Assembly (NCBI GenBank): GCA_034440575.1
Contig: JAOTOL010001477.1
Span: 1 to 64,000 of the forward strand
From: Imbricaverruca yamaguchii
Taxonomy: Eukaryota > Arthropoda > Thecostraca > Neoverrucidae
DNA length: 64,000 nucleotides
Direction: 5' to 3'
Shown: piece by piece, positions 1-64,000 of the stretch
Layout of the letters: every line of letters begins with the position of its first letter
Numbering within the stretch: position 1 is the first letter of the stretch
Made by a program: the position numbers and the translations under genes
The notes under the pieces: generated by a model
The model's database searches: none
Seen by the model: only the letters and a program-made list of their open reading frames with translations
Told to the model about the DNA's origin: nothing

Positions 1-239
1 AATCTGAGAAGGAGCATGTCCACTAACGAAAAAAAGCAGTATACAGAGACTGGCTTCCATATTTTGTACTTCTAACATAGAGATCACAAGCTGATGCACA
101 ACACTGCAGCTGCACACAAGTCATCTGTCTTCCATCAGCCCTTAGGACATCACACACAAAGATAAACTTGTCATGCTAAAATTCACACAAATACAGTGTT
201 TCAACAATAGGTTAGCCGAAACTTGCACACAATATTGTA
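1..239. other. Left edge, no recognised gene
   Basis: I see no convincing coding exon or repeat here. The minus strand could hold the downstream part of the P-element-like transposase that ends at a splice donor at 530, but no motif of that family is readable. Confidence 0.3.
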
Positions 240-345
240 CACTCAATCACACCCACACCTGCATGGCACACACACATACATACATACATACATACATACA
301 TACACATACAAACACACATACATACACACACACATTATATATATA
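240..345. repeat. (CA)n/(CATA)n microsatellite
   Basis: The stretch is alternating CACA and CATACATA units running into a short TA run. Open frames across it are repeat translations. Confidence 0.9.
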
Positions 346-529
346 TATTGCAAATTTGTCATATGTTGTCAGACCCAGCTTATACAGTGAAATATTGGGT
401 GTGATAAAGTTGTCTGTGCACAGCTAATAAGGTAGACATCAAAACTGCGGAAGGCTTTGCTTCGTCACGAACTAAGTGATTGCATTTCCTCAATTGAATG
501 ATTGCATACTCATTGGATGACGTAATTAC

Positions 530-1278
530 CTGTCTGGGTTCGCCGGGTGTTTCATCCACGTCCTGTCTCCGACGACACCTGCTGCACGCCACATGCCCTC
601 GTTCGATGTCCCCATGTCACTAACGGCAGCAACGACGTCGAAGCCGATATCATGCAGCGCCGTGACGACCTCCGCTGCCTTCGGCACAGTCATGGGCGCA
701 TCCAGTTCATAGAATATTGGCTGCTTCCAAGATGAGCAAAGGCCACGGATCATCAACAGCTGGAGCTTTGACCCGGCGACGACTTGGTCGGAGGTCTGGT
801 CGTAGGCTACCTGGCCATTCAGGGACATCTCGTCAAAGCACATGACGCAGATCCTCTCCAGTGGGCTCATGGTCTGGACAGCAGACTTCAAAACCCACAA
901 GGCAGCGTCCATCAGTCCCGGCGTCACGCAGAAGCCTCTTGTCCACCTTGAGAGGGTGCTGCTGGAAGGTAGAGGAGATGGAGGGCATGCTGTGCGTAGG
1001 CATATGCCTTACGGCTGATGCAGCGCAGGCCCACAGCTTTCGCCACATCTCCAGCTTTCCAGCGCTTGTGCTGCCCAGTCGCGAGACGGTCGAGCTGCCC
1101 CTTGCTGAGGACGTCGTCTTGCTGAAGCTGAATAGCGGCCGCTGCCTGTAGCTTGAGCTGACGGATTTCGCGTTGTAAGTGCGACTTCTCTTGGCGCCAC
1201 TTCAGCAGATCCAGTCTGTGCTTGGCCTGCATGAGATGCAGCTGCCTCTTCAGCGTCCGGACGAACAGCTGGTAATTC
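530..1278 (-). pseudogene. P-element/THAP9-like transposase exon with frameshift
   Basis: Read on the minus strand, a coiled-coil segment rich in Leu, Lys and Gln (about 1270-1130) is followed by a helix-turn-helix-like block (LSKGQLDRLATGQ, then KAYAYAQHALHLL). After a shift of reading frame near 945-965 comes an RNase-H-like catalytic block with MCFDEMSLNGQVAY, a long beta-rich stretch and VSDMGTSNEG. In P-element and THAP9 transposases these positions hold two catalytic aspartates (FDEM and SDMG). The block ends HPANPD followed by CAG|GTAATT, a good 5' splice site, and it starts after a TTTTTCAG acceptor, so it looks like one internal exon. The third catalytic acidic residue and the THAP zinc finger are not seen in the window. 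The frameshift argues for a decayed copy, although a sequencing error of one base cannot be excluded. Confidence 0.8.
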
Positions 1279-1610
1279 CTGAAAAATGGACAGGGAAACA
1301 TTGTACAAACATTTTGAGCTCCATGTGAGATTTGTTGGAGTATAAACCCTTCATAATTTTAGTATACGTTTTGCATCGTGCTCAGCTACAATTTGTCATG
1401 CTGTATTTAGTATGATGCACAATCTGTGGATATCACTGCTATTTCAATAATTGTAGTTATAAATCACTACACAAAATACTAATGATATTAAATATGGTCA
1501 AACTTTAAAATGTACCTTCACCATGTACGAAACAATTAACAGCTAATGATCATAAATGTTTATTGTGTGAGGTATTGAAGATTACCCATGCATATATATG
1601 TATATATGTA

Positions 1611-1613
<3 letters not shown>

Positions 1614-1672
<59 letters not shown>
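1614..1672. repeat. (TA)n microsatellite
   Basis: About 29 uninterrupted TA dinucleotides. Confidence 0.95.
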
Positions 1673-1677
<5 letters not shown>

Positions 1678-1679
1678 TC

Positions 1680-3109
1680 ATTTATTTATGTATACATGTA
1701 AAGCTAAAGTGGGATGCATGTGATACAAGTACTCCAAGGCGACGCCGGAATTTTTACATTGTGCAATAGGACTGTAAGGGAAAAATGATACAAAGCCATG
1801 CAATATCATAAAGCCATCTGTGGCACCAAACTTGTCCCAACAGAATCATGGGCTCTTAAAATATTGCACAGTAGAATATTATTTTATTATTAATATGGCA
1901 GGAGTGGCTATTGGCAATGATCAATCTAGTAATGTTCAACTAGATCTAGAGGATCTAAAAGTGGTGATCAATGGCAGATGTCTTTCAACTATGAAAAATG
2001 CAAGTTATGCATTTGGTACGGATGCAACAAGCGAATTATTCGCTTAGCGGAGAGGGTCTGAACTATTGTGTGAAGCTCTCGATTATTAGTTGTTGGATGT
2101 TGCGGTTTTGGACTTTACTTACTTTGGGCCTTTTTTTGGATGTTATATTTTTGGACTTTATGATTCTTGGGTTTTTCCCAATTGGACTTTTTTATTAGAT
2201 GTTAGCTTCTTGTATCGATGTTCCAGGTTGCTCTGCGTTGCGGTTCGGAGCTTGTTTGGGACGGGTCTGAGCCAAGGGAGAAAGGAAGATATTTATTACT
2301 CACTAACGCAGTAGAGTCAACAGGCATCGGCGCAGCGCTGCAGCTACAATTACAGAAGTCCGCTCTGAAAAGGAGGAAGCAGCTCGGAAAAGCCGTGTGA
2401 AGTTCTGTACGGGGTTAGTACCTACTCGTAATGCGTTGTTCTTTTGTCGGCCTCAACAGGCCACTGGCCGGTGCTCCAGATCAAGAGCCGCGCGCAACAC
2501 GCTTTTGACCTATCTAGGACCTGGCAGTGCCAGTGCGTTGCTGACGTTGGCATGTGAACTAGGTAGGTAGCATGAAGAATATGGTCTTCAAATCAAGGTT
2601 ATGTCGGTGTGCTGTCTGTGCATGAAACATTGTTCTTAGTGCCAGTAGAAGAACAGCAAGTGTGTCTGGGGTTGTCAAGATTGGAAAAGCAGGCTGTTCT
2701 TGGATTTTTGGTGTCCAGAACTGTATTCCCACCAGAAAATTGTTGTCTCATTTATCTTGCTTGGAAGTTGAATGATTCTGTTTGACAATGAACTGCTCTA
2801 TGCCAAAGTGCTTGGTAAGTTTGCAGTTTCAAGTAGGTTGGCCCTAGGCCTTTCTACCTACCTACTTTTCAATCATTTTAATTTATTTTCCAATGTAATG
2901 TTTATGAATGTGTTGGCATAATGTGACCACTCATTTTCTCCACAATTGTTTATTGTTTAGTTTTGGGCAAGTTAACACCCAAAATGAACTGAGTTGGGTA
3001 GGTAGGTACCCAGATAGGTACCTACCTAGGTACCTCTCTGGGTATCTACTACAAAAGTACTGTTCAAAATAAAGAACAATGTAGTGTAACCTAGCGTAGC
3101 ATTCCCAGC
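1680..3109. other. AT-rich noncoding stretch
   Basis: No recognisable exon. The part near 2870-2995 (a CCACTCATTTTCTCC-like block followed by CAAAGT/CAAGTTAACACC) resembles blocks near 18650, 18800 and 38860 and belongs to a dispersed repeat. The stretch 2990-3050 is rich in AGGTAGGTACC-type palindromic repeats. Confidence 0.5.
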
Positions 3110-3178
3110 AACTATAATGGGCACTACATAACAAGTAGCAGTTGATGTGCCCCTAAGCCCAAATAATCAATCAATCCA
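3110..3178 (-). mobile_element. Short retroposon tail copy (TTATTTGGGCTTAGGG family)
   Basis: On the minus strand this reads (TTGATTGAT)n, TTATTTGGGCTTAGGGG, CACATCAACTGCTACT, TATGTAGTGCCCAT. Related copies occur at 7705-7738, 50635-50693, 50914-50982, 51876-51907 and 54559-54616. A repeated 3' block next to a variable TTGGTTGATT run is typical of a SINE or short LINE tail. The parent element is not identified. Confidence 0.55.
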
Positions 3179-3582
3179 AGCAAATATACATTCTTTGGAA
3201 AATATGAAAAATTGCTAACCTATTTTTTTATTATAACAAAATCAAATTGAAAAACCTAACGTAGCCTGGCATGTTGCTGAACTTTTTTATTCCCCCATAA
3301 AAATACCAGACTTAAAACAGGAGCTTTACCAAAACAAACCTAAACCCTTTATTCACTTGATGTTGGTAAAATGTGTGTAAAGCATGTTTCATGTATACTA
3401 TAATCTGAAATATTACCAAGTCAAAGTGTTTGATGTTTACTGCAAACTGCACACTGAGGTTCTCTCGTGACAGATTGGAATACAAATATCCTCGATATTG
3501 AATCACCCAGAAGTTTTCTTTGCCTTACCTAGAATCACAAAGTGCAAATGAAATCTTGGTACATATTGCATTTTTTAGCCAT

Positions 3583-4460
3583 GTTGATGTCATAAAGTCA
3601 TAAGTCATAAAGTGTTAAGGCTTAATAAGGGCCACAAGGGCCCATCTGGGTCAAGCCTGTCTAGAAGATATTAGAAAGTACATGTTCACACTTATCAATT
3701 CCAAACCCATGCAATCCCTCCACCTGTGCCACCACAGCCAATCTCATCAGTATGACATCGCAAAGGAAGTTGCCAAATCCACTGCTAGGTACACCCCATA
3801 TAGTACAACATAATACTAGCATAATGTTATACCCTATATAGCTAGTGAAAATACTCAATATCCCATGCATCACAAGTTAGAATTCAAAAACAACATTTTC
3901 CTGTCTAAAAAATTATCCACCCTACTTTTAAAGACATTCAATGAGGGACTCCCCACTGCATCAGCAGGCAGCCTATTCCATTGGTCAACAACCCTTTGAC
4001 TGAAGACCTGTTGTCGTTTAACTGTCCTGCACCTCATTTTGTCTAACCTGAATTGATGACCCTATGGGATACTCTAAACTGCAGAGCATCATTCAAATTG
4101 ACCTGATCTAGCCCTCTAACAATTTTGTACATTTCAATCATGTCTCCCTTAATCTCCTATACTTGAGTGAGTACATATCTAATGCATTAAGCCTTTCTCT
4201 ATATTCTAAGTTACTTAATCCACTGCGAGTCTAGTGGCTTTGCGCTGGACTCTTTCTAACATATCTATATCCTTTTCTAGGTAGGGGCTCCATGCTTGTA
4301 CAGAGTACTCCAAGTGGGGCCGCACAGATGTGTGCCCACATTTCCTCATATGTTTGGAATATGGGATATATATGAGATTTATGGTAACTAGAGTCAGTAC
4401 AGAGAAGGTGCCATGGACACAGAGAGGATGAAAGGTCTGGAATATGGTGCCAGATTGCAA
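3583..4460 (-). mobile_element. LINE 3' fragment (reverse transcriptase C-terminal region)
   Basis: The minus strand encodes [18 protein letters not shown] and [12 protein letters not shown], the conserved segment downstream of the reverse transcriptase palm in CR1/L2/Jockey-type LINEs (compare VRPHLEYCIQAWSP in the copy at 5166-7372). Reading leftward, the frame is broken repeatedly. The element ends in a 3' UTR containing GGGCCCTTGTGGCCC and an octamer microsatellite of TTTATGAC units (about 3587-3615). It is a different subfamily from the two plus-strand LINE copies, which share the GGGCCCTTGTGG motif but end in TTTATGTC repeats. It is 5' truncated and inactive. Confidence 0.8.
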
Positions 4461-5165
4461 AAACTAGATTTGTACTCTGAAAGGTAGCCTCATTTCAGCA
4501 GACATTGGCAAATGTCAAGATTTATGGTGGTCATTCTACCATCAAGATCCCTGACATGTTTGTGCTGGCACCATCAGTGAACATGTGTGGACATTCACTG
4601 AAATTGGCTGGGGATGAGTAGTCTAGGGTTAAGCCACACATCTCAATCTGGATATTGTGGGTTCAAATTTCACCTGTTGCTGCTCTTCACCAATGGGCAA
4701 TCTGTGTGTGAGATTGTCAATGCTACATGACTCAACAGTTAAAGTGTGGTAGAACCAGTATCTGCCACTACTGAAATTGGCTCACAGATGTGCATTAGTT
4801 GATTGTATGAAAATATTGTTTAGCCTCAAATGCTGTGCTATATGGAATTCACTATCTGATGATGTGGTAGCCTTATTGAACCTGGCTGCATTTAATGCTG
4901 TACTGCAATCAAATCTCTGCACATTGTTGTATGGGTATCCTGAATAGTTTAACTATGATAATATACTAACCAAACTTGAAGAGTAGCTTTCATTTTTTGT
5001 ATTTAATTTTGTTGAACACACATTAGAAATTGGGTGGCAACTATCTATTAGCAGATGTAGTGTCACTCTAAGTTTATTAATTCTGCTTAAGGCACACTTT
5101 CCAGTTCCTGTTATATGCCCGGTCTTTATGATAACTGTATTTTTCTTTAATCCTGGGATTGGTGT
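4461..5165. other. Unassigned AT-rich stretch
   Basis: No exon, RNA gene or repeat that I recognise. The part nearest 5165 is the target flank of the truncated LINE. Confidence 0.4.
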
Positions 5166-7372
5166 ACAGCAGACTTTAACGGCATGAGAGCGGCTTTAAG
5201 TGCCATCAGATGGGAAGAAGAATTCTCCAATTTAAATGCCTGTGAAATGTGGGAAAAGTTCAAATCTTACTTAAAGGAAACTCAGATTAGACATGTCCCC
5301 CAAAAGCAAAGACGCAAAAGAAGGGTAGGAAAGCCAGCATGGCTTACACCAGACGTGATAAAAGCAATTAGGGCTAAGAAAACTGCATTTAGAGTTTTTA
5401 AAGAAGCCTCAAATGTCATTAATCTAAAGGCGTATCGAAAAGCTAGAGACACTGTGAAGCAAAAAACCAGAGCAGCAAAGCGAGCAAAGGAACTGGATTT
5501 AGCTAGAAACTGTAATGGGGACAGTAAAAAGTTTCTTTAGTTTCTACAAGCTGAGTAAAGTTTCTAGCACAATTGGTCCACTGGAAGTAAATGGGACTAC
5601 ATTGGGTGAGGATATTGAGATGGTTGAGGAGCTGAGCAAGCAGTTCAAATCAGTGTTTACATTGGAAGATATGACCAATCTGCCGACCGTACACCATAGT
5701 TCAGTTACATGGGATCTGACAAATGATGTTGATTTCATTGGTAGTGATGTTGTTTACAATCATATCAGGAAAATAAAGCCAAATAAGGCAGCAGGACCTG
5801 ATGATATTTATGCTAGGGTGTTGCGGGAAACTGAAAAGGAACTGGCATTTCCACTTAGTATAATATTTTGTAGATCAGTTTCACATAATGAAATTCCAAC
5901 CGATTGAAAAGGGCAAATGTAGTTCCTATTTTCAAGAAAGGAGAAAGAGGGAAAGTTGAAAACTATAGGCCAATAAGTCTCACATCCCTAGTCTGCAAGG
6001 TACTCGAATCAATTATCAAGGATAGAATAGTTAGCTATCTGGAAGGTAGCAGATTGATTCAAGATACTCAACATGGATTTAGAAAAGGACGATCGTGTCT
6101 CACAAACCTCTTGGACTTTTTGAACTTCGCCACAGAACAATTTGATCAGGGAAATCAGGTTGATGTAGCATATCTTGACTTTAGTAAGGCCTTTGACAAG
6201 GTACCCCATAAACGGTTAATGATACAGCTTCAGTCCCATGGTATTGCAGGTAGCATCTTAAAATGGATAGAGTTGTGGCTTTCAGATAGACAGCAAAGAG
6301 TGATGCTAAATGGTACAAAGTCATCATGGCAAAATGTTCTTAGTGGAGTCCCCCAGGGGTCAGTACTAGGGCCATTACTGTTCATTATATTTGTAAATAA
6401 CATTGAAAGTGGCCTAAGCAGTAAAGTTTTGAAATTTGCAGATGATTTGAAGGTCTTTAGGGCAATAACAGGTCAGGATGAGCATATCTTGCTGCAAAAA
6501 GACTTAGACAAACTTGTGAAGTGGTCCGAAGAATGGCAAATGAAATTTAACTTTGATAAGTGCAAAATCATGCATGTAGGTAAGCAGCATATGAAGGCTC
6601 CATACTTGATGGGTGGCCAAGTGCTATCAGTGACTCAACAGGAGAAGGATTTAGGTGTTATTCTAAACACAAAATTGGGGGGCGTCAGAACAGACCAAGG
6701 AAGCCAGGAAGAAGGCACTGAGAATGCTCGGGGCAATAAATAGGAATGTATCATACAGAAGTGAGGAAGTGATCAGGAAGCTTTACTGTGCATACGTCAG
6801 GCCACATTTGGAATACTGCATCCAAGCTTGGTCTCCTAGCTATGAAAAAGATTGTTGGCTTTTAGAGAGAGTACAAAAGAGGGCTACAAAAATGGTTAAT
6901 GGCATAAGCAACCTGGCATATGAGGAAAGATTGAAGAAATTGAATATGTTTTCACTTAGATATAGAAGGCTGAGAGGAGATCTCATCGAGGTCTTTAAAT
7001 TTGTCAATGGTCTGGAGAGGGGATACCTTGGGGAAATGTTTGAATTTAACAGAAATGATGCAATTAGAGGTCATAAATTCAAAATTAAAATTAACCACAG
7101 CAGAACAAGGTTAAGGCAAACTTTCTTCACCAACAGGGTAGTGGAACACTGGAACCAGCTGCCAGAAAACATCGTCAGTAGCAGCACATTGAACATCTTT
7201 AAAAACAGCATAGACAATCATTATAAGAATAGAGGGCTTGCTTTTCAGTATTACAGGGAGGGCTGATTGACAGATTTGGTGGGCAACTGGTTCAGTGTAC
7301 AGAGTGCAACCAAGAAGGGCCCTTGTGGCTCAGAGTTGCACTAATCTTTTATGTCTTTATGTCTTTATGTCT
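5166..7372 (+). mobile_element. CR1/L2-like LINE, 5'-truncated copy A with reverse transcriptase
   Basis: Homology to copy B begins abruptly near 5166 (GCAGACTTTAACGG), inside the linker after the endonuclease, as expected for 5' truncation during target-primed reverse transcription. The pol frame then holds RT motifs in order: NKAAGPDDIYARVL, VPIFKKGERGKVENYRPISL, QHGFRKGRSCLTNLL, YLDFSKAFDKVPH, GVPQGSVLGPLLF, FADD at 6435-6446 (the catalytic box) and VRPHLEYCIQAWSP. Breaks are a stop at 5905-5907 (copy B reads DSIRAN there) and a one-base gain in a G run near 6680 that moves the C-terminal part to another frame. The 3' end is GGGCCCTTGTGGC followed by TTTATGTC repeats at about 7341-7372. 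It cannot encode a full protein. Confidence 0.92.
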
Positions 7373-7375
7373 TTA

Positions 7376-9761
7376 TACCCGCAGGCTCCCCTTGATTGCC
7401 ACTGAACTCATATCTGGATGAAGAAAAACTCAAGAATTTGGGAAGCCAACCAAGTGAGAGGACCAGGTGAGAGGACCATGATAGTTTACCTCTTGGCATT
7501 GGCAGGTACAGAAGTATATTTGTCCTGTTTTGTAATTTGACTTGGTACCAAATAGCCAATTAAACATATATGCAGCACACACAGACAGCTAGGTGGCCAG
7601 TGATATTTAAATTTCCACCATATACACATGCCTTTCAAAGCTTATTACATAGGTATACACTAATTTCTAAGATAACAATGAATGGGTGCAAATGATCAAA
7701 ACTGGTCAAAGCACCCTAAAGCCCAAATAACTAACAAGATAACAATGAACTATCCAAAAATGTGATTGCCATAGTAGAAGTGTAATAGATCGTAAGCATG
7801 CCTCTGGCTGACTGAGGACTCTGAGCTGAAAGTGCTCATCCACTGTCCAGCAGGCAACTAGTTGTGTGTGGTGTGCTGAAAGTGCACCCTTTGGCATAAT
7901 ATGGGGTGTGACTGATCATGCTTAATTGTGTCAATTATAGCTCATTTCTCTGCTCATTTCTAATGTTATGTGCCCAGTAGCCATCTGCCATAATAGCCAT
8001 CTACTTCAGTGAACTGACTGACCTGTATTCTTGAAGCACTTGCATTTACTTTGCTATGTATGCATACTTCAATGTTGTAACTAGATTCAGTCTGCCTGAG
8101 CTTTTTTACCCATAGTGCTGGCATGCTGCTCAATAAATATCATCTCTCAGATCTCCTGGTGAGCTGTTTCCTGGGCATGCTAGAGCAGCGATGGTGACCG
8201 TACTGCCGTGTAATCCCATCCCTCTTTCTCTATCCTAAGGAGATTGGTCACACTAAATGTGTGGAGTAGCTAGGCCATGCACATCCTGGGTGTTCCTTGG
8301 CAACAACACCTCCCTGGCTTTAGAACAGCTAGCCAGACCTACCACTATGCTGCTCCTTGCTGGTGGCCTTCACAGATCCTATGCCCACTCATGCATGTAG
8401 GTGCTAGAGAAGCTTCTGAGTATGAATCAGAAGAAGCTGATGGACTAGACTTGTTGAAGCTTACCTAGAAACTTCTATCATTTCTTTGGGAAATCAGTTA
8501 TAAACAGGGTTTTGTATATCCACAGCCCATGCTACCTTGACCTACTTTTAGATGGCACCTGTCCATCACATATTTGTCATAGGAGCAGCACAGGCCACAG
8601 GCATTTACACGTGACATCGCCGCTGTTGTGGGCAGTGTGACCACCTTTTTGGCAGCGATAAAAGTCTCTAAAAAGTCTCCTGGACACTGTGTGATCCTGT
8701 GTAATGTCTAAGGAAAGTTTGTCATCAAAATACCATATATGATGTCAGAGCAGCATGGGATTCAATTTCAAATGCTATTGCACAATCAACAACCAATCCA
8801 TTGGATGTCACAATATTTCGCCTTTCCAGATCCAGAATACCAGAAACCAAATCCAACCATGCCAAAAGTGAAATATATTTGGATCAACTACACACATGCT
8901 TGCTGATGTTGTAACTGACATGGATGCAGGATGTCATTGGGCGGCTGTGATCTATGCCACACAAATGTTACAGAAATTCAGCATAAGACCTGTAGTTATT
9001 GACTGGACAGAACAACATAATAGCACAATATGCCACATCAACTTTGATTGCAGTCTTCCATTGATGATAATGGGCAGTACACTATATAATTACATATTTT
9101 GTTTGGGAATATAATTATATTAGGTTTAATCATAACATGATGCACGTGGCACATATTCCAGGGACTCCCTATGCAGCCTGCTGGCACTACAAAGGTTGCA
9201 ACAAATTACATTTAACAATACACAACTCTTCTTCTTCTTCAGAATTTCAACTTATGTTGGAAGTTGTGGGAATGAGGCCCCCAAGCTTGTTGAACAGCAA
9301 AGCTTGTTGAACAGCTACAGCAAAGCTTGTTGAACAGATTCTGCATGTGATCCCTTCCTCTTACTGCAAGAGACGTTTATTCAGATATAATGAATCTTTT
9401 TTTAATAAGTTGAAGATGAGATGTATTGATATCCCCCATATTTTTTCATTTAGGCAATGTGATGATGAAATGCTTTTCAAGCTGATTCTTGTGTAATGAC
9501 ATTGACATAATATTAATTTCACGAAAGTCAGAGGGTTCATCGCCTCCACAGTTTTGGCGACGACTATCATCGGATAGAAATTTTGAATTCATGCACTGAG
9601 AACAAGTTACTGTCCTGATGACTGAACTCAATCTGTATGTAAGATGAGACATAAAGCATTAGAGTTTAGGTGCACATCGACTGGAGTGGTTATACAGCAT
9701 GGGACATCATAATGAGGTGATCTTTTTTGTGTCTGTGCAAAGTGAAATCTAGTCATTTACT

Positions 9762-9763
<2 letters not shown>
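7376..9763. other. Gene-free stretch
   Basis: No convincing exon on either strand. It contains a minus-strand copy of the short retroposon tail (7705-7738) and a 17-bp triplicate AAGCTTGTTGAACAG at about 9283-9336. Confidence 0.5.
7705..7738 (-). mobile_element. Short retroposon tail copy
   Basis: The block CACCCTAAAGCCCAAATAAC is repeated almost exactly at 51876-51907. It is the reverse complement of the TTATTTGGGCTTTAGGG block of the family described at 3110. Confidence 0.5.

Positions 9764-9840
<77 letters not shown>
9764..9840. repeat. (TA)n microsatellite
   Basis: An uninterrupted TA run of about 38 units. Confidence 0.95.
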
Positions 9841-9844
<4 letters not shown>

Positions 9845-10151
9845 AATTTGGATGTAACATATATATACATATTTATATATGACATAGGACAAATTAATTG
9901 TTAATTTAAGTTCATCTAATGATTGCACAATGTTTTTTTAATGTTACAAAACAGATTGTGGCCTTGAAATTAAATTCAGAAATCAAATTCCATTCCCACC
10001 TATGTCTTGAGGTGTAGCTATATTGCTCCAGGCCGAAGGCCTGTCATGGCAACTCACTGTTCTTAACACGCACCATTCGCAATTTCCGTTGCAGGCTACT
10101 GGCTACACATCTCCTGATTGTTGCTCAGGTGACGTTCTCTCCGGATCCGAC

Positions 10152-10331
10152 ATGAACGGCTTCAGCACCGGTGACGAGGACTCGCGCGACTCGCGCGCCT
10201 CGCACGGCCAGGTGTGCTGCCTGCGCGACGATGTTGGCCGCTGCTCCCGGCCGGCCGGCAACGCCTCCTACAACAAGCGCATCCAGAAGATAGTCAACCA
10301 GCGCAAGCTGGTGCTCTGCAATGACGTGGAG
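10152..10331 (+). CDS. SAP30L: SAP30/SAP30L exon 1
   Basis: Codes for 60 residues and ends GTGGAG|GTGAGT, a strong 5' splice site in phase 0. Three of the C2CH zinc-finger ligands lie in this exon. Confidence 0.93.
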
Positions 10332-11580
10332 GTGAGTGCGTCGGCGAACAGAGGTGATCATGCCGCCCAACGCGCCTCTGGCGGCGGTGGCGAGAACGAG
10401 AATAAGGGGCGTCGAAGTGTGCATATGGGGATGAATATCAGTACAAATCTGACATGCACAATATATTGGCAGACTCAGTGATCATTTGCTTGGAACTCAA
10501 GATGCCTTGTATCTCGCGGACGACTTGTGGTGCCCCTAGCTTAGAAAAGGATACATCATTTTCCAGGTGTAACCTTACCAGCACCATTGCCCGCTTGCAT
10601 TAAGCTGATGTCTCCCCGCTCCAGACACGTGCACCGTTCCATGCACATGCACATTAAAAATGTTGTACTTGAGCACATTGCTATAGAGCGCGTCCGCATT
10701 CATCATATGAACCCAACTGACTTAGCCTTTCTGCAGCGCATGCCACGTCTTTATTCATTAACACAAGTATGTCGTCTGCTTAGAGCTGAACACCCCAATA
10801 TTTGCTGGTATTACCCACATGTTAGCTGAAGGGGTTCAGCAGCGAAACAACAATGAATATATGTGTGTAGGTATGAAGCTATAAGATCTGGACAGTTTGC
10901 GTGCGTTCCGCCAACCTCCGATATAAGGGCATGGACCATGTCCCTCAGGTGGCTTCCACTTTTTTGGCTTACGATTTAAGTAAAAATATTGCGGGGGGGA
11001 GTGACAAGTGGCGGAAATCCGCACAGTATTGCTGACTTCGGATAGGTTTTTTAACTCCATGGCAACCAAGGTTATCAAGTAATATAAATCCTGGAAGTAG
11101 AAGGGAATGTAGAAGAAAGTGTGCTTGACGAAAAGAAACCAGAGACAGAGTTTCGGAGAGGACAGAGTGAAGGTGATAACTGAGAAGTATCTGAAAATTT
11201 GCCCGGCCTTGGCGCCGAAACCAGGGCCGGGCTTAGGTGCCAGAAAACGCTCCCAAGCTTGACATGGCCTTGGGCGAGAAAGGTATCAATTGTTGCCACG
11301 ACAGCTATTTTATAGTGCGCAAAACGAGAAGATTATCTTGGAACTTTTTGATGATTTGGCGCTTTCCTTGGATAACTTTGAGTGGATTTAAGTATCGAGG
11401 ATTTAATTATAATAATATGTATATGATTATTTAATGCAATATTAGTGATTATAAATTGCAGTCATTTTTAATGGCTATAATGCATGCATAATACAATTAT
11501 ATTTTACTGATACATTAGATTTAATAGTTATCATCACTTTGGTATTTCTTCCACCGATGAACTACTCCATGTTATGTGTG

Positions 11581-11664
<84 letters not shown>

Positions 11665-13207
11665 CATATATACATATATCATTGATGCACTGGTCTGCGA
11701 GTCCTTGGAACCCATGACTCTCGCTATTCACACGGCTATGATGATTTGAGGTTCCTTCAGTTAATTTTTGCGTCATTATGTTAGTGTAGTTGACAGTCGT
11801 GTCGGATTACGGTGCTCTAGTTTTTAGATGCCCTTGTGGTGGGCTGCAATTCAGGTTGTGTTAAATCTGTCGCGATGGGCCAGTCTGGTACATCGCCAAT
11901 ATAAGTCATAGTTGGTGTTTTTGTGGAGCATGGAGTCTTCAAATTGACATGGTTTTCCGTAAATTGCATGCTCATTTTGGATTAGTTTCTTTCATTTAAG
12001 ATTACCAACTGTCTGTGTGTGTCTGTGTGTATGGCTTTATCTTTGATATTTCATTTTGTTTCATTCAAACTATCTTGGTGTCGTAGCATGTCAGGATTGT
12101 TAACAACGCATTCAGCTCTTAGTTATATTACAATCGTGAAGAAAAGGCGGTGGTTTCCGAATATTTTCCTACAGTCGGCAATGGGGGAGTCGAAGTATTC
12201 GATTAACAAGCTTCCAAGGAAGCAGCACACTTACACCATTTGAATACATCTCAATGAGTACGCTGCATGCAGTCAAGAAGCGACCAAGTTAATGAGTAGT
12301 TAACCTCGTAGTTATCAAGTAGGTAGTTAGCCTGCAAGTAGTTAACCTCGGTAGCTGTCGTGCGGGCCAGGCGCAGCACATATACATCTGCGACCACCAC
12401 AAGAACATGATCCAGTCGGCTCGCACGCGGCGCCGCCGGCGAGACTCAGACGAGGCCGAGGAGGAGGCCGAGCAGCCCGAGATTGACCTCTTCAACCTGC
12501 AGATCAATACGCTACGTCGCTACAAGCGCTACTTCAAGCTGTCCTCGCGACCCGGCCTGAACAAGGCTCAGTTGACAGAGGTGAGCGCCCCAGCGGACTT
12601 CACCTAGCCAGAGCGACGGCCGCAGTCCCGACCAGTGCCTAGCCGCACTGAGCCTTTTCTTAGTTTATTTTTGTGTGAAAAGGCTTCCTGATGTATGATG
12701 TATCTATCTTTCATCACTTTCACTTTCATTACAGACTTTCATAACCTTGTGACCTGGATCTGCCCCAAATTCTGGGGTTTGGTGACATCCTCCTTATTGG
12801 ATCTTCAGCTCCTACCTATCGTATACTCAACTCAACTCAACCATGCTAAACCCAGCTCCAACAGTCAGCACCAGATGCTCCGAGAAGCTAGATGTGCAGT
12901 TTTACAATGCGCTGTGTGGGGTTCTCGTCAGCCACTACGAGCGGCGTACGGCGGCTAACTGCCACACTGTTGTGTTTTTCGTCGTTCAGTTGTGTGGAGT
13001 CGACTCAGTGGCTCAAAATCGCTGAGATCGGCGTCGGGCCTCCCCGGCCACCTGACAATATATGCCCACGTCTGCCAGATCCTGATGAAGCACTTCCGCA
13101 CGCTGCCCGTGGTGGAGAAGGACGTCCTCACTTACTTTATTTACACCGTCAAGACCAACCGCAACCGGCTGCACCAGAAGCCTACAACCTCCGCGGAGCC
13201 GAGTTAA
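10152..13207 (+). CDS. SAP30L: SAP30/SAP30L, Sin3-histone deacetylase complex subunit (three exons)
   Basis: Exons 10152-10331, 12371-12580 and 13079-13207 join in phase 0 at both junctions to give 172 codons plus TAA. Exon 1 starts [11 protein letters not shown], matching the N-terminus of SAP30L, so the ATG at 10152 is preferred over upstream in-frame codons. It carries the zinc-finger half [20 protein letters not shown] and [10 protein letters not shown]. Exon 2 supplies the last zinc ligands ([10 protein letters not shown]), an Arg-rich nuclear segment, and [24 protein letters not shown], which starts the Sin3 PAH3-binding domain. Exon 3 completes it ([18 protein letters not shown]). In the family the protein bridges Sin3 and HDAC and binds DNA and phosphoinositides in the nucleus. 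Length fits SAP30L (about 180 aa). SAP30 and SAP30L are not separated confidently in invertebrates. No polyadenylation signal was found before the 13370 minisatellite. Confidence 0.94.
11589..11660. repeat. (TA)n microsatellite in SAP30L intron 1
   Basis: An uninterrupted TA run flanked by ATATAA and ATACATAC variants. Confidence 0.95.
12371..12580 (+). CDS. SAP30L: SAP30/SAP30L exon 2
   Basis: Begins after GGGCCAG at 12364-12370 ([12 protein letters not shown]) and ends GACAGAG|GTGAGC. Its 70 codons hold the last zinc ligands, the basic segment and the start of the Sin3-binding domain. The 80 bases upstream contain short tandem AGTAGTTAACCTCG units. Confidence 0.93.
13079..13207 (+). CDS. 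SAP30L: SAP30/SAP30L exon 3 (terminal)
   Basis: Starts after TCTGCCAG and encodes [15 protein letters not shown], then a C-terminal tail ending AEPS and TAA at 13205-13207. The join to exon 2 is in phase and reproduces the family's KAQL-x(5)-HFR spacing. Confidence 0.92.
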   Translation: MLMKHFRTLPVVEKDVLTYFIYTVKTNRNRLHQKPTTSAEPS

Positions 13208-13369
13208 AGTGCGCTTCTGCCGACGCACCCGCCAGCGGTCCATCGCCCCGAACCCGGTCGAGACAGGGTCACTGGTCCGGCTGTGGCACCAGACCGTGTC
13301 AGTCGACGGCGTGACACGACGGAAGTCACCCCTGCCCATATCAAACCCTGCTCAAATCTCCCGGTCAGG

Positions 13370-13835
13370 CAGAGCCAGATTAGATTAGCTCCTGTCGGGA
13401 CTGAGCCCAGCTCAGGTCACCTCGGCCAAAACGAGCCCGGCTCCGGTCACTCCTGCCGGGGCAGAGCCCGGGTCAGGTCACCCCTGCCGGATCAGGCCCG
13501 GTTCAGGTCACTTCTGCCAGGACAGAGACCGGATCAGGTCATCCCGAACGAAACAGAGTCCGGTTCAGGTCACTCCTTTCAGGGCAGAGTCCGGGTCAGG
13601 TCACCCCGACTGGAACGGAGCCCGGCTCATGCCCGGCAAAGACAGCTCGGCTGAGGCCACTTCTATCAGAACAGCGCCCTGTTCAGGTCCCTGGTCAGAA
13701 CAACCCGGCTCAGGTCACTTGCCAGGGCAGAGCCTGACTCAGGTCCCATGACCAGGGCAGAGCTAGGCTCAGGTCGCCCGACCAGAACACAGCTCGGCTC
13801 ATGTTTCCCGGCCGGGGCAGAGCCCGGCTGTCTCA
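13370..13835 (+). repeat. Degenerate GC-rich minisatellite rich in TCAGGTCAC, 3' of SAP30L
   Basis: Units of roughly 35 bases read CGGGTCAGGTCACCCC, then TGCCGG-GCAGAGCC. At least seven units keep an exact AGGTCA. The array begins about 160 bases after the SAP30L stop codon, so it may lie in the 3' UTR. Confidence 0.8.
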
Positions 13836-16800
13836 GAACTGCATCTGCACACCAGCGCGGTGGTATCTTGGTGCCGGCGGCTTAACGGTTTCACTGTAGC
13901 CTGGGTGGTTGATATTGGCCAGGAGACTATGTGATGGTGGGCTTGGGGGTGTTGACCTGGACGTGCGCACGACGCTGCATATGGCCCGGAAGCGTCTGGC
14001 TAGGTCTGGTCAGACGCTGGCCAGCTTGTGAGGTGGAATGTGATCATGACTGTATTTTATGAATCGATTAATTTATCATTCACTGTACTTGAGTGTGTGT
14101 GTGAGTATGTATGTATTTGATTTTAAATCACATAAATGACTTCTGTTTTGGCCCTTCGCATGTTGTCCTGCTAGGGTCCAATTTCTTGCCAATTGATTGC
14201 CCGAGTTTCAACGCACTCCATGGCGCCGTCTTTTGAGACGCCGCTGTCGAAAAGGTTAGGATACGATTGGCTTCCATGTGGCAGTTTCTGTCGCCGGACG
14301 CGTCTTCCCACGCTGGCCGTCCGGGCTGCGGCCGCGGCCCCGCTGATCTCAGGCGGTCGTGATTGAGCGACAGACGGACGGAGCCGGCGTGTCCGTGGTC
14401 GCAGCTCGCCGGACCGCCCACAGGGTATCCGGACGTCGTGCCGCCTCGCCTCTCAGTTCGGCCTGATGTAATAAGTGACACGTGCGCGCTTCGTGAGAGC
14501 AAATAGAAATAACGTGGCAAGTGACAAGTGTGTTGGGGTCTTCCAGCGTACAAAACAATAGCGTGCTCGGGGTAGGTCGGGGATTTTCCGAGGAACAGCT
14601 AACTTGCCGGAGTGTCAAAACACCATTCGTTACATACAACTGCAAATTAAGAAGAAAATAGCCGCACAATAGTTAGAAAGGGCGAACAAACGCTGCAGAT
14701 ACGCTACAGCCAGCCGGAAAAAAATGCGTCGCCCTGGATCCGTAAAATAGGCGGTCACCCTTCGCTCTTTGGATGGATCCTTAAATGTGTTGTTGTAGAG
14801 CAGTGTCTTAAAAATCATTGGAAAGGAGGGACCAGTGATGCGCAACCTACGGTTGCGTGGTTGAAAGCATGAAAGCAAATATCAATCCGCTGCTCTCGGG
14901 GCGCTTCCGCTCACACCCCACGGCCCCCTATATAAAATGGCATACACTACTATTATGACTGCATGTCACGAAGCCGAGGGATCCAATTCCCTATTTTCAG
15001 CACATTTTCTGATTGAACACGAAAATATAAAATTAGGATTAGCAGAGTACAACACCAGGGGTTCCAGACTCCTCGATACACCCGGTATCTCCAGCCATGA
15101 CTGCTATACAATCCGTGAACAGTATCACCAGGGCTTCCAGTGTTTCTGTGCTGCCATTAGTAGAAAGCCTATATTCGGTGTTTTCACGTCCGGTGACCTT
15201 TCTTGTCATAGTATAAATGATGTGTGATGATCGCATCGATAGTTCAGTATTCGCCGATGAACTAGGCACGTGACGCCACAGTTGTATGCTGAGAACTCCG
15301 TCGTGCTTGTTTTTTATTGGCCGTGGAATGGGGTATGGTGTTGCGTCAAATGCGTTGGTAGGAACGTTCCGTGCATGCCCTGATTGGTGTTGGAAATACC
15401 TTTCAGCGAACATCAAGCAAGCACGAAAGAAAGCAAGCAGCGTTCGATCATGGAAGTCGGTAAAATGTTATATTATGCAGTTTGCGCTCAATTTTTATCC
15501 CAAACCGCAAGTTTGATTACCGTGCAATTTTAAACACCTACTTCGAGTGGGTTAAAGTCGTGAGAAGCCACGTTTCAAGTCGGTTGAAAGTTCGAAGAGA
15601 TATTGTGTGATCATGCGTGCACAACGGTCCATTCGAGTCTCCTATTGCTACACACTGCTGTCATGTTCTGGCCGGATCCAAAAATGTTCATGAGGAATGG
15701 GCACTGATTTGCGAGGAGCGCAATTTCGTCGGGGGAGCGCCACTGCAAAGGTTCCTGGATGGGCGTTTTCGTCTGAAAAGTCGTTGGGGGTGGTGGGTGG
15801 GCGCACGTCAGCAATCCCAAGGGTCGCCTTTTCCCGGTCAGATGGACGTGAATTTTCATGGAGAGCACATTCCCCGGTTTCCCCTGTGTCCGCAATGCGA
15901 ATGTATGCGCAGAACTGGTCAGCATGTCGAATGGGCGCTACCAAGTAGGGACGAAGGCGATATTTAGCCTCCAAGTTCGACCGGTCGGTCGGTTGTCAGC
16001 CGATGCCGTATTTTTTTCTGTTTTTTTTTCCCACCCAAAAGTAGTAGGACGGTATTCTTTCGGCAAAGCAAGATTTGAGGTTACGACAGGACATAGACCC
16101 AGCGGACGTGGCATTTGTGGCAAAATGTGTCCGTCTCTCAGTCTATTGCCGTGTGAGGTGCATTGTTATGGCATGTTTATGTCGTAGACGTCGATCTACT
16201 CAAATCAAGTCATGGTACAATGCCGGCGTATGTCGTTTATGGTCACACTAAATGCTTGTCAGGCGGGGATTTTTGTATTGCGTAAATAAGCAAATTGGTA
16301 AAAAGCTGACGCAAAAGGGCTTCTTGATCCATTGATCAAGCAGGAGGTGTTGGTAGGTGATTACCGGGAGGTGCAGGTTAAACAGGGAACGACGACGAGA
16401 TAAGTAAAACCGAACTTGTTTTCGAGACATTTTCGGATTGAATATGAAAAATGGTATATTAATATTAGCAGGATACGAAACCAATGGCTACAGGCCCTCA
16501 CCAGCCCCTCCCCCAACCCATTTGCATTGGGTTTCAAATAAATTACGTCGACTGGTCGCAGCAGAAGAGTATGTCATGACACATAATGACAGCTGGTGTT
16601 GAACACAGCATTTCGGTTTGGGTTTCAGTTTGGGGACTTGGAGACGAGTACTTCACACGCAGCTATGAAATTACTGTTTTGCCTGCAGATTGCTCGACCC
16701 TGGCCTACCGGTATCCACCATTCACTTATGCATACCTTATCCCGTCCCATCTCGGGGGGCTTCAACCGCCCCTCCCCCCTCAGGTTTTTCTCGGATAGTG

Positions 16801-17070
16801 GACGAACGGCGCGTGGCAGCGCGCCAAAATTTGGCATACCTTTTCCCACATCAATTCTGCATGCTGTTTCATAATTTTGAAGTCAGTTCATCTAGGGTCA
16901 ATGAGTTAGTCAAGGTCAAGTGAGGTCACTTCCAAAAAAAGTTCAACCGGTCGTCATGCTTTAACGGATACAGATGTTTTAACGAAACTTTCAGCGTTTG
17001 CTTAACTTTAGGGATGCAACAAAATGTACGAGTGGAATTTTTAATTTTTATTTCGTTTTTGACTACATAT
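13836..17070. other. Gene-free stretch with weak dispersed repeats
   Basis: No exon recognised. A block at about 14998-15052 (ACATTTTCTGATTGAACACG, ATTAGCAGAGTAC) is repeated in diverged form at about 16427-16477, which suggests two copies of one old element. The ORFs of about 100 codons here have no recognisable motif and overlap on both strands. Confidence 0.45.
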
Positions 17071-17286
17071 AAATTTTGCATATTTGGGGCGGGGATGGCC
17101 GAGTGGTTAAGGTGTCGGGCTATGGGTACCAAAGGTCTCGGGTTTGACTCTAGCGCCACTCAGGACATTTCCCAATCCTCCGGCTAACCGGCGAAACAGT
17201 GTGGGCGGCGACATTAGCCGTGAATGTGCATAAAGTGTGTCGTGAACCAACCAATAAACAATAAACAAACAAATTTTGCATATTTG
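17071..17286 (+). mobile_element. tRNA-derived SINE with 16-bp target-site duplication
   Basis: The body (17087-17270) starts with a tRNA-like head carrying an A box (TGGCCGAGTGGTTAAGG) and a B box (GGGTTTGACTC), then a unique body and an A-rich AATAAACAATAAACAAAC tail. It is flanked by the direct repeat AAATTTTGCATATTTG at 17071-17086 and 17271-17286, a textbook target-site duplication, so this is a retroposed copy and not a tRNA gene. Confidence 0.92.
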
Positions 17287-18480
17287 CCAATAGCAGTTCA
17301 AATCGAAGATCTTGGCTGAAGTAAACATTTTGTATTGGGGCAAGTTGACTTCCGACAACGTTTCTCGGTCTGCTTTGCCCATTGGAAAAGGACAATTAAA
17401 GAAAACTTGAAAGCTCAAAACTTAAATATGGGGGGGGGGGGGAAATTGCATGGCCCTGGTCGGCTTCCCTGTACTTTTACAATTCCTTTTTTTTCTTCTC
17501 ATCCACAAAATGAACTCCCCAGAACCAAAAACACAATGCAGGTCGTGAAAACTCCTGAAAACCTAGCCCCCTGGTGATGTCACTTTTGGGGTGAAATTAT
17601 TTTTTGGAGTGAATCTGGACCCTACTCGTCAAACGCTTTCCGATGACACCCCTTTCTTGTTCGTGCGAGGCTTAGTTTGGATTTTAGAGGAGGTTGCTAT
17701 CCGCCCCCACCCCCCACCCCGAGACGGGGTGTGAGGATCTGACCGGAAAGTCGGCATGGGTTGATTATTCAAATTTATTCAATTGCTAAATTATTTCATG
17801 AAAGGGCGAATTTGTGTATAAGTACTTTTGATTCTTGCTTAATCATCGTTTTATTCTTGGTTATGGGTCAAATACGACAATGTTGCGGCGAAACTTGACT
17901 ATTGTTCTGATATATTAGCTTGCAATGTTGTAGAATCAAATGCAATAAAAGCCCTTCAGCACTAAAACCTGTAGTCGACATCTGGAGATAGTGAGCGTGG
18001 TTCTGGATTTGATACGTAATTTATACTTAGCTAACGACGTTAATATTAAGGTTTTTCACGCAAGGTGAATCCTGAGATTAAGCGAAAGCTTGTATGCTTT
18101 AGCACATGGGGGAGGTGCCTACGTGCTCTAGATTGTGTAATGATCTTATGGCTCAAATTAATAATAATCAAAGTGCATTGAGCAGCGCTTTTTATGTGTT
18201 GTGTTTGCTTCGCCAGACTGAAGCCCATTTGACACTGGACCCATGTCAGGTTTTGTTACCATCTGGTGTATGCATAAGACAGCATGAGAGCAGTAAAATT
18301 GCAGACACCATGTAGATAGGTAGGGTAAGACGCCAAACTTGGGCCACTCAGTCTTCGGAAGTGATGTGCTGTGACTTGAACTGGTCGTAGAAAGAGAAGT
18401 TTCCAGACTAGCAACATAAATGAACTCTCCCAATGTTGTGGGAACTATTTTCTTCCCTTGGAAAAAATAACTATGCATGT
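17287..18480. other. Gene-free stretch
   Basis: No exon recognised. It includes a 12-base G run near 17431 and a C-rich homopolymer zone near 17705. Confidence 0.45.
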
Positions 18481-19150
18481 ATAGTCAATCAATTTGAAGG
18501 AAGTTCTAGCAGTATCTTAACCACATTCATAAACATTGCATTGAAGAATTAAGTCTCAATAATTCAGAATATACCCTAAGGTAAAAATTTACAAAGTATC
18601 TTGGATTAAAAACAAGACATTTATTATGAACATGATTAAGTTAATGTGATCACTCATTTCCTCTGCAAATGCTAACTTTTCAGTTGGAAACTAATACCTA
18701 AATGTGTGCATTAAGATAGTTTCTAAACTCGTATAATTTATTTTTCCAATGCAATGTATATTCATGGTGAAATGATTTTTTTTTAAATTCATTGTCTAAC
18801 CACTTATTTCCTCTGCAATTGTATACTTTTCAGTCAACAGGCAAAGTTGCATAAAAAGGGGATTGGACTTTTAACCTCAATTGACTGGGTTTGATGACTG
18901 AAGTTTCAATCTAGCCTAGCCGAATCTATTTTTGAATAAATGTATTATGTTTATGCTCCCATTTTTCACATTGCACATCTATCCACAACACATGTTTTGC
19001 ACATATTTTACTTGTGAAGCAAACAATGAAGTTAGGTTTGGTTAGGTTATGCTTGGTCAAGCTCTTCTGTTTTCCAAGTTGGAGGAGACTTTTACTTTCA
19101 TAAGTTGTGAAGAATTTAGCTTAAAAAACAGATGAGGCTTGACTAGGCTA
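18480..19150. repeat. Dispersed GGTTAGG-type repeat region
   Basis: Two tandem-like blocks (about 18630-18720 and 18770-18870) share CACTTATTTCCTCTGCAA and CTTTTCAGT, and AGGTTTGGTTAGGTTATG follows. The same sequence set recurs at 36740-37320 (inverted), 38510-38935 and about 2870-2995. Confidence 0.55.
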
Positions 19151-19179
19151 CTTTAGTTCTTTCCTGCCTGGTTTTGTAA

Positions 19180-22100
19180 AGGTAGGAGGGACACAAGGTG
19201 CATCACCAGGCCTTGTGCCAAGGTTAAGGACCTGGTGCTAGTGGTGGCACAGGCCACCAGTGATCACTAGTTTAGTAGTTATAGTACAGGTAGGGGTGAA
19301 TAACATAGGTCCTGCTAGGAGTGAGGAGCTGCTGCAGGACTATATATAGTCCAGGGTGGCCAGAAGGCCCCCCAGGGAGTCCTTCTGGCCACCCTGAAGG
19401 ATAGCAATAGGTGAGTCTTTGTAACTGCAATTTTGACTAGGGTTGAAGCCTCCCCTGAGTGGAGCTCTAGGGCACTGGCTGCCAATGTCAGGGTAGGTAA
19501 GCTCTGCCATGAATTAGGTTTCACATTTGTTGATGAGTGGTGCAGGTTTTATGGATCCTGGGATGGCCCGCACTTCTCTGAGAAGAAGGTCCATGTGTTA
19601 GACAAAGTGTATGAGCATGTCCTTCAGAGAAACTAGGACATGGAGTGGGGAGGGATGAAATTGCATTGCCATCTCAGGGATATTCCAAGAGTGTCAGCCA
19701 AGGCAATAGAACCTCAAAGTCAGCAAATAGGGACAGCAGTAGTTCATGGAGGCAGAGTGGTAGTTCATCCAGTGATAAAAGAACTCCTCAGTATGAAAAA
19801 GCCAAAGGTGGTTATGGAGCATATGTTAAGTGTATGATGCTTAATGCTCAGAGTATCTGATCCAAATTTGATGAGTTCAAGTGTTATGTTGCTGAGGAGG
19901 AACAAGATTTTGTTTGCATTATAGAGGCATGGGTCAATGAGGGGTATTTTGGAGATAACTTGCAGGACTATGAGATCCAGGAATACAATATGTTTTAATG
20001 CAATAGGGGTCCAGCAGTGAAAGGGGGTGGTGTAATGCTCTATGTGAATAGCTTATTCAGTTCTCAAAAAGTAGCAGGTGGGGATAAAAATGTGTCTGTG
20101 GAGTCCATTTGGCTTGATGTCACTGTGGGAAAAGGCAACAGCAATACTCTTAGGATAGGAGCTTTCTACCGATCAGGAACCCTGCCACATTCTCAGCAAC
20201 TGGAACTTGACGAGGTGATTTGTGAGGTAATTAGTAGAAACTTTTGGAGGAAGTGCCTTATTCTTGGTGACTTTAATCTAAAAGGATATGAAAATGTTGG
20301 TGTTGGCTCCCCATCATGCAAAATGTTTTGGAAATGCCTTGAAGAGGACCTGTTCCTACACCAACTTGTAATGGAACCTACCAGGCATGGCTCATTCTTG
20401 GACCTTGTATTCTCTTCTTTTTTTCTCATTTTTTTTTAATGTTTAAATTTTAACCACCCAGGACCAGGTGACCAGGAGTGCCCCCTCCCCTTACCCAACG
20501 ACTACAAGCAGCTTATGTTAACACCATAAAATAAACAGTAAAGTCACGGCACTCCCAGCTAAGATATGGAAAGCAAATATATAAGCATACAAAGCATCAG
20601 GTATTAGAGCAGTAAAACTAATAATAAAGAATGCTGTTAGTAGTCATATCCAAAGGAGGCTATATGACTGACCCTGGGTCCATCTCAACAAGAAATTAGG
20701 GTCTAAACTATGTTAGCAGCTGGTTTGTGGCCGAATGGTGATGAGCACTCCTGATTTGTATTTTTTTAAACTGGTTCCTCCCACAACTCCACCCAGCTAA
20801 GCATGGGCTTGTTGCTGGGCAGAATGTGGGAGGAACCAGTGGTTGCGTGTCTTGAACTTTATACGTGACATATTTATATATTCAACTTTATATATATATT
20901 TATTTAAGTGACTTGGTTCAAGACGACTGTAGGAGAAACTCTGAGAATAAGTGACCATAACATAGTTAGATTCAAGGCACATGTAGTGGAAATTATTAAG
21001 GATAATTTGGTAAATGTTCCAAATTTCAACAGAGCAGACTTTGACTGCATGAGAGCGGCTTTAAGTGCCATCAGATGGGAAGAAGAATTCTCCAATTTAA
21101 ATGTGGGAAAAGTTCAAATCTTACTTGAAGGACATTCAGAGTAGACATGTTCCCCAAAAGCAAAGACGCAAAAGAAGGATAGGAAAGCCAGCATGGCTTA
21201 CACCAGACTTGATAAAAAACAACAATTAAGGCTATGAAAGCTGCATTTAGAGTGCATAAGGAAGCTTCAAATATCATAAATATAAAGGAGTATCGAAAAT
21301 CTAGGGACACTGTGAAGCAAAAAACCAGAGCAGCAAAGTGAGCGAAATAACTGGATTTAGTTAGGAACTGTAATGGGGGCAGTGAAAAGTTTTTAGTTTC
21401 TACAAGCTGAGTAAAGTTTCTAGCACAATTGGTCCACTGGAAGTAAATGGGACTATATTGGGTGAGGATACTGAGATGGTTGAGGAACTGAGCAAGCATT
21501 TTAAATCAGTGTTTACATTGGAAGATATGACCAATCTGCCAACCGTACACCATAGTTCAGTGACATGTGATCGGATAAATGATGCTGATATTTTTGTTGG
21601 TGATGTTGTTTTCAATCATATCAGGAAAATAAAGTCAAACAAGGCAGCAGGACCTAGTGAAATTTATGTTAGGGTATTGTGGGAAGCTGAAAAGGAACTG
21701 GCATTTCCACTTAGTACAATATTTTGTAGATCTGTTTCACAAAATGAAATTCCAACAGATTCGATAAGGGCAAATGTAGTTACTATTTTCAAGAAAGGAG
21801 AAAGAAGGAAAGTTGAAAACCATAGGCCAGTAAGTCTCACATCCCTAGTCTGCAAGGTACTCAAATTGACCATCAAGGATAGAATAGGTAGTTATCTGGA
21901 AGGAAAAGATTGATTCAAGATACTCAACATAGGTTTAGGAAAGGGCGATCATACCTCACAAATCTCTTGGACTTTTTTAACTTCGCCACAGAACAATTTG
22001 ATCAGGGAAATCAGGTTGATGTAGCATATCTTGACTTTAGTAAGGCCTTTGACAAGGTACACAGTTAATGATACAGCTTCAGGCCCATGGTATTGCAGGT

Positions 22101-23222
22101 AGCATCTTAAAATGGATAGAGTTGTGGCTTTCAGATAGACAACAAAGAGTGATGTTAAATGGTGCAAAGTCATCATGGCAAAATGTTCTTAGTGGAGTCT
22201 CCCAGGGGTCAGTAATGGGGCCACTACTGTTCATTATATTTGTAAATAGCATTGAAAGTGGCCTAAGCAGTAAGGTTTTCAAATTTGTGAATGATTTGAA
22301 AGTCATTAGGGCAATAACAGGTCAAAATGAGCATATCTCGCTACAAAAAAAAAACTTAGACGAACTTGTGAAGTGGTCCGAAGAATGGCGAATGAAATTT
22401 AATTTAGATAAGTGCAAAAGCATGCATGATTCATCAATCATGCATGATGCATAAGCAGCATATGAAGGCTCCATACTTGATGGGTGGCCAAGTGCTATAA
22501 GTGACTCAATAGGAGAAGGATTTAAGTGTTATTTTAAACACAAAATTGGGGGCATCAGAACAGACCAAGGAAGCCAGGAAGAAGGCACAGAGAATGCTTG
22601 GGGCAATAAATAGGAATATATCATACAGAAGTGAGGAAGTCATCAGGAAGCTTTACTGTGCTTATGTCAGGCCACATTTGGAATACTGTATCAAAGCTTG
22701 GTCTCCCAGCTATGAAAAAGATTGTTGGCTTTTAGAGAGTATGAAAGAGGGTTACAAAAATGGTTAATGGTATAAGCAACCTGGCATATGAGGAAAGATT
22801 GAAGAAATTGAACATGTTTTCACTTAGATATAGAAGGCTGAGAGGAGATCTCATCGAGGTTTTTAAATTTGTCCATGGTCTGGAGAGGGGATACCTTGGG
22901 GAAATGTTTGAATTGAACAGAAATGATGCAATTAGAGGTCATAAATTCAAAATTAAAGTTAACCACAGCAGAACAAGGTTAAGGCAAACTTTCTTCACCA
23001 ACAGGGTAGTAGAACACTGGAACAAGCTGCCATAAACCATTGCAAGTAGCAGCACATTGAACATCTTTAAAAACAGCATAGACAATCATAAGAATAGAGG
23101 GCTTGCTATTCAGTATTACACGGAGGACTGATCGACGGATTTGGTGGGCAACTGGTTGAGTGTACACAGTGCAACCAAGAAGGGCCCTTGTGGCTCATAG
23201 TTGCACTAATCTTTTATGTCTG
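19180..23222 (+). mobile_element. CR1/L2-like LINE copy B with esterase-like ORF1 end, endonuclease and reverse transcriptase
   Basis: Three domains are readable despite stops. First, 19433-19633 encodes LCHELGFTFVDEW-RFYGSWDGPHF, which looks like the C-terminal end of the SGNH-hydrolase (esterase-like) domain of CR1/L2 ORF1 with the D-x-x-H pair. Second, 19820-20415 and about 20908-21140 encode an APE-type endonuclease (MLNAQSI, GGGVMLYVN, LILGDFN, ISDHNIVRF). Third, 21650-23030 carries reverse transcriptase motifs. The catalytic box reads FVND instead of FADD, so the copy is catalytically dead as well as frame-broken. The 3' end has GGGCCCTTGTGGCTC and a single TTTATGTC-like unit. The 5' limit is uncertain. 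Confidence 0.88.
20415..20907 (-). mobile_element. Retroposed insertion inside LINE copy B
   Basis: The LINE endonuclease reading breaks off after LDLVFSS and resumes with TWFKTTVGE, so about 490 bases are inserted. The left edge is a long T run (20415-20446). Read on the minus strand this is a poly(A)-like tail, so the insert is probably a SINE or other retroposed copy in minus orientation. It also holds an imperfect hairpin: GGTTCCTCCCACA (20773-20785) pairs with TGTGGGAGGAACC about 40 bases on. No target-site duplication is obvious. Confidence 0.65.
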
Positions 23223-24326
23223 TATATCTTTCCTTTGGTTAAAAAAAAATGTTTGGAAATTTAACTGTCAGAATAATTTTTGCTTCCATTCATGGAAGGC
23301 TGGAATAGGCTGTGTTAATTTGTTTAAGCAAATATATTTATAACATTAACTTTTATGCTTTTGCTATTTTATGTATTTAAATGGACCTCTGCAAGAAGTT
23401 TTGCTTACATCTGACCATTCGGTCAAAATTTGCTCAGCTGGGCCCAGTGGATGTAAAGAACACAAGTTCTTACTACAGAATTTGTGATAACCAATGGAAA
23501 TTCATGTTAGTACTACATTATGTGTGGAATATGATGGAATATGCTATCTCTTAACCATTCACTTCCCAATCATGTATTAACATCATGCTGTGTTGTGGGG
23601 TGCATGCAACCTAGGTCATTCTTTTAGCAATGGGCACCAAGCTCTTGCAAGATAGGAACCTGAATTTCATTTTGAAAGCTTATGTTATATCTTTGGTGAA
23701 CAATGTGATCCAGGGCACACATCTGGGTCATATTACATCACTTAGACAATATGTCATTTCTGAGTCATTTCTTCAGTTGGGGTAACTTTGTGCAAAATGA
23801 CAATGATATTATGCACATCAGTATTAATGAACTCTTCTGGCAGATACCAATGATGGCATTGAGAAGTAGGGTCACAATGAACTGGCTTCACCAGGTCCGG
23901 TCCTGTGCCTGTATGCTGACTTCACTGCCTGGTGGTAAGTGGATTACTTTATGAACCATTTATCACAGGAATGCCTGTGCAGGCTTCAGGCCTGCACTCA
24001 TGTTGGGTGTGTTCATTATCTTTCCAACAGGCATTAAGGGGGGCTGTGGGATCCACATTAAACTTCCGGAATTATGCTCTTGAGTTTTCTTAGTTTGTCT
24101 AAGGATTAATATCAGACTTGGAGTTATGTGATAGTCACCACTCAGCCTCGCCCATGGTTTGATTTCTACTGTGTAATCCTAGATGTAGAGGAAATGTTTC
24201 AGTAATGGAACATGGAAAGGATATTTTCTTGAAACCTGGGATGTCAAAATCTTAGCTTGCACTTTCTAGTATATCTTGAGCAGGCAGAGTGACTAGTTCG
24301 AACCGACGCATTATCGACGTTCTCAG
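23223..24326. other. Gene-free AT-rich stretch
   Basis: No exon, RNA gene or repeat that I recognise. Confidence 0.4.
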
Positions 24327-25838
24327 TTGTCACAGCATGGATGATGTATGCCTGGATTGGAAACTCCGCGTCGGCTCCTTTCATCTGCGGGTATCAGCGG
24401 CACCTACCTGCCACCTAGCGGCCGGTAAGTAAATACACGGAATCGCGACCGGTTTTAGGCTGTGCGCCTATGGGAGTTCTGCGTAGGCACTACGTACTTA
24501 CATTTTTTCCAATTGATTCAGACACCCCAGGAGGATTGCATCTGCCTTCCATGATACAGAATTGATCAAGGAATCTTACCGTTCTTCCCTTATTGATTCA
24601 TTACGCTTCGTTCTGAAGTTGTGATGCGAAGTGAAGGCGTCAGTGGGAGGGAGCCCAATTCCCCGAAAGGGTTGGCACACCTGTTGATTTCTGAAAACGA
24701 CCGAAGGGGGCAAAGTACATGAAGGCAATAGGCAGACCAAAGTGAATAGAGGGGTCACATTACGTACGCTCGCATGCTAGAAGTTGAAATTATTGCGGGT
24801 GGGGGAAGCAAGCATTGGGGGGGGGCAGTTTCACCATTACAGATAAGGCCTTCAATAGGCGGTTCTGTGTTTTCCCCCACCCTCCTTGCTCTCTAGATAT
24901 GTGGCTGATATTTTCAGGTGGAATGGTTTACACAACTGAATGGAGAGTACACTTCAGCGTGCTCACCAATCTGCAGAGGATTGAGCAGATCCATGGAGGG
25001 TACAAACCCCTCCCCCTACACCATACCACTGACAGATTTATGATTTTGCCAAGGAGGCGTCATTTCTCCAGAGTGGCGGCTCTTGGTCCAAAACATCACC
25101 CTTGTACCGGACTCGCAGAGGACTGCCGTTCCCAAGCCGAGGAGCGCGTTCCGCTGAGTATTTCGAGGGAGGGGTGCACTGGAGAACTTTCTCCCACCCA
25201 TTAGATCGACCTTGGCATACCTGTTGGACGCCACTACCTCTCGCCGATTCGCTACCACTTGCTAGTCGTTCGACTCGGGGTGTTGTTTTATATACCTTTG
25301 AGGTGGGACTGACCTCAATGTTTGCTTACCCCCCGCAATTATTTCAACTTCTAACATGGGAGCCAATGGAATGTGGCCCCAATTCATTTTGGTCTGTCCA
25401 TTGCCTTCATGTACTTTTCCCCGTACAATCATTTCAAGATAAAGATAAAGATAGAGAGATAAGAGATAATTATTCAAGATAAAGATCTTCCAGATACCAA
25501 CATCGGTGTGCCGACCCTTTGGGCAAGGTGGGCTCCCTCTCAAAGGTGTCTTCACTCCGTACCAGGACAACTTCTGAACGGAGCGTAATAAATGAATAAG
25601 GAAAGAACAGTAAGGTTCCTTGATCAATTCTGTATCATGAAAGGGTGATGTAATCATTCTGGGGCGGCTGAATCAATTGGGAAAAATCCAATACGAAGTG
25701 CGTACCCAGAATTCCCATAGGCGCACGGCCTAAAACCGGCCGCGATCCCGTGTTTTTACTTACCCGCCGCTAGGTGGGCTGATACGCAAACAGCTGTTGG
25801 TTTCCAATCCAGGCGTAAATGATCCATGGTCACAGATC
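24327..25838. mobile_element. Foldback-like DNA element with about 0.5-kb terminal inverted repeats
   Basis: The left arm (about 24327-24825) and right arm (about 25315-25838) are inverted copies. GCCTGGATTGGAAAC at 24350 pairs with GTTTCCAATCCAGGC at 25798. TAGGCTGTGCGCCTATGGGA pairs with TCCCATAGGCGCACGGCCTA. ATACAGAATTGATCAAGGAA pairs with TTCCTTGATCAATTCTGTAT. TAGAAGTTGAAATTATTGCG pairs with CGCAATTATTTCAACTTCTA. The right arm has an extra purine-rich AAGATAAAGATAAAGATAG insert near 25436. The central 490 bases encode nothing recognisable, so it is non-autonomous. It sits just 5' of the first MRPL21 exon found. Confidence 0.85.
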
Positions 25839-26022
25839 ACCGAGGTGATTTGGAATATTCCGTTTGACATGATGGACATGACATGCATGATGCTAAATTT
25901 CTCGATTTTTTTCGTGGCCTGAATATGGTGCAAGTATTGCTTTAATTAATTACTTTTTAAACAACCAACCATTCAGTCAACTGAGTGACATGTCAACTGA
26001 GTGATATGACATTTTTCCACAG

Positions 26023-26196
26023 GTACAAAATCTGTCACACCTCTTCCAGGAAAGTACTTGTCCAGGTCTGCATTGCACCATTTCATGCTCGCTGCACCTC
26101 TCGGCACAGGGCCGTCACGGTTAAGCAGATTCGCAGACCAACATGTTCTACCGGACGATGGAATAAAGAAGAAAATAGACGACGACATCACAGCCG
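26023..26196 (+). CDS. MRPL21: MRPL21 exon with possible start (MLAAPLG)
   Basis: Preceded by a TTTTTCCACAG acceptor and ending ACAGCCG|GTGAGC. The Arg/Ser/Ala-rich start MLAAPLGTGPSRLSR resembles a mitochondrial presequence. The assignment rests on the phase-perfect join to 28332 and the LPD-x(n)-VVxxVN layout of the family. Confidence 0.75.
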
Positions 26197-29100
26197 GTGA
26201 GCTTTCCGTCGAAATTACTGCACAACTGAGATTATTTATGGTTCCATGGAGCAACATGTAAGATGCACTTTTCCAGTGTGCACCCGTTTTGCATAGGTCT
26301 TTCTGGACCCTTGGTACAATTCAGAATAATGGTACTGCATGACTGACGCAGTCGGTGCGCCCCTAAATCCAAAGGCTCTGGCTGGCGGCGAGATTAAGGG
26401 TACACAATAGGGCAGTTGAGAAAGCATAGCTGTGGAGGGAAAAAACGTTGTTTTACAGAATACACCGAGTGACTTTATTACGTGTAACTTCAGGGCCAAA
26501 AAGTGTGTAGACTGGACAGAGATTGGTGCTACAAATCACTTGCTACAGAGATTGGTGCTACAAATCATTCTTGAATGGAGAGGAGCTCTTGTCAAAGCCG
26601 GAAGGGGGAGCTACATTGCTCAGTTGGTTATGGATTGGACCAAGGCTGGAATTAGCCGCCCGGGTAGTTCGGTTGGTTAGAGCGCTGGCCTGCACTGGTC
26701 TCCCCTGTCCTGTCACACAGGGTTCGAATCGCTTCGCGTGCTCGCATTTAGCCCCCGGCCGGGGGTGTCAGAGTTGGCAGCTGGACGAGCTACCGGGCGG
26801 CCGTGTCGGTGCATTGACGGCACGTTAAACTTTCGATCAAATTCTGCCGTTGAACTGGAATTCATGGGTCGGGTGGTGGGGCCAGGGTTCACGCAACAAG
26901 CTCTGCTTAGCAATATAACCCTGGTTCCTAAAGCCACCCCAGCAACAACTCGGATTAAATTTATTTATTAAAAAATGTCCCGTTTTAACAAGTAGGCGCA
27001 GACTCAACCTACTGTGAACCGCTGCTCTCAGGAGCATTTGGTTCACAGTGAACCATCGTACCGTGATGGTTCGTTGGGTGGAAGGCGGATGGTTCTTCGT
27101 GAACCACGGTGCGATGATTCACGGTAGGTAAACCATCGCATCGCCCAGACACGTCCTCACGCTGAACCCTTGTCCACACCTAGCCCTACTAGTGGACCAT
27201 CCGCCTCCCGAATGAATCTCCGTCTACGGCGGGTTTGTCCACCTATCGTAAGCAGCCATCCAATGTCAAATCTATTGATCAAACTGCCATCCAAAGTGAA
27301 GATTGCCGTACAGTAGTGTAACAAAATTGTAGTATAGTGGATAGTGTCGTTGATTAGTGTTGTTGGAAAATTGTGTTTCATTATTCCCATCTTTACGAGC
27401 TACAGCGAGTGTATTATCGTGCATATATGAAATAAGTTTATGTGGATGACTCAACCAAATCCGGCCGCACCCCGCCAGGTCCGACATCCTCGTCTGTGGC
27501 ACCGTCCGTGGCACCGTTCGCGGCCACATCAACAGTGGCCGCGACTGTGCCACCGTCCGTGTTAACAAGAGCAGGATACCTCAGCCTGCAGCACTAGAGC
27601 TCGGATTGGATTGGATTGTGACTTTACGACGCACTCAGCCGCTGAGGCCATATCGCGTCGCCTGCCCTTCACCCTGGCAAGAAGGGCGGACATCGCGGGG
27701 AATCGAACCCTGTACCTCTGGTCTCCCAGACGCTTAGTTTAGCCACTGAGCTACCGACGTCCTTTACTGGAGCTCATGTCCTCGCTCGTCCAGCACCCCG
27801 ATTGTACATCACTGCGCAGCCTTAGAGGGTTGTATTGTTGAGGATGAATATATTTACTATTGATACCGCTCTAATTATTCCTCTAGTTTCAAAAACTCGT
27901 TTCTATGTTACAAACGTGTGCCAATTTCATTAGTCAGCTACTCGATATTGATCATATAGAAATTATAAATATCGATTAGTATTAGGTATATTAATATTAG
28001 ATAGACCATCACTGACAGATGTCAGTGATGGTGACTTTTGGACCATTAAATGGCGGAGGCGATACGGTCCGTTACAGGGCAACGATTTATTCCTTTACAG
28101 GGTGGCAATATGGTCCGCTGCAGGGTGACGATTTGGCCCGTTGCATGACGGCGATTTGGTCCGTTGCAGGGTGACAGTGTGGTCGGTTGTAGGGCAGTGA
28201 TGTGGTCCGGTGTGGGGTGGCAGTGTGGTCGGTTGTAGGGCGACGATTCGGTCCGGTGCGGGGAGGCAGTGTGGTCGGTTGCAGCTGTAGTAATGTGGTT
28301 CGTCATACAATGGTAATATGATCTGTTACAGCGGTGGTGTCACGCGTGAACCAGAGTGTCGCTGACGGTAGCTCGGGCCGTCTGTTCGCCGTGGTGCACC
28401 TGGCCGGAAAACAGACCAAGGTGACGGCCGGTGACCTGGTGGTGGTGCAAGGCTACTGGTCTCCCCAGATCGGAGAGAGGATCCGACTGGATAAGGTGAG
28501 AGGTCGTGCAGGAAAGGTGAGCGACTGTCGGCGAAGGGGTCAGCAGGTCGGGTTCAATTCTTGCGGCCACTTATATTCCATTTGTGCGTGGCACCCAGGT
28601 CAGTCTGTGCGGCCAGGTCCTGCTGGTGGAGAACACCCAGTTCAGTTTACGTCCCCAGGTGCTGTTGTACTCACTTCAGTCCGTCTGCACAGGTTCTGTT
28701 GGTGGGCGGTGCCAAGTTCAGTCTGCTCGGCCGGCCCGTGCTTGAGCCGGGGCTGGTCACTGTAGAGGCCACCGTTGTGGAAAAGTCTCTCTCCCATACC
28801 AAGACTATTTTTCGAACTCTCAAGAGGTCAACCTACAAGCGCATCAACTGTAAGAATCGATCCTTCGGACAGAGACGGCGCGTGTTCTGATGTATTTTAA
28901 TTTCGGGGTTGTTTTACGCTCCACCAACCAGGGCTCATAATAGAAACTGTGCAAATCACGAATTGTCTGCGCTAATCGTGGCCTAGTACACCAAGTATCT
29001 TACCGGAAAACAGCCCGCTGTCACTACTGTACACTGCATGTAATTACTTTAACAGTACCGCCCTGCATCCTGCACACGTGACCTTGCATTCCGTTTGACG

Positions 29101-29223
29101 ACCGCCGGCCGGTCTCGGGGTCCGTGGTAACGAGTGCGTTGCTGTGTTTCAGTCTGCCGGATGCCGCTCACGACACTGCGAATTAACAGCGTCCGACTGA
29201 AGAACGCTATAGACGGCGTCTGA
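26023..29223 (+). CDS. MRPL21: Mitochondrial ribosomal protein L21 (four exons found)
   Basis: Exons 26023-26196, 28332-28495, 28693-28849 and 29153-29223 join with matching phases (1, 0, 1). The product is a large-subunit mitoribosome protein of the bacterial bL21 family, acting in the mitochondrial matrix. Conserved blocks are FADQHVLPDDGIKKKI, VVSRVNQSVADG, GRLFAVVHLAGKQTKVTAGDL, IGERIRLDK, VLLVGGAKFSLLGRPVL, VTVEATVVEKS and, in the last exon, LTTLRINSV before TGA. Translation could start at the ATG at 26085 (167 aa), or the reading may continue from an upstream exon not found. Human L21 is about 205 aa, so a short targeting exon may be missing. An AATAAA lies at 29615-29620. Intron 1 holds two SINEs, a palindrome cluster and a minisatellite. 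Confidence 0.92.
26640..26985 (+). mobile_element. tRNA-derived SINE
   Basis: The head has an A box (TAGTTCGGTTGGTTAGAGC) and a B box (GGGTTCGAATC) at the spacing of a tRNA, followed by about 250 bases of unrelated body and an AT-rich end (TTTATTTATTAAAAAA). Body plus A-rich end mark it as a SINE, not a tRNA gene. No target-site duplication is clear. Confidence 0.8.
27003..27150. repeat. Cluster of GGTTCAC/GTGAACC palindromes
   Basis: The exact palindrome TGGTTCACAGTGAACCA is followed by ACCATCGTACCGTGATGGT, TGGTTCTTCGTGAACCA and further GTGAACC/GGTTCAC and ACCATCG/CGATGGT units. The stretch could form several hairpins. Confidence 0.7.
27597..27768 (-). mobile_element. tRNA-derived SINE with (AATCC)n tail, minus strand
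   Basis: On the minus strand, GGACGTCGGTAGCTCAGTGG opens a tRNA-like head with an A box (TAGCTCAGTGGCTAAAC) and a B box (GGGTTCGATTCC), closed by GATGTCC, which pairs with GGACGTC with one G:T. The anticodon arm is short and irregular. The body ends in CAATCCAATCCAATCC, a microsatellite tail typical of SINEs. Confidence 0.8.
28005..28032. other. Perfect 13-bp inverted repeat (hairpin)
   Basis: ACCATCACTGACA and TGTCAGTGATGGT are separated by only GA. It lies just before the minisatellite leading to the MRPL21 exon at 28332. Confidence 0.85.
28046..28331 (+). repeat. Minisatellite of 3' splice site units before MRPL21 exon 28332
   Basis: About twelve units of 22-30 bases read roughly GGTGACGATTTGGTCCGTTG followed by CAG. 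Most units end in GTTGCAG, GTTACAG or GTTGTAG. The last unit (AATATGATCTGTTACAG) ends exactly at the acceptor AG (28330-28331) of the MRPL21 exon. Confidence 0.85.
28332..28495 (+). CDS. MRPL21: MRPL21 exon (GRLFAVVHLAG)
   Basis: Starts CG after GTTACAG, completing a GCG codon with the previous exon, and ends GATAAG|GTGAGA in phase 0. It carries the bL21 signature GRLFAVVHLAGKQTKVTAGD and GERIRLDK. Confidence 0.93.
28599..28692 (+). repeat. Tandem intron-exon junction units upstream of MRPL21 exon 28693
   Basis: GGCCAG|GTCCTGCTGGTGG (junction at 28616), CCCCAG|GTGCTGTTG (28658) and the real CACAG|GTTCTGTTGGTGG (28692) are successive diverged copies of the acceptor plus the first exon bases, 42 and 34 bases apart. 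Each is preceded by a CAGTYYG-like block. Confidence 0.7.
28693..28849 (+). CDS. MRPL21: MRPL21 exon (LLVGGAKFSLLGRPVL)
   Basis: Starts after CTGCACAG and ends ATCAACT|GTAAGA in phase 1. If the donor were ignored the frame would run to a TGA at 28888. The downstream exon with LRINSV makes splicing far more likely. Confidence 0.92.
29153..29223 (+). CDS. MRPL21: MRPL21 terminal exon
   Basis: TGTGTTTCAG precedes TCTGCCGGATG. With the T carried over it reads FCRMPLTTLRINSVRLKNAI and ends TGA at 29221-29223. The T-x-L-R-I-N-S core matches the C-terminus of the family. Confidence 0.88.
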
Positions 29224-29614
29224 CCGGTGTTCGCTGTTGTACGCCGCGATGGACGTGACCAATAGACGAGCGGTGAGATGGCGACTGTAGGTGCAAGAGG
29301 CAGTGGACCGGGAACGAACGTGTGACCACCGATGCATCCACCATTCGGACAGCGGCTGCTGAAAGGCGACCGCTGGCAAGACAACGAACTGTATTCGTCA
29401 GCTATGTACATCTCACACCGATTGTCTCACGAAGAACACCCGGACTCGCGCGCACACGGCAGCCCCCCACAGCGTGCGCCACGTGTCGGACTGTCCAACA
29501 CAACAGCCACGCGCAGTCACCAGTACGAACGGCGGCGTGAAGGGCTGTCTGATGAGGTCCAGACCGCACCTCGCACTCGCCATCGACTACTCTAGCCGCA
29601 CCGCCGCATCGCTA

Positions 29615-29620
29615 AATAAA
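29615..29620 (+). terminator. Polyadenylation signal AATAAA, likely MRPL21
   Basis: A canonical AATAAA followed by GTGCTCTTTGGG, about 390 bases after the MRPL21 stop codon. Confidence 0.6.
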
Positions 29621-29699
29621 GTGCTCTTTGGGAAGTGCAATGACGTTAGGCGCGTAATTATCACTAAGCTACGAAGGGACAGCGTTGACCATGTATCCA

Positions 29700-30280
29700 A
29701 CCCCTGATTTGAGCAAACAAAAGAGACGCTCAACAACACCCAATGCCCAGATGATAACACCACGCGGAGCGGAATTTGTTAGTTAAGATATGTGTTAAAT
29801 ATTTATATGGACAAAAGTAATAAAATGCAACAGTTGTGGCCAGCATCAAACCCATTTACCTCCAGTCCAGACGCAGCTGTATGGATGGATCAGAATATGC
29901 TACACAGATCTTTCTTCTTTCTGGTAAATAAAATTCAAGTCACTCCCGAGTATTCGTAAAATAGTGTCACGCCATACATGGTGCCCATTATTGCGTATAG
30001 TGTAGAAGTCTGTGTCAACAGATTCGGCCGGTGCAAACGGCCTGTACTCAAGCAGTCGGCGCGTGTTTGGTCTGTCACAGCCCCTTGCACGTCCGCTACG
30101 GCGAAGCCCATACTATCCAATGGCAGTGATCCATCAACAAGTGCTCAAATGAACGCACCTCCCGTTGCTGGCTATGCTGACGAACAGGACGGATATAAGC
30201 GGTTGGGCGCGGGGGACGCTGCGGACGCCACACTGTCTGACTATGCCACGCCGCCAGCTGACGGACTGACCGAGATCGGC
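29700..30280. other. Intergenic stretch
   Basis: No conserved exon. A 232-codon plus-strand frame from 29978 runs into the next minisatellite but shows no family motif. Confidence 0.4.
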
Positions 30281-30282
30281 CG

Positions 30283-30525
30283 CACCCACTGCATCTGGAC
30301 CCGGCGGCCAGAACCTCCTGCGCCAGCTGACTGGCAGCCTGAGATCGGCCGCACCCACTGCATCTGGACCCGGCGGCCAGACCCTCCTGCGCCAGCTGAC
30401 TGGCAGCCTGAGGTCTGCCGCACCCACTGCATCTGGACCCGGCGGCCAGACCCTCCTGCGCCAGCTGACTGGCAGCCTGGGGTCGGCCGCACCCACTGCG
30501 TCCGGACCCAGCAGCCAGACCCCTC
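30283..30525. repeat. 69-bp minisatellite, about 3.5 copies
   Basis: The unit GATCGGCCGCACCCACTGCA, CTGGACCCGGCGGCCAG, CCTCCTGCGCCAGCTGACTG repeats three times with few changes. The 69-base period keeps all frames open, which explains the long overlapping ORFs on both strands. Confidence 0.9.
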
Positions 30526-30539
30526 TGACCGACCATACC

Positions 30540-31010
30540 GCTGGGGCTGTGGACGGACTGATTCCATCGACTGTAGCTGTCGGCCGGTCACTCCATCTGC
30601 AGCTGTCGGCCGGTCGCTTCATCTGAAGCTGTCGGCCGGTCACTCCATCTGCAGCTGTCGGCCGGCCACTATCTAGAGCTATCGGCCAGTCACTCCATCT
30701 GAAGGCGACGGCTGGCTCACTCCATCTGCAGGCGACGGCTGGCTCACTCCATCTGCAGGCGACGGCTGGCTCCTTTCTAGAGCTATCGGCCAGTCACTCC
30801 ATCTGAAGGCGACGGCTGGCTCACTCCATCTGCAGGCGACGGCTGGCTCACTCCATCTGCAGGCGACGGCTGGCTCACTCCATCTGCAGGCGACGGCTGG
30901 CTCACTCCATCTGCAGGCGACGGCTGGCTCACTCCATCTGCAGGCGACGGCTGGCTCACTCCATCTGCAGGCGACGGCTGGCTCACTCCATCTGCAGGCG
31001 ACGGCTGGCG
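30540..31010. repeat. 26/27-bp minisatellite (CTCCATCTGCAGGCGACGG)
   Basis: A diverged block of TCGGCCGGTCACTCCATCTG units (30575-30700) passes into a nearly uniform 27-bp array of GGCGACGGCTGGCTCACTCC plus ATCTGCA (about eleven units). On the minus strand each unit contains ATGGA|GTGAGC, a plausible 5' splice site. On the plus strand each has TCTGCAG|G. Confidence 0.9.
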
Positions 31011-31122
31011 CGGGAGGCGGGCCGTGCCCGCTGCCGGCCATGAGAGCCGGGCTGGCCGGGCGTCACCAGCGGGGTCAGCGACATGTTGCACACCGTCTTT
31101 ATGGTGCCGGAGGACACCGCTT
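30983..31122 (-). CDS. Candidate coding exon, possibly a further E2F7/8 C-terminal exon
   Basis: After a GTCCATTGCAG acceptor the minus strand reads AVSSGTIKTVCNMSLTPLVTPG and then a basic stretch, ending LQME before TGA or before a donor GA|GTGAGC inside the first array unit. The SLTPLVTPG motif resembles TPETLVTPG in the exon at 32413-32571. It needs an upstream phase 1, which would fit if that exon spliced at a weak CGCG|GTTAGC just before its stop. It could equally be a separate gene or a chance frame. Confidence 0.35.
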
Positions 31123-31140
31123 CTGCAATGGACACGGACA

Positions 31141-32412
31141 CAGATACGTGAGACACGCTGGGCAGGACAGGTTAGACAGAGTCAGGTCAGACCGGTAGGT
31201 GCAGATACATGCCCATCTCGCAGCCGGGCAGCTCTCCACGATCAGTTTCGGCGTCCAACAGTTTAGGTCAGGTCACCAGGTCAGGCGAAGTGACCCAACT
31301 ACAACATGGCGTCCAACAGGGCCAGGGGTCGCGCGTGTTCGGCCGACAGCCACGCATGTTGGCAAACTACATCAATGTACGTATTGATGTAATTTGGGAA
31401 AATGAAATAGATATCGCACACAGCAAGACCAAAAGATAGACCTGGTATGTAAGACCGCAACAGCAATGGGGTGTCCCATACACATCGCCGCGTGCTCTAA
31501 TGCCTGCCTCGATCACTGGTCACGTAATTGCGTTGCAAGGTAATTATAACCCAGTGCATATAAACCACCCAATTATGTTTTCCAAAAGCCTGTAATTTTG
31601 AAAGATTGTGTACGACTTAGCCATAGTCCTCGCACTAACTCGGACGCGCGAACTTGGAACAGACAGGGGCAGGGTACCCACCCCCTTACTTACCCTGCTA
31701 TCCCGAAACTGCAGAGATAAAGATCGACACGTCCTCAGATAGCACGACACGTCCTCTATCCAGTGCAAGCAAAGTGATGAGATTAGACTAAAACGATTCT
31801 AACTGAATCTCCATAGATATTGCGACGCCATCGCAGGTTAGTAGCCTGTGTTAACCCATCACCTATGATGACTTCAAATTGCCACTTGCAGGTCAGGGAA
31901 ACACTGTCGGTTGAAAACAGTACCGACACCGACACAGTCATAACAGGCTCCACATTAAGATCGTCTTTTCATGCTTGTTATGCGCATGCTTTGGCTCGAT
32001 ATGCGGTACCTAAAAAACGACTTAAGTCAGTCAGTTTACATGTGTGCAAACAAAATTTTAGGACACGTCCAAAATTGGTGTGTCATAAGGTACTCAAAAT
32101 TTCGGCAGCCGATCACAACCAATTTTACAGATGCATAAAATAAATGTCACGTGGCGAATACCCCTCTCCATCCGCGTGAGGGTTGATAAACCTGACATAT
32201 TCATAACACGACCATGGTCATCTAAAGCACTACCAACTTACATAAGAAACAAATTCCGTTACTTCAGACAATAGAGGCACATTTCGTAGATGCACAAATG
32301 ACACGAACTGGGCGGGTGGCAGTAGGAAATATCATGACACGACACACAAACGGAGGAATAATGAGGTAAATGAGACCATAGCTGGGGTTGAGTGGCCAGG
32401 CCGGGGTGGAGG
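31141..32412. other. Gene-free stretch
   Basis: No exon recognised. AGGTCA-type motifs occur at 31180-31290 (CAGTCAGGTCAG, TTTAGGTCAGGTCACC). Confidence 0.4.
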
Positions 32413-32571
32413 CTAACCGCGGATGAAGGTCATGGTGCCGGGCGTGACCAGCGTCTCCGGCGTGGAGGTCGCCAGAGAAGTCGGGCCAGGGGTCAGCGCC
32501 GCCTGACCCAGGCCGGCCTCCTCCAGCACGGACAGGCAGGTGTGCTCGTCGTACAGGATCGGGACCGGTGT
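32413..32571 (-). CDS. E2F8: E2F7/8 likely terminal exon
   Basis: CGACCTGCAG precedes [12 protein letters not shown], then a Thr/Pro-rich end [16 protein letters not shown] and TAG. The phase-0 join to the exon at 34598 fits. No family domain is present, so the link rests on strand, phase and position. Confidence 0.55.
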   Translation of the reverse strand, partial: TPVPILYDEHTCLSVLEEAGLGQAALTPGPTSLATSTPETLVTPGTMTFIRG

Positions 32572-33682
32572 CTGCAGGTCGGGTCGTGACAGGTCAGTTG
32601 ACGCAGCCGGGGGCACGGATATGGAGAGCAGCCAGGTTCACAGGGGGTGGGGGAGTCGCGGTGGTGGCTGTGATTTGTTGGTTATTTGTGTTTTGGGGCG
32701 AATCGAATACAATGGTCATTTTACGTCACAGGAAGATGAGCAGAGCCAGGATCACAACGGAAGGCGTGAGTGAGGACTCAGACGGAGACATAGGGAGACG
32801 GGTGTACGAATGGGTAAACAAGCTCGGCTGCGAATGGATCATCGGATGGGATTGGATACATCCGAAGTCAGGAAGCGCCGAACCGAAATTCACAGTGAAA
32901 TCGTGGTCACACGTTAGGACCCGAAGCCAATTTTATGCCGATGGGGACAACCAAGGTTACGCAACACGGTCTGAGTCTGGGTCTGGGTCAACTGGAGTAA
33001 TAAGTTAACGCGTCACTGCAGCTACGGGTCAATGGGCAGGTCGAGGTCACCGGCTGTGATTGGAGCCAGGTCACTGGTCAAAATCGGATCATACCAGTCC
33101 AGCATGGTAGCTCGCTGTATGATAACGACATAAACTAGTAACGAGGTGAGACTCCTTTATATGACTAAGTGAAGTCAAGTAATCTTCCTTACACACAAGG
33201 TTTTTTCTGCTTCGACCAGCACAAGAACTGTTATCATATGCAGCCTAGTTTATTGCAGAAATTGTTTCGCTTGCCATTCTGTTTCACTACCCCTAATCCA
33301 GTATTCATGATCATTCATCTGGATCCCCTGTATGGCGTGACATTTTAATTGTTCCACCTCCTCGTATTGCTGATCCAACTCGCAATCACCCACTCTTCTA
33401 CAAGCGCATATTTTTCTAATTGAGATCTGTCAGAGCACACCTTGGCAATTTGTCAATCGTCGCATTCTATGCCGCTTAAAAAATACAAGACATGACACCT
33501 AGACTCGGCCGTGACCCAGTACAATCAGTGGCCCAGCAAACAAGCTAAAATGAGCAGGAGACAGCTCGTCTATAGAGGCGCAGCACTACACAAATATTTG
33601 TGGAGCGTGAGGAAAGGGATGACACGAGTTTTCGCAGGAACGTTGCTTAATGAAGATATAACCCTTGGAAACTGATGCATAA

Positions 33683-33748
<66 letters not shown>

Positions 33749-36700
33749 CGTGTGCGCGCGTGTGTGTATGTGTGTGTATACATCTTGTGCACGCGCGATA
33801 TACGTGCTTTCAATTTTCAATATGAATGACATGCTTCCAAAACATCATTGTGAACTGTATCTCAAGTAAACCAGTGAGCGAATATAAACTCTAATCCGCA
33901 TTACAAGGGTAGCCCTAACGTCAACAGGTGATACCAGAGCACTGCCTTATTTAGGTCAGCAGCGATACATTATTCGTGGAATCGGGTGCAATCATTCGTT
34001 TTTATCGCTCAAATCACTTTCTCAACACTGAATTGACAACCCATTCCAAGAATGATCGACATCCTGTTTCTTGGCTGTGTTTATGAAGACTACGTGCCTA
34101 ATGTCTAATAGTACCTCGTTCATAAGCTTCATACTTATACTCATCATAACGGATCATGATCCCCGAACATACCCCGGCACAACTCCAGGTAAGGGGATTG
34201 TCCATGATGTTGTCTGCTATGCACTACCAGTGTATATCCTGGGCACTTTTATCGTTATTATTAATTCAAGACAACCCTGAGTTATATATTTCCAAACAAA
34301 AGAGAAATGCACATGCAAGAAAACAATTGGCTCACAATTTTTTTTGAACAGCCCAAGCGGTATTTTAAGCAATATCGCTTCCATGGCGAAGTTCGACATC
34401 CTATTGTACTCGTTTCGACATCTCGCACGTAAAGACCATTATTTTTTACGCTGGATCAGCACCATCTAGATTTCGGCAATTCAGCATAAAGCTGGCCAGT
34501 GGAGGACCAGTGGACAAGATAAAACGTCGAAGACATCTTTAAAACCACCACCGTGAACTGCTGGAATATTGACGGGGTGGTCGGCTGGTGCTCCTACCTG
34601 CTCGCCGCCGGCGGCGGCCGGTGGGCCGGTGCGCACCACCGGCACCAGCTGGTACGCCACCAGCTGGTGGTGCGGCTGGCGCGGCGCCAGCAGACGCTGC
34701 GGCCGCGCGGCGGCGCGCAGGGCCGCCTCCAGTCGGCTGCCGGCGCCGGCCGGACCGTCGCCGTCGCCGTCGGCCGACGGCTGGTGGGCGGCCGCCTCGC
34801 GCACGCAGATCTCCTGACTGGAGCCGTCGCCCGAGCGGATCAGGATGCGCTTGATGCCGAGTCGGCTGAGCTGGCTGTGCTGTGCCGGCGACAGGTGGCC
34901 GGCCGGCCGCGACCGCTTCACCTCTGCCTGCGCGCGCTGCACCTCGGCTAGCCGCCGCTTCAGCACGCTCTTGCCGCGACTGCCGTCGATGGCCTGCTCG
35001 AAGAGCCGGTGCCGCTCCAGCGCCGTCACCTGGCAGATGTCGTCCAGCGAGGCGGGCCGCGGCAGCGCGAGCGGCTCTGCGGCGGGCCGGGCGGCGTCAC
35101 GGTCCTCACAGGTGGGTACATGTGGCAGGGGATACACATGCGGGGACATCTCAGATAGAACCTCCGAGTACCAGGTATATGGATACACGGGAACATCCGG
35201 GATAAGGAGACTCGAGGTCGTCGGGGAGCAATGACAAGCAGCCATGATATCAAGGGTATGACAACACTGGAATATTAAGGATCTTCTTATGGTCACAATA
35301 TCGGAAATACGCCGAAGATCAGAAACCTCAGACACAGGAAGGCTAAAAACTCACCCAACCACCAGGCACGGAACCATATGCACAACATAAAAAGAGGGTG
35401 CGCCATAGGCCTGATACAAGTTCGGTATATACAGAAAATTAGAACCTATGGGGACAGATGGAACATCAAGCCAATAACCTAAGTGATTGCCAACAAGAGT
35501 ATAAAAGTGGGCCGCAAGCAAATCAGATATGGGGAGCGCGTTACCGAAAAAAAGGCAATGATATACATGCCCATATCCAAAACACTTACGCATTTCACCA
35601 GTCACTGACGGATCCAAAGGTGGGGGGGGGGGCATTCCGGCCATGCCCCCCCCCGAAACGCCTTAAAGGGGCCATCATGTCTTTTGCCCCCCCGAAACCA
35701 AAAGAGGCGAAAGATGATTTAACCTAAATTAAAATACGGCAACTTTGAAAATAGCCCTTCGGGTGAAAGAATCTCCAATTTTAAAGGTATTTTCATAATT
35801 GTTTAGAAGCCAAATATGGTAGCATAGTAGATTCTGACGCACATCGAGGGTTCTATGCTGTTTAAGTTCTGCTTACAGCAAGAGTTGACAAAATCAGCAG
35901 TTTCATTATTCCTTAGTCAGATAGCTTCATGAATTTAGTTTAGCCAGTAACGGGCAAGCAAACCCAGTGAGCCAGATTTCGAAAGCGAAATTTGAACAGG
36001 ATGTTTTGTGCGTGTGTCCAATTAAGCCCAGTTGAGCAGCATGCTTCGTATGTTGATGTTGTGGGTCGCTAAGATGAAGAGACAGGCTACGTTGGCTGAT
36101 TTTTTTTCTAAAAAATAATAGCAAGAGGAGGTATGTAGGTATTTAGATCTTGAATAAGAGATAACTGGTGGGTTCGCAGGTAAGGGAGATTCGGGTGGTA
36201 GGACCGGGCTATCAAACTTTAAGGGTTTTATTGCAGTTTAAGGCAGTTATAAATTATTCGTGAAATAGGGTGGAATGTACCACCTATTGAACAATGAGAA
36301 GACATCCTTCCCAAACAACTATCGACATCTTGCTTCTTGATGTGTTTGTGAAGTCTTCATGACTCGTTTCTAACCGTGGTTTGTGTGTAAGTATCATGCT
36401 TATGCTTACCATTATAGATTGTGATGTATCTTGTACCGAACGCGATTTCAAGTAGAGATTACTCATGATATGGTCTACTGTTCAAAATAATTTGCTGATA
36501 GTATGCCATTCTTATCATTGTCATTAACATAAGTATCCCTATAATAGGTGTATCCAAAAAATATACGAAACAGATGCACATATACAGGCTATTGGCTCAA
36601 AATTGAGCTTCAATGATTTAAACGATATTGTAAACGTCATCACGTCCATGGGCAAGATCGACATCTTCGTGAACTTCTTTCGAAATCTCACACCTAAGTT

Positions 36701-39700
36701 AAATTTAAAAACAATATGTTTTAAGGTTGGCTTAATGTAGGCATCTATGAGACAAGTTTTAAAAACCTTAAACAAACAAATAGATTTGGTTTGGTTAGGT
36801 TGTAATAATAGGCTAGTTTCTGAAGTTTGCATTTTAATTATTACGATAAATTATAAACAATTTTCAGGCTATTTCAAAATTTCTTTCAAAAATGGGTCAT
36901 AGGTTGGTTATTTTTGTTTAAGTTGAATATTTTTATGCAAAAAGTTGTTCGAAAATTTCCCATTTTTAAAACAATTTGTTTTCTTGCATGGAAGGTTAGG
37001 CTAGGTTAGGATAATTGTTAGGTTACATTCTTTTTGTTACTTTAAACATCACTTTTAATGCTATCTTACCCAAATCCAAGCCCCTTGTTTGGTGTTACTT
37101 TGCCTCCAAACTGAAAAAGTATGCACTTCCAGAAGAAATGAGTGGTTGCATCATATTGACAAAATTTATAAGCATTGCATCAGAAAAAGAAATTCCAAGA
37201 ACTCAAAAACTACCTTTCACTGCAAGTTTAGCACTACAGTGATACCACTGTGCATTTGGATGATGATTTGGATGGCCATACTCAACAAGGAAATACTCTG
37301 ATAATAGGTTAGTCTTTTCTTTGAAGTCTGTTGGATGAAAAATGTATTGGCCTTTGGTAAGCTTCATCACCTTTTGTTCTGAAAAGCTTCAAATCTGATA
37401 ACACCAGACAAGCTTTGCCTATTACCTAGTACATACCTAGGTCGGTACATAGGCACCTTCCTAGAATCTTGTGATTTTTGCCTTATGCTTTGGGTATTCT
37501 TGCACTTTAAGACGCGCCCTGGAGAGGTGGGGTGGGTGGGCGAAATCCGCCCACCCCTCCGGTTTTTCATACATAACTCCAGATTTTACCGGCCGATATC
37601 CGCCATTGTTTGCGTACCTGCTTAAAAATGACCGGTGCGTTGTTTAAAGCACGAAAAAACGAAAATCGGCCGATTTTTTTTGTCGAGTTAGGGGCCGTTA
37701 AATTTTTGTTAAAAAATATCAGCGCCAGAATACAAAAATGGGCTCTGAAGTGCTTCCCGTATATTGGCAAAAGGGAAGTGTTCCTGGCAACACTAGCGAC
37801 TTGTTTGATGTATATGGTTATGCTATATAGTTTCAAAGTCATGTTAGGTAACCGAGGTCAAGTCAGGTCAAGTTCATGACAGGTTAATGGAACCAAACTT
37901 GGTCAACTGGAATGTTGTCATGAATGCAAATGACTGCCATGCGATTGATGTCACTTTGCATGTTACTCCCTACACATCCTGAAAGCTACTGTTTGTCATT
38001 GTGTACCGATTCCATACTTCATTCATGTACTTCACTCCTTTTTTGCGAAGCCGATTGCGCGGAGCCGCCCAACGGAGCAGTCAGGCGGGCGGCCTGGTTG
38101 CGGTAACTGGAGCAGGTAATGGCCTAATAAAGTGCTGCTATATAGGTGACCTGAGGTCAAATGCCGGGTTTAACATCTGTATTGCATCATTAGTAATGTC
38201 CAAAACATCATTGATGCCGATTTCTGAGCCTTTAAACACAATCACAGCGATCGAGAACGTTGACAAGCCAAGCCACGCAAAACAAGAAAATGTGAAATGT
38301 TGACCTCATTTGACCTTGAATATATTTATCTAAGGTCATGAAATCTGTGCACAATAGAGATCACTGGTGTACCCATCCACCCTGGGCATTTCGTTGCTTC
38401 AGCTTCAATAGGAGCCGAGATCTTAGGGGGACGGAGGCGAAGTCCGCCACCGTCCAGTGCGTGTAATCTTCAGAGGTCCTCCTGATCGCGTGTTAAGGTA
38501 TCCACAAAACAAGTTTTGGCACATTTTACCTCCATGAAGCAAGCATATAGGGTTAGGCTTGGTTCAACTTGGTTAGATTAGTTTAGGTTAGGTTTTTTCT
38601 TTTTAGTTGAAAAAATAATCAAACACTTGTAAAAATACATTTTCCAAATACATTTGTTTTCTGTAGGAACATATTAAGGTTGGCTAGGCTTTGGTCCATT
38701 TTTATTTGCTTTTTGAAATTAAAACAAAAATAAATCCTTTCAACAAATTCTGACATGGAAGGTTAGGTAGTAAATTCACGGTTGAAGGCGTTTTATGAAT
38801 CCTTGGAATATACCATTCCAATGTAATATTTAGGAATGTGACCGACACCAAATAGGACCACTTACTTTCTGTGCCATTGTTTACTTTTCAGTTTGTGAGC
38901 AAAGTAACACCAAAAGGAGGCTTCGCGTTTGATAAAAAGCAATGTTTATAAAACATAAAATAAAAATGCAACAGAACCTAACACGTGCACTGAAGGGCCT
39001 CGGAAAATTACATGCACTGGAGGTGGCGGATTCCGCCTCCCCCCCCCCCCAAGATCTCGACACCTATTAAAGTTGGAGCAAGGAAATTCACAGAGTGAAT
39101 GGGTACTGTAGTGAACTCTATTGTGTGCAAACTTGATGACTAGGTCAATCTATTCAAGGTCAAATGAGGTCAAAATGTCAAAATGTTCAGGTTTTGTGTG
39201 GATTGGCTTGTCATTGTTATGGCTCGCGGTGATTGTGTTTAAATGCTCCAAAATGGGATCAGTGGTGTTTTTGATATTACTAATGATGCAATACAAATGC
39301 TAGACCATTGCATGCCGGAGGCGTTTAACCTCAAATCACCTACATAGCAGCACTTTATCGGGTCATTACTTGCTCCAGTTACCGGAATCGGGCAGCCCGT
39401 CCGACTGTTCCGTTGGGCGGCTCGGCGCAATCGGCTTCCCAAAGAAAGGAGTGAAGTACCTACATGAATACAGTATTGAAACGCTTAGGTACACAATGAC
39501 AAGCAGTAGTTTTCAAGATGTGTAGGGAGTAACATGCAAAGTGACATCAATCGCATGACGGTCATTTTCAGTTATGACAACATTCCAGTTGACCAAGTTT
39601 GGTTCCATTAACCTGTCATGGACTTGACCTGACTTGACCTCGGTGACCAAACATGACTTTGAAACTATATAGCATAACAATACACATCAAATATATCGCT

Positions 39701-42700
39701 AGTGTCGCCAAGAACACTTCCCTTTGCCAATACTTGGGAAGCGCATCAGCGCCGATTTTAGTTGTCTGGTGCTGCGAATTTTTTTCTTTAACGGCCCCAA
39801 CTCGAATAATGTTCGGTCGATTTCAGTTTTCTGGTTTTAAACAATGCGCTGGTCATTTCTAAGCAGGTACGCAAGGAATGGCGTAAATGGGCCGGTAAAA
39901 TCTTGAGTTATGTGCGAAAAACCAGAGGGGTGGGCGGATTTCACCCCCTCCAGGGCGCGTGCTAAGCTAGCCTAACCTCGCATTGGAGATGTAATCATGG
40001 GTTGATAATCAAATGGGGTATTTTGATAGATGGAACATTTTGTTGTTCTTGTTGTGGCACGATAATTGTCTAAACTAAGATGTCTAGGATAAAAAATGTT
40101 GGGAACCAAAGGTGCATATTGAAGTATATGTCTGTCCTTATTTTCAGTCTGGATTCTCCATCTCAACCTTCCCGTGGGGGGTAGTTTCTGCCTCCAACCT
40201 CTCCCGTCTCCATCTTCCGCCTGCACCAGAAGTCGGCCCCAGCCCAGCCCCTGCCTGCTGAGATCCAGAGTCGCACCACCCCAATGAGACAGATCAGCTT
40301 GCTTGCTGTTACTTCAAGGAAGAAGTTCACATTAACAATTTTCTCAATAATAAGTATCTTGGAGACAGCTGCTAATGTGGTCTTGTAAAGAGCAGATCGG
40401 GGTTTTTGCACTGTGAAAAGACTGGGGATGCAACAAATATGCAACCGGTTTAATGGTTCTAGCTTACCATGCAAAAGATTGACAACTTATACATACTTTT
40501 TCAATTATTTCCTTACACAAAGGTAAGCCCGCTGTTGATGCCAAGATAATTTGGCACAAGCCAAAATAATGCTGCTGGCAAAACAGTGCATTTGCCAGCA
40601 CTACCAGTAAACCAAAAATAACGACAGGATGGGCCCCCCAAATCCATCCCAACCTTCATGCAAATCCTAGGCACGCCATTGGGGGAAGGGGCGGAGGCTG
40701 ACGACCAAATCCGAAAGTTGGCCCCCCCAAACCGGTGGGCTAGATCCGCCAGTGTCACCAGTTACTCTCATGCCCCGTAGCCTACAGCACTATTACTCCT
40801 CAAGCTCGCAATTCCCTTCAGAGACACAGCTATTTTAAACACCCGTGACCCTTCGCGCCAATAAAGCTACTCTCCGCCACCTCACTCAACACTAAGAAAG
40901 GCACCATTGCTCAGTATCGAGCCACTCAGAGAGGCAGCTCTACTCACTGGAGTCATCCCACATCGGTGCACCCTTGTTCGGCCGCCGTGACAGCGGCGTA
41001 CTCGATATCAACGAGTGACGCGACCGCTGCGAATCTGAAACACATCACACGTGTCACCATCCTTCTGAAACACATCACACGTGTCACCATCCTTCTGAAA
41101 CACATCGAACGTGCCACTGTCTCTCTGAAACATACCATATGTATCACAATTCCACTAGAACACACATGTCATCCTCACACTGGTGTGTGCCACAGGTTTT
41201 ACTGTCCCACTGGATCCCATCACAGGTTTCGCTGACCCACATCACATGTTTCTCTCTTCCACTGGCACATGACACATATTTCACTGGACCAATGTCCCAT
41301 ATCACATGTTTCACTGTCCCACATATCAGGTTTCGCTGTCCCACTGGCATACGCCACATGTTAGATACAATGTTAGCCGTCAAACACAATGTTAATGCGG
41401 ACATCGGGGGATCTTCAGTAAAGAAAGAAAACTGACAGGTCCCTGATGCCATTCAAGGACTCTGAAATATGCGCCCGCGACAAGTGCACTCGGATGTTCA
41501 CTAGTGTGTGTGCGAAGGATATACTTACAATATGAGACCCAGTCTACATAAAATAAGGTGCGAAGTGTATACATTAAAGTTAGCTTGCCTTCAGACATTC
41601 ATTTCCTTCCCACGCACATAGATATATTGCGCACATTGCTACTTTGCGCATTGCCTTCTAGACATATGCTCTTGATTTTCATTCACCATAGACGGAGGCC
41701 GCCAGAGCCACGCGGCCCGAGCACGCCCCCGATCGCTACGCCAGTCATAGCATGGCGAGGCTCGGAACCTTTTCCTGAACGTTGACGTAGGACCCCAACG
41801 CCGAAATTATCGGTAGATGTTCATATTTGAAACGATGGGCGATGTGCCTGGCATAATTTTGCCACCATTCGAATTGAGGCCCGCAGGTTTCCTTCCTATT
41901 GTTTAAGAACATTACACTTGTGGGCGTTGAATGGAAAGAATGGATCCATACCCGTGCATTTCTCCTACACAATTTTAGCGTGGTAGAGCCGATGTTGCTT
42001 GATATTGATCAAGGCTGGAACCTTATTTATGTGGTGTCGCCGTTCGGCGGCCCTTCGGATCTTCTGGGCAGCAAGTGTCGGCGCTTGACGTGCATCGAGG
42101 CATACCCGAATCTCAATCATGCCTGAAAGCTTCATGTCAAAAGGTAAAAAATGACAAGGTTATATATCTATAAACGTAGTCGAGTGTGGCATCAGAAGAC
42201 AGCAGATTTTATGTCAGTTTATTTGAGACCATTTGACACTATTCATTCGCTAGACGATTCGCTAATGTAGAACATCGACATACAATTTAAAGGAACACGA
42301 TGTGATAATTCGAGACACAAAACCTGGGATTGAGTGAAAAAAGTGGCAGTGTTACACCTTCATGGAAGTTATTAACACGTGCCCTGGAAGGGGTGGGGGG
42401 TGCAAATCCGCCCACACCTCCGGGTTTTCGTAGATAACTCCAGATTATATCGGCCGATATACGCCATTGTTTGTGTACCTGCTTATAAATGGCCGGCGCG
42501 TTGTTTAAAGTAAGAAAAACGAAAACCGACCGAAAATTTTTCGAGTTAGGGGTCGCTAAAGTAAAAAAAATTATCTCAGTCAAAAACAAATATCGGCGCT
42601 GATGCGCTTCCCGTATATTGGCAAAAAGGAAGTGTTCTTCGCAAAACTAGCGACTTGTTTGGTGTACATTGTTATGCTATATTGTTTCAAAGTCATGTCA

Positions 42701-45700
42701 GGTCACCGAGGTCAAGTCAGGTCAAGTTTATGACAGGTTAACACACGCCCTGGAGGGGGATGGCGAAATCCGCCCACCCCTCCGATTTTTGGTACACAGC
42801 TCCATATTGTTCCAGCCGATATACGCCATTTTTGCGTACCTACTTGGCAATTATCGGCGCGTTGTTTAAAGTAAGAAAAATGGAAGTCGGCGAACTTTTC
42901 AAGTTAGGGGGCCGCTAAAGTAAAAACAATTCGCAGCACCAGACCACAAAAATCGGCGCTGATGCGCTTCCCGTATATTGGCAAAAGGGAACTGTTCTTG
43001 ACAACACTAGCGACTTGTATGATGCATTTTATAATGTCATATAATTTAAGTCATGTTAGGTCGCCGAGGTCAAGTCAGGTCAAGTTCATGACAGGCTAAT
43101 AGAACCATACTTGGTCAACTGGAATGTTAGTAAAAAATGCAAATGCCTGTCATGCGATCACTTTACATGTTACTCCCTACACATTCCGAAATCTACAGTT
43201 TGTCCTTGTGTGCCTAAGCGTTTCATTACTTTATTCATGTATTTCACTCCTTTCCTTGCGAAGCCGATTGTGCCGAACCGCCCAACGGAGCAATCGGGTG
43301 GGCAGCCCGGTTCCGGCAACTGGAGCAGGTAATGACCTGCTAATGTGCTCCTATATAGGTGACCCAAGGTCAAATGGTGGATCCGTTATCTGTATTGCAT
43401 CATTATTCATGTCCAAAGCATTATTAATGCCAATTTTGAAGTACTTAAACACAATAACAGCGATCCAGAACATTGACAAGCCAATCCACGCAAACCAGAA
43501 AATTTTGCTATTTTGACCTCATTTGACCTTGAATATATTGCCCTAAGGTCATGCAATTTGCACACAATAGAGTTCACTATCGTGCCCATTCACCCTGCCA
43601 ATTTCGTTGCTCTAGCCTCAGTAGTAGCCGAGATCTTAGTCGGAATCGGCCCCCCCCCCCCCTCCAGTACGCGTAATTTTCCGAGGCCCTCCAGGGCGCG
43701 TGTTAAAGATGATATCAAAATACAGAACGACCAATTTCCGTTTAGTTAAGAACGTTGGAAATTATTAGCCCATCACAAAGATGTATGAGGCGTTTTAATA
43801 CAAGCTATTGAGTGGCCAATTGCTCCCATTTCACCTTGAACGCAAAGTGACAAATTTAAATTATTTGATAATAAAATGAACATCATAAGAGAGCTTGATT
43901 CAATGCTGTTTACATTTTACCATCGGAAATTACATGCATCTCTTTTATGGACTAGAATATAGCATAAATAATAAGAAGCCCACCCTGGTTCTGTTCCTTC
44001 ACAAACCCACCACCAGAGCGGTGCCACCGGTATCATGTCCGCTCATGACGCTTAACGCACTTTCCTACTGAATTAAACCCCGGTCAACGGCGATAGCCTC
44101 TACAGCAGGGCCACGTAGCAGGCGGCCTGTCGACACTCACCCCGGTCCACCGCGATAGCCTCCACAGCGGGGCCCGTGTAGCAGAAGGCGGGCCGCCGAC
44201 ACTCACCCCGGTCCACCGCGATAGCCTCCACAGCAGGGCCCGTGTGGCAGAAGGTGGGCCGCCGACACTCACCCCGGTCAACCGCGATAGCCTCCACAGC
44301 GGGGCCCGTATAGCAGAAGGCGGGCCGCCGACACTCACCCCGGTCCACCGCGATAGCCTCCACAGCGGGGCCCGTATAGCAGAAGGCGGGCCGCCGACAC
44401 TCACCCCGGTCTACCGCGATAGCCTCCAAAGCGGGGCCCGTATAGCAGAAGGCGGGCCGCCGACACTCACCCCGGTCCACCGCGATAGCCTCCACAGTGG
44501 GGCCCGTGTAGCAGAAGGCGGGCCGCCGACACTCACCCCGGTCCACCGCGATAGCCTCCACAGCGGGGCCCGTGTAGCAGAAGGCGGGCCGTCGACACTC
44601 ACCCCGGTCCACCGCGATAGCCTCCACAGCGGGGCCCGTGTAGCAGAAGGCGGGCCGCCGACACTCACCCCGGTCTACCGCGATAGCCTCCACAGCGGGG
44701 CCCGTGTAGCAGAAGGCGGGCCGTCGACACTCACCCCGGTCCACCGCGATAGCCTCTACAGCGGGGCCCGTGTAGCAAAAGGCGGGCCGCCGACACTCAC
44801 CCCGGTCCACCGCGATAGCCTCCACAGCGGGGCCCGTGTAGCAGAAGGCGGGCCGCCGACACTCACCCCGGTCCACCGCGATAGCCTCCACAGCGGGGCC
44901 CGTGTAGCAGAAGGCGGGCCGCCGACACTCACCCCGGTCCACCGCGATAGCCTCCACAGCAGGGCCCGTGTAGCAGAAGGCGGGCCGTACCGACCAACTC
45001 ACCCGGTCCACCGCGATAGCCTCCACAGCGGGGCCCGTGTAGGCAGAAGGCGGGCCGCCGACACTCACCCCGGTCCACCGCGATAGCCTCCACAGCGGGG
45101 CCCGTGTGGCAGAAGGCGGGCCGCCGACACTCACCCCGGTCCACCGCGATAGCCTCCACAGTAGGGCCCGTATAGCAGAAGGCGGGCCGCCGACACTCAC
45201 CCCGGTCCACCGCGATAGCCTCCACAGCGGGGCCCGTGTGGCAGAAGGTGGGCCGCCGACACTCACCCCGGTCCACCGCGATAGCCTCCACAGCAGGGCC
45301 CGTGTAGCAGAAGTCGGGCCGTCGACACTCACCCCGGTCCACCGCGATAGCCTCCACAGCGGGGCCCGTGTAGCAGAAGGCGGGCCGCCGACACTCACCC
45401 CGGTCCACCGCGATAGCCTCTACAGCGGGGCCCGTGTAGCAGAAGGCGGGCCGCCGACACTCACCCCGGTCCACCGCGATAGCCTCCACAGCGGGGCCCG
45501 TGTAGCAGAAGGCGGGCCGCCTGCAGGCGCCGCTCGAGTGTTTTCCGACCAGGCCGACGCTCTGCAGGATGTTGGCGATGTCGTACAGTCGGCGTACCTT
45601 GGCCTTGTGCTGGCCATCCGGCGAAAGACCGTCCTGGCCCAATAGCGCGCGCGCCAGCACGTCCTGACTCAGGCTGGGCTGTGAGCCGACTGTCAGTCAG

Positions 45701-48700
45701 GTGGTCTCCGACATTGCCAACCGCAGATTGGAGCCGTACTGAACGGGAAATGTGTTGGGGCAAGACAAGCGGCTCTACGGCGTGTCTGCGCCACCGTCAC
45801 TTAACGAGACAATGTGCGCTTAGTTCGAAGGGAACAAATATCCAAAGAAAACATTTGTTAGCCAGCTTAACGTGAGTTATGCTGAAAGGACTTTTGAGTG
45901 CTTAACAAAAACTCAGCGTTTCTTTATGCTGGTGCCTATTGAGTCTGCATGCCTGCCGAGTTTTATCTGTACATCACACACAACTTATTGAGTGTTCATC
46001 AACGTTTTAAAAATAAGAATCCATCTCTGAGAAGAAACAAATCGAAAGAGGTAATCAGCGTCTTGGGACAAGCATAAACACAACATGCTGGCAAAAACAG
46101 CAGCATGCCTACTCATCATCGGCTTTGAATGGTCGCTCGTCAGACCACTGGATTGCATGGTACTCAGACAAGGCATACTGACGAACAGATTAAATGCATC
46201 AACGTGGACTTGAGAACTCCACACCGGTGCACTGCACGTTTCACTGCAGGGTACACTTCGTAGCCACATGCAGCTTACGGGTCCCCAAGCCGTAATAATC
46301 AGTCCACACCGGGTGATTCAGACCTGACCTCGCCAGGTGCCGGCCGTCGCCTCGGCATCGCCACGGCCGCCGGCACGTACCCGGTCGCTGACGAGCAGCA
46401 GCATGACGAACTTCTGCGTGAGCACCCCGAGCGTGCGGTCGCCACGGTCGCGCGGCGTCAGACACTCGGCGTCGGCGGCCAGCGGCGTGCGTGGTGTGCG
46501 CGGCGTGCCGGGCGTGCCAGGCGCGGCGGCCCACAGCGGCAGCGCCGGCTCCGAGGCGCCGCGCACGAGCGACGGCACGCGTACCACGTCGGCCGCCTGC
46601 AGCGCCGCCTGCAGGTGCGACGGCAGGTCCAGCTGCAGCGCCAGCCCCTTCAGCTGGCCAAGCGTGGCCACCAGATCGCGCTGGCCGATCCACGAGTACC
46701 GGTTCTTCTCCAGCTGCGGCGCGGCCAGGGTGAGTCAGTCGGTACCCACTGCATTGCAGGGTGAGGACGACATCCAACTGACAGGTGAGAGACGGGAGCT
46801 TATTGGAGGAAGACAGGCCAGTATTTATGAACCATATGTCTAGGCAAAGAAAGTAAAATTGCAACGGAAAGAAAATTGTACTGTTGACGATGAGTTGCTG
46901 CTCATTTGAACTACAGGATGGAATACGGGCCAGGAGTGGATTTGTTGAATTTCAAACGAGCATATGAAAATTAGTTTGTGGTGGGCCGGCTGCACTGCGC
47001 TCAGAAAGCACTTCAGGATTTTGGGTTTCCCGGCTTGAGCACACACAAACACATACGCACACGCACACACACACATGCAGGCAGACACACCACGTACATT
47101 CACGAAATTAAACTTATTCTTGTACTGGGCAGCTGACCCATCCGAAAAATAATGAATCTTTTTCAAGTTCGGGACTATGCCTTTCACTTTCGGTACAATG
47201 TGCTGCAAGAATGTGTACACAGCGACGGTGTCATGCTTCAGTTCGTTTGATAACACGCAAAAACTGTGGCATTCAATCTTTCCAGCCTCTCGCCAATAAA
47301 CAACAAACGGATGAACGGTACACTGTGGTGCGTTCCAGTGATATGACTGAATTTCGTCTTGAACTACAAAAGTGTAGTTTTCTGAAAAATATAATATGAT
47401 CAGTGCTTCATGCTCAGGTAGCTGCTTTTTTAGATCGTCGAAATATTTGCTTTGATGCTGACTCGTGAAATGATGCCGAGTAAGTGTCACAATGGCGTCA
47501 GACAGTTTGTCAAGAAACTCGTCCATAGGAAGAACAATTTCGGTCAAAGTGCAACGATCCGTGCTTAGCCACCGACTAAATCTGACTTCGTCCACCAAGT
47601 CTGAGATTTCCGCTGCCTGCGCATTTAAAGTGTCGATCAAATATGACGTGACACCGTCCTGACCTGGACAGTTTTCACACTTTTGCAGCATACAGGCTTC
47701 CCTCCCGACATCACCAACCGCGTGCTTCAACAGGTCCTTGTAGGTAATGTCTTATAAGCCCAGAGACGCTAACATTAGCTTCACGTTCTGGTGATAGCAA
47801 CATACACAAACCGTATGAGTGCCGTTGCTTCCCAACAGGACACAGTGTTTGGGGCGGAGGCTGGCGAACTTCGAAAACCCAATGCGCGGGTTGCTACCGT
47901 TCTCTTTATGAAGTTGGTAAATTTCCTGCAAATTACCTAAAATCAAACGTTTCTGCTTCTTTACACCCCATTCTCATCTCTTACCGTCACATAGTCTTTT
48001 TTTCCATGACATTTTCTACTCACTTCGGGGCCAGGGGGGCTGTCACGTCTCCCATATCATCCTCCCGGGACGCGCGTCTCCTTTGTTGACATCCCACGCT
48101 CGGCTCCCCCTTCCCCTCCCCCTCCCCCCGGCAGGCGTATCGCGAGGCAGCGGCAGCGCGCGCACCGGTCCGGTAAGCGCAGCGCCCGCATTCACCGCAT
48201 TTGATTCGTCTTTCCAAGTCGATAACCACTTTTTTATTTATGTTTCTAGGGTAAAAAACTACGCTCTTTCATATGAAAGTGAGAAAAAATACGATATCGG
48301 AGGGGAAAATGTTTTTATTTCTTTTCAATTTTTTATTTGGCTAGAGTCGGCAAAAATTACGTAATGAAAGTTTAAATGGTGGCATAGTCATATTCTTCAA
48401 TGTTTTGTCTTCATTTTGACGTATAAATTTGTTCAGTTACTGAAAAATGACTCGGAGAAAATTAGCACCGAAGATAGTCATGTTAGTGCAAAATGAAAAA
48501 ATTATATAGTTCATAACTAGAAAACGGTAAACCTAAGAAACTTCAAAATGGCACAGGCGTGTTCAGCGATGCTGATAACCCTATAGAACCATTTTCATCA
48601 AAATCTGAGGTGTGATGGTGCAGGTCACATGTCGATTTGTCGTGGAATGGCCCGTACGCGGGAGATGTTATATTTTTCGGCACCCTTGTCGGTCTTATAC

Positions 48701-51420
48701 ACACACTTGCCCTCAGACTGCCAGCCATGGCACGCTGTGCACAAGGCGGGGCTGACCCGATATCCTGAAGACGGGGAACAGACGACCATCCCGCTAGCAT
48801 GGACCGAGGCCGTACACCCAGGGGGTGCCACCGGACCGAACGATCTGCTTTATGGTAAGCCAGGTCTATGAACCCGATGCCTCGAGAGTTATTCGGGCAG
48901 CGTTACTCCCATGGCATGGAGAACATGTCCAGAAATTGCTGTATACTGGGTAGGAGCCGAAGGGCAGTCGTCACCCATGCCACAATACGAGACCCAAGCT
49001 GAAGACCACCTAACATCAGCATGGCAACGAATGTATCCCGGCCAACCTCCAGATGCTGCGTGACGGCGGACCGCACGTCTGGATCAACCCGACCGCCGGA
49101 GGATCACCTGGGAGTCACCGAACCGTCAAACTCCCAAACTAGGTCACCAAACCTGAAGATGGTGCGACACGCACGACGGAAATGAAGCGCTCTCAGAAAA
49201 GGCACGAGCCTGAGATTGCGGCCATGATGATCTGGCGTTTAAGGGTGCGCCAATTACACGATATTTTGCACTAGTTGATGGTGACGATGGAAGTAAATCA
49301 CTCGAACCGACCGTTCAATTTAACATGAGCTTCACGGAGGCGCGCGACCTGGCGTCAAGAGAGCACGTGAAAGTAGCGACAGCACCCGGTATTCTCGCTG
49401 GAATAGTGAGATCAAGGGTGCGGTTTAAGCCCACGGCACCTGCTCTGAAGCAGCCATGCAGCGCGAGCTGCATCGGCCATGCCGCCGGAGGCTCCTTCGA
49501 CTACAGTGCATATGACACAGCCCGGCACCCACCCCACCCCCAAGTCAGGAACCAATGGATCTGCGTGCCGGAGAACCAATCGTCGCCAGGTACATCACGC
49601 TGACACTCAGAGATGACACCGTCACGCAGACGAGACACACCCACACTGCACCTGATGGAACTGACAGAAATCGGGACTCAACTGATCTGTTGAGACTATC
49701 AATCAAGCCCGACGAAAACGACGATGGAGCGGGCCATCCGGTCACGGTACAAGCACAGGGACAGTAGTGCGAGACAGCAAACGCCTGGACACCCCAGCGT
49801 GACATGCACACCTGGCGTTGGAAGACAAATTAAACTAGGGTGGGTAGCATCGTGGATGACTGATATCGAGGAAGACCATTCTCACCTCGTCGAGACGTCG
49901 CGCTTGTGCCATTTCTCTATCCAAGGCACAAAGAACCAAATTACGTCAGACCAGGAGCGTGAACCACCCCGTCCTCCATGTGGCCCGTTTACAGATGCCC
50001 AGCAGACTTAGGGATCCCCCCCCCCCCTCCTGACGTAATGGACAGATCTGGATGGGTCGATGAGAAGAGCTTTCTCCTTCAGCAGTGAAGGAGAAGCACT
50101 GCAAGTCAGTTAAGTCTGCAATCCAATCAAATGTCCCAGTGCGGGACATTTGGATGGATTCCAGCCAATTCGATCAGAACTGCAGATGATTGGAATGTAC
50201 ACCGGTAATTTCCGTCATCACGACAGTGATTTAGTGCGATTGGTGACACTGTATGGAAACAAAATGTTCCAATTAGCAATGATAGCAGTCGTTCGGTACG
50301 TTTAAAGCTCTGCAACCAGTACTCCGCCAGTTTAAAGCGTTCAGCATTCCCAGAACGTTGCCTACCAGATGACACCACAAACCACGTGGCACATACTTAC
50401 CGACTAAGTTTATGCTTGGGATGCTAGGGATGAGCAGTTAGGGATGAGCAGTTAGGGGTCAGCAGTTAGGGATGGGCAGTTATGGATGGGCAGTTATGGA
50501 TGAGCAGCTAGGGATGAGCAGCTAGGGATGAGCAGTTAGGGATGAGCAGCTAGGGATGAGCAATTAGGGATGAGCAGTTACGGATGAGCAGCTAGGGATG
50601 CAGTTAGGGATGAGCAGTTAGGGATGACCAGTTAGGTTGGTTGGTTATCAGAGTTTATGGGCGCATCGACTACATCGGTCATGCAGCACCCATGATTAGC
50701 AGTTAGGGATGAGCAGTTAGGGATGAGCAGTTAGGATGAGCAGTTAGGGATGAGCAGTTAGGGATGAGCAGTTAGGGATGAGCAGTTAGGGATGAGCAGT
50801 TAGGGATGAGCAGTTAGGGATGAGCAATTGGGAATGAGCAGTTAGGGATGAGCAGTTAGGGATGAGCAGTTAGGGATGAGCAGTTAGGGATGAGCAGTTA
50901 GGGATGAGCAGTTGGGTTGGCTGGTTATCGGAGTTTAGGGGCGCATCGACTACATCGGCAGCACCCATGATGCAGCGCCCATGATGAGCAGTTAGGGATG
51001 AGCAGCTATATCTGCCACTCGACATTTCATGATCGAATGCATGGCATTATGTTAACGTAGGCCTCCGCTACGTGTCAATATCCAACATATTAATGATATG
51101 AATGATCTTACATGTTCAATGCTTCCTCTGAGTGGATTATCAGTAAACAGCCTGACATTGGTGAGAGCAACATCAGGAATGGAATTAGCTTGGATGAGCT
51201 AAGTATGCCTTACCTTAATGGAGAAATGCAGACTTTCAAGTACGTTTACTATGTCATAGATTCTTCTTCGTTCCGTGCCAAGCATAATTGCAGTCTCGTC
51301 TAGGGGAAGGAACATCTGAATATTGTTTTCAACTTCTAATGGGTATATTTCTAGGAACCTGAAAGGAAGACCAACTGTCATCATTATGTTCTGTCAAGCA
51401 CTGCATGTATGCATGCATGA

Positions 51421-51459
<39 letters not shown>

Positions 51460-51465
51460 CATATA

Positions 51466-51522
<57 letters not shown>

Positions 51523-51538
51523 TATATGTATATATGTT

Positions 51539-51594
<56 letters not shown>

Positions 51595-53614
51595 GTGTGT
51601 GTGCTCATATATGTGGAATAATAGCAAAGAATGACACATTTTTCATCAGAAAAACGTTAGTATACATTCAATATTTTGATTAGATTATGAACAAAAATGA
51701 CATAAGACGTTAACCCAGACCAAACATAGAAAGCGTGCCATATCAATAAGTTCAACAGAAGTTGCTCAAAGCTGAACCAACAGCAAGCCAAATGTAAATA
51801 CAATATTAAGGACAATAACCTAGCAAGCCTACAAAAACGTGAGGCAGCCTGGGAGTGGATGATGAACTCTATTTGAAACACCCTAAAGCCCAAATAACTA
51901 ACCAACTAACGAAGCAACCCGTTTAACACCAGCACCGGAAGAGTGGGGGGGGGGGCTGAATCTGCACACCCCAACCATTTTCGACGATATCCCATAAACG
52001 AGCGGAGGTATGATGATCAAATGCGCCTGTTCCAAATTTACAAGCGTATCGCATTCAAGAGCAACTGTTGAAATCCGTTGGGAAACATAGGAACTGTGAG
52101 AGTGCAAAGTCGATGGAAAGCTGTCGGCCGGCCGCCACAAAGGCTTCGTCGGCGCGACTGTGTGGTGGCGGCGCGCTCCGGCCAATCGGTTGATTTCAAC
52201 TCAACCCTGAAATCTCATTTGACCTAGGATGGTAAAACTTATACTGCATACCTCACGACAGCTGTAATCTCCCCTCTAAATTTTGAGCTTTTAGTTTCAG
52301 TAGTTTCAGAACTATAAGGAAGGGGCAGAATCCGGTTTGCGTTATGCGAGAGGTCCTTCGGTGCGCGTGCTAAGTGGTTTCGTAAGCATAGGTACTGCCC
52401 CGTTTTTTCAAAGCAAATCGGTGATTACTTGGCACATAAGACGGAGAGAGACTTCTCTTTTCTTGTCCCGGGCTTCGGCGTGGGCACTGGCGTTTGTGGG
52501 AATGCCGCTCCTTGCCGCCTGTCGACGGCGGACATGGGAAACACATCGCTGGCGTGCTTCTTCCAGCGCAACTTGGGCGTCATCGATGTCTTGTTCAGCC
52601 TGGCCGCGTCTGCCGGCCTGACCTGGCTGATCGGGGTGTCGAACACGCTGTGGTACTGCTGCACGGGCGTGGTCAGCTGGTCAGCAGAGACGACCGCCGG
52701 CGAGCCGTCCTCGCCCCGCGGCGTGAGCGGCAGCTGCTGCGCCACGTCATCCTGCAGTACGGGAGTCGTCTGCAGCCGAGGGTCGTGGGAGCGGACACTT
52801 CCGCCGCTGGCCGGCGCGCAGGAGAACAGCGACTTGCGCAGGCTGGCACCCGGGTGCTGCTCGGCGGCGATGTTGGTGAGCAGCTTCAGGTTGGTCATGG
52901 GTGTGGGCGGCGAGACAGCGGGAATAGACGGCCGATCGCTCGACCGGCGACCCTCACGCTGCCACTCTGGTGTGGCACTGACGTTGGTCAGGTCAACCAT
53001 CGGCCGCCGCTTGGGCTGCGGCGGAGTCTGTGGCACGCCCTTCACCGCCTGACCTGCAGACATAAAATTAAGTTCCAACAAAGCATCTGACTTCAAGTCT
53101 TAAGAATGTTATTAAAACTGTTTGACCCTGTAGCTGATGACAGTGTGGGTGACTGCCAAACACGTTTGCACCCATATTGTGCCATCCCCAAAGGTCATAG
53201 TGTAAAATCCAATAGGCATGACCATATGATGATACTGACCTACTAACATCAGAATAATTTGCATACCATGAGTCACTCGCATGTCACTGCAATTGTTATC
53301 AGACACTGTGCAAGGTTGTTTCACAAATCCAGGCCAAAATACATGTTAGACTTGAACAAAATTCAGCCAGTTACATCTGCACATATTAAAACATCAGAAA
53401 GTTGAGTGTATGGTGAAATTGGCAGAACCCCCATACATAGATCTCCCTGACATGACATGCTGATGTACCAGTTCATGCATACAGAAACAGAGAGGAAAAA
53501 CAAAATAAACAAACTACTAGGTGAAATTGCTAGATGCACACATGGTGCCACATCCTCAACTGACTTGCATTGCTTACCTAGTAATGACATGGACACACTG
53601 AGTAGTGCATCCAT
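32413..53614 (-). CDS. E2F8: Atypical E2F transcription factor, E2F7/E2F8 class (seven exons proposed)
   Basis: Exons on the minus strand are 53614-53578, 53053-52429, 51358-51214, 46713-46381, 45678-45465, 35076-34598 and 32571-32413. All joins are in phase (1, 2, 0, 0, 1, 0), giving about 663 codons. Two winged-helix DNA-binding domains mark an atypical E2F that acts as a DP-independent repressor of cell-cycle genes in the nucleus. Domain 1 runs [48 protein letters not shown]. Domain 2 runs [48 protein letters not shown]. The first exon and the last two are weaker. Vertebrate E2F7/8 are about 870-910 aa, so C-terminal exons may be missing. E2F7 and E2F8 are vertebrate paralogues, so the symbol is approximate. 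Introns 3 and 5 are full of mobile DNA. Confidence 0.93.
33688..33790. repeat. (TA)n/(TG)n compound microsatellite
   Basis: A TA run is followed by TGTGTG and CGCG mixtures to about 33780. Confidence 0.95.
34040..34440. repeat. Dispersed repeat copy 1 (GATCGACATC family)
   Basis: Blocks ATGATCGACATCCTGTTTCT, GTGTTTATGAAGAC, TTGGCTCACAATTTT and GAAGTTCGACATCCT recur in the same order in the copy at 36270-36700. Both lie in E2F7/8 introns. Confidence 0.55.
34598..35076 (-). CDS. E2F8: E2F7/8 probable C-terminal exon
   Basis: The minus-strand exon starts AG after CCCGCCGCAG, which completes a GAG codon with the previous exon's G, and ends GAGCAG|GTAGGA. It reads [20 protein letters not shown], then a Lys/Arg segment ([20 protein letters not shown]), a [12 protein letters not shown] block and [16 protein letters not shown]. 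Length is 479 bases with very high GC and no stop. The SL-x(n)-E-x-x-R segment is weakly like the region after domain 2 of vertebrate E2F8. An acceptor at 35109 (CCTGTGAG) is possible but out of phase with exon 5. Confidence 0.6.
35600..35720. mobile_element. Possible DNA-transposon terminus (CACTGACGGATCC)
   Basis: CACTGACGGATCCAAAGG with an adjoining G/C homopolymer zone resembles, in inverted orientation, CACTGGCGGATCTAGCCCAC read on the minus strand at 40757. Such CACTGGCGGATC ends are common on hAT-like non-autonomous elements. Confidence 0.4.
36270..36720. repeat. Dispersed repeat copy 2 (GATCGACATC family)
   Basis: A diverged copy of the repeat at 34040-34440, sharing CTATCGACATCTTGCTTCTT, GTGTTTGTGAAGTC, ATTGGCTCAAAATTG and CAAGATCGACATCTT in the same order. 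Confidence 0.55.
36740..37320 (-). repeat. GGTTAGG-type dispersed repeat, inverted copy
   Basis: Contains TTTGGTTAGGTTG, AGGTTAGGCTAGGTTAGG and a block complementary to TTTTCAGTTTGTGAGCAAAG at 38886. Sequences match the region 38510-38935 in inverse order. Confidence 0.5.
37507..38496 (+). mobile_element. TTAA-flanked non-autonomous element, copy 1
   Basis: TTAA at 37507 and 38493 flank about 982 bases that begin GACGCGCCCTGGAG and end CCTGATCGCGTG, decayed terminal inverted repeats of the consensus CACGCGCCCTGGAGG. It has no coding capacity. The interior is conserved among all four copies, including TTGGCAAAAGGGAAGTGTTC, AGGTCAAGTCAGGTCAAG and TGACCTCATTTGACCTTG. Confidence 0.85.
38510..38935 (+). 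repeat. GGTTAGG-type dispersed repeat
   Basis: Contains GGTTAGGCTTGGTTCAAC, GTTTAGGTTAGG and CCACTTACTTTCTGTGCC, and is related to 18480-19150 and, inverted, to 36740-37320. Confidence 0.5.
38977..39965 (-). mobile_element. TTAA-flanked non-autonomous element, copy 2 (inverted)
   Basis: The full-length family is read on the minus strand. The right end AGGGCGCGTGCTAA (39953-39965) is the 5' end and ACACGTGCACTGAAGG (38981) the 3' end. Flanks have decayed from TTAA to CTAA. Confidence 0.85.
40620..40760 (-). mobile_element. Possible DNA-transposon terminus
   Basis: On the minus strand it opens CACTGGCGGATCTAGCCCAC followed by a G run and GCATGAAGGTTGGGATGG. It pairs by type with the terminus at 35600. 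Confidence 0.4.
40960..41370. repeat. Degenerate 30-38-bp minisatellite (CACATCACACGTGTCACC)
   Basis: Two exact 30-base copies of CACATCACACGTGTCACC plus ATCCTTCTGAAA occupy 41041-41100. Diverged units with CACTGGCACATGACACA and GTCCCACA continue to 41370. Confidence 0.8.
41371..42371. other. E2F7/8 intron 5, unassigned stretch
   Basis: No exon or repeat recognised. ORFs here are short, with no family motif. Confidence 0.4.
42372..42741 (+). mobile_element. TTAA-flanked element, copy 3 (truncated)
   Basis: Starts TTAACACGTGCCCTGGAAGG and matches copy 1 for about 365 bases, then stops at GACAGGTTAA, where copy 4 begins. It holds the cleanest hormone-receptor-like block: AGGTCA at 42700, 42709 and 42719. 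Confidence 0.85.
42738..43706 (+). mobile_element. TTAA-flanked element, copy 4
   Basis: TTAACACACGCCCTGGAGGG at the left and CCTCCAGGGCGCGTGTTAA at the right are near-perfect inverted ends with TTAA on both sides. The interior aligns along its length with copies 1 and 2. Confidence 0.88.
44089..45519 (-). repeat. 66-bp minisatellite, 22 copies, derived from the E2F7/8 exon 5 end and its 5' splice site
   Basis: Every unit on the minus strand reads CGGCGGCCCGCCTTCTGCTA, CACGGGCCCCGCTGTGGAGG, CTATCGCGGTGGACCGG, then GGTGAGTGT. The copy nearest 45519 is the genuine end of the exon encoding [11 protein letters not shown], and its donor is GGG|GTGAGT at 45464. Twenty-one further units follow, each with the same donor. 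Copies differ by a few substitutions (CGTGTAGCA or CGTGTGGCA). One unit near 44990-45050 has extra bases that shift frame. The 66-base period equals 22 codons, so the array stays open as [17 protein letters not shown] repeats. Confidence 0.95.
45465..45678 (-). CDS. E2F8: E2F7/8 exon 5, second DNA-binding domain
   Basis: Begins after GTCGGCTCACAG with [17 protein letters not shown] and carries [19 protein letters not shown] and [10 protein letters not shown], the recognition helix and last strand of the second winged helix. It ends GGACCGGG|GTGAGT in phase 1. The acceptor chosen gives the spacing of the family between FVMLLLVS and the helix. An alternative acceptor at 45664 would delete five codons. 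Confidence 0.93.
46381..46713 (-). CDS. E2F8: E2F7/8 exon 4, end of domain 1, linker and start of domain 2
   Basis: After CGCGCCGCAG it reads [19 protein letters not shown] (last strand of domain 1), an Ala/Pro-rich linker with repeated TPGTPRTP, and [20 protein letters not shown] (first helix of domain 2). It ends GACCGG|GTACGT. It is 333 bases, phase 0 at both ends. Confidence 0.94.
47098..48015 (-). pseudogene. Broken transposase-like gene (HYFSDG-AAQYKN family) in E2F7/8 intron 3
   Basis: The minus strand reads [15 protein letters not shown], then after a one-base shift near 47968 [54 protein letters not shown], an in-frame TAA at 47752-47754, [31 protein letters not shown] and [18 protein letters not shown]. 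These are blocks of a widespread, poorly named family of long cysteine-containing proteins in invertebrate genomes that behaves like mobile DNA. The DGSAAQYKN segment is its hallmark. A donor (GAAT|GTACGT) ends the exon at 47098. The frameshift and stop mean it is not functional as read. The superfamily assignment is open. Confidence 0.75.
48016..50400. other. E2F7/8 intron 3, unassigned
   Basis: GC-rich patches at 48050-48200 and 48600-49600 give ORFs of 70-95 codons on both strands. One minus-strand frame near 48700 is Cys-rich ([17 protein letters not shown]) and may be a fragment of mobile DNA. I recognise no family. Confidence 0.35.
50415..51006 (+). repeat. 14-bp minisatellite (GATGAGCAGTTAGG)n with two embedded retroposon tails
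   Basis: About thirty-five units of GATGAGCAGTTAGG and close variants. The array is interrupted at 50635-50693 and 50914-50982 by two related copies of TTGGTTGGTTATC-GAGTTTA, GGGCGCATCGACTACATCGG, the short retroposon tail family. Confidence 0.92.
51214..51358 (-). CDS. E2F8: E2F7/8 exon 3, first DNA-binding domain core
   Basis: Starts G after CTTCCTTTCAG, completing the Lys codon of the previous exon, and encodes [20 protein letters not shown] and [20 protein letters not shown], ending AAG|GTAAGG. RRRIYD is the DNA-contacting motif of E2F winged helices. Confidence 0.96.
51421..51592. repeat. Long (TA)n microsatellite
   Basis: TA runs with a few CATA and AAATAT interruptions, next to the E2F7/8 exon 3 acceptor. 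Confidence 0.95.
51876..51907 (-). mobile_element. Short retroposon tail copy
   Basis: CACCCTAAAGCCCAAATAAC followed by TAACCAACTAAC, nearly identical to 7705-7738. Confidence 0.5.
52429..53053 (-). CDS. E2F8: E2F7/8 exon 2, N-terminal region
   Basis: After TTATGTCTGCAG it reads [28 protein letters not shown] (a motif also seen N-terminal to domain 1 in vertebrate E2F8), several TP-rich segments that are candidate phosphorylation sites, and [12 protein letters not shown]. It ends GCCAA|GTAATC in phase 2. An ATG at 53063-53061, two codons before the acceptor, could be an alternative start if the upstream exon is wrong. Confidence 0.9.
53578..53614 (-). CDS. E2F8: E2F7/8 candidate first coding exon
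   Basis: ATG at 53614 reads [12 protein letters not shown] and ends CTAG|GTAAGC in phase 1, exactly the phase needed by the exon at 53053. The sequence has no family motif. The evidence is the strong donor, the phase and the position. Confidence 0.4.
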
Positions 53615-53699
53615 TTTGTTGGAATAAATATTAGTGCTTCTTGATACAAATCTGTAGAAGTCCACAACATGAATCAGGAACATACAAACATATCAGCAT

Positions 53700-54558
53700 G
53701 GCATAGAAACAACAGTATCAGTATGTGTAAGCATAAAGCCAACAGTTTTTAACATGACAAGTTAGATGGATGCCATAAAAGCATTATTTTGACTGATAAA
53801 GATGCTCTATCTGGGTGCTTGATATCAATGGCTCAGCTAGTTTTGCATGCATTGGATGTCTCAGTGAACAACAGCCTTCATTCAACTACCAACATTGGAC
53901 ATGACATAACTTTAACAAGCAGGCTTTTAGGTGAATGTACTGCTGTAATTGTGCACCTTTATATGAATATTATCACATACAAAGCCACAATTGATATTTT
54001 GAACATGTATTATCAAAAAAAGCAGAGAAAATGAGCCACAACAAAAATTATGGCTGCACAAATATCATGAAATTAGTGTTCAGGAGAATGATGAGCATGG
54101 CACAGGAGGATAAATGAATGACCTACCTAATTGTATGCCAATGTCTATTTCTGATATAAGTGGATAACTACAACTCAACTCATTGCAAGCCATTTCTATG
54201 TTGATGTAAAACCATGCTGATAGCACAAGGTATGCCTGACATAACTAATTTGGGGATAGGCAGACAAGAGGGGTAAATGAGCAAGGTATTTAACTGAGAT
54301 GAAAAATATGCCAACCATATTAACAAATTATTTCATTTAATCACAAGGATGAAGAAATGCAATCAGGAGGGACCAATCATATTTCAGGCATATGTAGGCT
54401 GGCAATATTTGCATTCACAAGAAAAAACCTCAGCAAAAACAGAAATGTCTTATGTTGGATTGGGAGTTCAAGCAACACCATATGTTTGAAATGTTAGTTG
54501 AATCTTGATGGGTACAAGATGAATGAAATGTTTAGTTTCAGATCAAACTCCTAAAGGA
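53700..54558. other. AT-rich stretch, nothing recognised
   Basis: No exon or repeat that I can support upstream of the E2F7/8 candidate first exon. Confidence 0.4.
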
Positions 54559-54616
54559 TTGATTGATTATTTGGGCTTAGGGATGCATCAACTGCTACTG
54601 GTTATGTAGTACCCAT
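54559..54616 (+). mobile_element. Short retroposon tail copy, sense orientation
   Basis: TTGATTGATTATTTGGGCTT, AGGGATGCATCAACTGCTAC and TTATGTAGTACCCAT match the family described at 3110. Confidence 0.55.
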
Positions 54617-54849
54617 AAACTTTTTGATGAGTTTCAGATCAAACCTACCAACATATCAGTGCTTCTGAGCATTAACTCCAAAGGCAAATTTAGGGGAAAC
54701 AAATAGCATACACACATATGAACACAAATATGTATCAAAGTAGGTTACTACTTATGCTCACATACACTAATCATATATACACATACATAGGTACCTAGGT
54801 AGGAATGTGGGCCCCTACTTATGGGTAATATTCCATTTTATGGTAACTA

Positions 54850-55140
54850 TGAGACAAGTTCTACATACATTTTATCTCCATGGAGTATACAAATGGGTTA
54901 GGATTTGTTGTGTTGAGTTGGTTTTTGTTCCAAGCTATAAAACATATTTTTAATGTTTAAAATATGGTTGTTTTCTTCAAAAACAGCTAAGTCTAGGCTA
55001 GGTTAGATTAGGTTTCTTCATTTAAAATGTTTCAGACAATTGTCTGAACATTTTTCATTCTTTGGATAAAAAATATGCATGGAACATTAGGCTAGGCTAT
55101 GCTAGGTATGCAACATTATATTTCTTTATTTTGAATATTA
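54850..55140. repeat. GGTTAGG-type dispersed repeat
   Basis: GGCTAGGTTAGATTAGGTTT, TTAGGCTAGGCTATGC and GTTCTACATACATTTTATC relate it to 36740-37320 and 38510-38935. Confidence 0.4.
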
Positions 55141-55623
55141 TTTTGTTATTACACAGATCCATGCCTCTTACTGGTGATGCACATCATGCCATGCACACAG
55201 TGATCACACAGTGCATGCACATACACTGAAAAGTCATTTAAAACAGGCAAAAATGACAATGCTGCAAGTGTAATGCAGTGCACATACCCTAGGTAATTTC
55301 CTACTTAGATATGCATTCAAACTAATTAATTTGAAGATGCAAGGCTCTGATAAAAAAGCTGGTGTACATACTCATACAGCTCAGTATAAATGCTTACAAG
55401 ACAATTAATTTCTTCCATTTAGAAGTCTCTGCAAGTCAACTGTGCCTTATGGTTGTTGGTACAGGCCAGGCAACACCAAGCAGAGACGTTGGGAATGACA
55501 TATAGATTTGTTTGTCCTTTGTTATACGATATAGATCATTCTGGAAAAACATGCGAAGTTCTTTTTACGAGGGAAAATTGATGCACCAACCTCCCATTAG
55601 TCCATAGCACAACCAGTGAATGA

Positions 55624-55660
55624 TTTGGCGGGGGACGCTACTTTTTTAAACTGGCGCGCG
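55624..55660. promoter_or_regulatory. Paired E2F-type sites, candidate E2F7/8 promoter
   Basis: TTTGGCGGG at 55624-55632 matches the E2F consensus TTTSGCGS. GGCGCGCG at 55653-55660 is a second E2F-like core. They sit in a small GC island in otherwise AT-rich DNA about 2 kb upstream of the proposed first E2F7/8 exon. E2F7/8 genes are themselves E2F targets in animals. Confidence 0.4.
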
Positions 55661-55699
55661 CTGCCGGAACTTGAGTGCATAAGAGCATTCTGATTTCGT

Positions 55700-57400
55700 A
55701 GCTCATACCTATCATGGACAATTCATTTTTTTGCAACTTCTGGAACTTTGGGTAGTTATTTCGAAAATCAAAATCGGAACATGATTCCAAAAAATTTCCT
55801 ATGCCTTATAATTAAGGCCGTCGAGCAGTCTCATAGAACATTAACCCAAGAAATCATATGAGCAACATTGAGAGCACGTAAGCACGGACCCAGAATGTGA
55901 AATATCAGGGGCGGCACCGGAATAATTGGTTTGGACAATCAGATTACTTAGCATGATGGAAAAGCATAGCGATTTCTCAGACAACTGGCTTCCTTGCCAA
56001 CGCTGCTGTGCTGTTAGCTTCAAAAGTCGCGTTGGCCATGCATTGACTAGTATAACTGTGAGGCGCTGGATCAACTCGGGCAGCCCTCGCCCGGTCAGCT
56101 GAACATTAGTGAACCGCACACAAGTTTCTCTGATTGTTATTGTTGACTAGGGTGCAGCAGTGTAGCAAGCGCTAGCTGGGTGGGGTGGGGTGCATGGTTG
56201 TGGGAACACGGAGGAAAGGGGCTGTGCCCCTCCTTGTGCGAAAATGAAACGTGTTAGACAACCGATATTGCACCTGCAAATTTAATGTTCATTTGCCCTA
56301 TTAAGTCGGACACTTTTTGGACTCGGACCTTGCACTGCACTGCACTGTTCCTTCACTGAAAATTATCAATCGATGCCACGATGTCATCTCGCCTGTAGCT
56401 CCCGACCATTTGTGGCAATCCGCGAACTTGACCGATTGACAGGTTCATGTCTTCCCTCATGCGGGTCCCGACCAAAGCATGGGCAATATTTCTTTACGGA
56501 GGGGGAGCGACAGAGACTCAGTCATGGTAGAAGACCCCTTTAGCCACCAAAAATGTAAAGAAATGGTGTTTTCGCCAGGCAAAAAACGAATTGTCGGCGG
56601 CCTTCGTGTACTCAATGCAGTCTTCGTTTCATCCAATTTGTTTGGGGGAGAGGGTATCGAGCCCCCTTTAAAAAAAAAAATCCTGGCCGCGCCCCTGGGG
56701 AGGGGAGCGCATATTTTAGCTCAGGATCTCAGCCAGTGATTAGGGCCAAATGAATTGGGTCCCATGCCAAGTTTATAAGGCATGGGAATGTGGGTCAGTC
56801 AACACCGAAGGGTCCCGCAGTATAGAAAACGATACTTCAGGGTGCAATCTCACTCCTGATTCTTTTGAGCTCAGGCTCTTATGAAATTTCTGGGTGGATC
56901 TCTGCTCCGGACAATCCGTCCAAGCGACCGCCTTAGGGAGGGGAGGAAATAACCATCCATAACAATGGAGAAACATCGAGCTTTCCCATGAATGACCCTA
57001 TCATCGTTTTCGCATGGGTCACTGGGAAGTCACTGAAACAATTGGAGAGCGGTGCCTGTGCGAGCTACACGAAACGGAATAGAATGCAAATATGTCCTTA
57101 TAAAGCGGCAAGCGATGCATATCCTGCGGGACAAGACCGCAGTTGCATAAAGGAGACGGTTGTTGAAATAACTCTATTACAGCGCCCCGAGTTTCCACGC
57201 AGCGTCTATCAGTGGCCCAGCTTCTCTGGAAGGACATTTCATGAAGTAATCATGCCTGCCGAGCAACAGCATATCATTGGCAAAAATGGAAGGAAGAATC
57301 ACGCCATAGCTACATAATACCTTAGCTATCTACCTGCCGTACCTGCCGAAGGGAGCGTTCAAAGCATGCAACCATACAACTATCGGGTCCAACACTCTCC
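55700..57400. other. Gene-free stretch
   Basis: No exon recognised. A CCCCTTTAAAAA, GGCCGCGCCCCTGGGG motif near 56660-56710 looks like the end of a mobile element. Confidence 0.4.
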
Positions 57401-57404
57401 ACAC

Positions 57405-57795
57405 AGGTCGCCACTTGTGCGAAAATGGTTGGCATTGGCAACAACCTCCAGGGCCGGGCCTAGCTCTCCCCGCACAGGTGGCCAGTGGCAACAACCCCCG
57501 GAGATTGGGCCCAACTCTCCCCGCACAGGTGACCAGTGGCAACAACCTCCAGGGCTAGGCCTAACTCTCCCCGCACAGGTGGCCAGTGGGAACAACCGCC
57601 TGAGATAGGGCCCAACTCTCTACACAGATGGCGAGCGGCGGTGACCACCGAGACTTTGGCCCAGTTCTCCACGCACAGGGGAGAGTGGCAACCCCCGGAG
57701 GCCTGTGCCCAGCTCTCCCGGCAAAGGTGGCGAGCGGCAGTCACCACCGGGACTTGGGCCCAGTTCTCCACGTACACGCGGAGTGACAATAACCA
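57405..57795 (+). repeat. About 50-bp minisatellite (CACAGGTGGCCAGTGGCAAC)
   Basis: Seven or eight units read CGCACAGGTGGCCAGTGGCA, ACAACC-CCGG, GGGCCCAACTCTCCC with increasing divergence rightward. Each unit has CACAG|GTGG. Confidence 0.9.
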
Positions 57796-58334
57796 CCGGG
57801 GATTATGAAGAATTGGAAGAAAGTCCATAGTATATGCGCCCACAACACATAGGAACGACACAGTACTTGTGGAAGGACGAATGTTTGAATTGCTTCGGGC
57901 AGGGTGGGGGGTACACAACAATCACCCCGGATTTTCTATTCATGGTTTTTTCCATAGAAAATAAGTCCGTTTAGCTCAAACTTTAGCTGTGTACTTGGAA
58001 CGCTACCAACAAAAACAGAGGCTAATTGTTTTAGTCGCACTAATTCGGCTGCCTGTCGCGACTTTACCGTGGTGTTTTGCCCTCGTTCTACCCCTACGTC
58101 TAGCCATAACGTTCAGTTCTGACATTCGCCGAGCATGGTATCACATGACGCTCATTGTATTCTTGAGTAATATTCGCACCGAGTTGAACACAGGGCTGAC
58201 TAGGACGAAATCAGACTATTCCTGCTGCAAACGCGACACAGCCCAACACAAAATACCGCGTCACCAATGTTCTCTAGGAAGCTCCACATTCATGATTGGC
58301 TCTCTTCAACAGCAAAACACAGGCGTTGTCACCA

Positions 58335-58565
58335 GTGGCTCGCGCTGACACAGTCATCCCACGCGACCAAAACGCTCGTAGGCTGACACAACTGCCCTCG
58401 GGAGCTCAGACACAGCTGCCGCACGGGATAAAAACTACCGCCGGCAGCCGCCCTCGGGAGCTGACACAGCCGCCACACGGGACAAAACGCTCGTAGAGAG
58501 CAGCTCTTGGGAGTTCACACAGTTATCACACGGGACGAAATGCTCGCAGGCAACCGCTCGCTAAA
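58335..58565 (+). repeat. About 60-bp minisatellite (four units)
   Basis: Units contain CACAGYYRYCNCACGGGAC, AAAACGCTCGTAGG and CCCTCGGGAGCTGACAC in order. Confidence 0.8.
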
Positions 58566-58879
58566 GCTCAAATACGACCACGCAGCAGCATCGACGACTC
58601 TCGTCACAGAGACAATGGCAGTCATGACGAGAGATAGCAAGATAGACTAATAAAGAAATCAAAACTGGAAAAAGATCAGTTGATAGAGCAGATCTAGTCT
58701 GATCTGGGCGCAGTCATGGGCAGGCTGCAAGCCCAGGTGCATCCTAATCTCATTCATCACAGGTACTCCACTCGCACAGTTTGAAACCCGAGCGACTTAA
58801 GATCGTTGCTCGCGCACGTGAAATACAACAGAATGCCCGATGATTTCAGCTCGTCTCTAAGTGTGGCCGGAGGCGGTGG

Positions 58880-59160
58880 TCCCGATTGTCCGGCGATGCC
58901 CCGGTGCTCCGAAGAGCCCGGCCAGACAATGTTCAGGGCTCCCGACGGTCAGACGGTGGCAGAGGGCTCACCACGGTCAGGTCGCCCGGGGGCTCGAAGT
59001 CGGAACAGTCAGGTGGAATTCCGGAGTTGAGGGCAACCGACGATGTCCGGGGTACCGGACAGTCTTGGAGTTCGGACAGTTCGGCGCTGTCCGGGAGCTC
59101 CGGACAGTCCAGCGCTGTCCGGAAGATCGCCGGAGTCCGATAGAACTAGACGATTTAGTG
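58880..59160. repeat. GC-rich degenerate repeat (CGGACAGT units)
   Basis: Short units such as TCCGGACAGTC, GGCGCTGTCCGGGAGCTC recur irregularly. ORFs across it lack motifs. Confidence 0.55.
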
Positions 59161-60885
59161 GTGTTCCGACCAGCCGGTCGGCTTCCACTGAACAGCTGCT
59201 GCTTTACAACTGCTTGAGCCGACCAGAGCTGTCACCGGCCGCGTTCAGCACGTGCAAGCCGTTCCTTTGGTCGCCATGATGTGACCCGTTCGTCTCAGGA
59301 CACCTCTTCGATGGAGTTATCCGCGCCTATCGACACAAGCGCACATTTTGTCATCCACATCGTAGTGCAATGCCCGCCGTGAACACGTAGTCCTTTCATA
59401 GAAAGCAGTGCTGAGCATTGTTCGTGATCGAAGGTTATCACCACGGGCTTCATCAGAATTCGGGGGCGGGGGCAGCAACGACGGTGGAACCACGGACGGG
59501 TTGGCAACACGGCTAAAAGCAGTGTCGAAGCTACGGTTGCCTGTAAAGAAAGGTCTTGAAATTAGGTCTACTTACTCACCCTCAAATTGGTATGTTCTAG
59601 AGCCATTGTGAAGCAGGCATGTTGCCGACGTTCGACTGAGAACGAGGGGAACTGTAGCCGTACTTTAATCCAAAGTGTATGTTGCTTCACCAAGGGTAAT
59701 GTGAATAACGTTGGCAAAGCTAAAATAACATACAATCTTTAACCCACGTCTTGCCTGGAGAGGGCGTGCGGTGGGGACAGACTCTTCTCCTCAGGTGAAT
59801 TTTCGCGGCACCTAAAATAATGGCTAGAGACATTGAAAAAAGTTCAGCATCTGTTCTTTCATCAATTCCGCCCAAGTTGACGAGATACTAGACAACTTAT
59901 CCTAAGCAGGTGAAAATGACGTTGTAGTGAAGATGATACCTTCCGAGATTTTCATCTGAACTTGAGGGCATCCTTATGTAAGGAGGCTGTGTCGTGCCTG
60001 CCCTCACCCGTGATCAGTGGTGCGCGACGACGTGGGTTCGCGTCTAGTGACTGGAGGCGCGGGCGCTCTGGCGGCGGCAGCGGGAACTGCGCCCGGCTGC
60101 GATGAACATTGTTGGTGCGCGCGTGCGATGACCTGAGTGTGCCTCTGCGGCGGGTCGCCCGGGGTCATCCGGAGGTGACGTCGGGCTACCTTTGCGACGG
60201 CGCGAGAACTCTGGCTCGGGACACGATGGCGCACGTTCGTGGGTGCAGCGCTGTTCGGTAGTGGCCACGCTATTTCACGTTGGAGTTCATACGTTCGAAT
60301 ATATGAATTGAGGTATGGAGTGTATACACTGAGCGGTAACTCGGAGCCCACCAAGACTGGGGCCACACGGTTATACTGACGTTAAAAACAGAAATTGTTG
60401 AGCTCATTTTCTTTATATCAGATGACAGCAATCATGACCCTCCCCAAAATGGCTACCTCCGAAGCTTCCTTTGACGAATAACGTGGCTGTTGTCATGGTC
60501 TCAAACAGTGCATTTACAATTGTGTTTTACGATCTTCATTTTCTTTACTACACCAAACTGAAAGCTTCGAACTCCATCGAGATTACTTTTCCTGTAACAG
60601 CACGGAAAAAATTGCCTGAAACGAGCACCGCAATATATCATTCTTATTTAAAACGCCGATCATCCTCGACCTCGCCCTTGGCTGTAACCTTAACGGGGCA
60701 TCGAATTCAGAAACGGGTCACGTTATTCGGTCTGCCGGAGTAGTATAGGAAAATAACAGGTATTATAATGTTATTATCAAACTCAGTTACTGACAACATG
60801 GCAAGCATCTTTTTTTTGCGCGTGGTCCGACCTGTAGCCTTGCTAATGACCTGAAATATAGTTGGTGTATGCCCTTTTCCGTCAC
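59161..60885. other. Unassigned intergenic stretch
   Basis: A GC-rich patch at 60000-60250 gives overlapping frames on both strands without known motifs. No gene is supported. Confidence 0.35.
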
Positions 60886-61050
60886 CTAATACAGTGCTGT
60901 CGACTGTCCGTCTGGCTCGGTCGGGGTGTTCACGATATATGCAGGACGGGGTGGCGGCAAAATCCCCCTCCCCCAGCAGGGTGCGCTTGGCTCGGGACTC
61001 CAGCCGGACGTCGAAGGTATCCACATCGTCCCACCGAAAACAAACGAAAT
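60886..61050 (-). CDS. Candidate coding exon of unknown gene
   Basis: After an ATGTTATTTAG acceptor (AG at 61051-61052) the minus strand reads FVCFRWDDVDTFDVRLESRA, KRTLLGEGDFAATPSCIY and REHPDRARRTVDSTVL, ending ATTAG|GTGACG. The frame is open, GC-rich within AT-rich flanks, and of ordinary amino-acid composition. I do not recognise the family. It lies downstream of the ELOVL exon on the same strand but does not look like an elongase tail. Confidence 0.45.
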   Translation of the reverse strand: MSFVFGGTMWIPSTSGWSPEPSAPCWGRGILPPPRPAYIVNTPTEPDGQSTALY

Positions 61051-61309
61051 CTAAATAACATTGCCTATAATTGTTTATGCGGACATTTTATAGTGGGCAT
61101 GTTGAGTAGACAAAGAGTAAATATAACAAGTAACCTCATGCTCACAATACTGTAAATTGATTCGAAAAGGAGTTATCAAAATACAGTATATTTCATCAAC
61201 AGGACCTTTGTCAGCTGTGGCACTTCTTCAAGAGCAAAAACAAAGTATAAAATATCACAAGTGACATCTGTCTCGATGGTCTGGCGCCTACATTGCTACT
61301 TCGTCTCTG

Positions 61310-62840
61310 AGGATGGCTCTCAGTATCCCTTACAGCAATCGCCAGCCGCAAGGAATCTTTTTGGCTCTCATGGGACCTTGTTCATCCATTAGGAGTCGCT
61401 CTCAACGTCAGGAGAATCCGAGTACAGCCTTCTCAGACTCCCATAGATCATCTTCGTCCCTCAGGTCTCTCCTGCTTTTAGGGCCCCCAGCACCATACTC
61501 AATGGCCCTATCTAGCTCTCATGTCGGGGAAATTTTAGCTCTTGGAGCTGGGCCCTCACTAGTCTTCGTCAGCTTTTAGGGTCCTGTTCATCCCTCAAGT
61601 GTCTTTTCAAACCCAAAGAGCATCCCAGCCATCTATGATCCTCAAGCGCCTCGTTTATGCCTTAGGGTCTATCTTCAGAGCCATGTTTATTCCTGAGTTG
61701 TTAGGGGTCCATTCCATCCGAGATTGCTCTTTCTAGCTGGCATAGGCATTCCGGCTCTCGGGTTTTGTTTTCGCGGCTCTTGCCAGTCCTCAGGGTGGAC
61801 GTCTTCAGGTTTCAAGTTCTCGGTGATATATTTACCCCTACACCCTGATGAGTCCTCGCGGTCCCATGAAAGCGGCCGCTTGAAGGGCTCCATTAGACTC
61901 GTCAGAAGCGGTTTCCCCTTCACCCCTTGGACATGTCATAACTTTTCAACAGCCCGGGGACCCGTCCATGTGCTTAGGGGCTGTTTATGTAGCACCAGTA
62001 ACCCTCCGCCTTGGCCTGGACCGTCTCTATAACTCTGGGGACTCATCATTGGCGTGAGGCTTGTCGTCAGCTCCGAAACACTCCCCAGCAGTGCGGCCCT
62101 GTACGCCCGGACCACGGGTCTCAAGGGCCTTCTTTCACAGCTCAGGACACTCCGTACGGCCGGAGGCCCCTATTGCAACAGCTTGTGCCTTCTCGACCAC
62201 GCAAGAGGCCCTGTACGGCTTCAGTGCCCTCCAGCGGACCATGGGCCCTTCATGCCGGCTCTGGGTCCAATCCGATGGTCGAAGGTCCTCCAGCGGCTAG
62301 GGCTCCTCTTAGCTGCCACAGGGGCCCTTCTTAGCGCTCCAAGGTATCCTCTGGCGGGCCGGAGGCCATCTTTCAACACCCAAGGCCCCTCCATTAGGCC
62401 AGGGGACTTTGTACGGCTTGATCTCATCTGTTGATCCAATGGTCCTTTCTGACCGCCCGAGGCCACCCTGGCAGCCAGGACATTCTGTCTCAGGGCCCAG
62501 TTCGGCAGGCCGAGCCTCTCTTAAAAAGCCTGGCCCCTCTTCGTCAGGTAAGGGGCCCTTTGCACGGCTTTGACCCCTGTCATCAGCTTAGGCGCTCTAC
62601 ATGTGGGCTCGGGGCCCTCTCCGCCAGTCCGTGGCCCTCCCAACGATCCGGGGCTCCCTCCGTCAACCCGGAAGCCCTTCATGTTGGCCCAGTCCAGGGC
62701 CCTCAACATCTTCCCGAGGGACCTCTTCATCGGGTCGGGACTCTCCATCAGCCCGTGGCCCCTTTCGTCGGTTCTTGGACCATTCTCGTCAGCCAAGTGT
62801 CTCTTGCATGTCCACTGCATCAACACCTTGGGAGGGGAAG
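61310..62840 (+). repeat. Highly degenerate GC/CT-rich tandem repeat zone
   Basis: Loose units of about 30 bases repeat GGGCCCTYC, GTCAGC and CTCAGGGCC motifs (for example GGCCCTTCATGCCGGCTC, GGCCCTCTCCGCCAGTC). It keeps frames open on both strands but no protein motif is seen. It probably is an old minisatellite. Confidence 0.5.
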
Positions 62841-63044
62841 GCTTGTGGGCCACAAGACGGTCGCACGGAGGGCCTCCTCGAACAATCCAGAAGGCGGCGG
62901 CTGCGCCCTCCGCCCCATGAACACAGCACCGTGTCCGAAGCACTAATTATGATCTGCACCACACTCACAGCACCACGGCCTCTTCTTCCTGCCATTAAAC
63001 GTCTTGCACTGCTGTAAGACCTGTACCATATCCGGAACATCCTT

Positions 63045-63600
63045 ATGACCTTCACTATAATACGATGTACCCAGGGGACCACTTATATCTATAACACACC
63101 CCAAGAGCTGCCACTGACACGCACCACACCCAGAGCACCCCTATGGCCTGTACCCTCAGGGCACCGCCTATACCTACAACACACCCCGAGAGCCGCCACT
63201 GACACGCACCACACCCAAGGCCCCTTATGGCATATACCATACCCAGAGCACCCTTATGGCCTGTATCATACCCATAGCTTCCCTATGGCCTGTACCATAC
63301 CCAGAGCACCCTTATGGCCTGTACCATACCCAGGGCACCGCCTATGTCTGCGCCACACCCAGAGCATCCTTATGGCCTGTATCATACCCATAGCACCCTT
63401 ATGGTCTGTACCATACCCAGAGCACCCTTATGGCCTGTATCATACCCAGAACACCCTTATGGCCTGTACCATACCCAGGGCACCGTCTATGCCTGCAACA
63501 CACCCCGAGAGCCGCCACTGACACGCACCACACCCAGAGCACTCTTATGGCTTGTACCATATCCAGGGCATGGCTTATGACCTGTACCATTCCCCGGACA
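63045..63600 (+). repeat. About 30-bp minisatellite (CATACCCAGAGCACCCTTAT)
   Basis: Roughly fifteen units of GGCCTGTACCATACCCAGAG plus CACCCTTAT, interspersed with a longer unit ACACCCCGAGAGCCGCCACT plus GACACGCACCACAC. Confidence 0.92.
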
Positions 63601-63648
63601 TCACCAACGACTCACACCATACCCACGGCACAACCGCCGGCCATTGAC

Positions 63649-63801
63649 CTGTGCAGAGCAGTAGGCGTGGAGGTAGAAGTTGAAGAAGAGCACGATGAAT
63701 GAGATCATGTAGAACACCAGGGTGTACTGCATCCACAGCGGGAATGGACAGTCCAGCCTCAGGGCGTTCAAACCCAACAACAGGGCCGTGAAGAACTGCG
63801 C
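63649..63801 (-). CDS. Very-long-chain fatty acid elongase (ELOVL) 3' exon, partial gene
   Basis: The minus strand after TGTGTCGACAG reads AQFFTALLLGLNALRLDCPF, PLWMQYTLVFYMISFIVLFF and NFYLHAYCSAQ. This is the last transmembrane region of ELO-family condensing enzymes, which extend long-chain acyl-CoA in the endoplasmic reticulum; the DC-x-FP-x-W-M-x-Y and FYM-x-SF-x-x-LF-x-NFY motifs are typical. The catalytic HxxHH box lies upstream, beyond the right edge. A donor CAG|GTCAAT at 63648 would end the exon. If not used, the frame continues to TGA at 63603-63601. Lys-rich retrieval signals usual at ELO C-termini are not seen, so a further exon is likely. Confidence 0.87.
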
Positions 63802-64000
63802 CTGTCGACACAGCAGCAGCGTCAGTCACATCAGCGTCTGTCACAGCAGTAGTGTAAGTCACATCAGCGTCTGTCACAGCAGTAGTGTAAGTCACATCAG
63901 CGTCTGTCACAGCAGTAGTGTAAGTCACATAAGCGTCTGTCACAGCAGTAGCATAAGTCGCATTAGCGTCCGTCACATCAGCAGTATAAGTCACATAAGC
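63802..64000 (-). repeat. 33-bp minisatellite of 3' splice site units before the ELOVL exon
   Basis: Five or six minus-strand units read ACGCTGATGTGACTTACACT followed by ACTGCTGTGACAG. The last unit, GACGCTGCTGCTGTGTCGACAG, is the acceptor of the ELOVL exon. The array runs off the window. Confidence 0.9.

Follow-up and report, generated by a model that had tools for sequence, protein, structure and literature searches.

The exon encoding the second DNA-binding domain of an E2F7/8-like gene in the arthropod Imbricaverruca yamaguchii ends in a 66-bp minisatellite that repeats the exon end together with its 5' splice site. The regular units span an exon-intron boundary and carry a splice signal, the combination that characterizes the 'mirages' of amphioxus. 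We consider it probable that this is a mirage-type minisatellite in which the first donor is normally used, the protein comes from the ancestral junction and all further copies are intronic. The window, the whole stretch of 64,000 nucleotides analysed here, contains further arrays at exon boundaries of this and other genes (Table 1).

Table 1. Positions in the window of the E2F7/8 exons, of the tandem arrays at exon boundaries and of the neighbouring exons
Feature	Position	Strand	Remarks
Eight exons of the E2F7/8 model	53053-52429, 51358-51214, 46713-46381, 45678-45465, 41034-40948, 35076-34598, 32571-32418, 31122-30983	-	
Exon E4, DNA-binding domain 2	45465..45678	-	ends VEAIAVDR+G, phase 1; last 58 bases are repeat unit 1
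Exon E5	40948..41034	-	partner of donor 1; located via the Amphibalanus orthologue
Exon E6	34598..35076	-	
Exon E8, last coding exon	30983..31122	-	ends ASRRLQME-stop; Amphibalanus protein ends RASRRLQMD
66-bp minisatellite	44077..45521	-	21.9 units; regular unit is exon end + GTGAGTGT
21 donors of the 66-bp array	G of GT at 45464, 45398, ... 44140	-	
Units 8 and 9	44925..45060	-	clustered small indels; donors 9-21 thereby out of frame
Degenerate terminal unit	44077..44132	-	shortened, without GTGAGT; ends GGGGTTTAATTC
30-bp minisatellite	41034..41132	-	3.3 copies (TRF); four TTTCAG acceptors
27-bp minisatellite	30575..31009	-	TRF rows 30581-31009 and 30575-30984
33-bp array of 3' splice sites (GTGACTTACACTACTGCTGTGACAG)	63809..64000	-	ends 8 bp from the ELO-like exon acceptor
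ELO-like exon	63801-63649	-	Pfam score 19.5 bits against a curated cut-off of 27 (E 7.7e-4)
29/85-bp array	63072..63594	-	begins about 54 bp past the ELO-like exon donor
23/46-bp array, CCGTTGCAGGGTG-like units	28058..28303	+	stops short of an L21-ribosomal-protein-like exon by 28 bases
Imperfect duplication, about 80 bp apart	28590..28760	+	copies the acceptor and beginning of the following L21-like exon (28693)

The gene looks like E2F7/8, in agreement with the original prediction. The product of exon E4 matches the E2F8 entry 4yo2 of PDB (E 1.6e-19), and Pfam PF02319 matches two stretches of the joined-exon product (E 3.1e-28); the atypical E2Fs are distinguished by a pair of E2F winged-helix DNA-binding domains on a single chain. 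The best homologue among 237 matches from 7996 candidates scored is LOC122382290 isoform X1 of the barnacle Amphibalanus amphitrite (E 4.7e-93, the next match having 3.8e-29), with 278 of 442 alignment columns identical to the product of the window. The eight-exon model, which joins donor 1 to the acceptor at 41035, gives a single open frame down to RRLQME-stop, with AG at all eight acceptors and GT at seven donors. Its E4-E5 junction aligns with the Amphibalanus protein without gaps, and the annotated orthologue contains a single copy of the repeat sequence. A direct junction from 45464 to 35076, as first proposed, fits in phase, yet the orthologue shows exon E5 between the two positions, and this junction was rejected. 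Between exons 2 and 3 of the gene lie a 303-residue open frame on the minus strand (46840-47751), which has no Pfam match and is perhaps a mobile-element remnant, and a 14-bp array with 35 copies of TAGGGATGAGCAGT (50425-50913).

Each regular unit of the 66-bp array, read on the minus strand, consists of 58 exon-like bases followed by 8 intron bases. This bears out the predicted composition of the unit from an exon end and an intron start, with the donor repeated in each copy, and unit 1 is indeed the real coding end of exon E4. TRF reports 94% matches and 1% indels along the array. The interval 44089-45678, in which the feature had been placed, mixes the exon with the array. GTGAGT donors number 21 (unit 1 and 20 more, each in a unit ending GGTGAGT), one fewer than the 22 first counted, the last unit being shortened. 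The core is GGG/GTGAGT in 20 units and CGG/GTGAGT in unit 8 (the slash marks the boundary); the core of donor 1 from -3 to +6 is common to 19 further donors, and one more differs at -3. The 14-mer CGGGGTGAGTGTCG occurs 20 times in the window, every time inside the array, against 0 expected. Units that are not neighbours, such as 5 and 20, have sequence variants in common, in the mosaic pattern expected of an evolving array. The units had been taken to share one frame, but unit 8 contains compensating one-base indels, which throw its interior out of register, and unit 9, at 70 bp, exceeds a regular unit by four bases. As a result of these indels, donors 9-21 shift the frame or meet a stop.

The intron between E4 and E5 (45464-41035) bears splice-site repeats at both ends. 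The TTTCAG acceptors of its 30-bp minisatellite are spaced 30 bp apart, with the G of AG at 41125, 41095, 41065 and 41035, and the last of them is the acceptor of E5 (GATGTGTTTCAG/ATTCGC). The 30 bases before 41035 are identical to the 30 before 41065, and the two outer copies have diverged. These units comprise the intron end with its AG and almost no exon sequence, so they correspond to the definition of a mirage only in part. Donors and acceptors make 84 pairs (21 x 4), and the frame is kept into exon 6 in eight of them, namely donors 1-8, each with acceptor 41035 only; the other 76 lead to a premature stop or a frameshift. The expectation that later donors add 22-residue repeats thus holds in frame for donors 2-8 and fails for donors 9-21. 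Instead of n-1 copies for donor n, up to 21, at most seven units can be gained in frame: since the interior of unit 8 is out of register, six extra copies are faithful and the seventh is garbled.

In the explanation we favour, a tandem duplication would have captured the GC-rich end of exon 4 with the 8 bases that begin the intron; gene conversion or unequal exchange would then have extended the array on its intron side until it reached about 22 units. The copies come after the original donor, which would leave the ancestral junction intact: donor 1, with its GT at 45464, spliced to the last acceptor (41035) would yield the conserved protein, and the remaining copies would stay intronic. Donor 1 is thus presumably the donor mainly used in vivo, to judge from the sequence. 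Donors 2-8 may leak low-level isoforms with extra 22-residue units past the DNA-binding domain, and use of donors 9-21 would be non-productive. The orthologue-fitting junction is consistent with regular mRNA splicing that the array would leave undisturbed. Some observations speak against this reading. The 20 further donors are nearly equal to donor 1, the next only 66 bases away, and could well be used, as two downstream repeat units are in human IFI6. In addition, the units have a length divisible by three, and their variants lean towards synonymous changes, which weak translation would likewise produce.

The 18 regular units considered for variation (2-7 and 10-21) display 12 variant types in 25 events. 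Seven of the 12 types are synonymous in the coding frame, a weak excess over the 3.9-4.2 expected (p 0.05-0.07). A hand count finds 5 of 10 changes synonymous in the potentially translated units 2-7 and 11 of 15 in the untranslatable units 10-21; constraint is no stronger in the potentially translated group. The slight synonymous bias is what exchange with coding unit 1 would produce. Unit positions 51-65, the donor block, carry no variant type, a weak sign of conservation (p 0.04 for a region picked after the data had been inspected).

The hand count weighs against the view that regulated or stochastic choice among donors 1-8 lengthens E2F7/8 proteins by 0-7 22-residue repeats behind the second DNA-binding domain. 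Donors 1-8 are all in frame with the last acceptor and seven of their eight cores are identical, that of unit 8 differing at -3; moreover, the human IFI6 (6-16) minisatellite is described as having multiple splice donors, with two downstream units in use (PMC4526556). We nevertheless regard such a choice as unlikely, given that synonymous changes are no more frequent in the translatable units than in the untranslatable ones, that the orthologue has a single copy, and that the amphioxus cases are described without splicing disturbance (PMC3087553, PMC3902484). A query with the six-extra-repeat isoform, scored against the 7992 candidates (of 5.8 billion proteins) that have most words in common with it, returned only the one-copy orthologue and no protein bearing the repeats. 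The originally envisaged variation of protein length by donor choice is without support here, and its possible range is donors 2-8.

Less probable still is a poison array, in which donors 9-21 and the three upstream acceptors would divert transcripts to premature-stop products cleared by NMD, and array length would tune E2F7/8 dosage. The 76 unproductive pairs and the presence of decoys at both ends of one intron agree with such a role, but similar arrays lie at the stop codon and by the ELO-like exon, where a decoy role cannot be the reason, and a 281-nt segment covering about 4 of the 22 units folds into no unusual RNA structure (z +1.94; folding was equal or better in 194 of 200 shuffles). 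Inflation of one or a few units by mis-assembly is very improbable: the clustered small indels of units 8-9 resemble a possible consensus problem, but the units differ, share variants mosaically and are accompanied in the window by other arrays of the same kind.

The last eight codons of E2F7/8 and its TGA stop (GCCAGCCGTCGCCTGCAGATGGAGTGA) are reiterated past the stop codon in the 27-bp minisatellite, where CAGATGGAGTGA has 13 copies counting the real one, nine of them exact 27-mers. The corresponding end of the Amphibalanus protein identifies the first copy as the coding one. The 30-bp acceptor array and the 27-bp stop-codon array plausibly stem from the same process as the donor array. Just past the stop-codon array lies a 69-bp array (30252-30522; 3.9 copies, 93%), which shows no similarity to the E2F7/8 coding end (70 of 300 shuffles reach the score).

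Amphioxus mirages are tandem repeats across exon-intron boundaries, found at both 5' and 3' ends, with AG/GT signals in many units (PMC3087553). They are unstable in length and, by RT-PCR, apparently have no effect on regular splicing, and their copies could serve as cryptic splice sites (PMC3087553). Further cases are given in PMC3902484. The genes concerned are Adh3, the globins BflGb6 and BflGb9, troponin C and PGBD5, with 6 and 3 units in two haplotypes of BflGb6 and 2-7 units by assembly in PGBD5 (PMC3087553, PMC3902484). The E2F7/8 repeats resemble them in spanning the boundary and in affecting both 5' and 3' boundaries; unlike these cephalochordate cases, they occur in an arthropod, number 21 donors, lie at both ends of one intron and are joined by a stop-codon array in the same gene. 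As in IFI6, a minisatellite offers several donor sites, though IFI6 is a human, unrelated gene in which two downstream units are reported in use. A 1995 paper by Turri reportedly describes the IFI6 minisatellite as supplying several donor sites. Human segmental duplications contain internal tandem repeats at exon-intron boundaries, where minisatellite expansion alters intron structure (PMC2812944). Minisatellite expansion at such a boundary is common to both systems; the human repeats belong to recent primate paralogues with inferred novel introns, whereas the E2F7/8 junction is kept and matches the orthologue. The titles and abstract starts of the literature searched yielded no boundary-spanning minisatellite for barnacles or Cirripedia, which does not establish absence from print. 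As far as these searches show, the arthropod host, the 21 donors, the repeats at both ends of one intron and the stop-codon version are new.

Minisatellites in the window tend to adjoin exon boundaries. An edge lies at most 60 bp from a boundary, a limit set after the data had been inspected, in 6 of 11 arrays, against a null mean of 0.48 for random placement over the window (p 5e-05) and 1.44 for placement near genes (p 0.0012); the null permits up to 60 coding bases beneath an array. With limits from 10 to 200 bp, p stays at or below 0.0034 against the whole window and 0.025 near genes. The 11 arrays were kept from 44 TRF rows (period at least 20, length at least 80 bp, overlaps merged), which left out shorter arrays and the 14-bp array, and the boundaries came from 12 exons, leaving aside two of SAP30 whose ends were unset. 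A second test, resting on the same arrays, scans the 450 bases adjacent to each boundary (169 at one ELO side) for copies of the boundary. Significant copies were found at 5 of 24 boundaries and for 11 of 150 control 50-mers (Fisher p 0.050; p 0.12 without the stop codon), a borderline outcome; a control counted as significant on one null of 100 draws, whereas two nulls of 200 were applied to each boundary. The failure of 19 of the 24 boundaries marks a tendency, not a rule.

Outside E2F7/8, copies of boundaries in this one window are clear at the ELO-like acceptor and at one L21-like exon start, and weak at the remaining sites of these two genes. The 33-bp array resembles the acceptor of the exon that we take to be ELO-like (score 47, 0 of 300 shuffles). 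The 29/85-bp array shows weak similarity to the donor region of the same exon (4 of 300 shuffles) and is not significant in the boundary-copy test. The L21-like gene has Pfam scores of 22.9 and 24.4 bits, with a cut-off of 27. The acceptor of its first-mentioned exon, CTGTTACAG/CGGTGG, is weakly similar to the 23/46-bp array (11 of 300 shuffles), and the duplicated start of the next exon is matched by 0 of 300 shuffles.

A wider reading of these arrays, which we put forward tentatively and consider possible though somewhat doubtful, is that, independently of cephalochordates, this arthropod lineage seeds minisatellites systematically at stop codons and at both 5' and 3' splice sites. Function would be kept as new copies fall on the non-coding side, and the coding exon end would be in concerted evolution with the intronic copies. 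If so, the 21 near-identical donors and four acceptors of the E2F7/8 intron would amount to a natural experiment on spliceosome choice among equals. The case is extreme: 21 donors, of which 20 have an identical core, compete for a single productive acceptor, the last of four. The rules by which position governs 5' splice-site choice thereby become open to direct test. The case extends the mirage-type minisatellite from cephalochordates to an arthropod and suggests a rule of survival, by which an array can persist when its copies fall on the non-coding side of the signal they derive from. Should the enrichment at boundaries hold genome-wide, a mutational mechanism acting at exon edges would be needed.

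Other repeats and genes of the window are as follows. Arrays of 61/30 bp (13389-13829) begin about 180 bp past the stop of a SAP30 gene on the plus strand, identified by Pfam zf-SAP30 and SAP30_Sin3_bdg, and show no similarity to the SAP30 exon end (189 of 300 shuffles reach the score). On the minus strand, positions 403-1401 encode a TNP-like RNase H domain (PF21787, E 4.9e-19), a transposase fragment. A 50-bp array (57436-57804), with no adjoining exon recognised, has on the plus strand a unit with CCTAACTCTCCCCGCACAG/GTGG, a good-looking branch point and 3' splice site.
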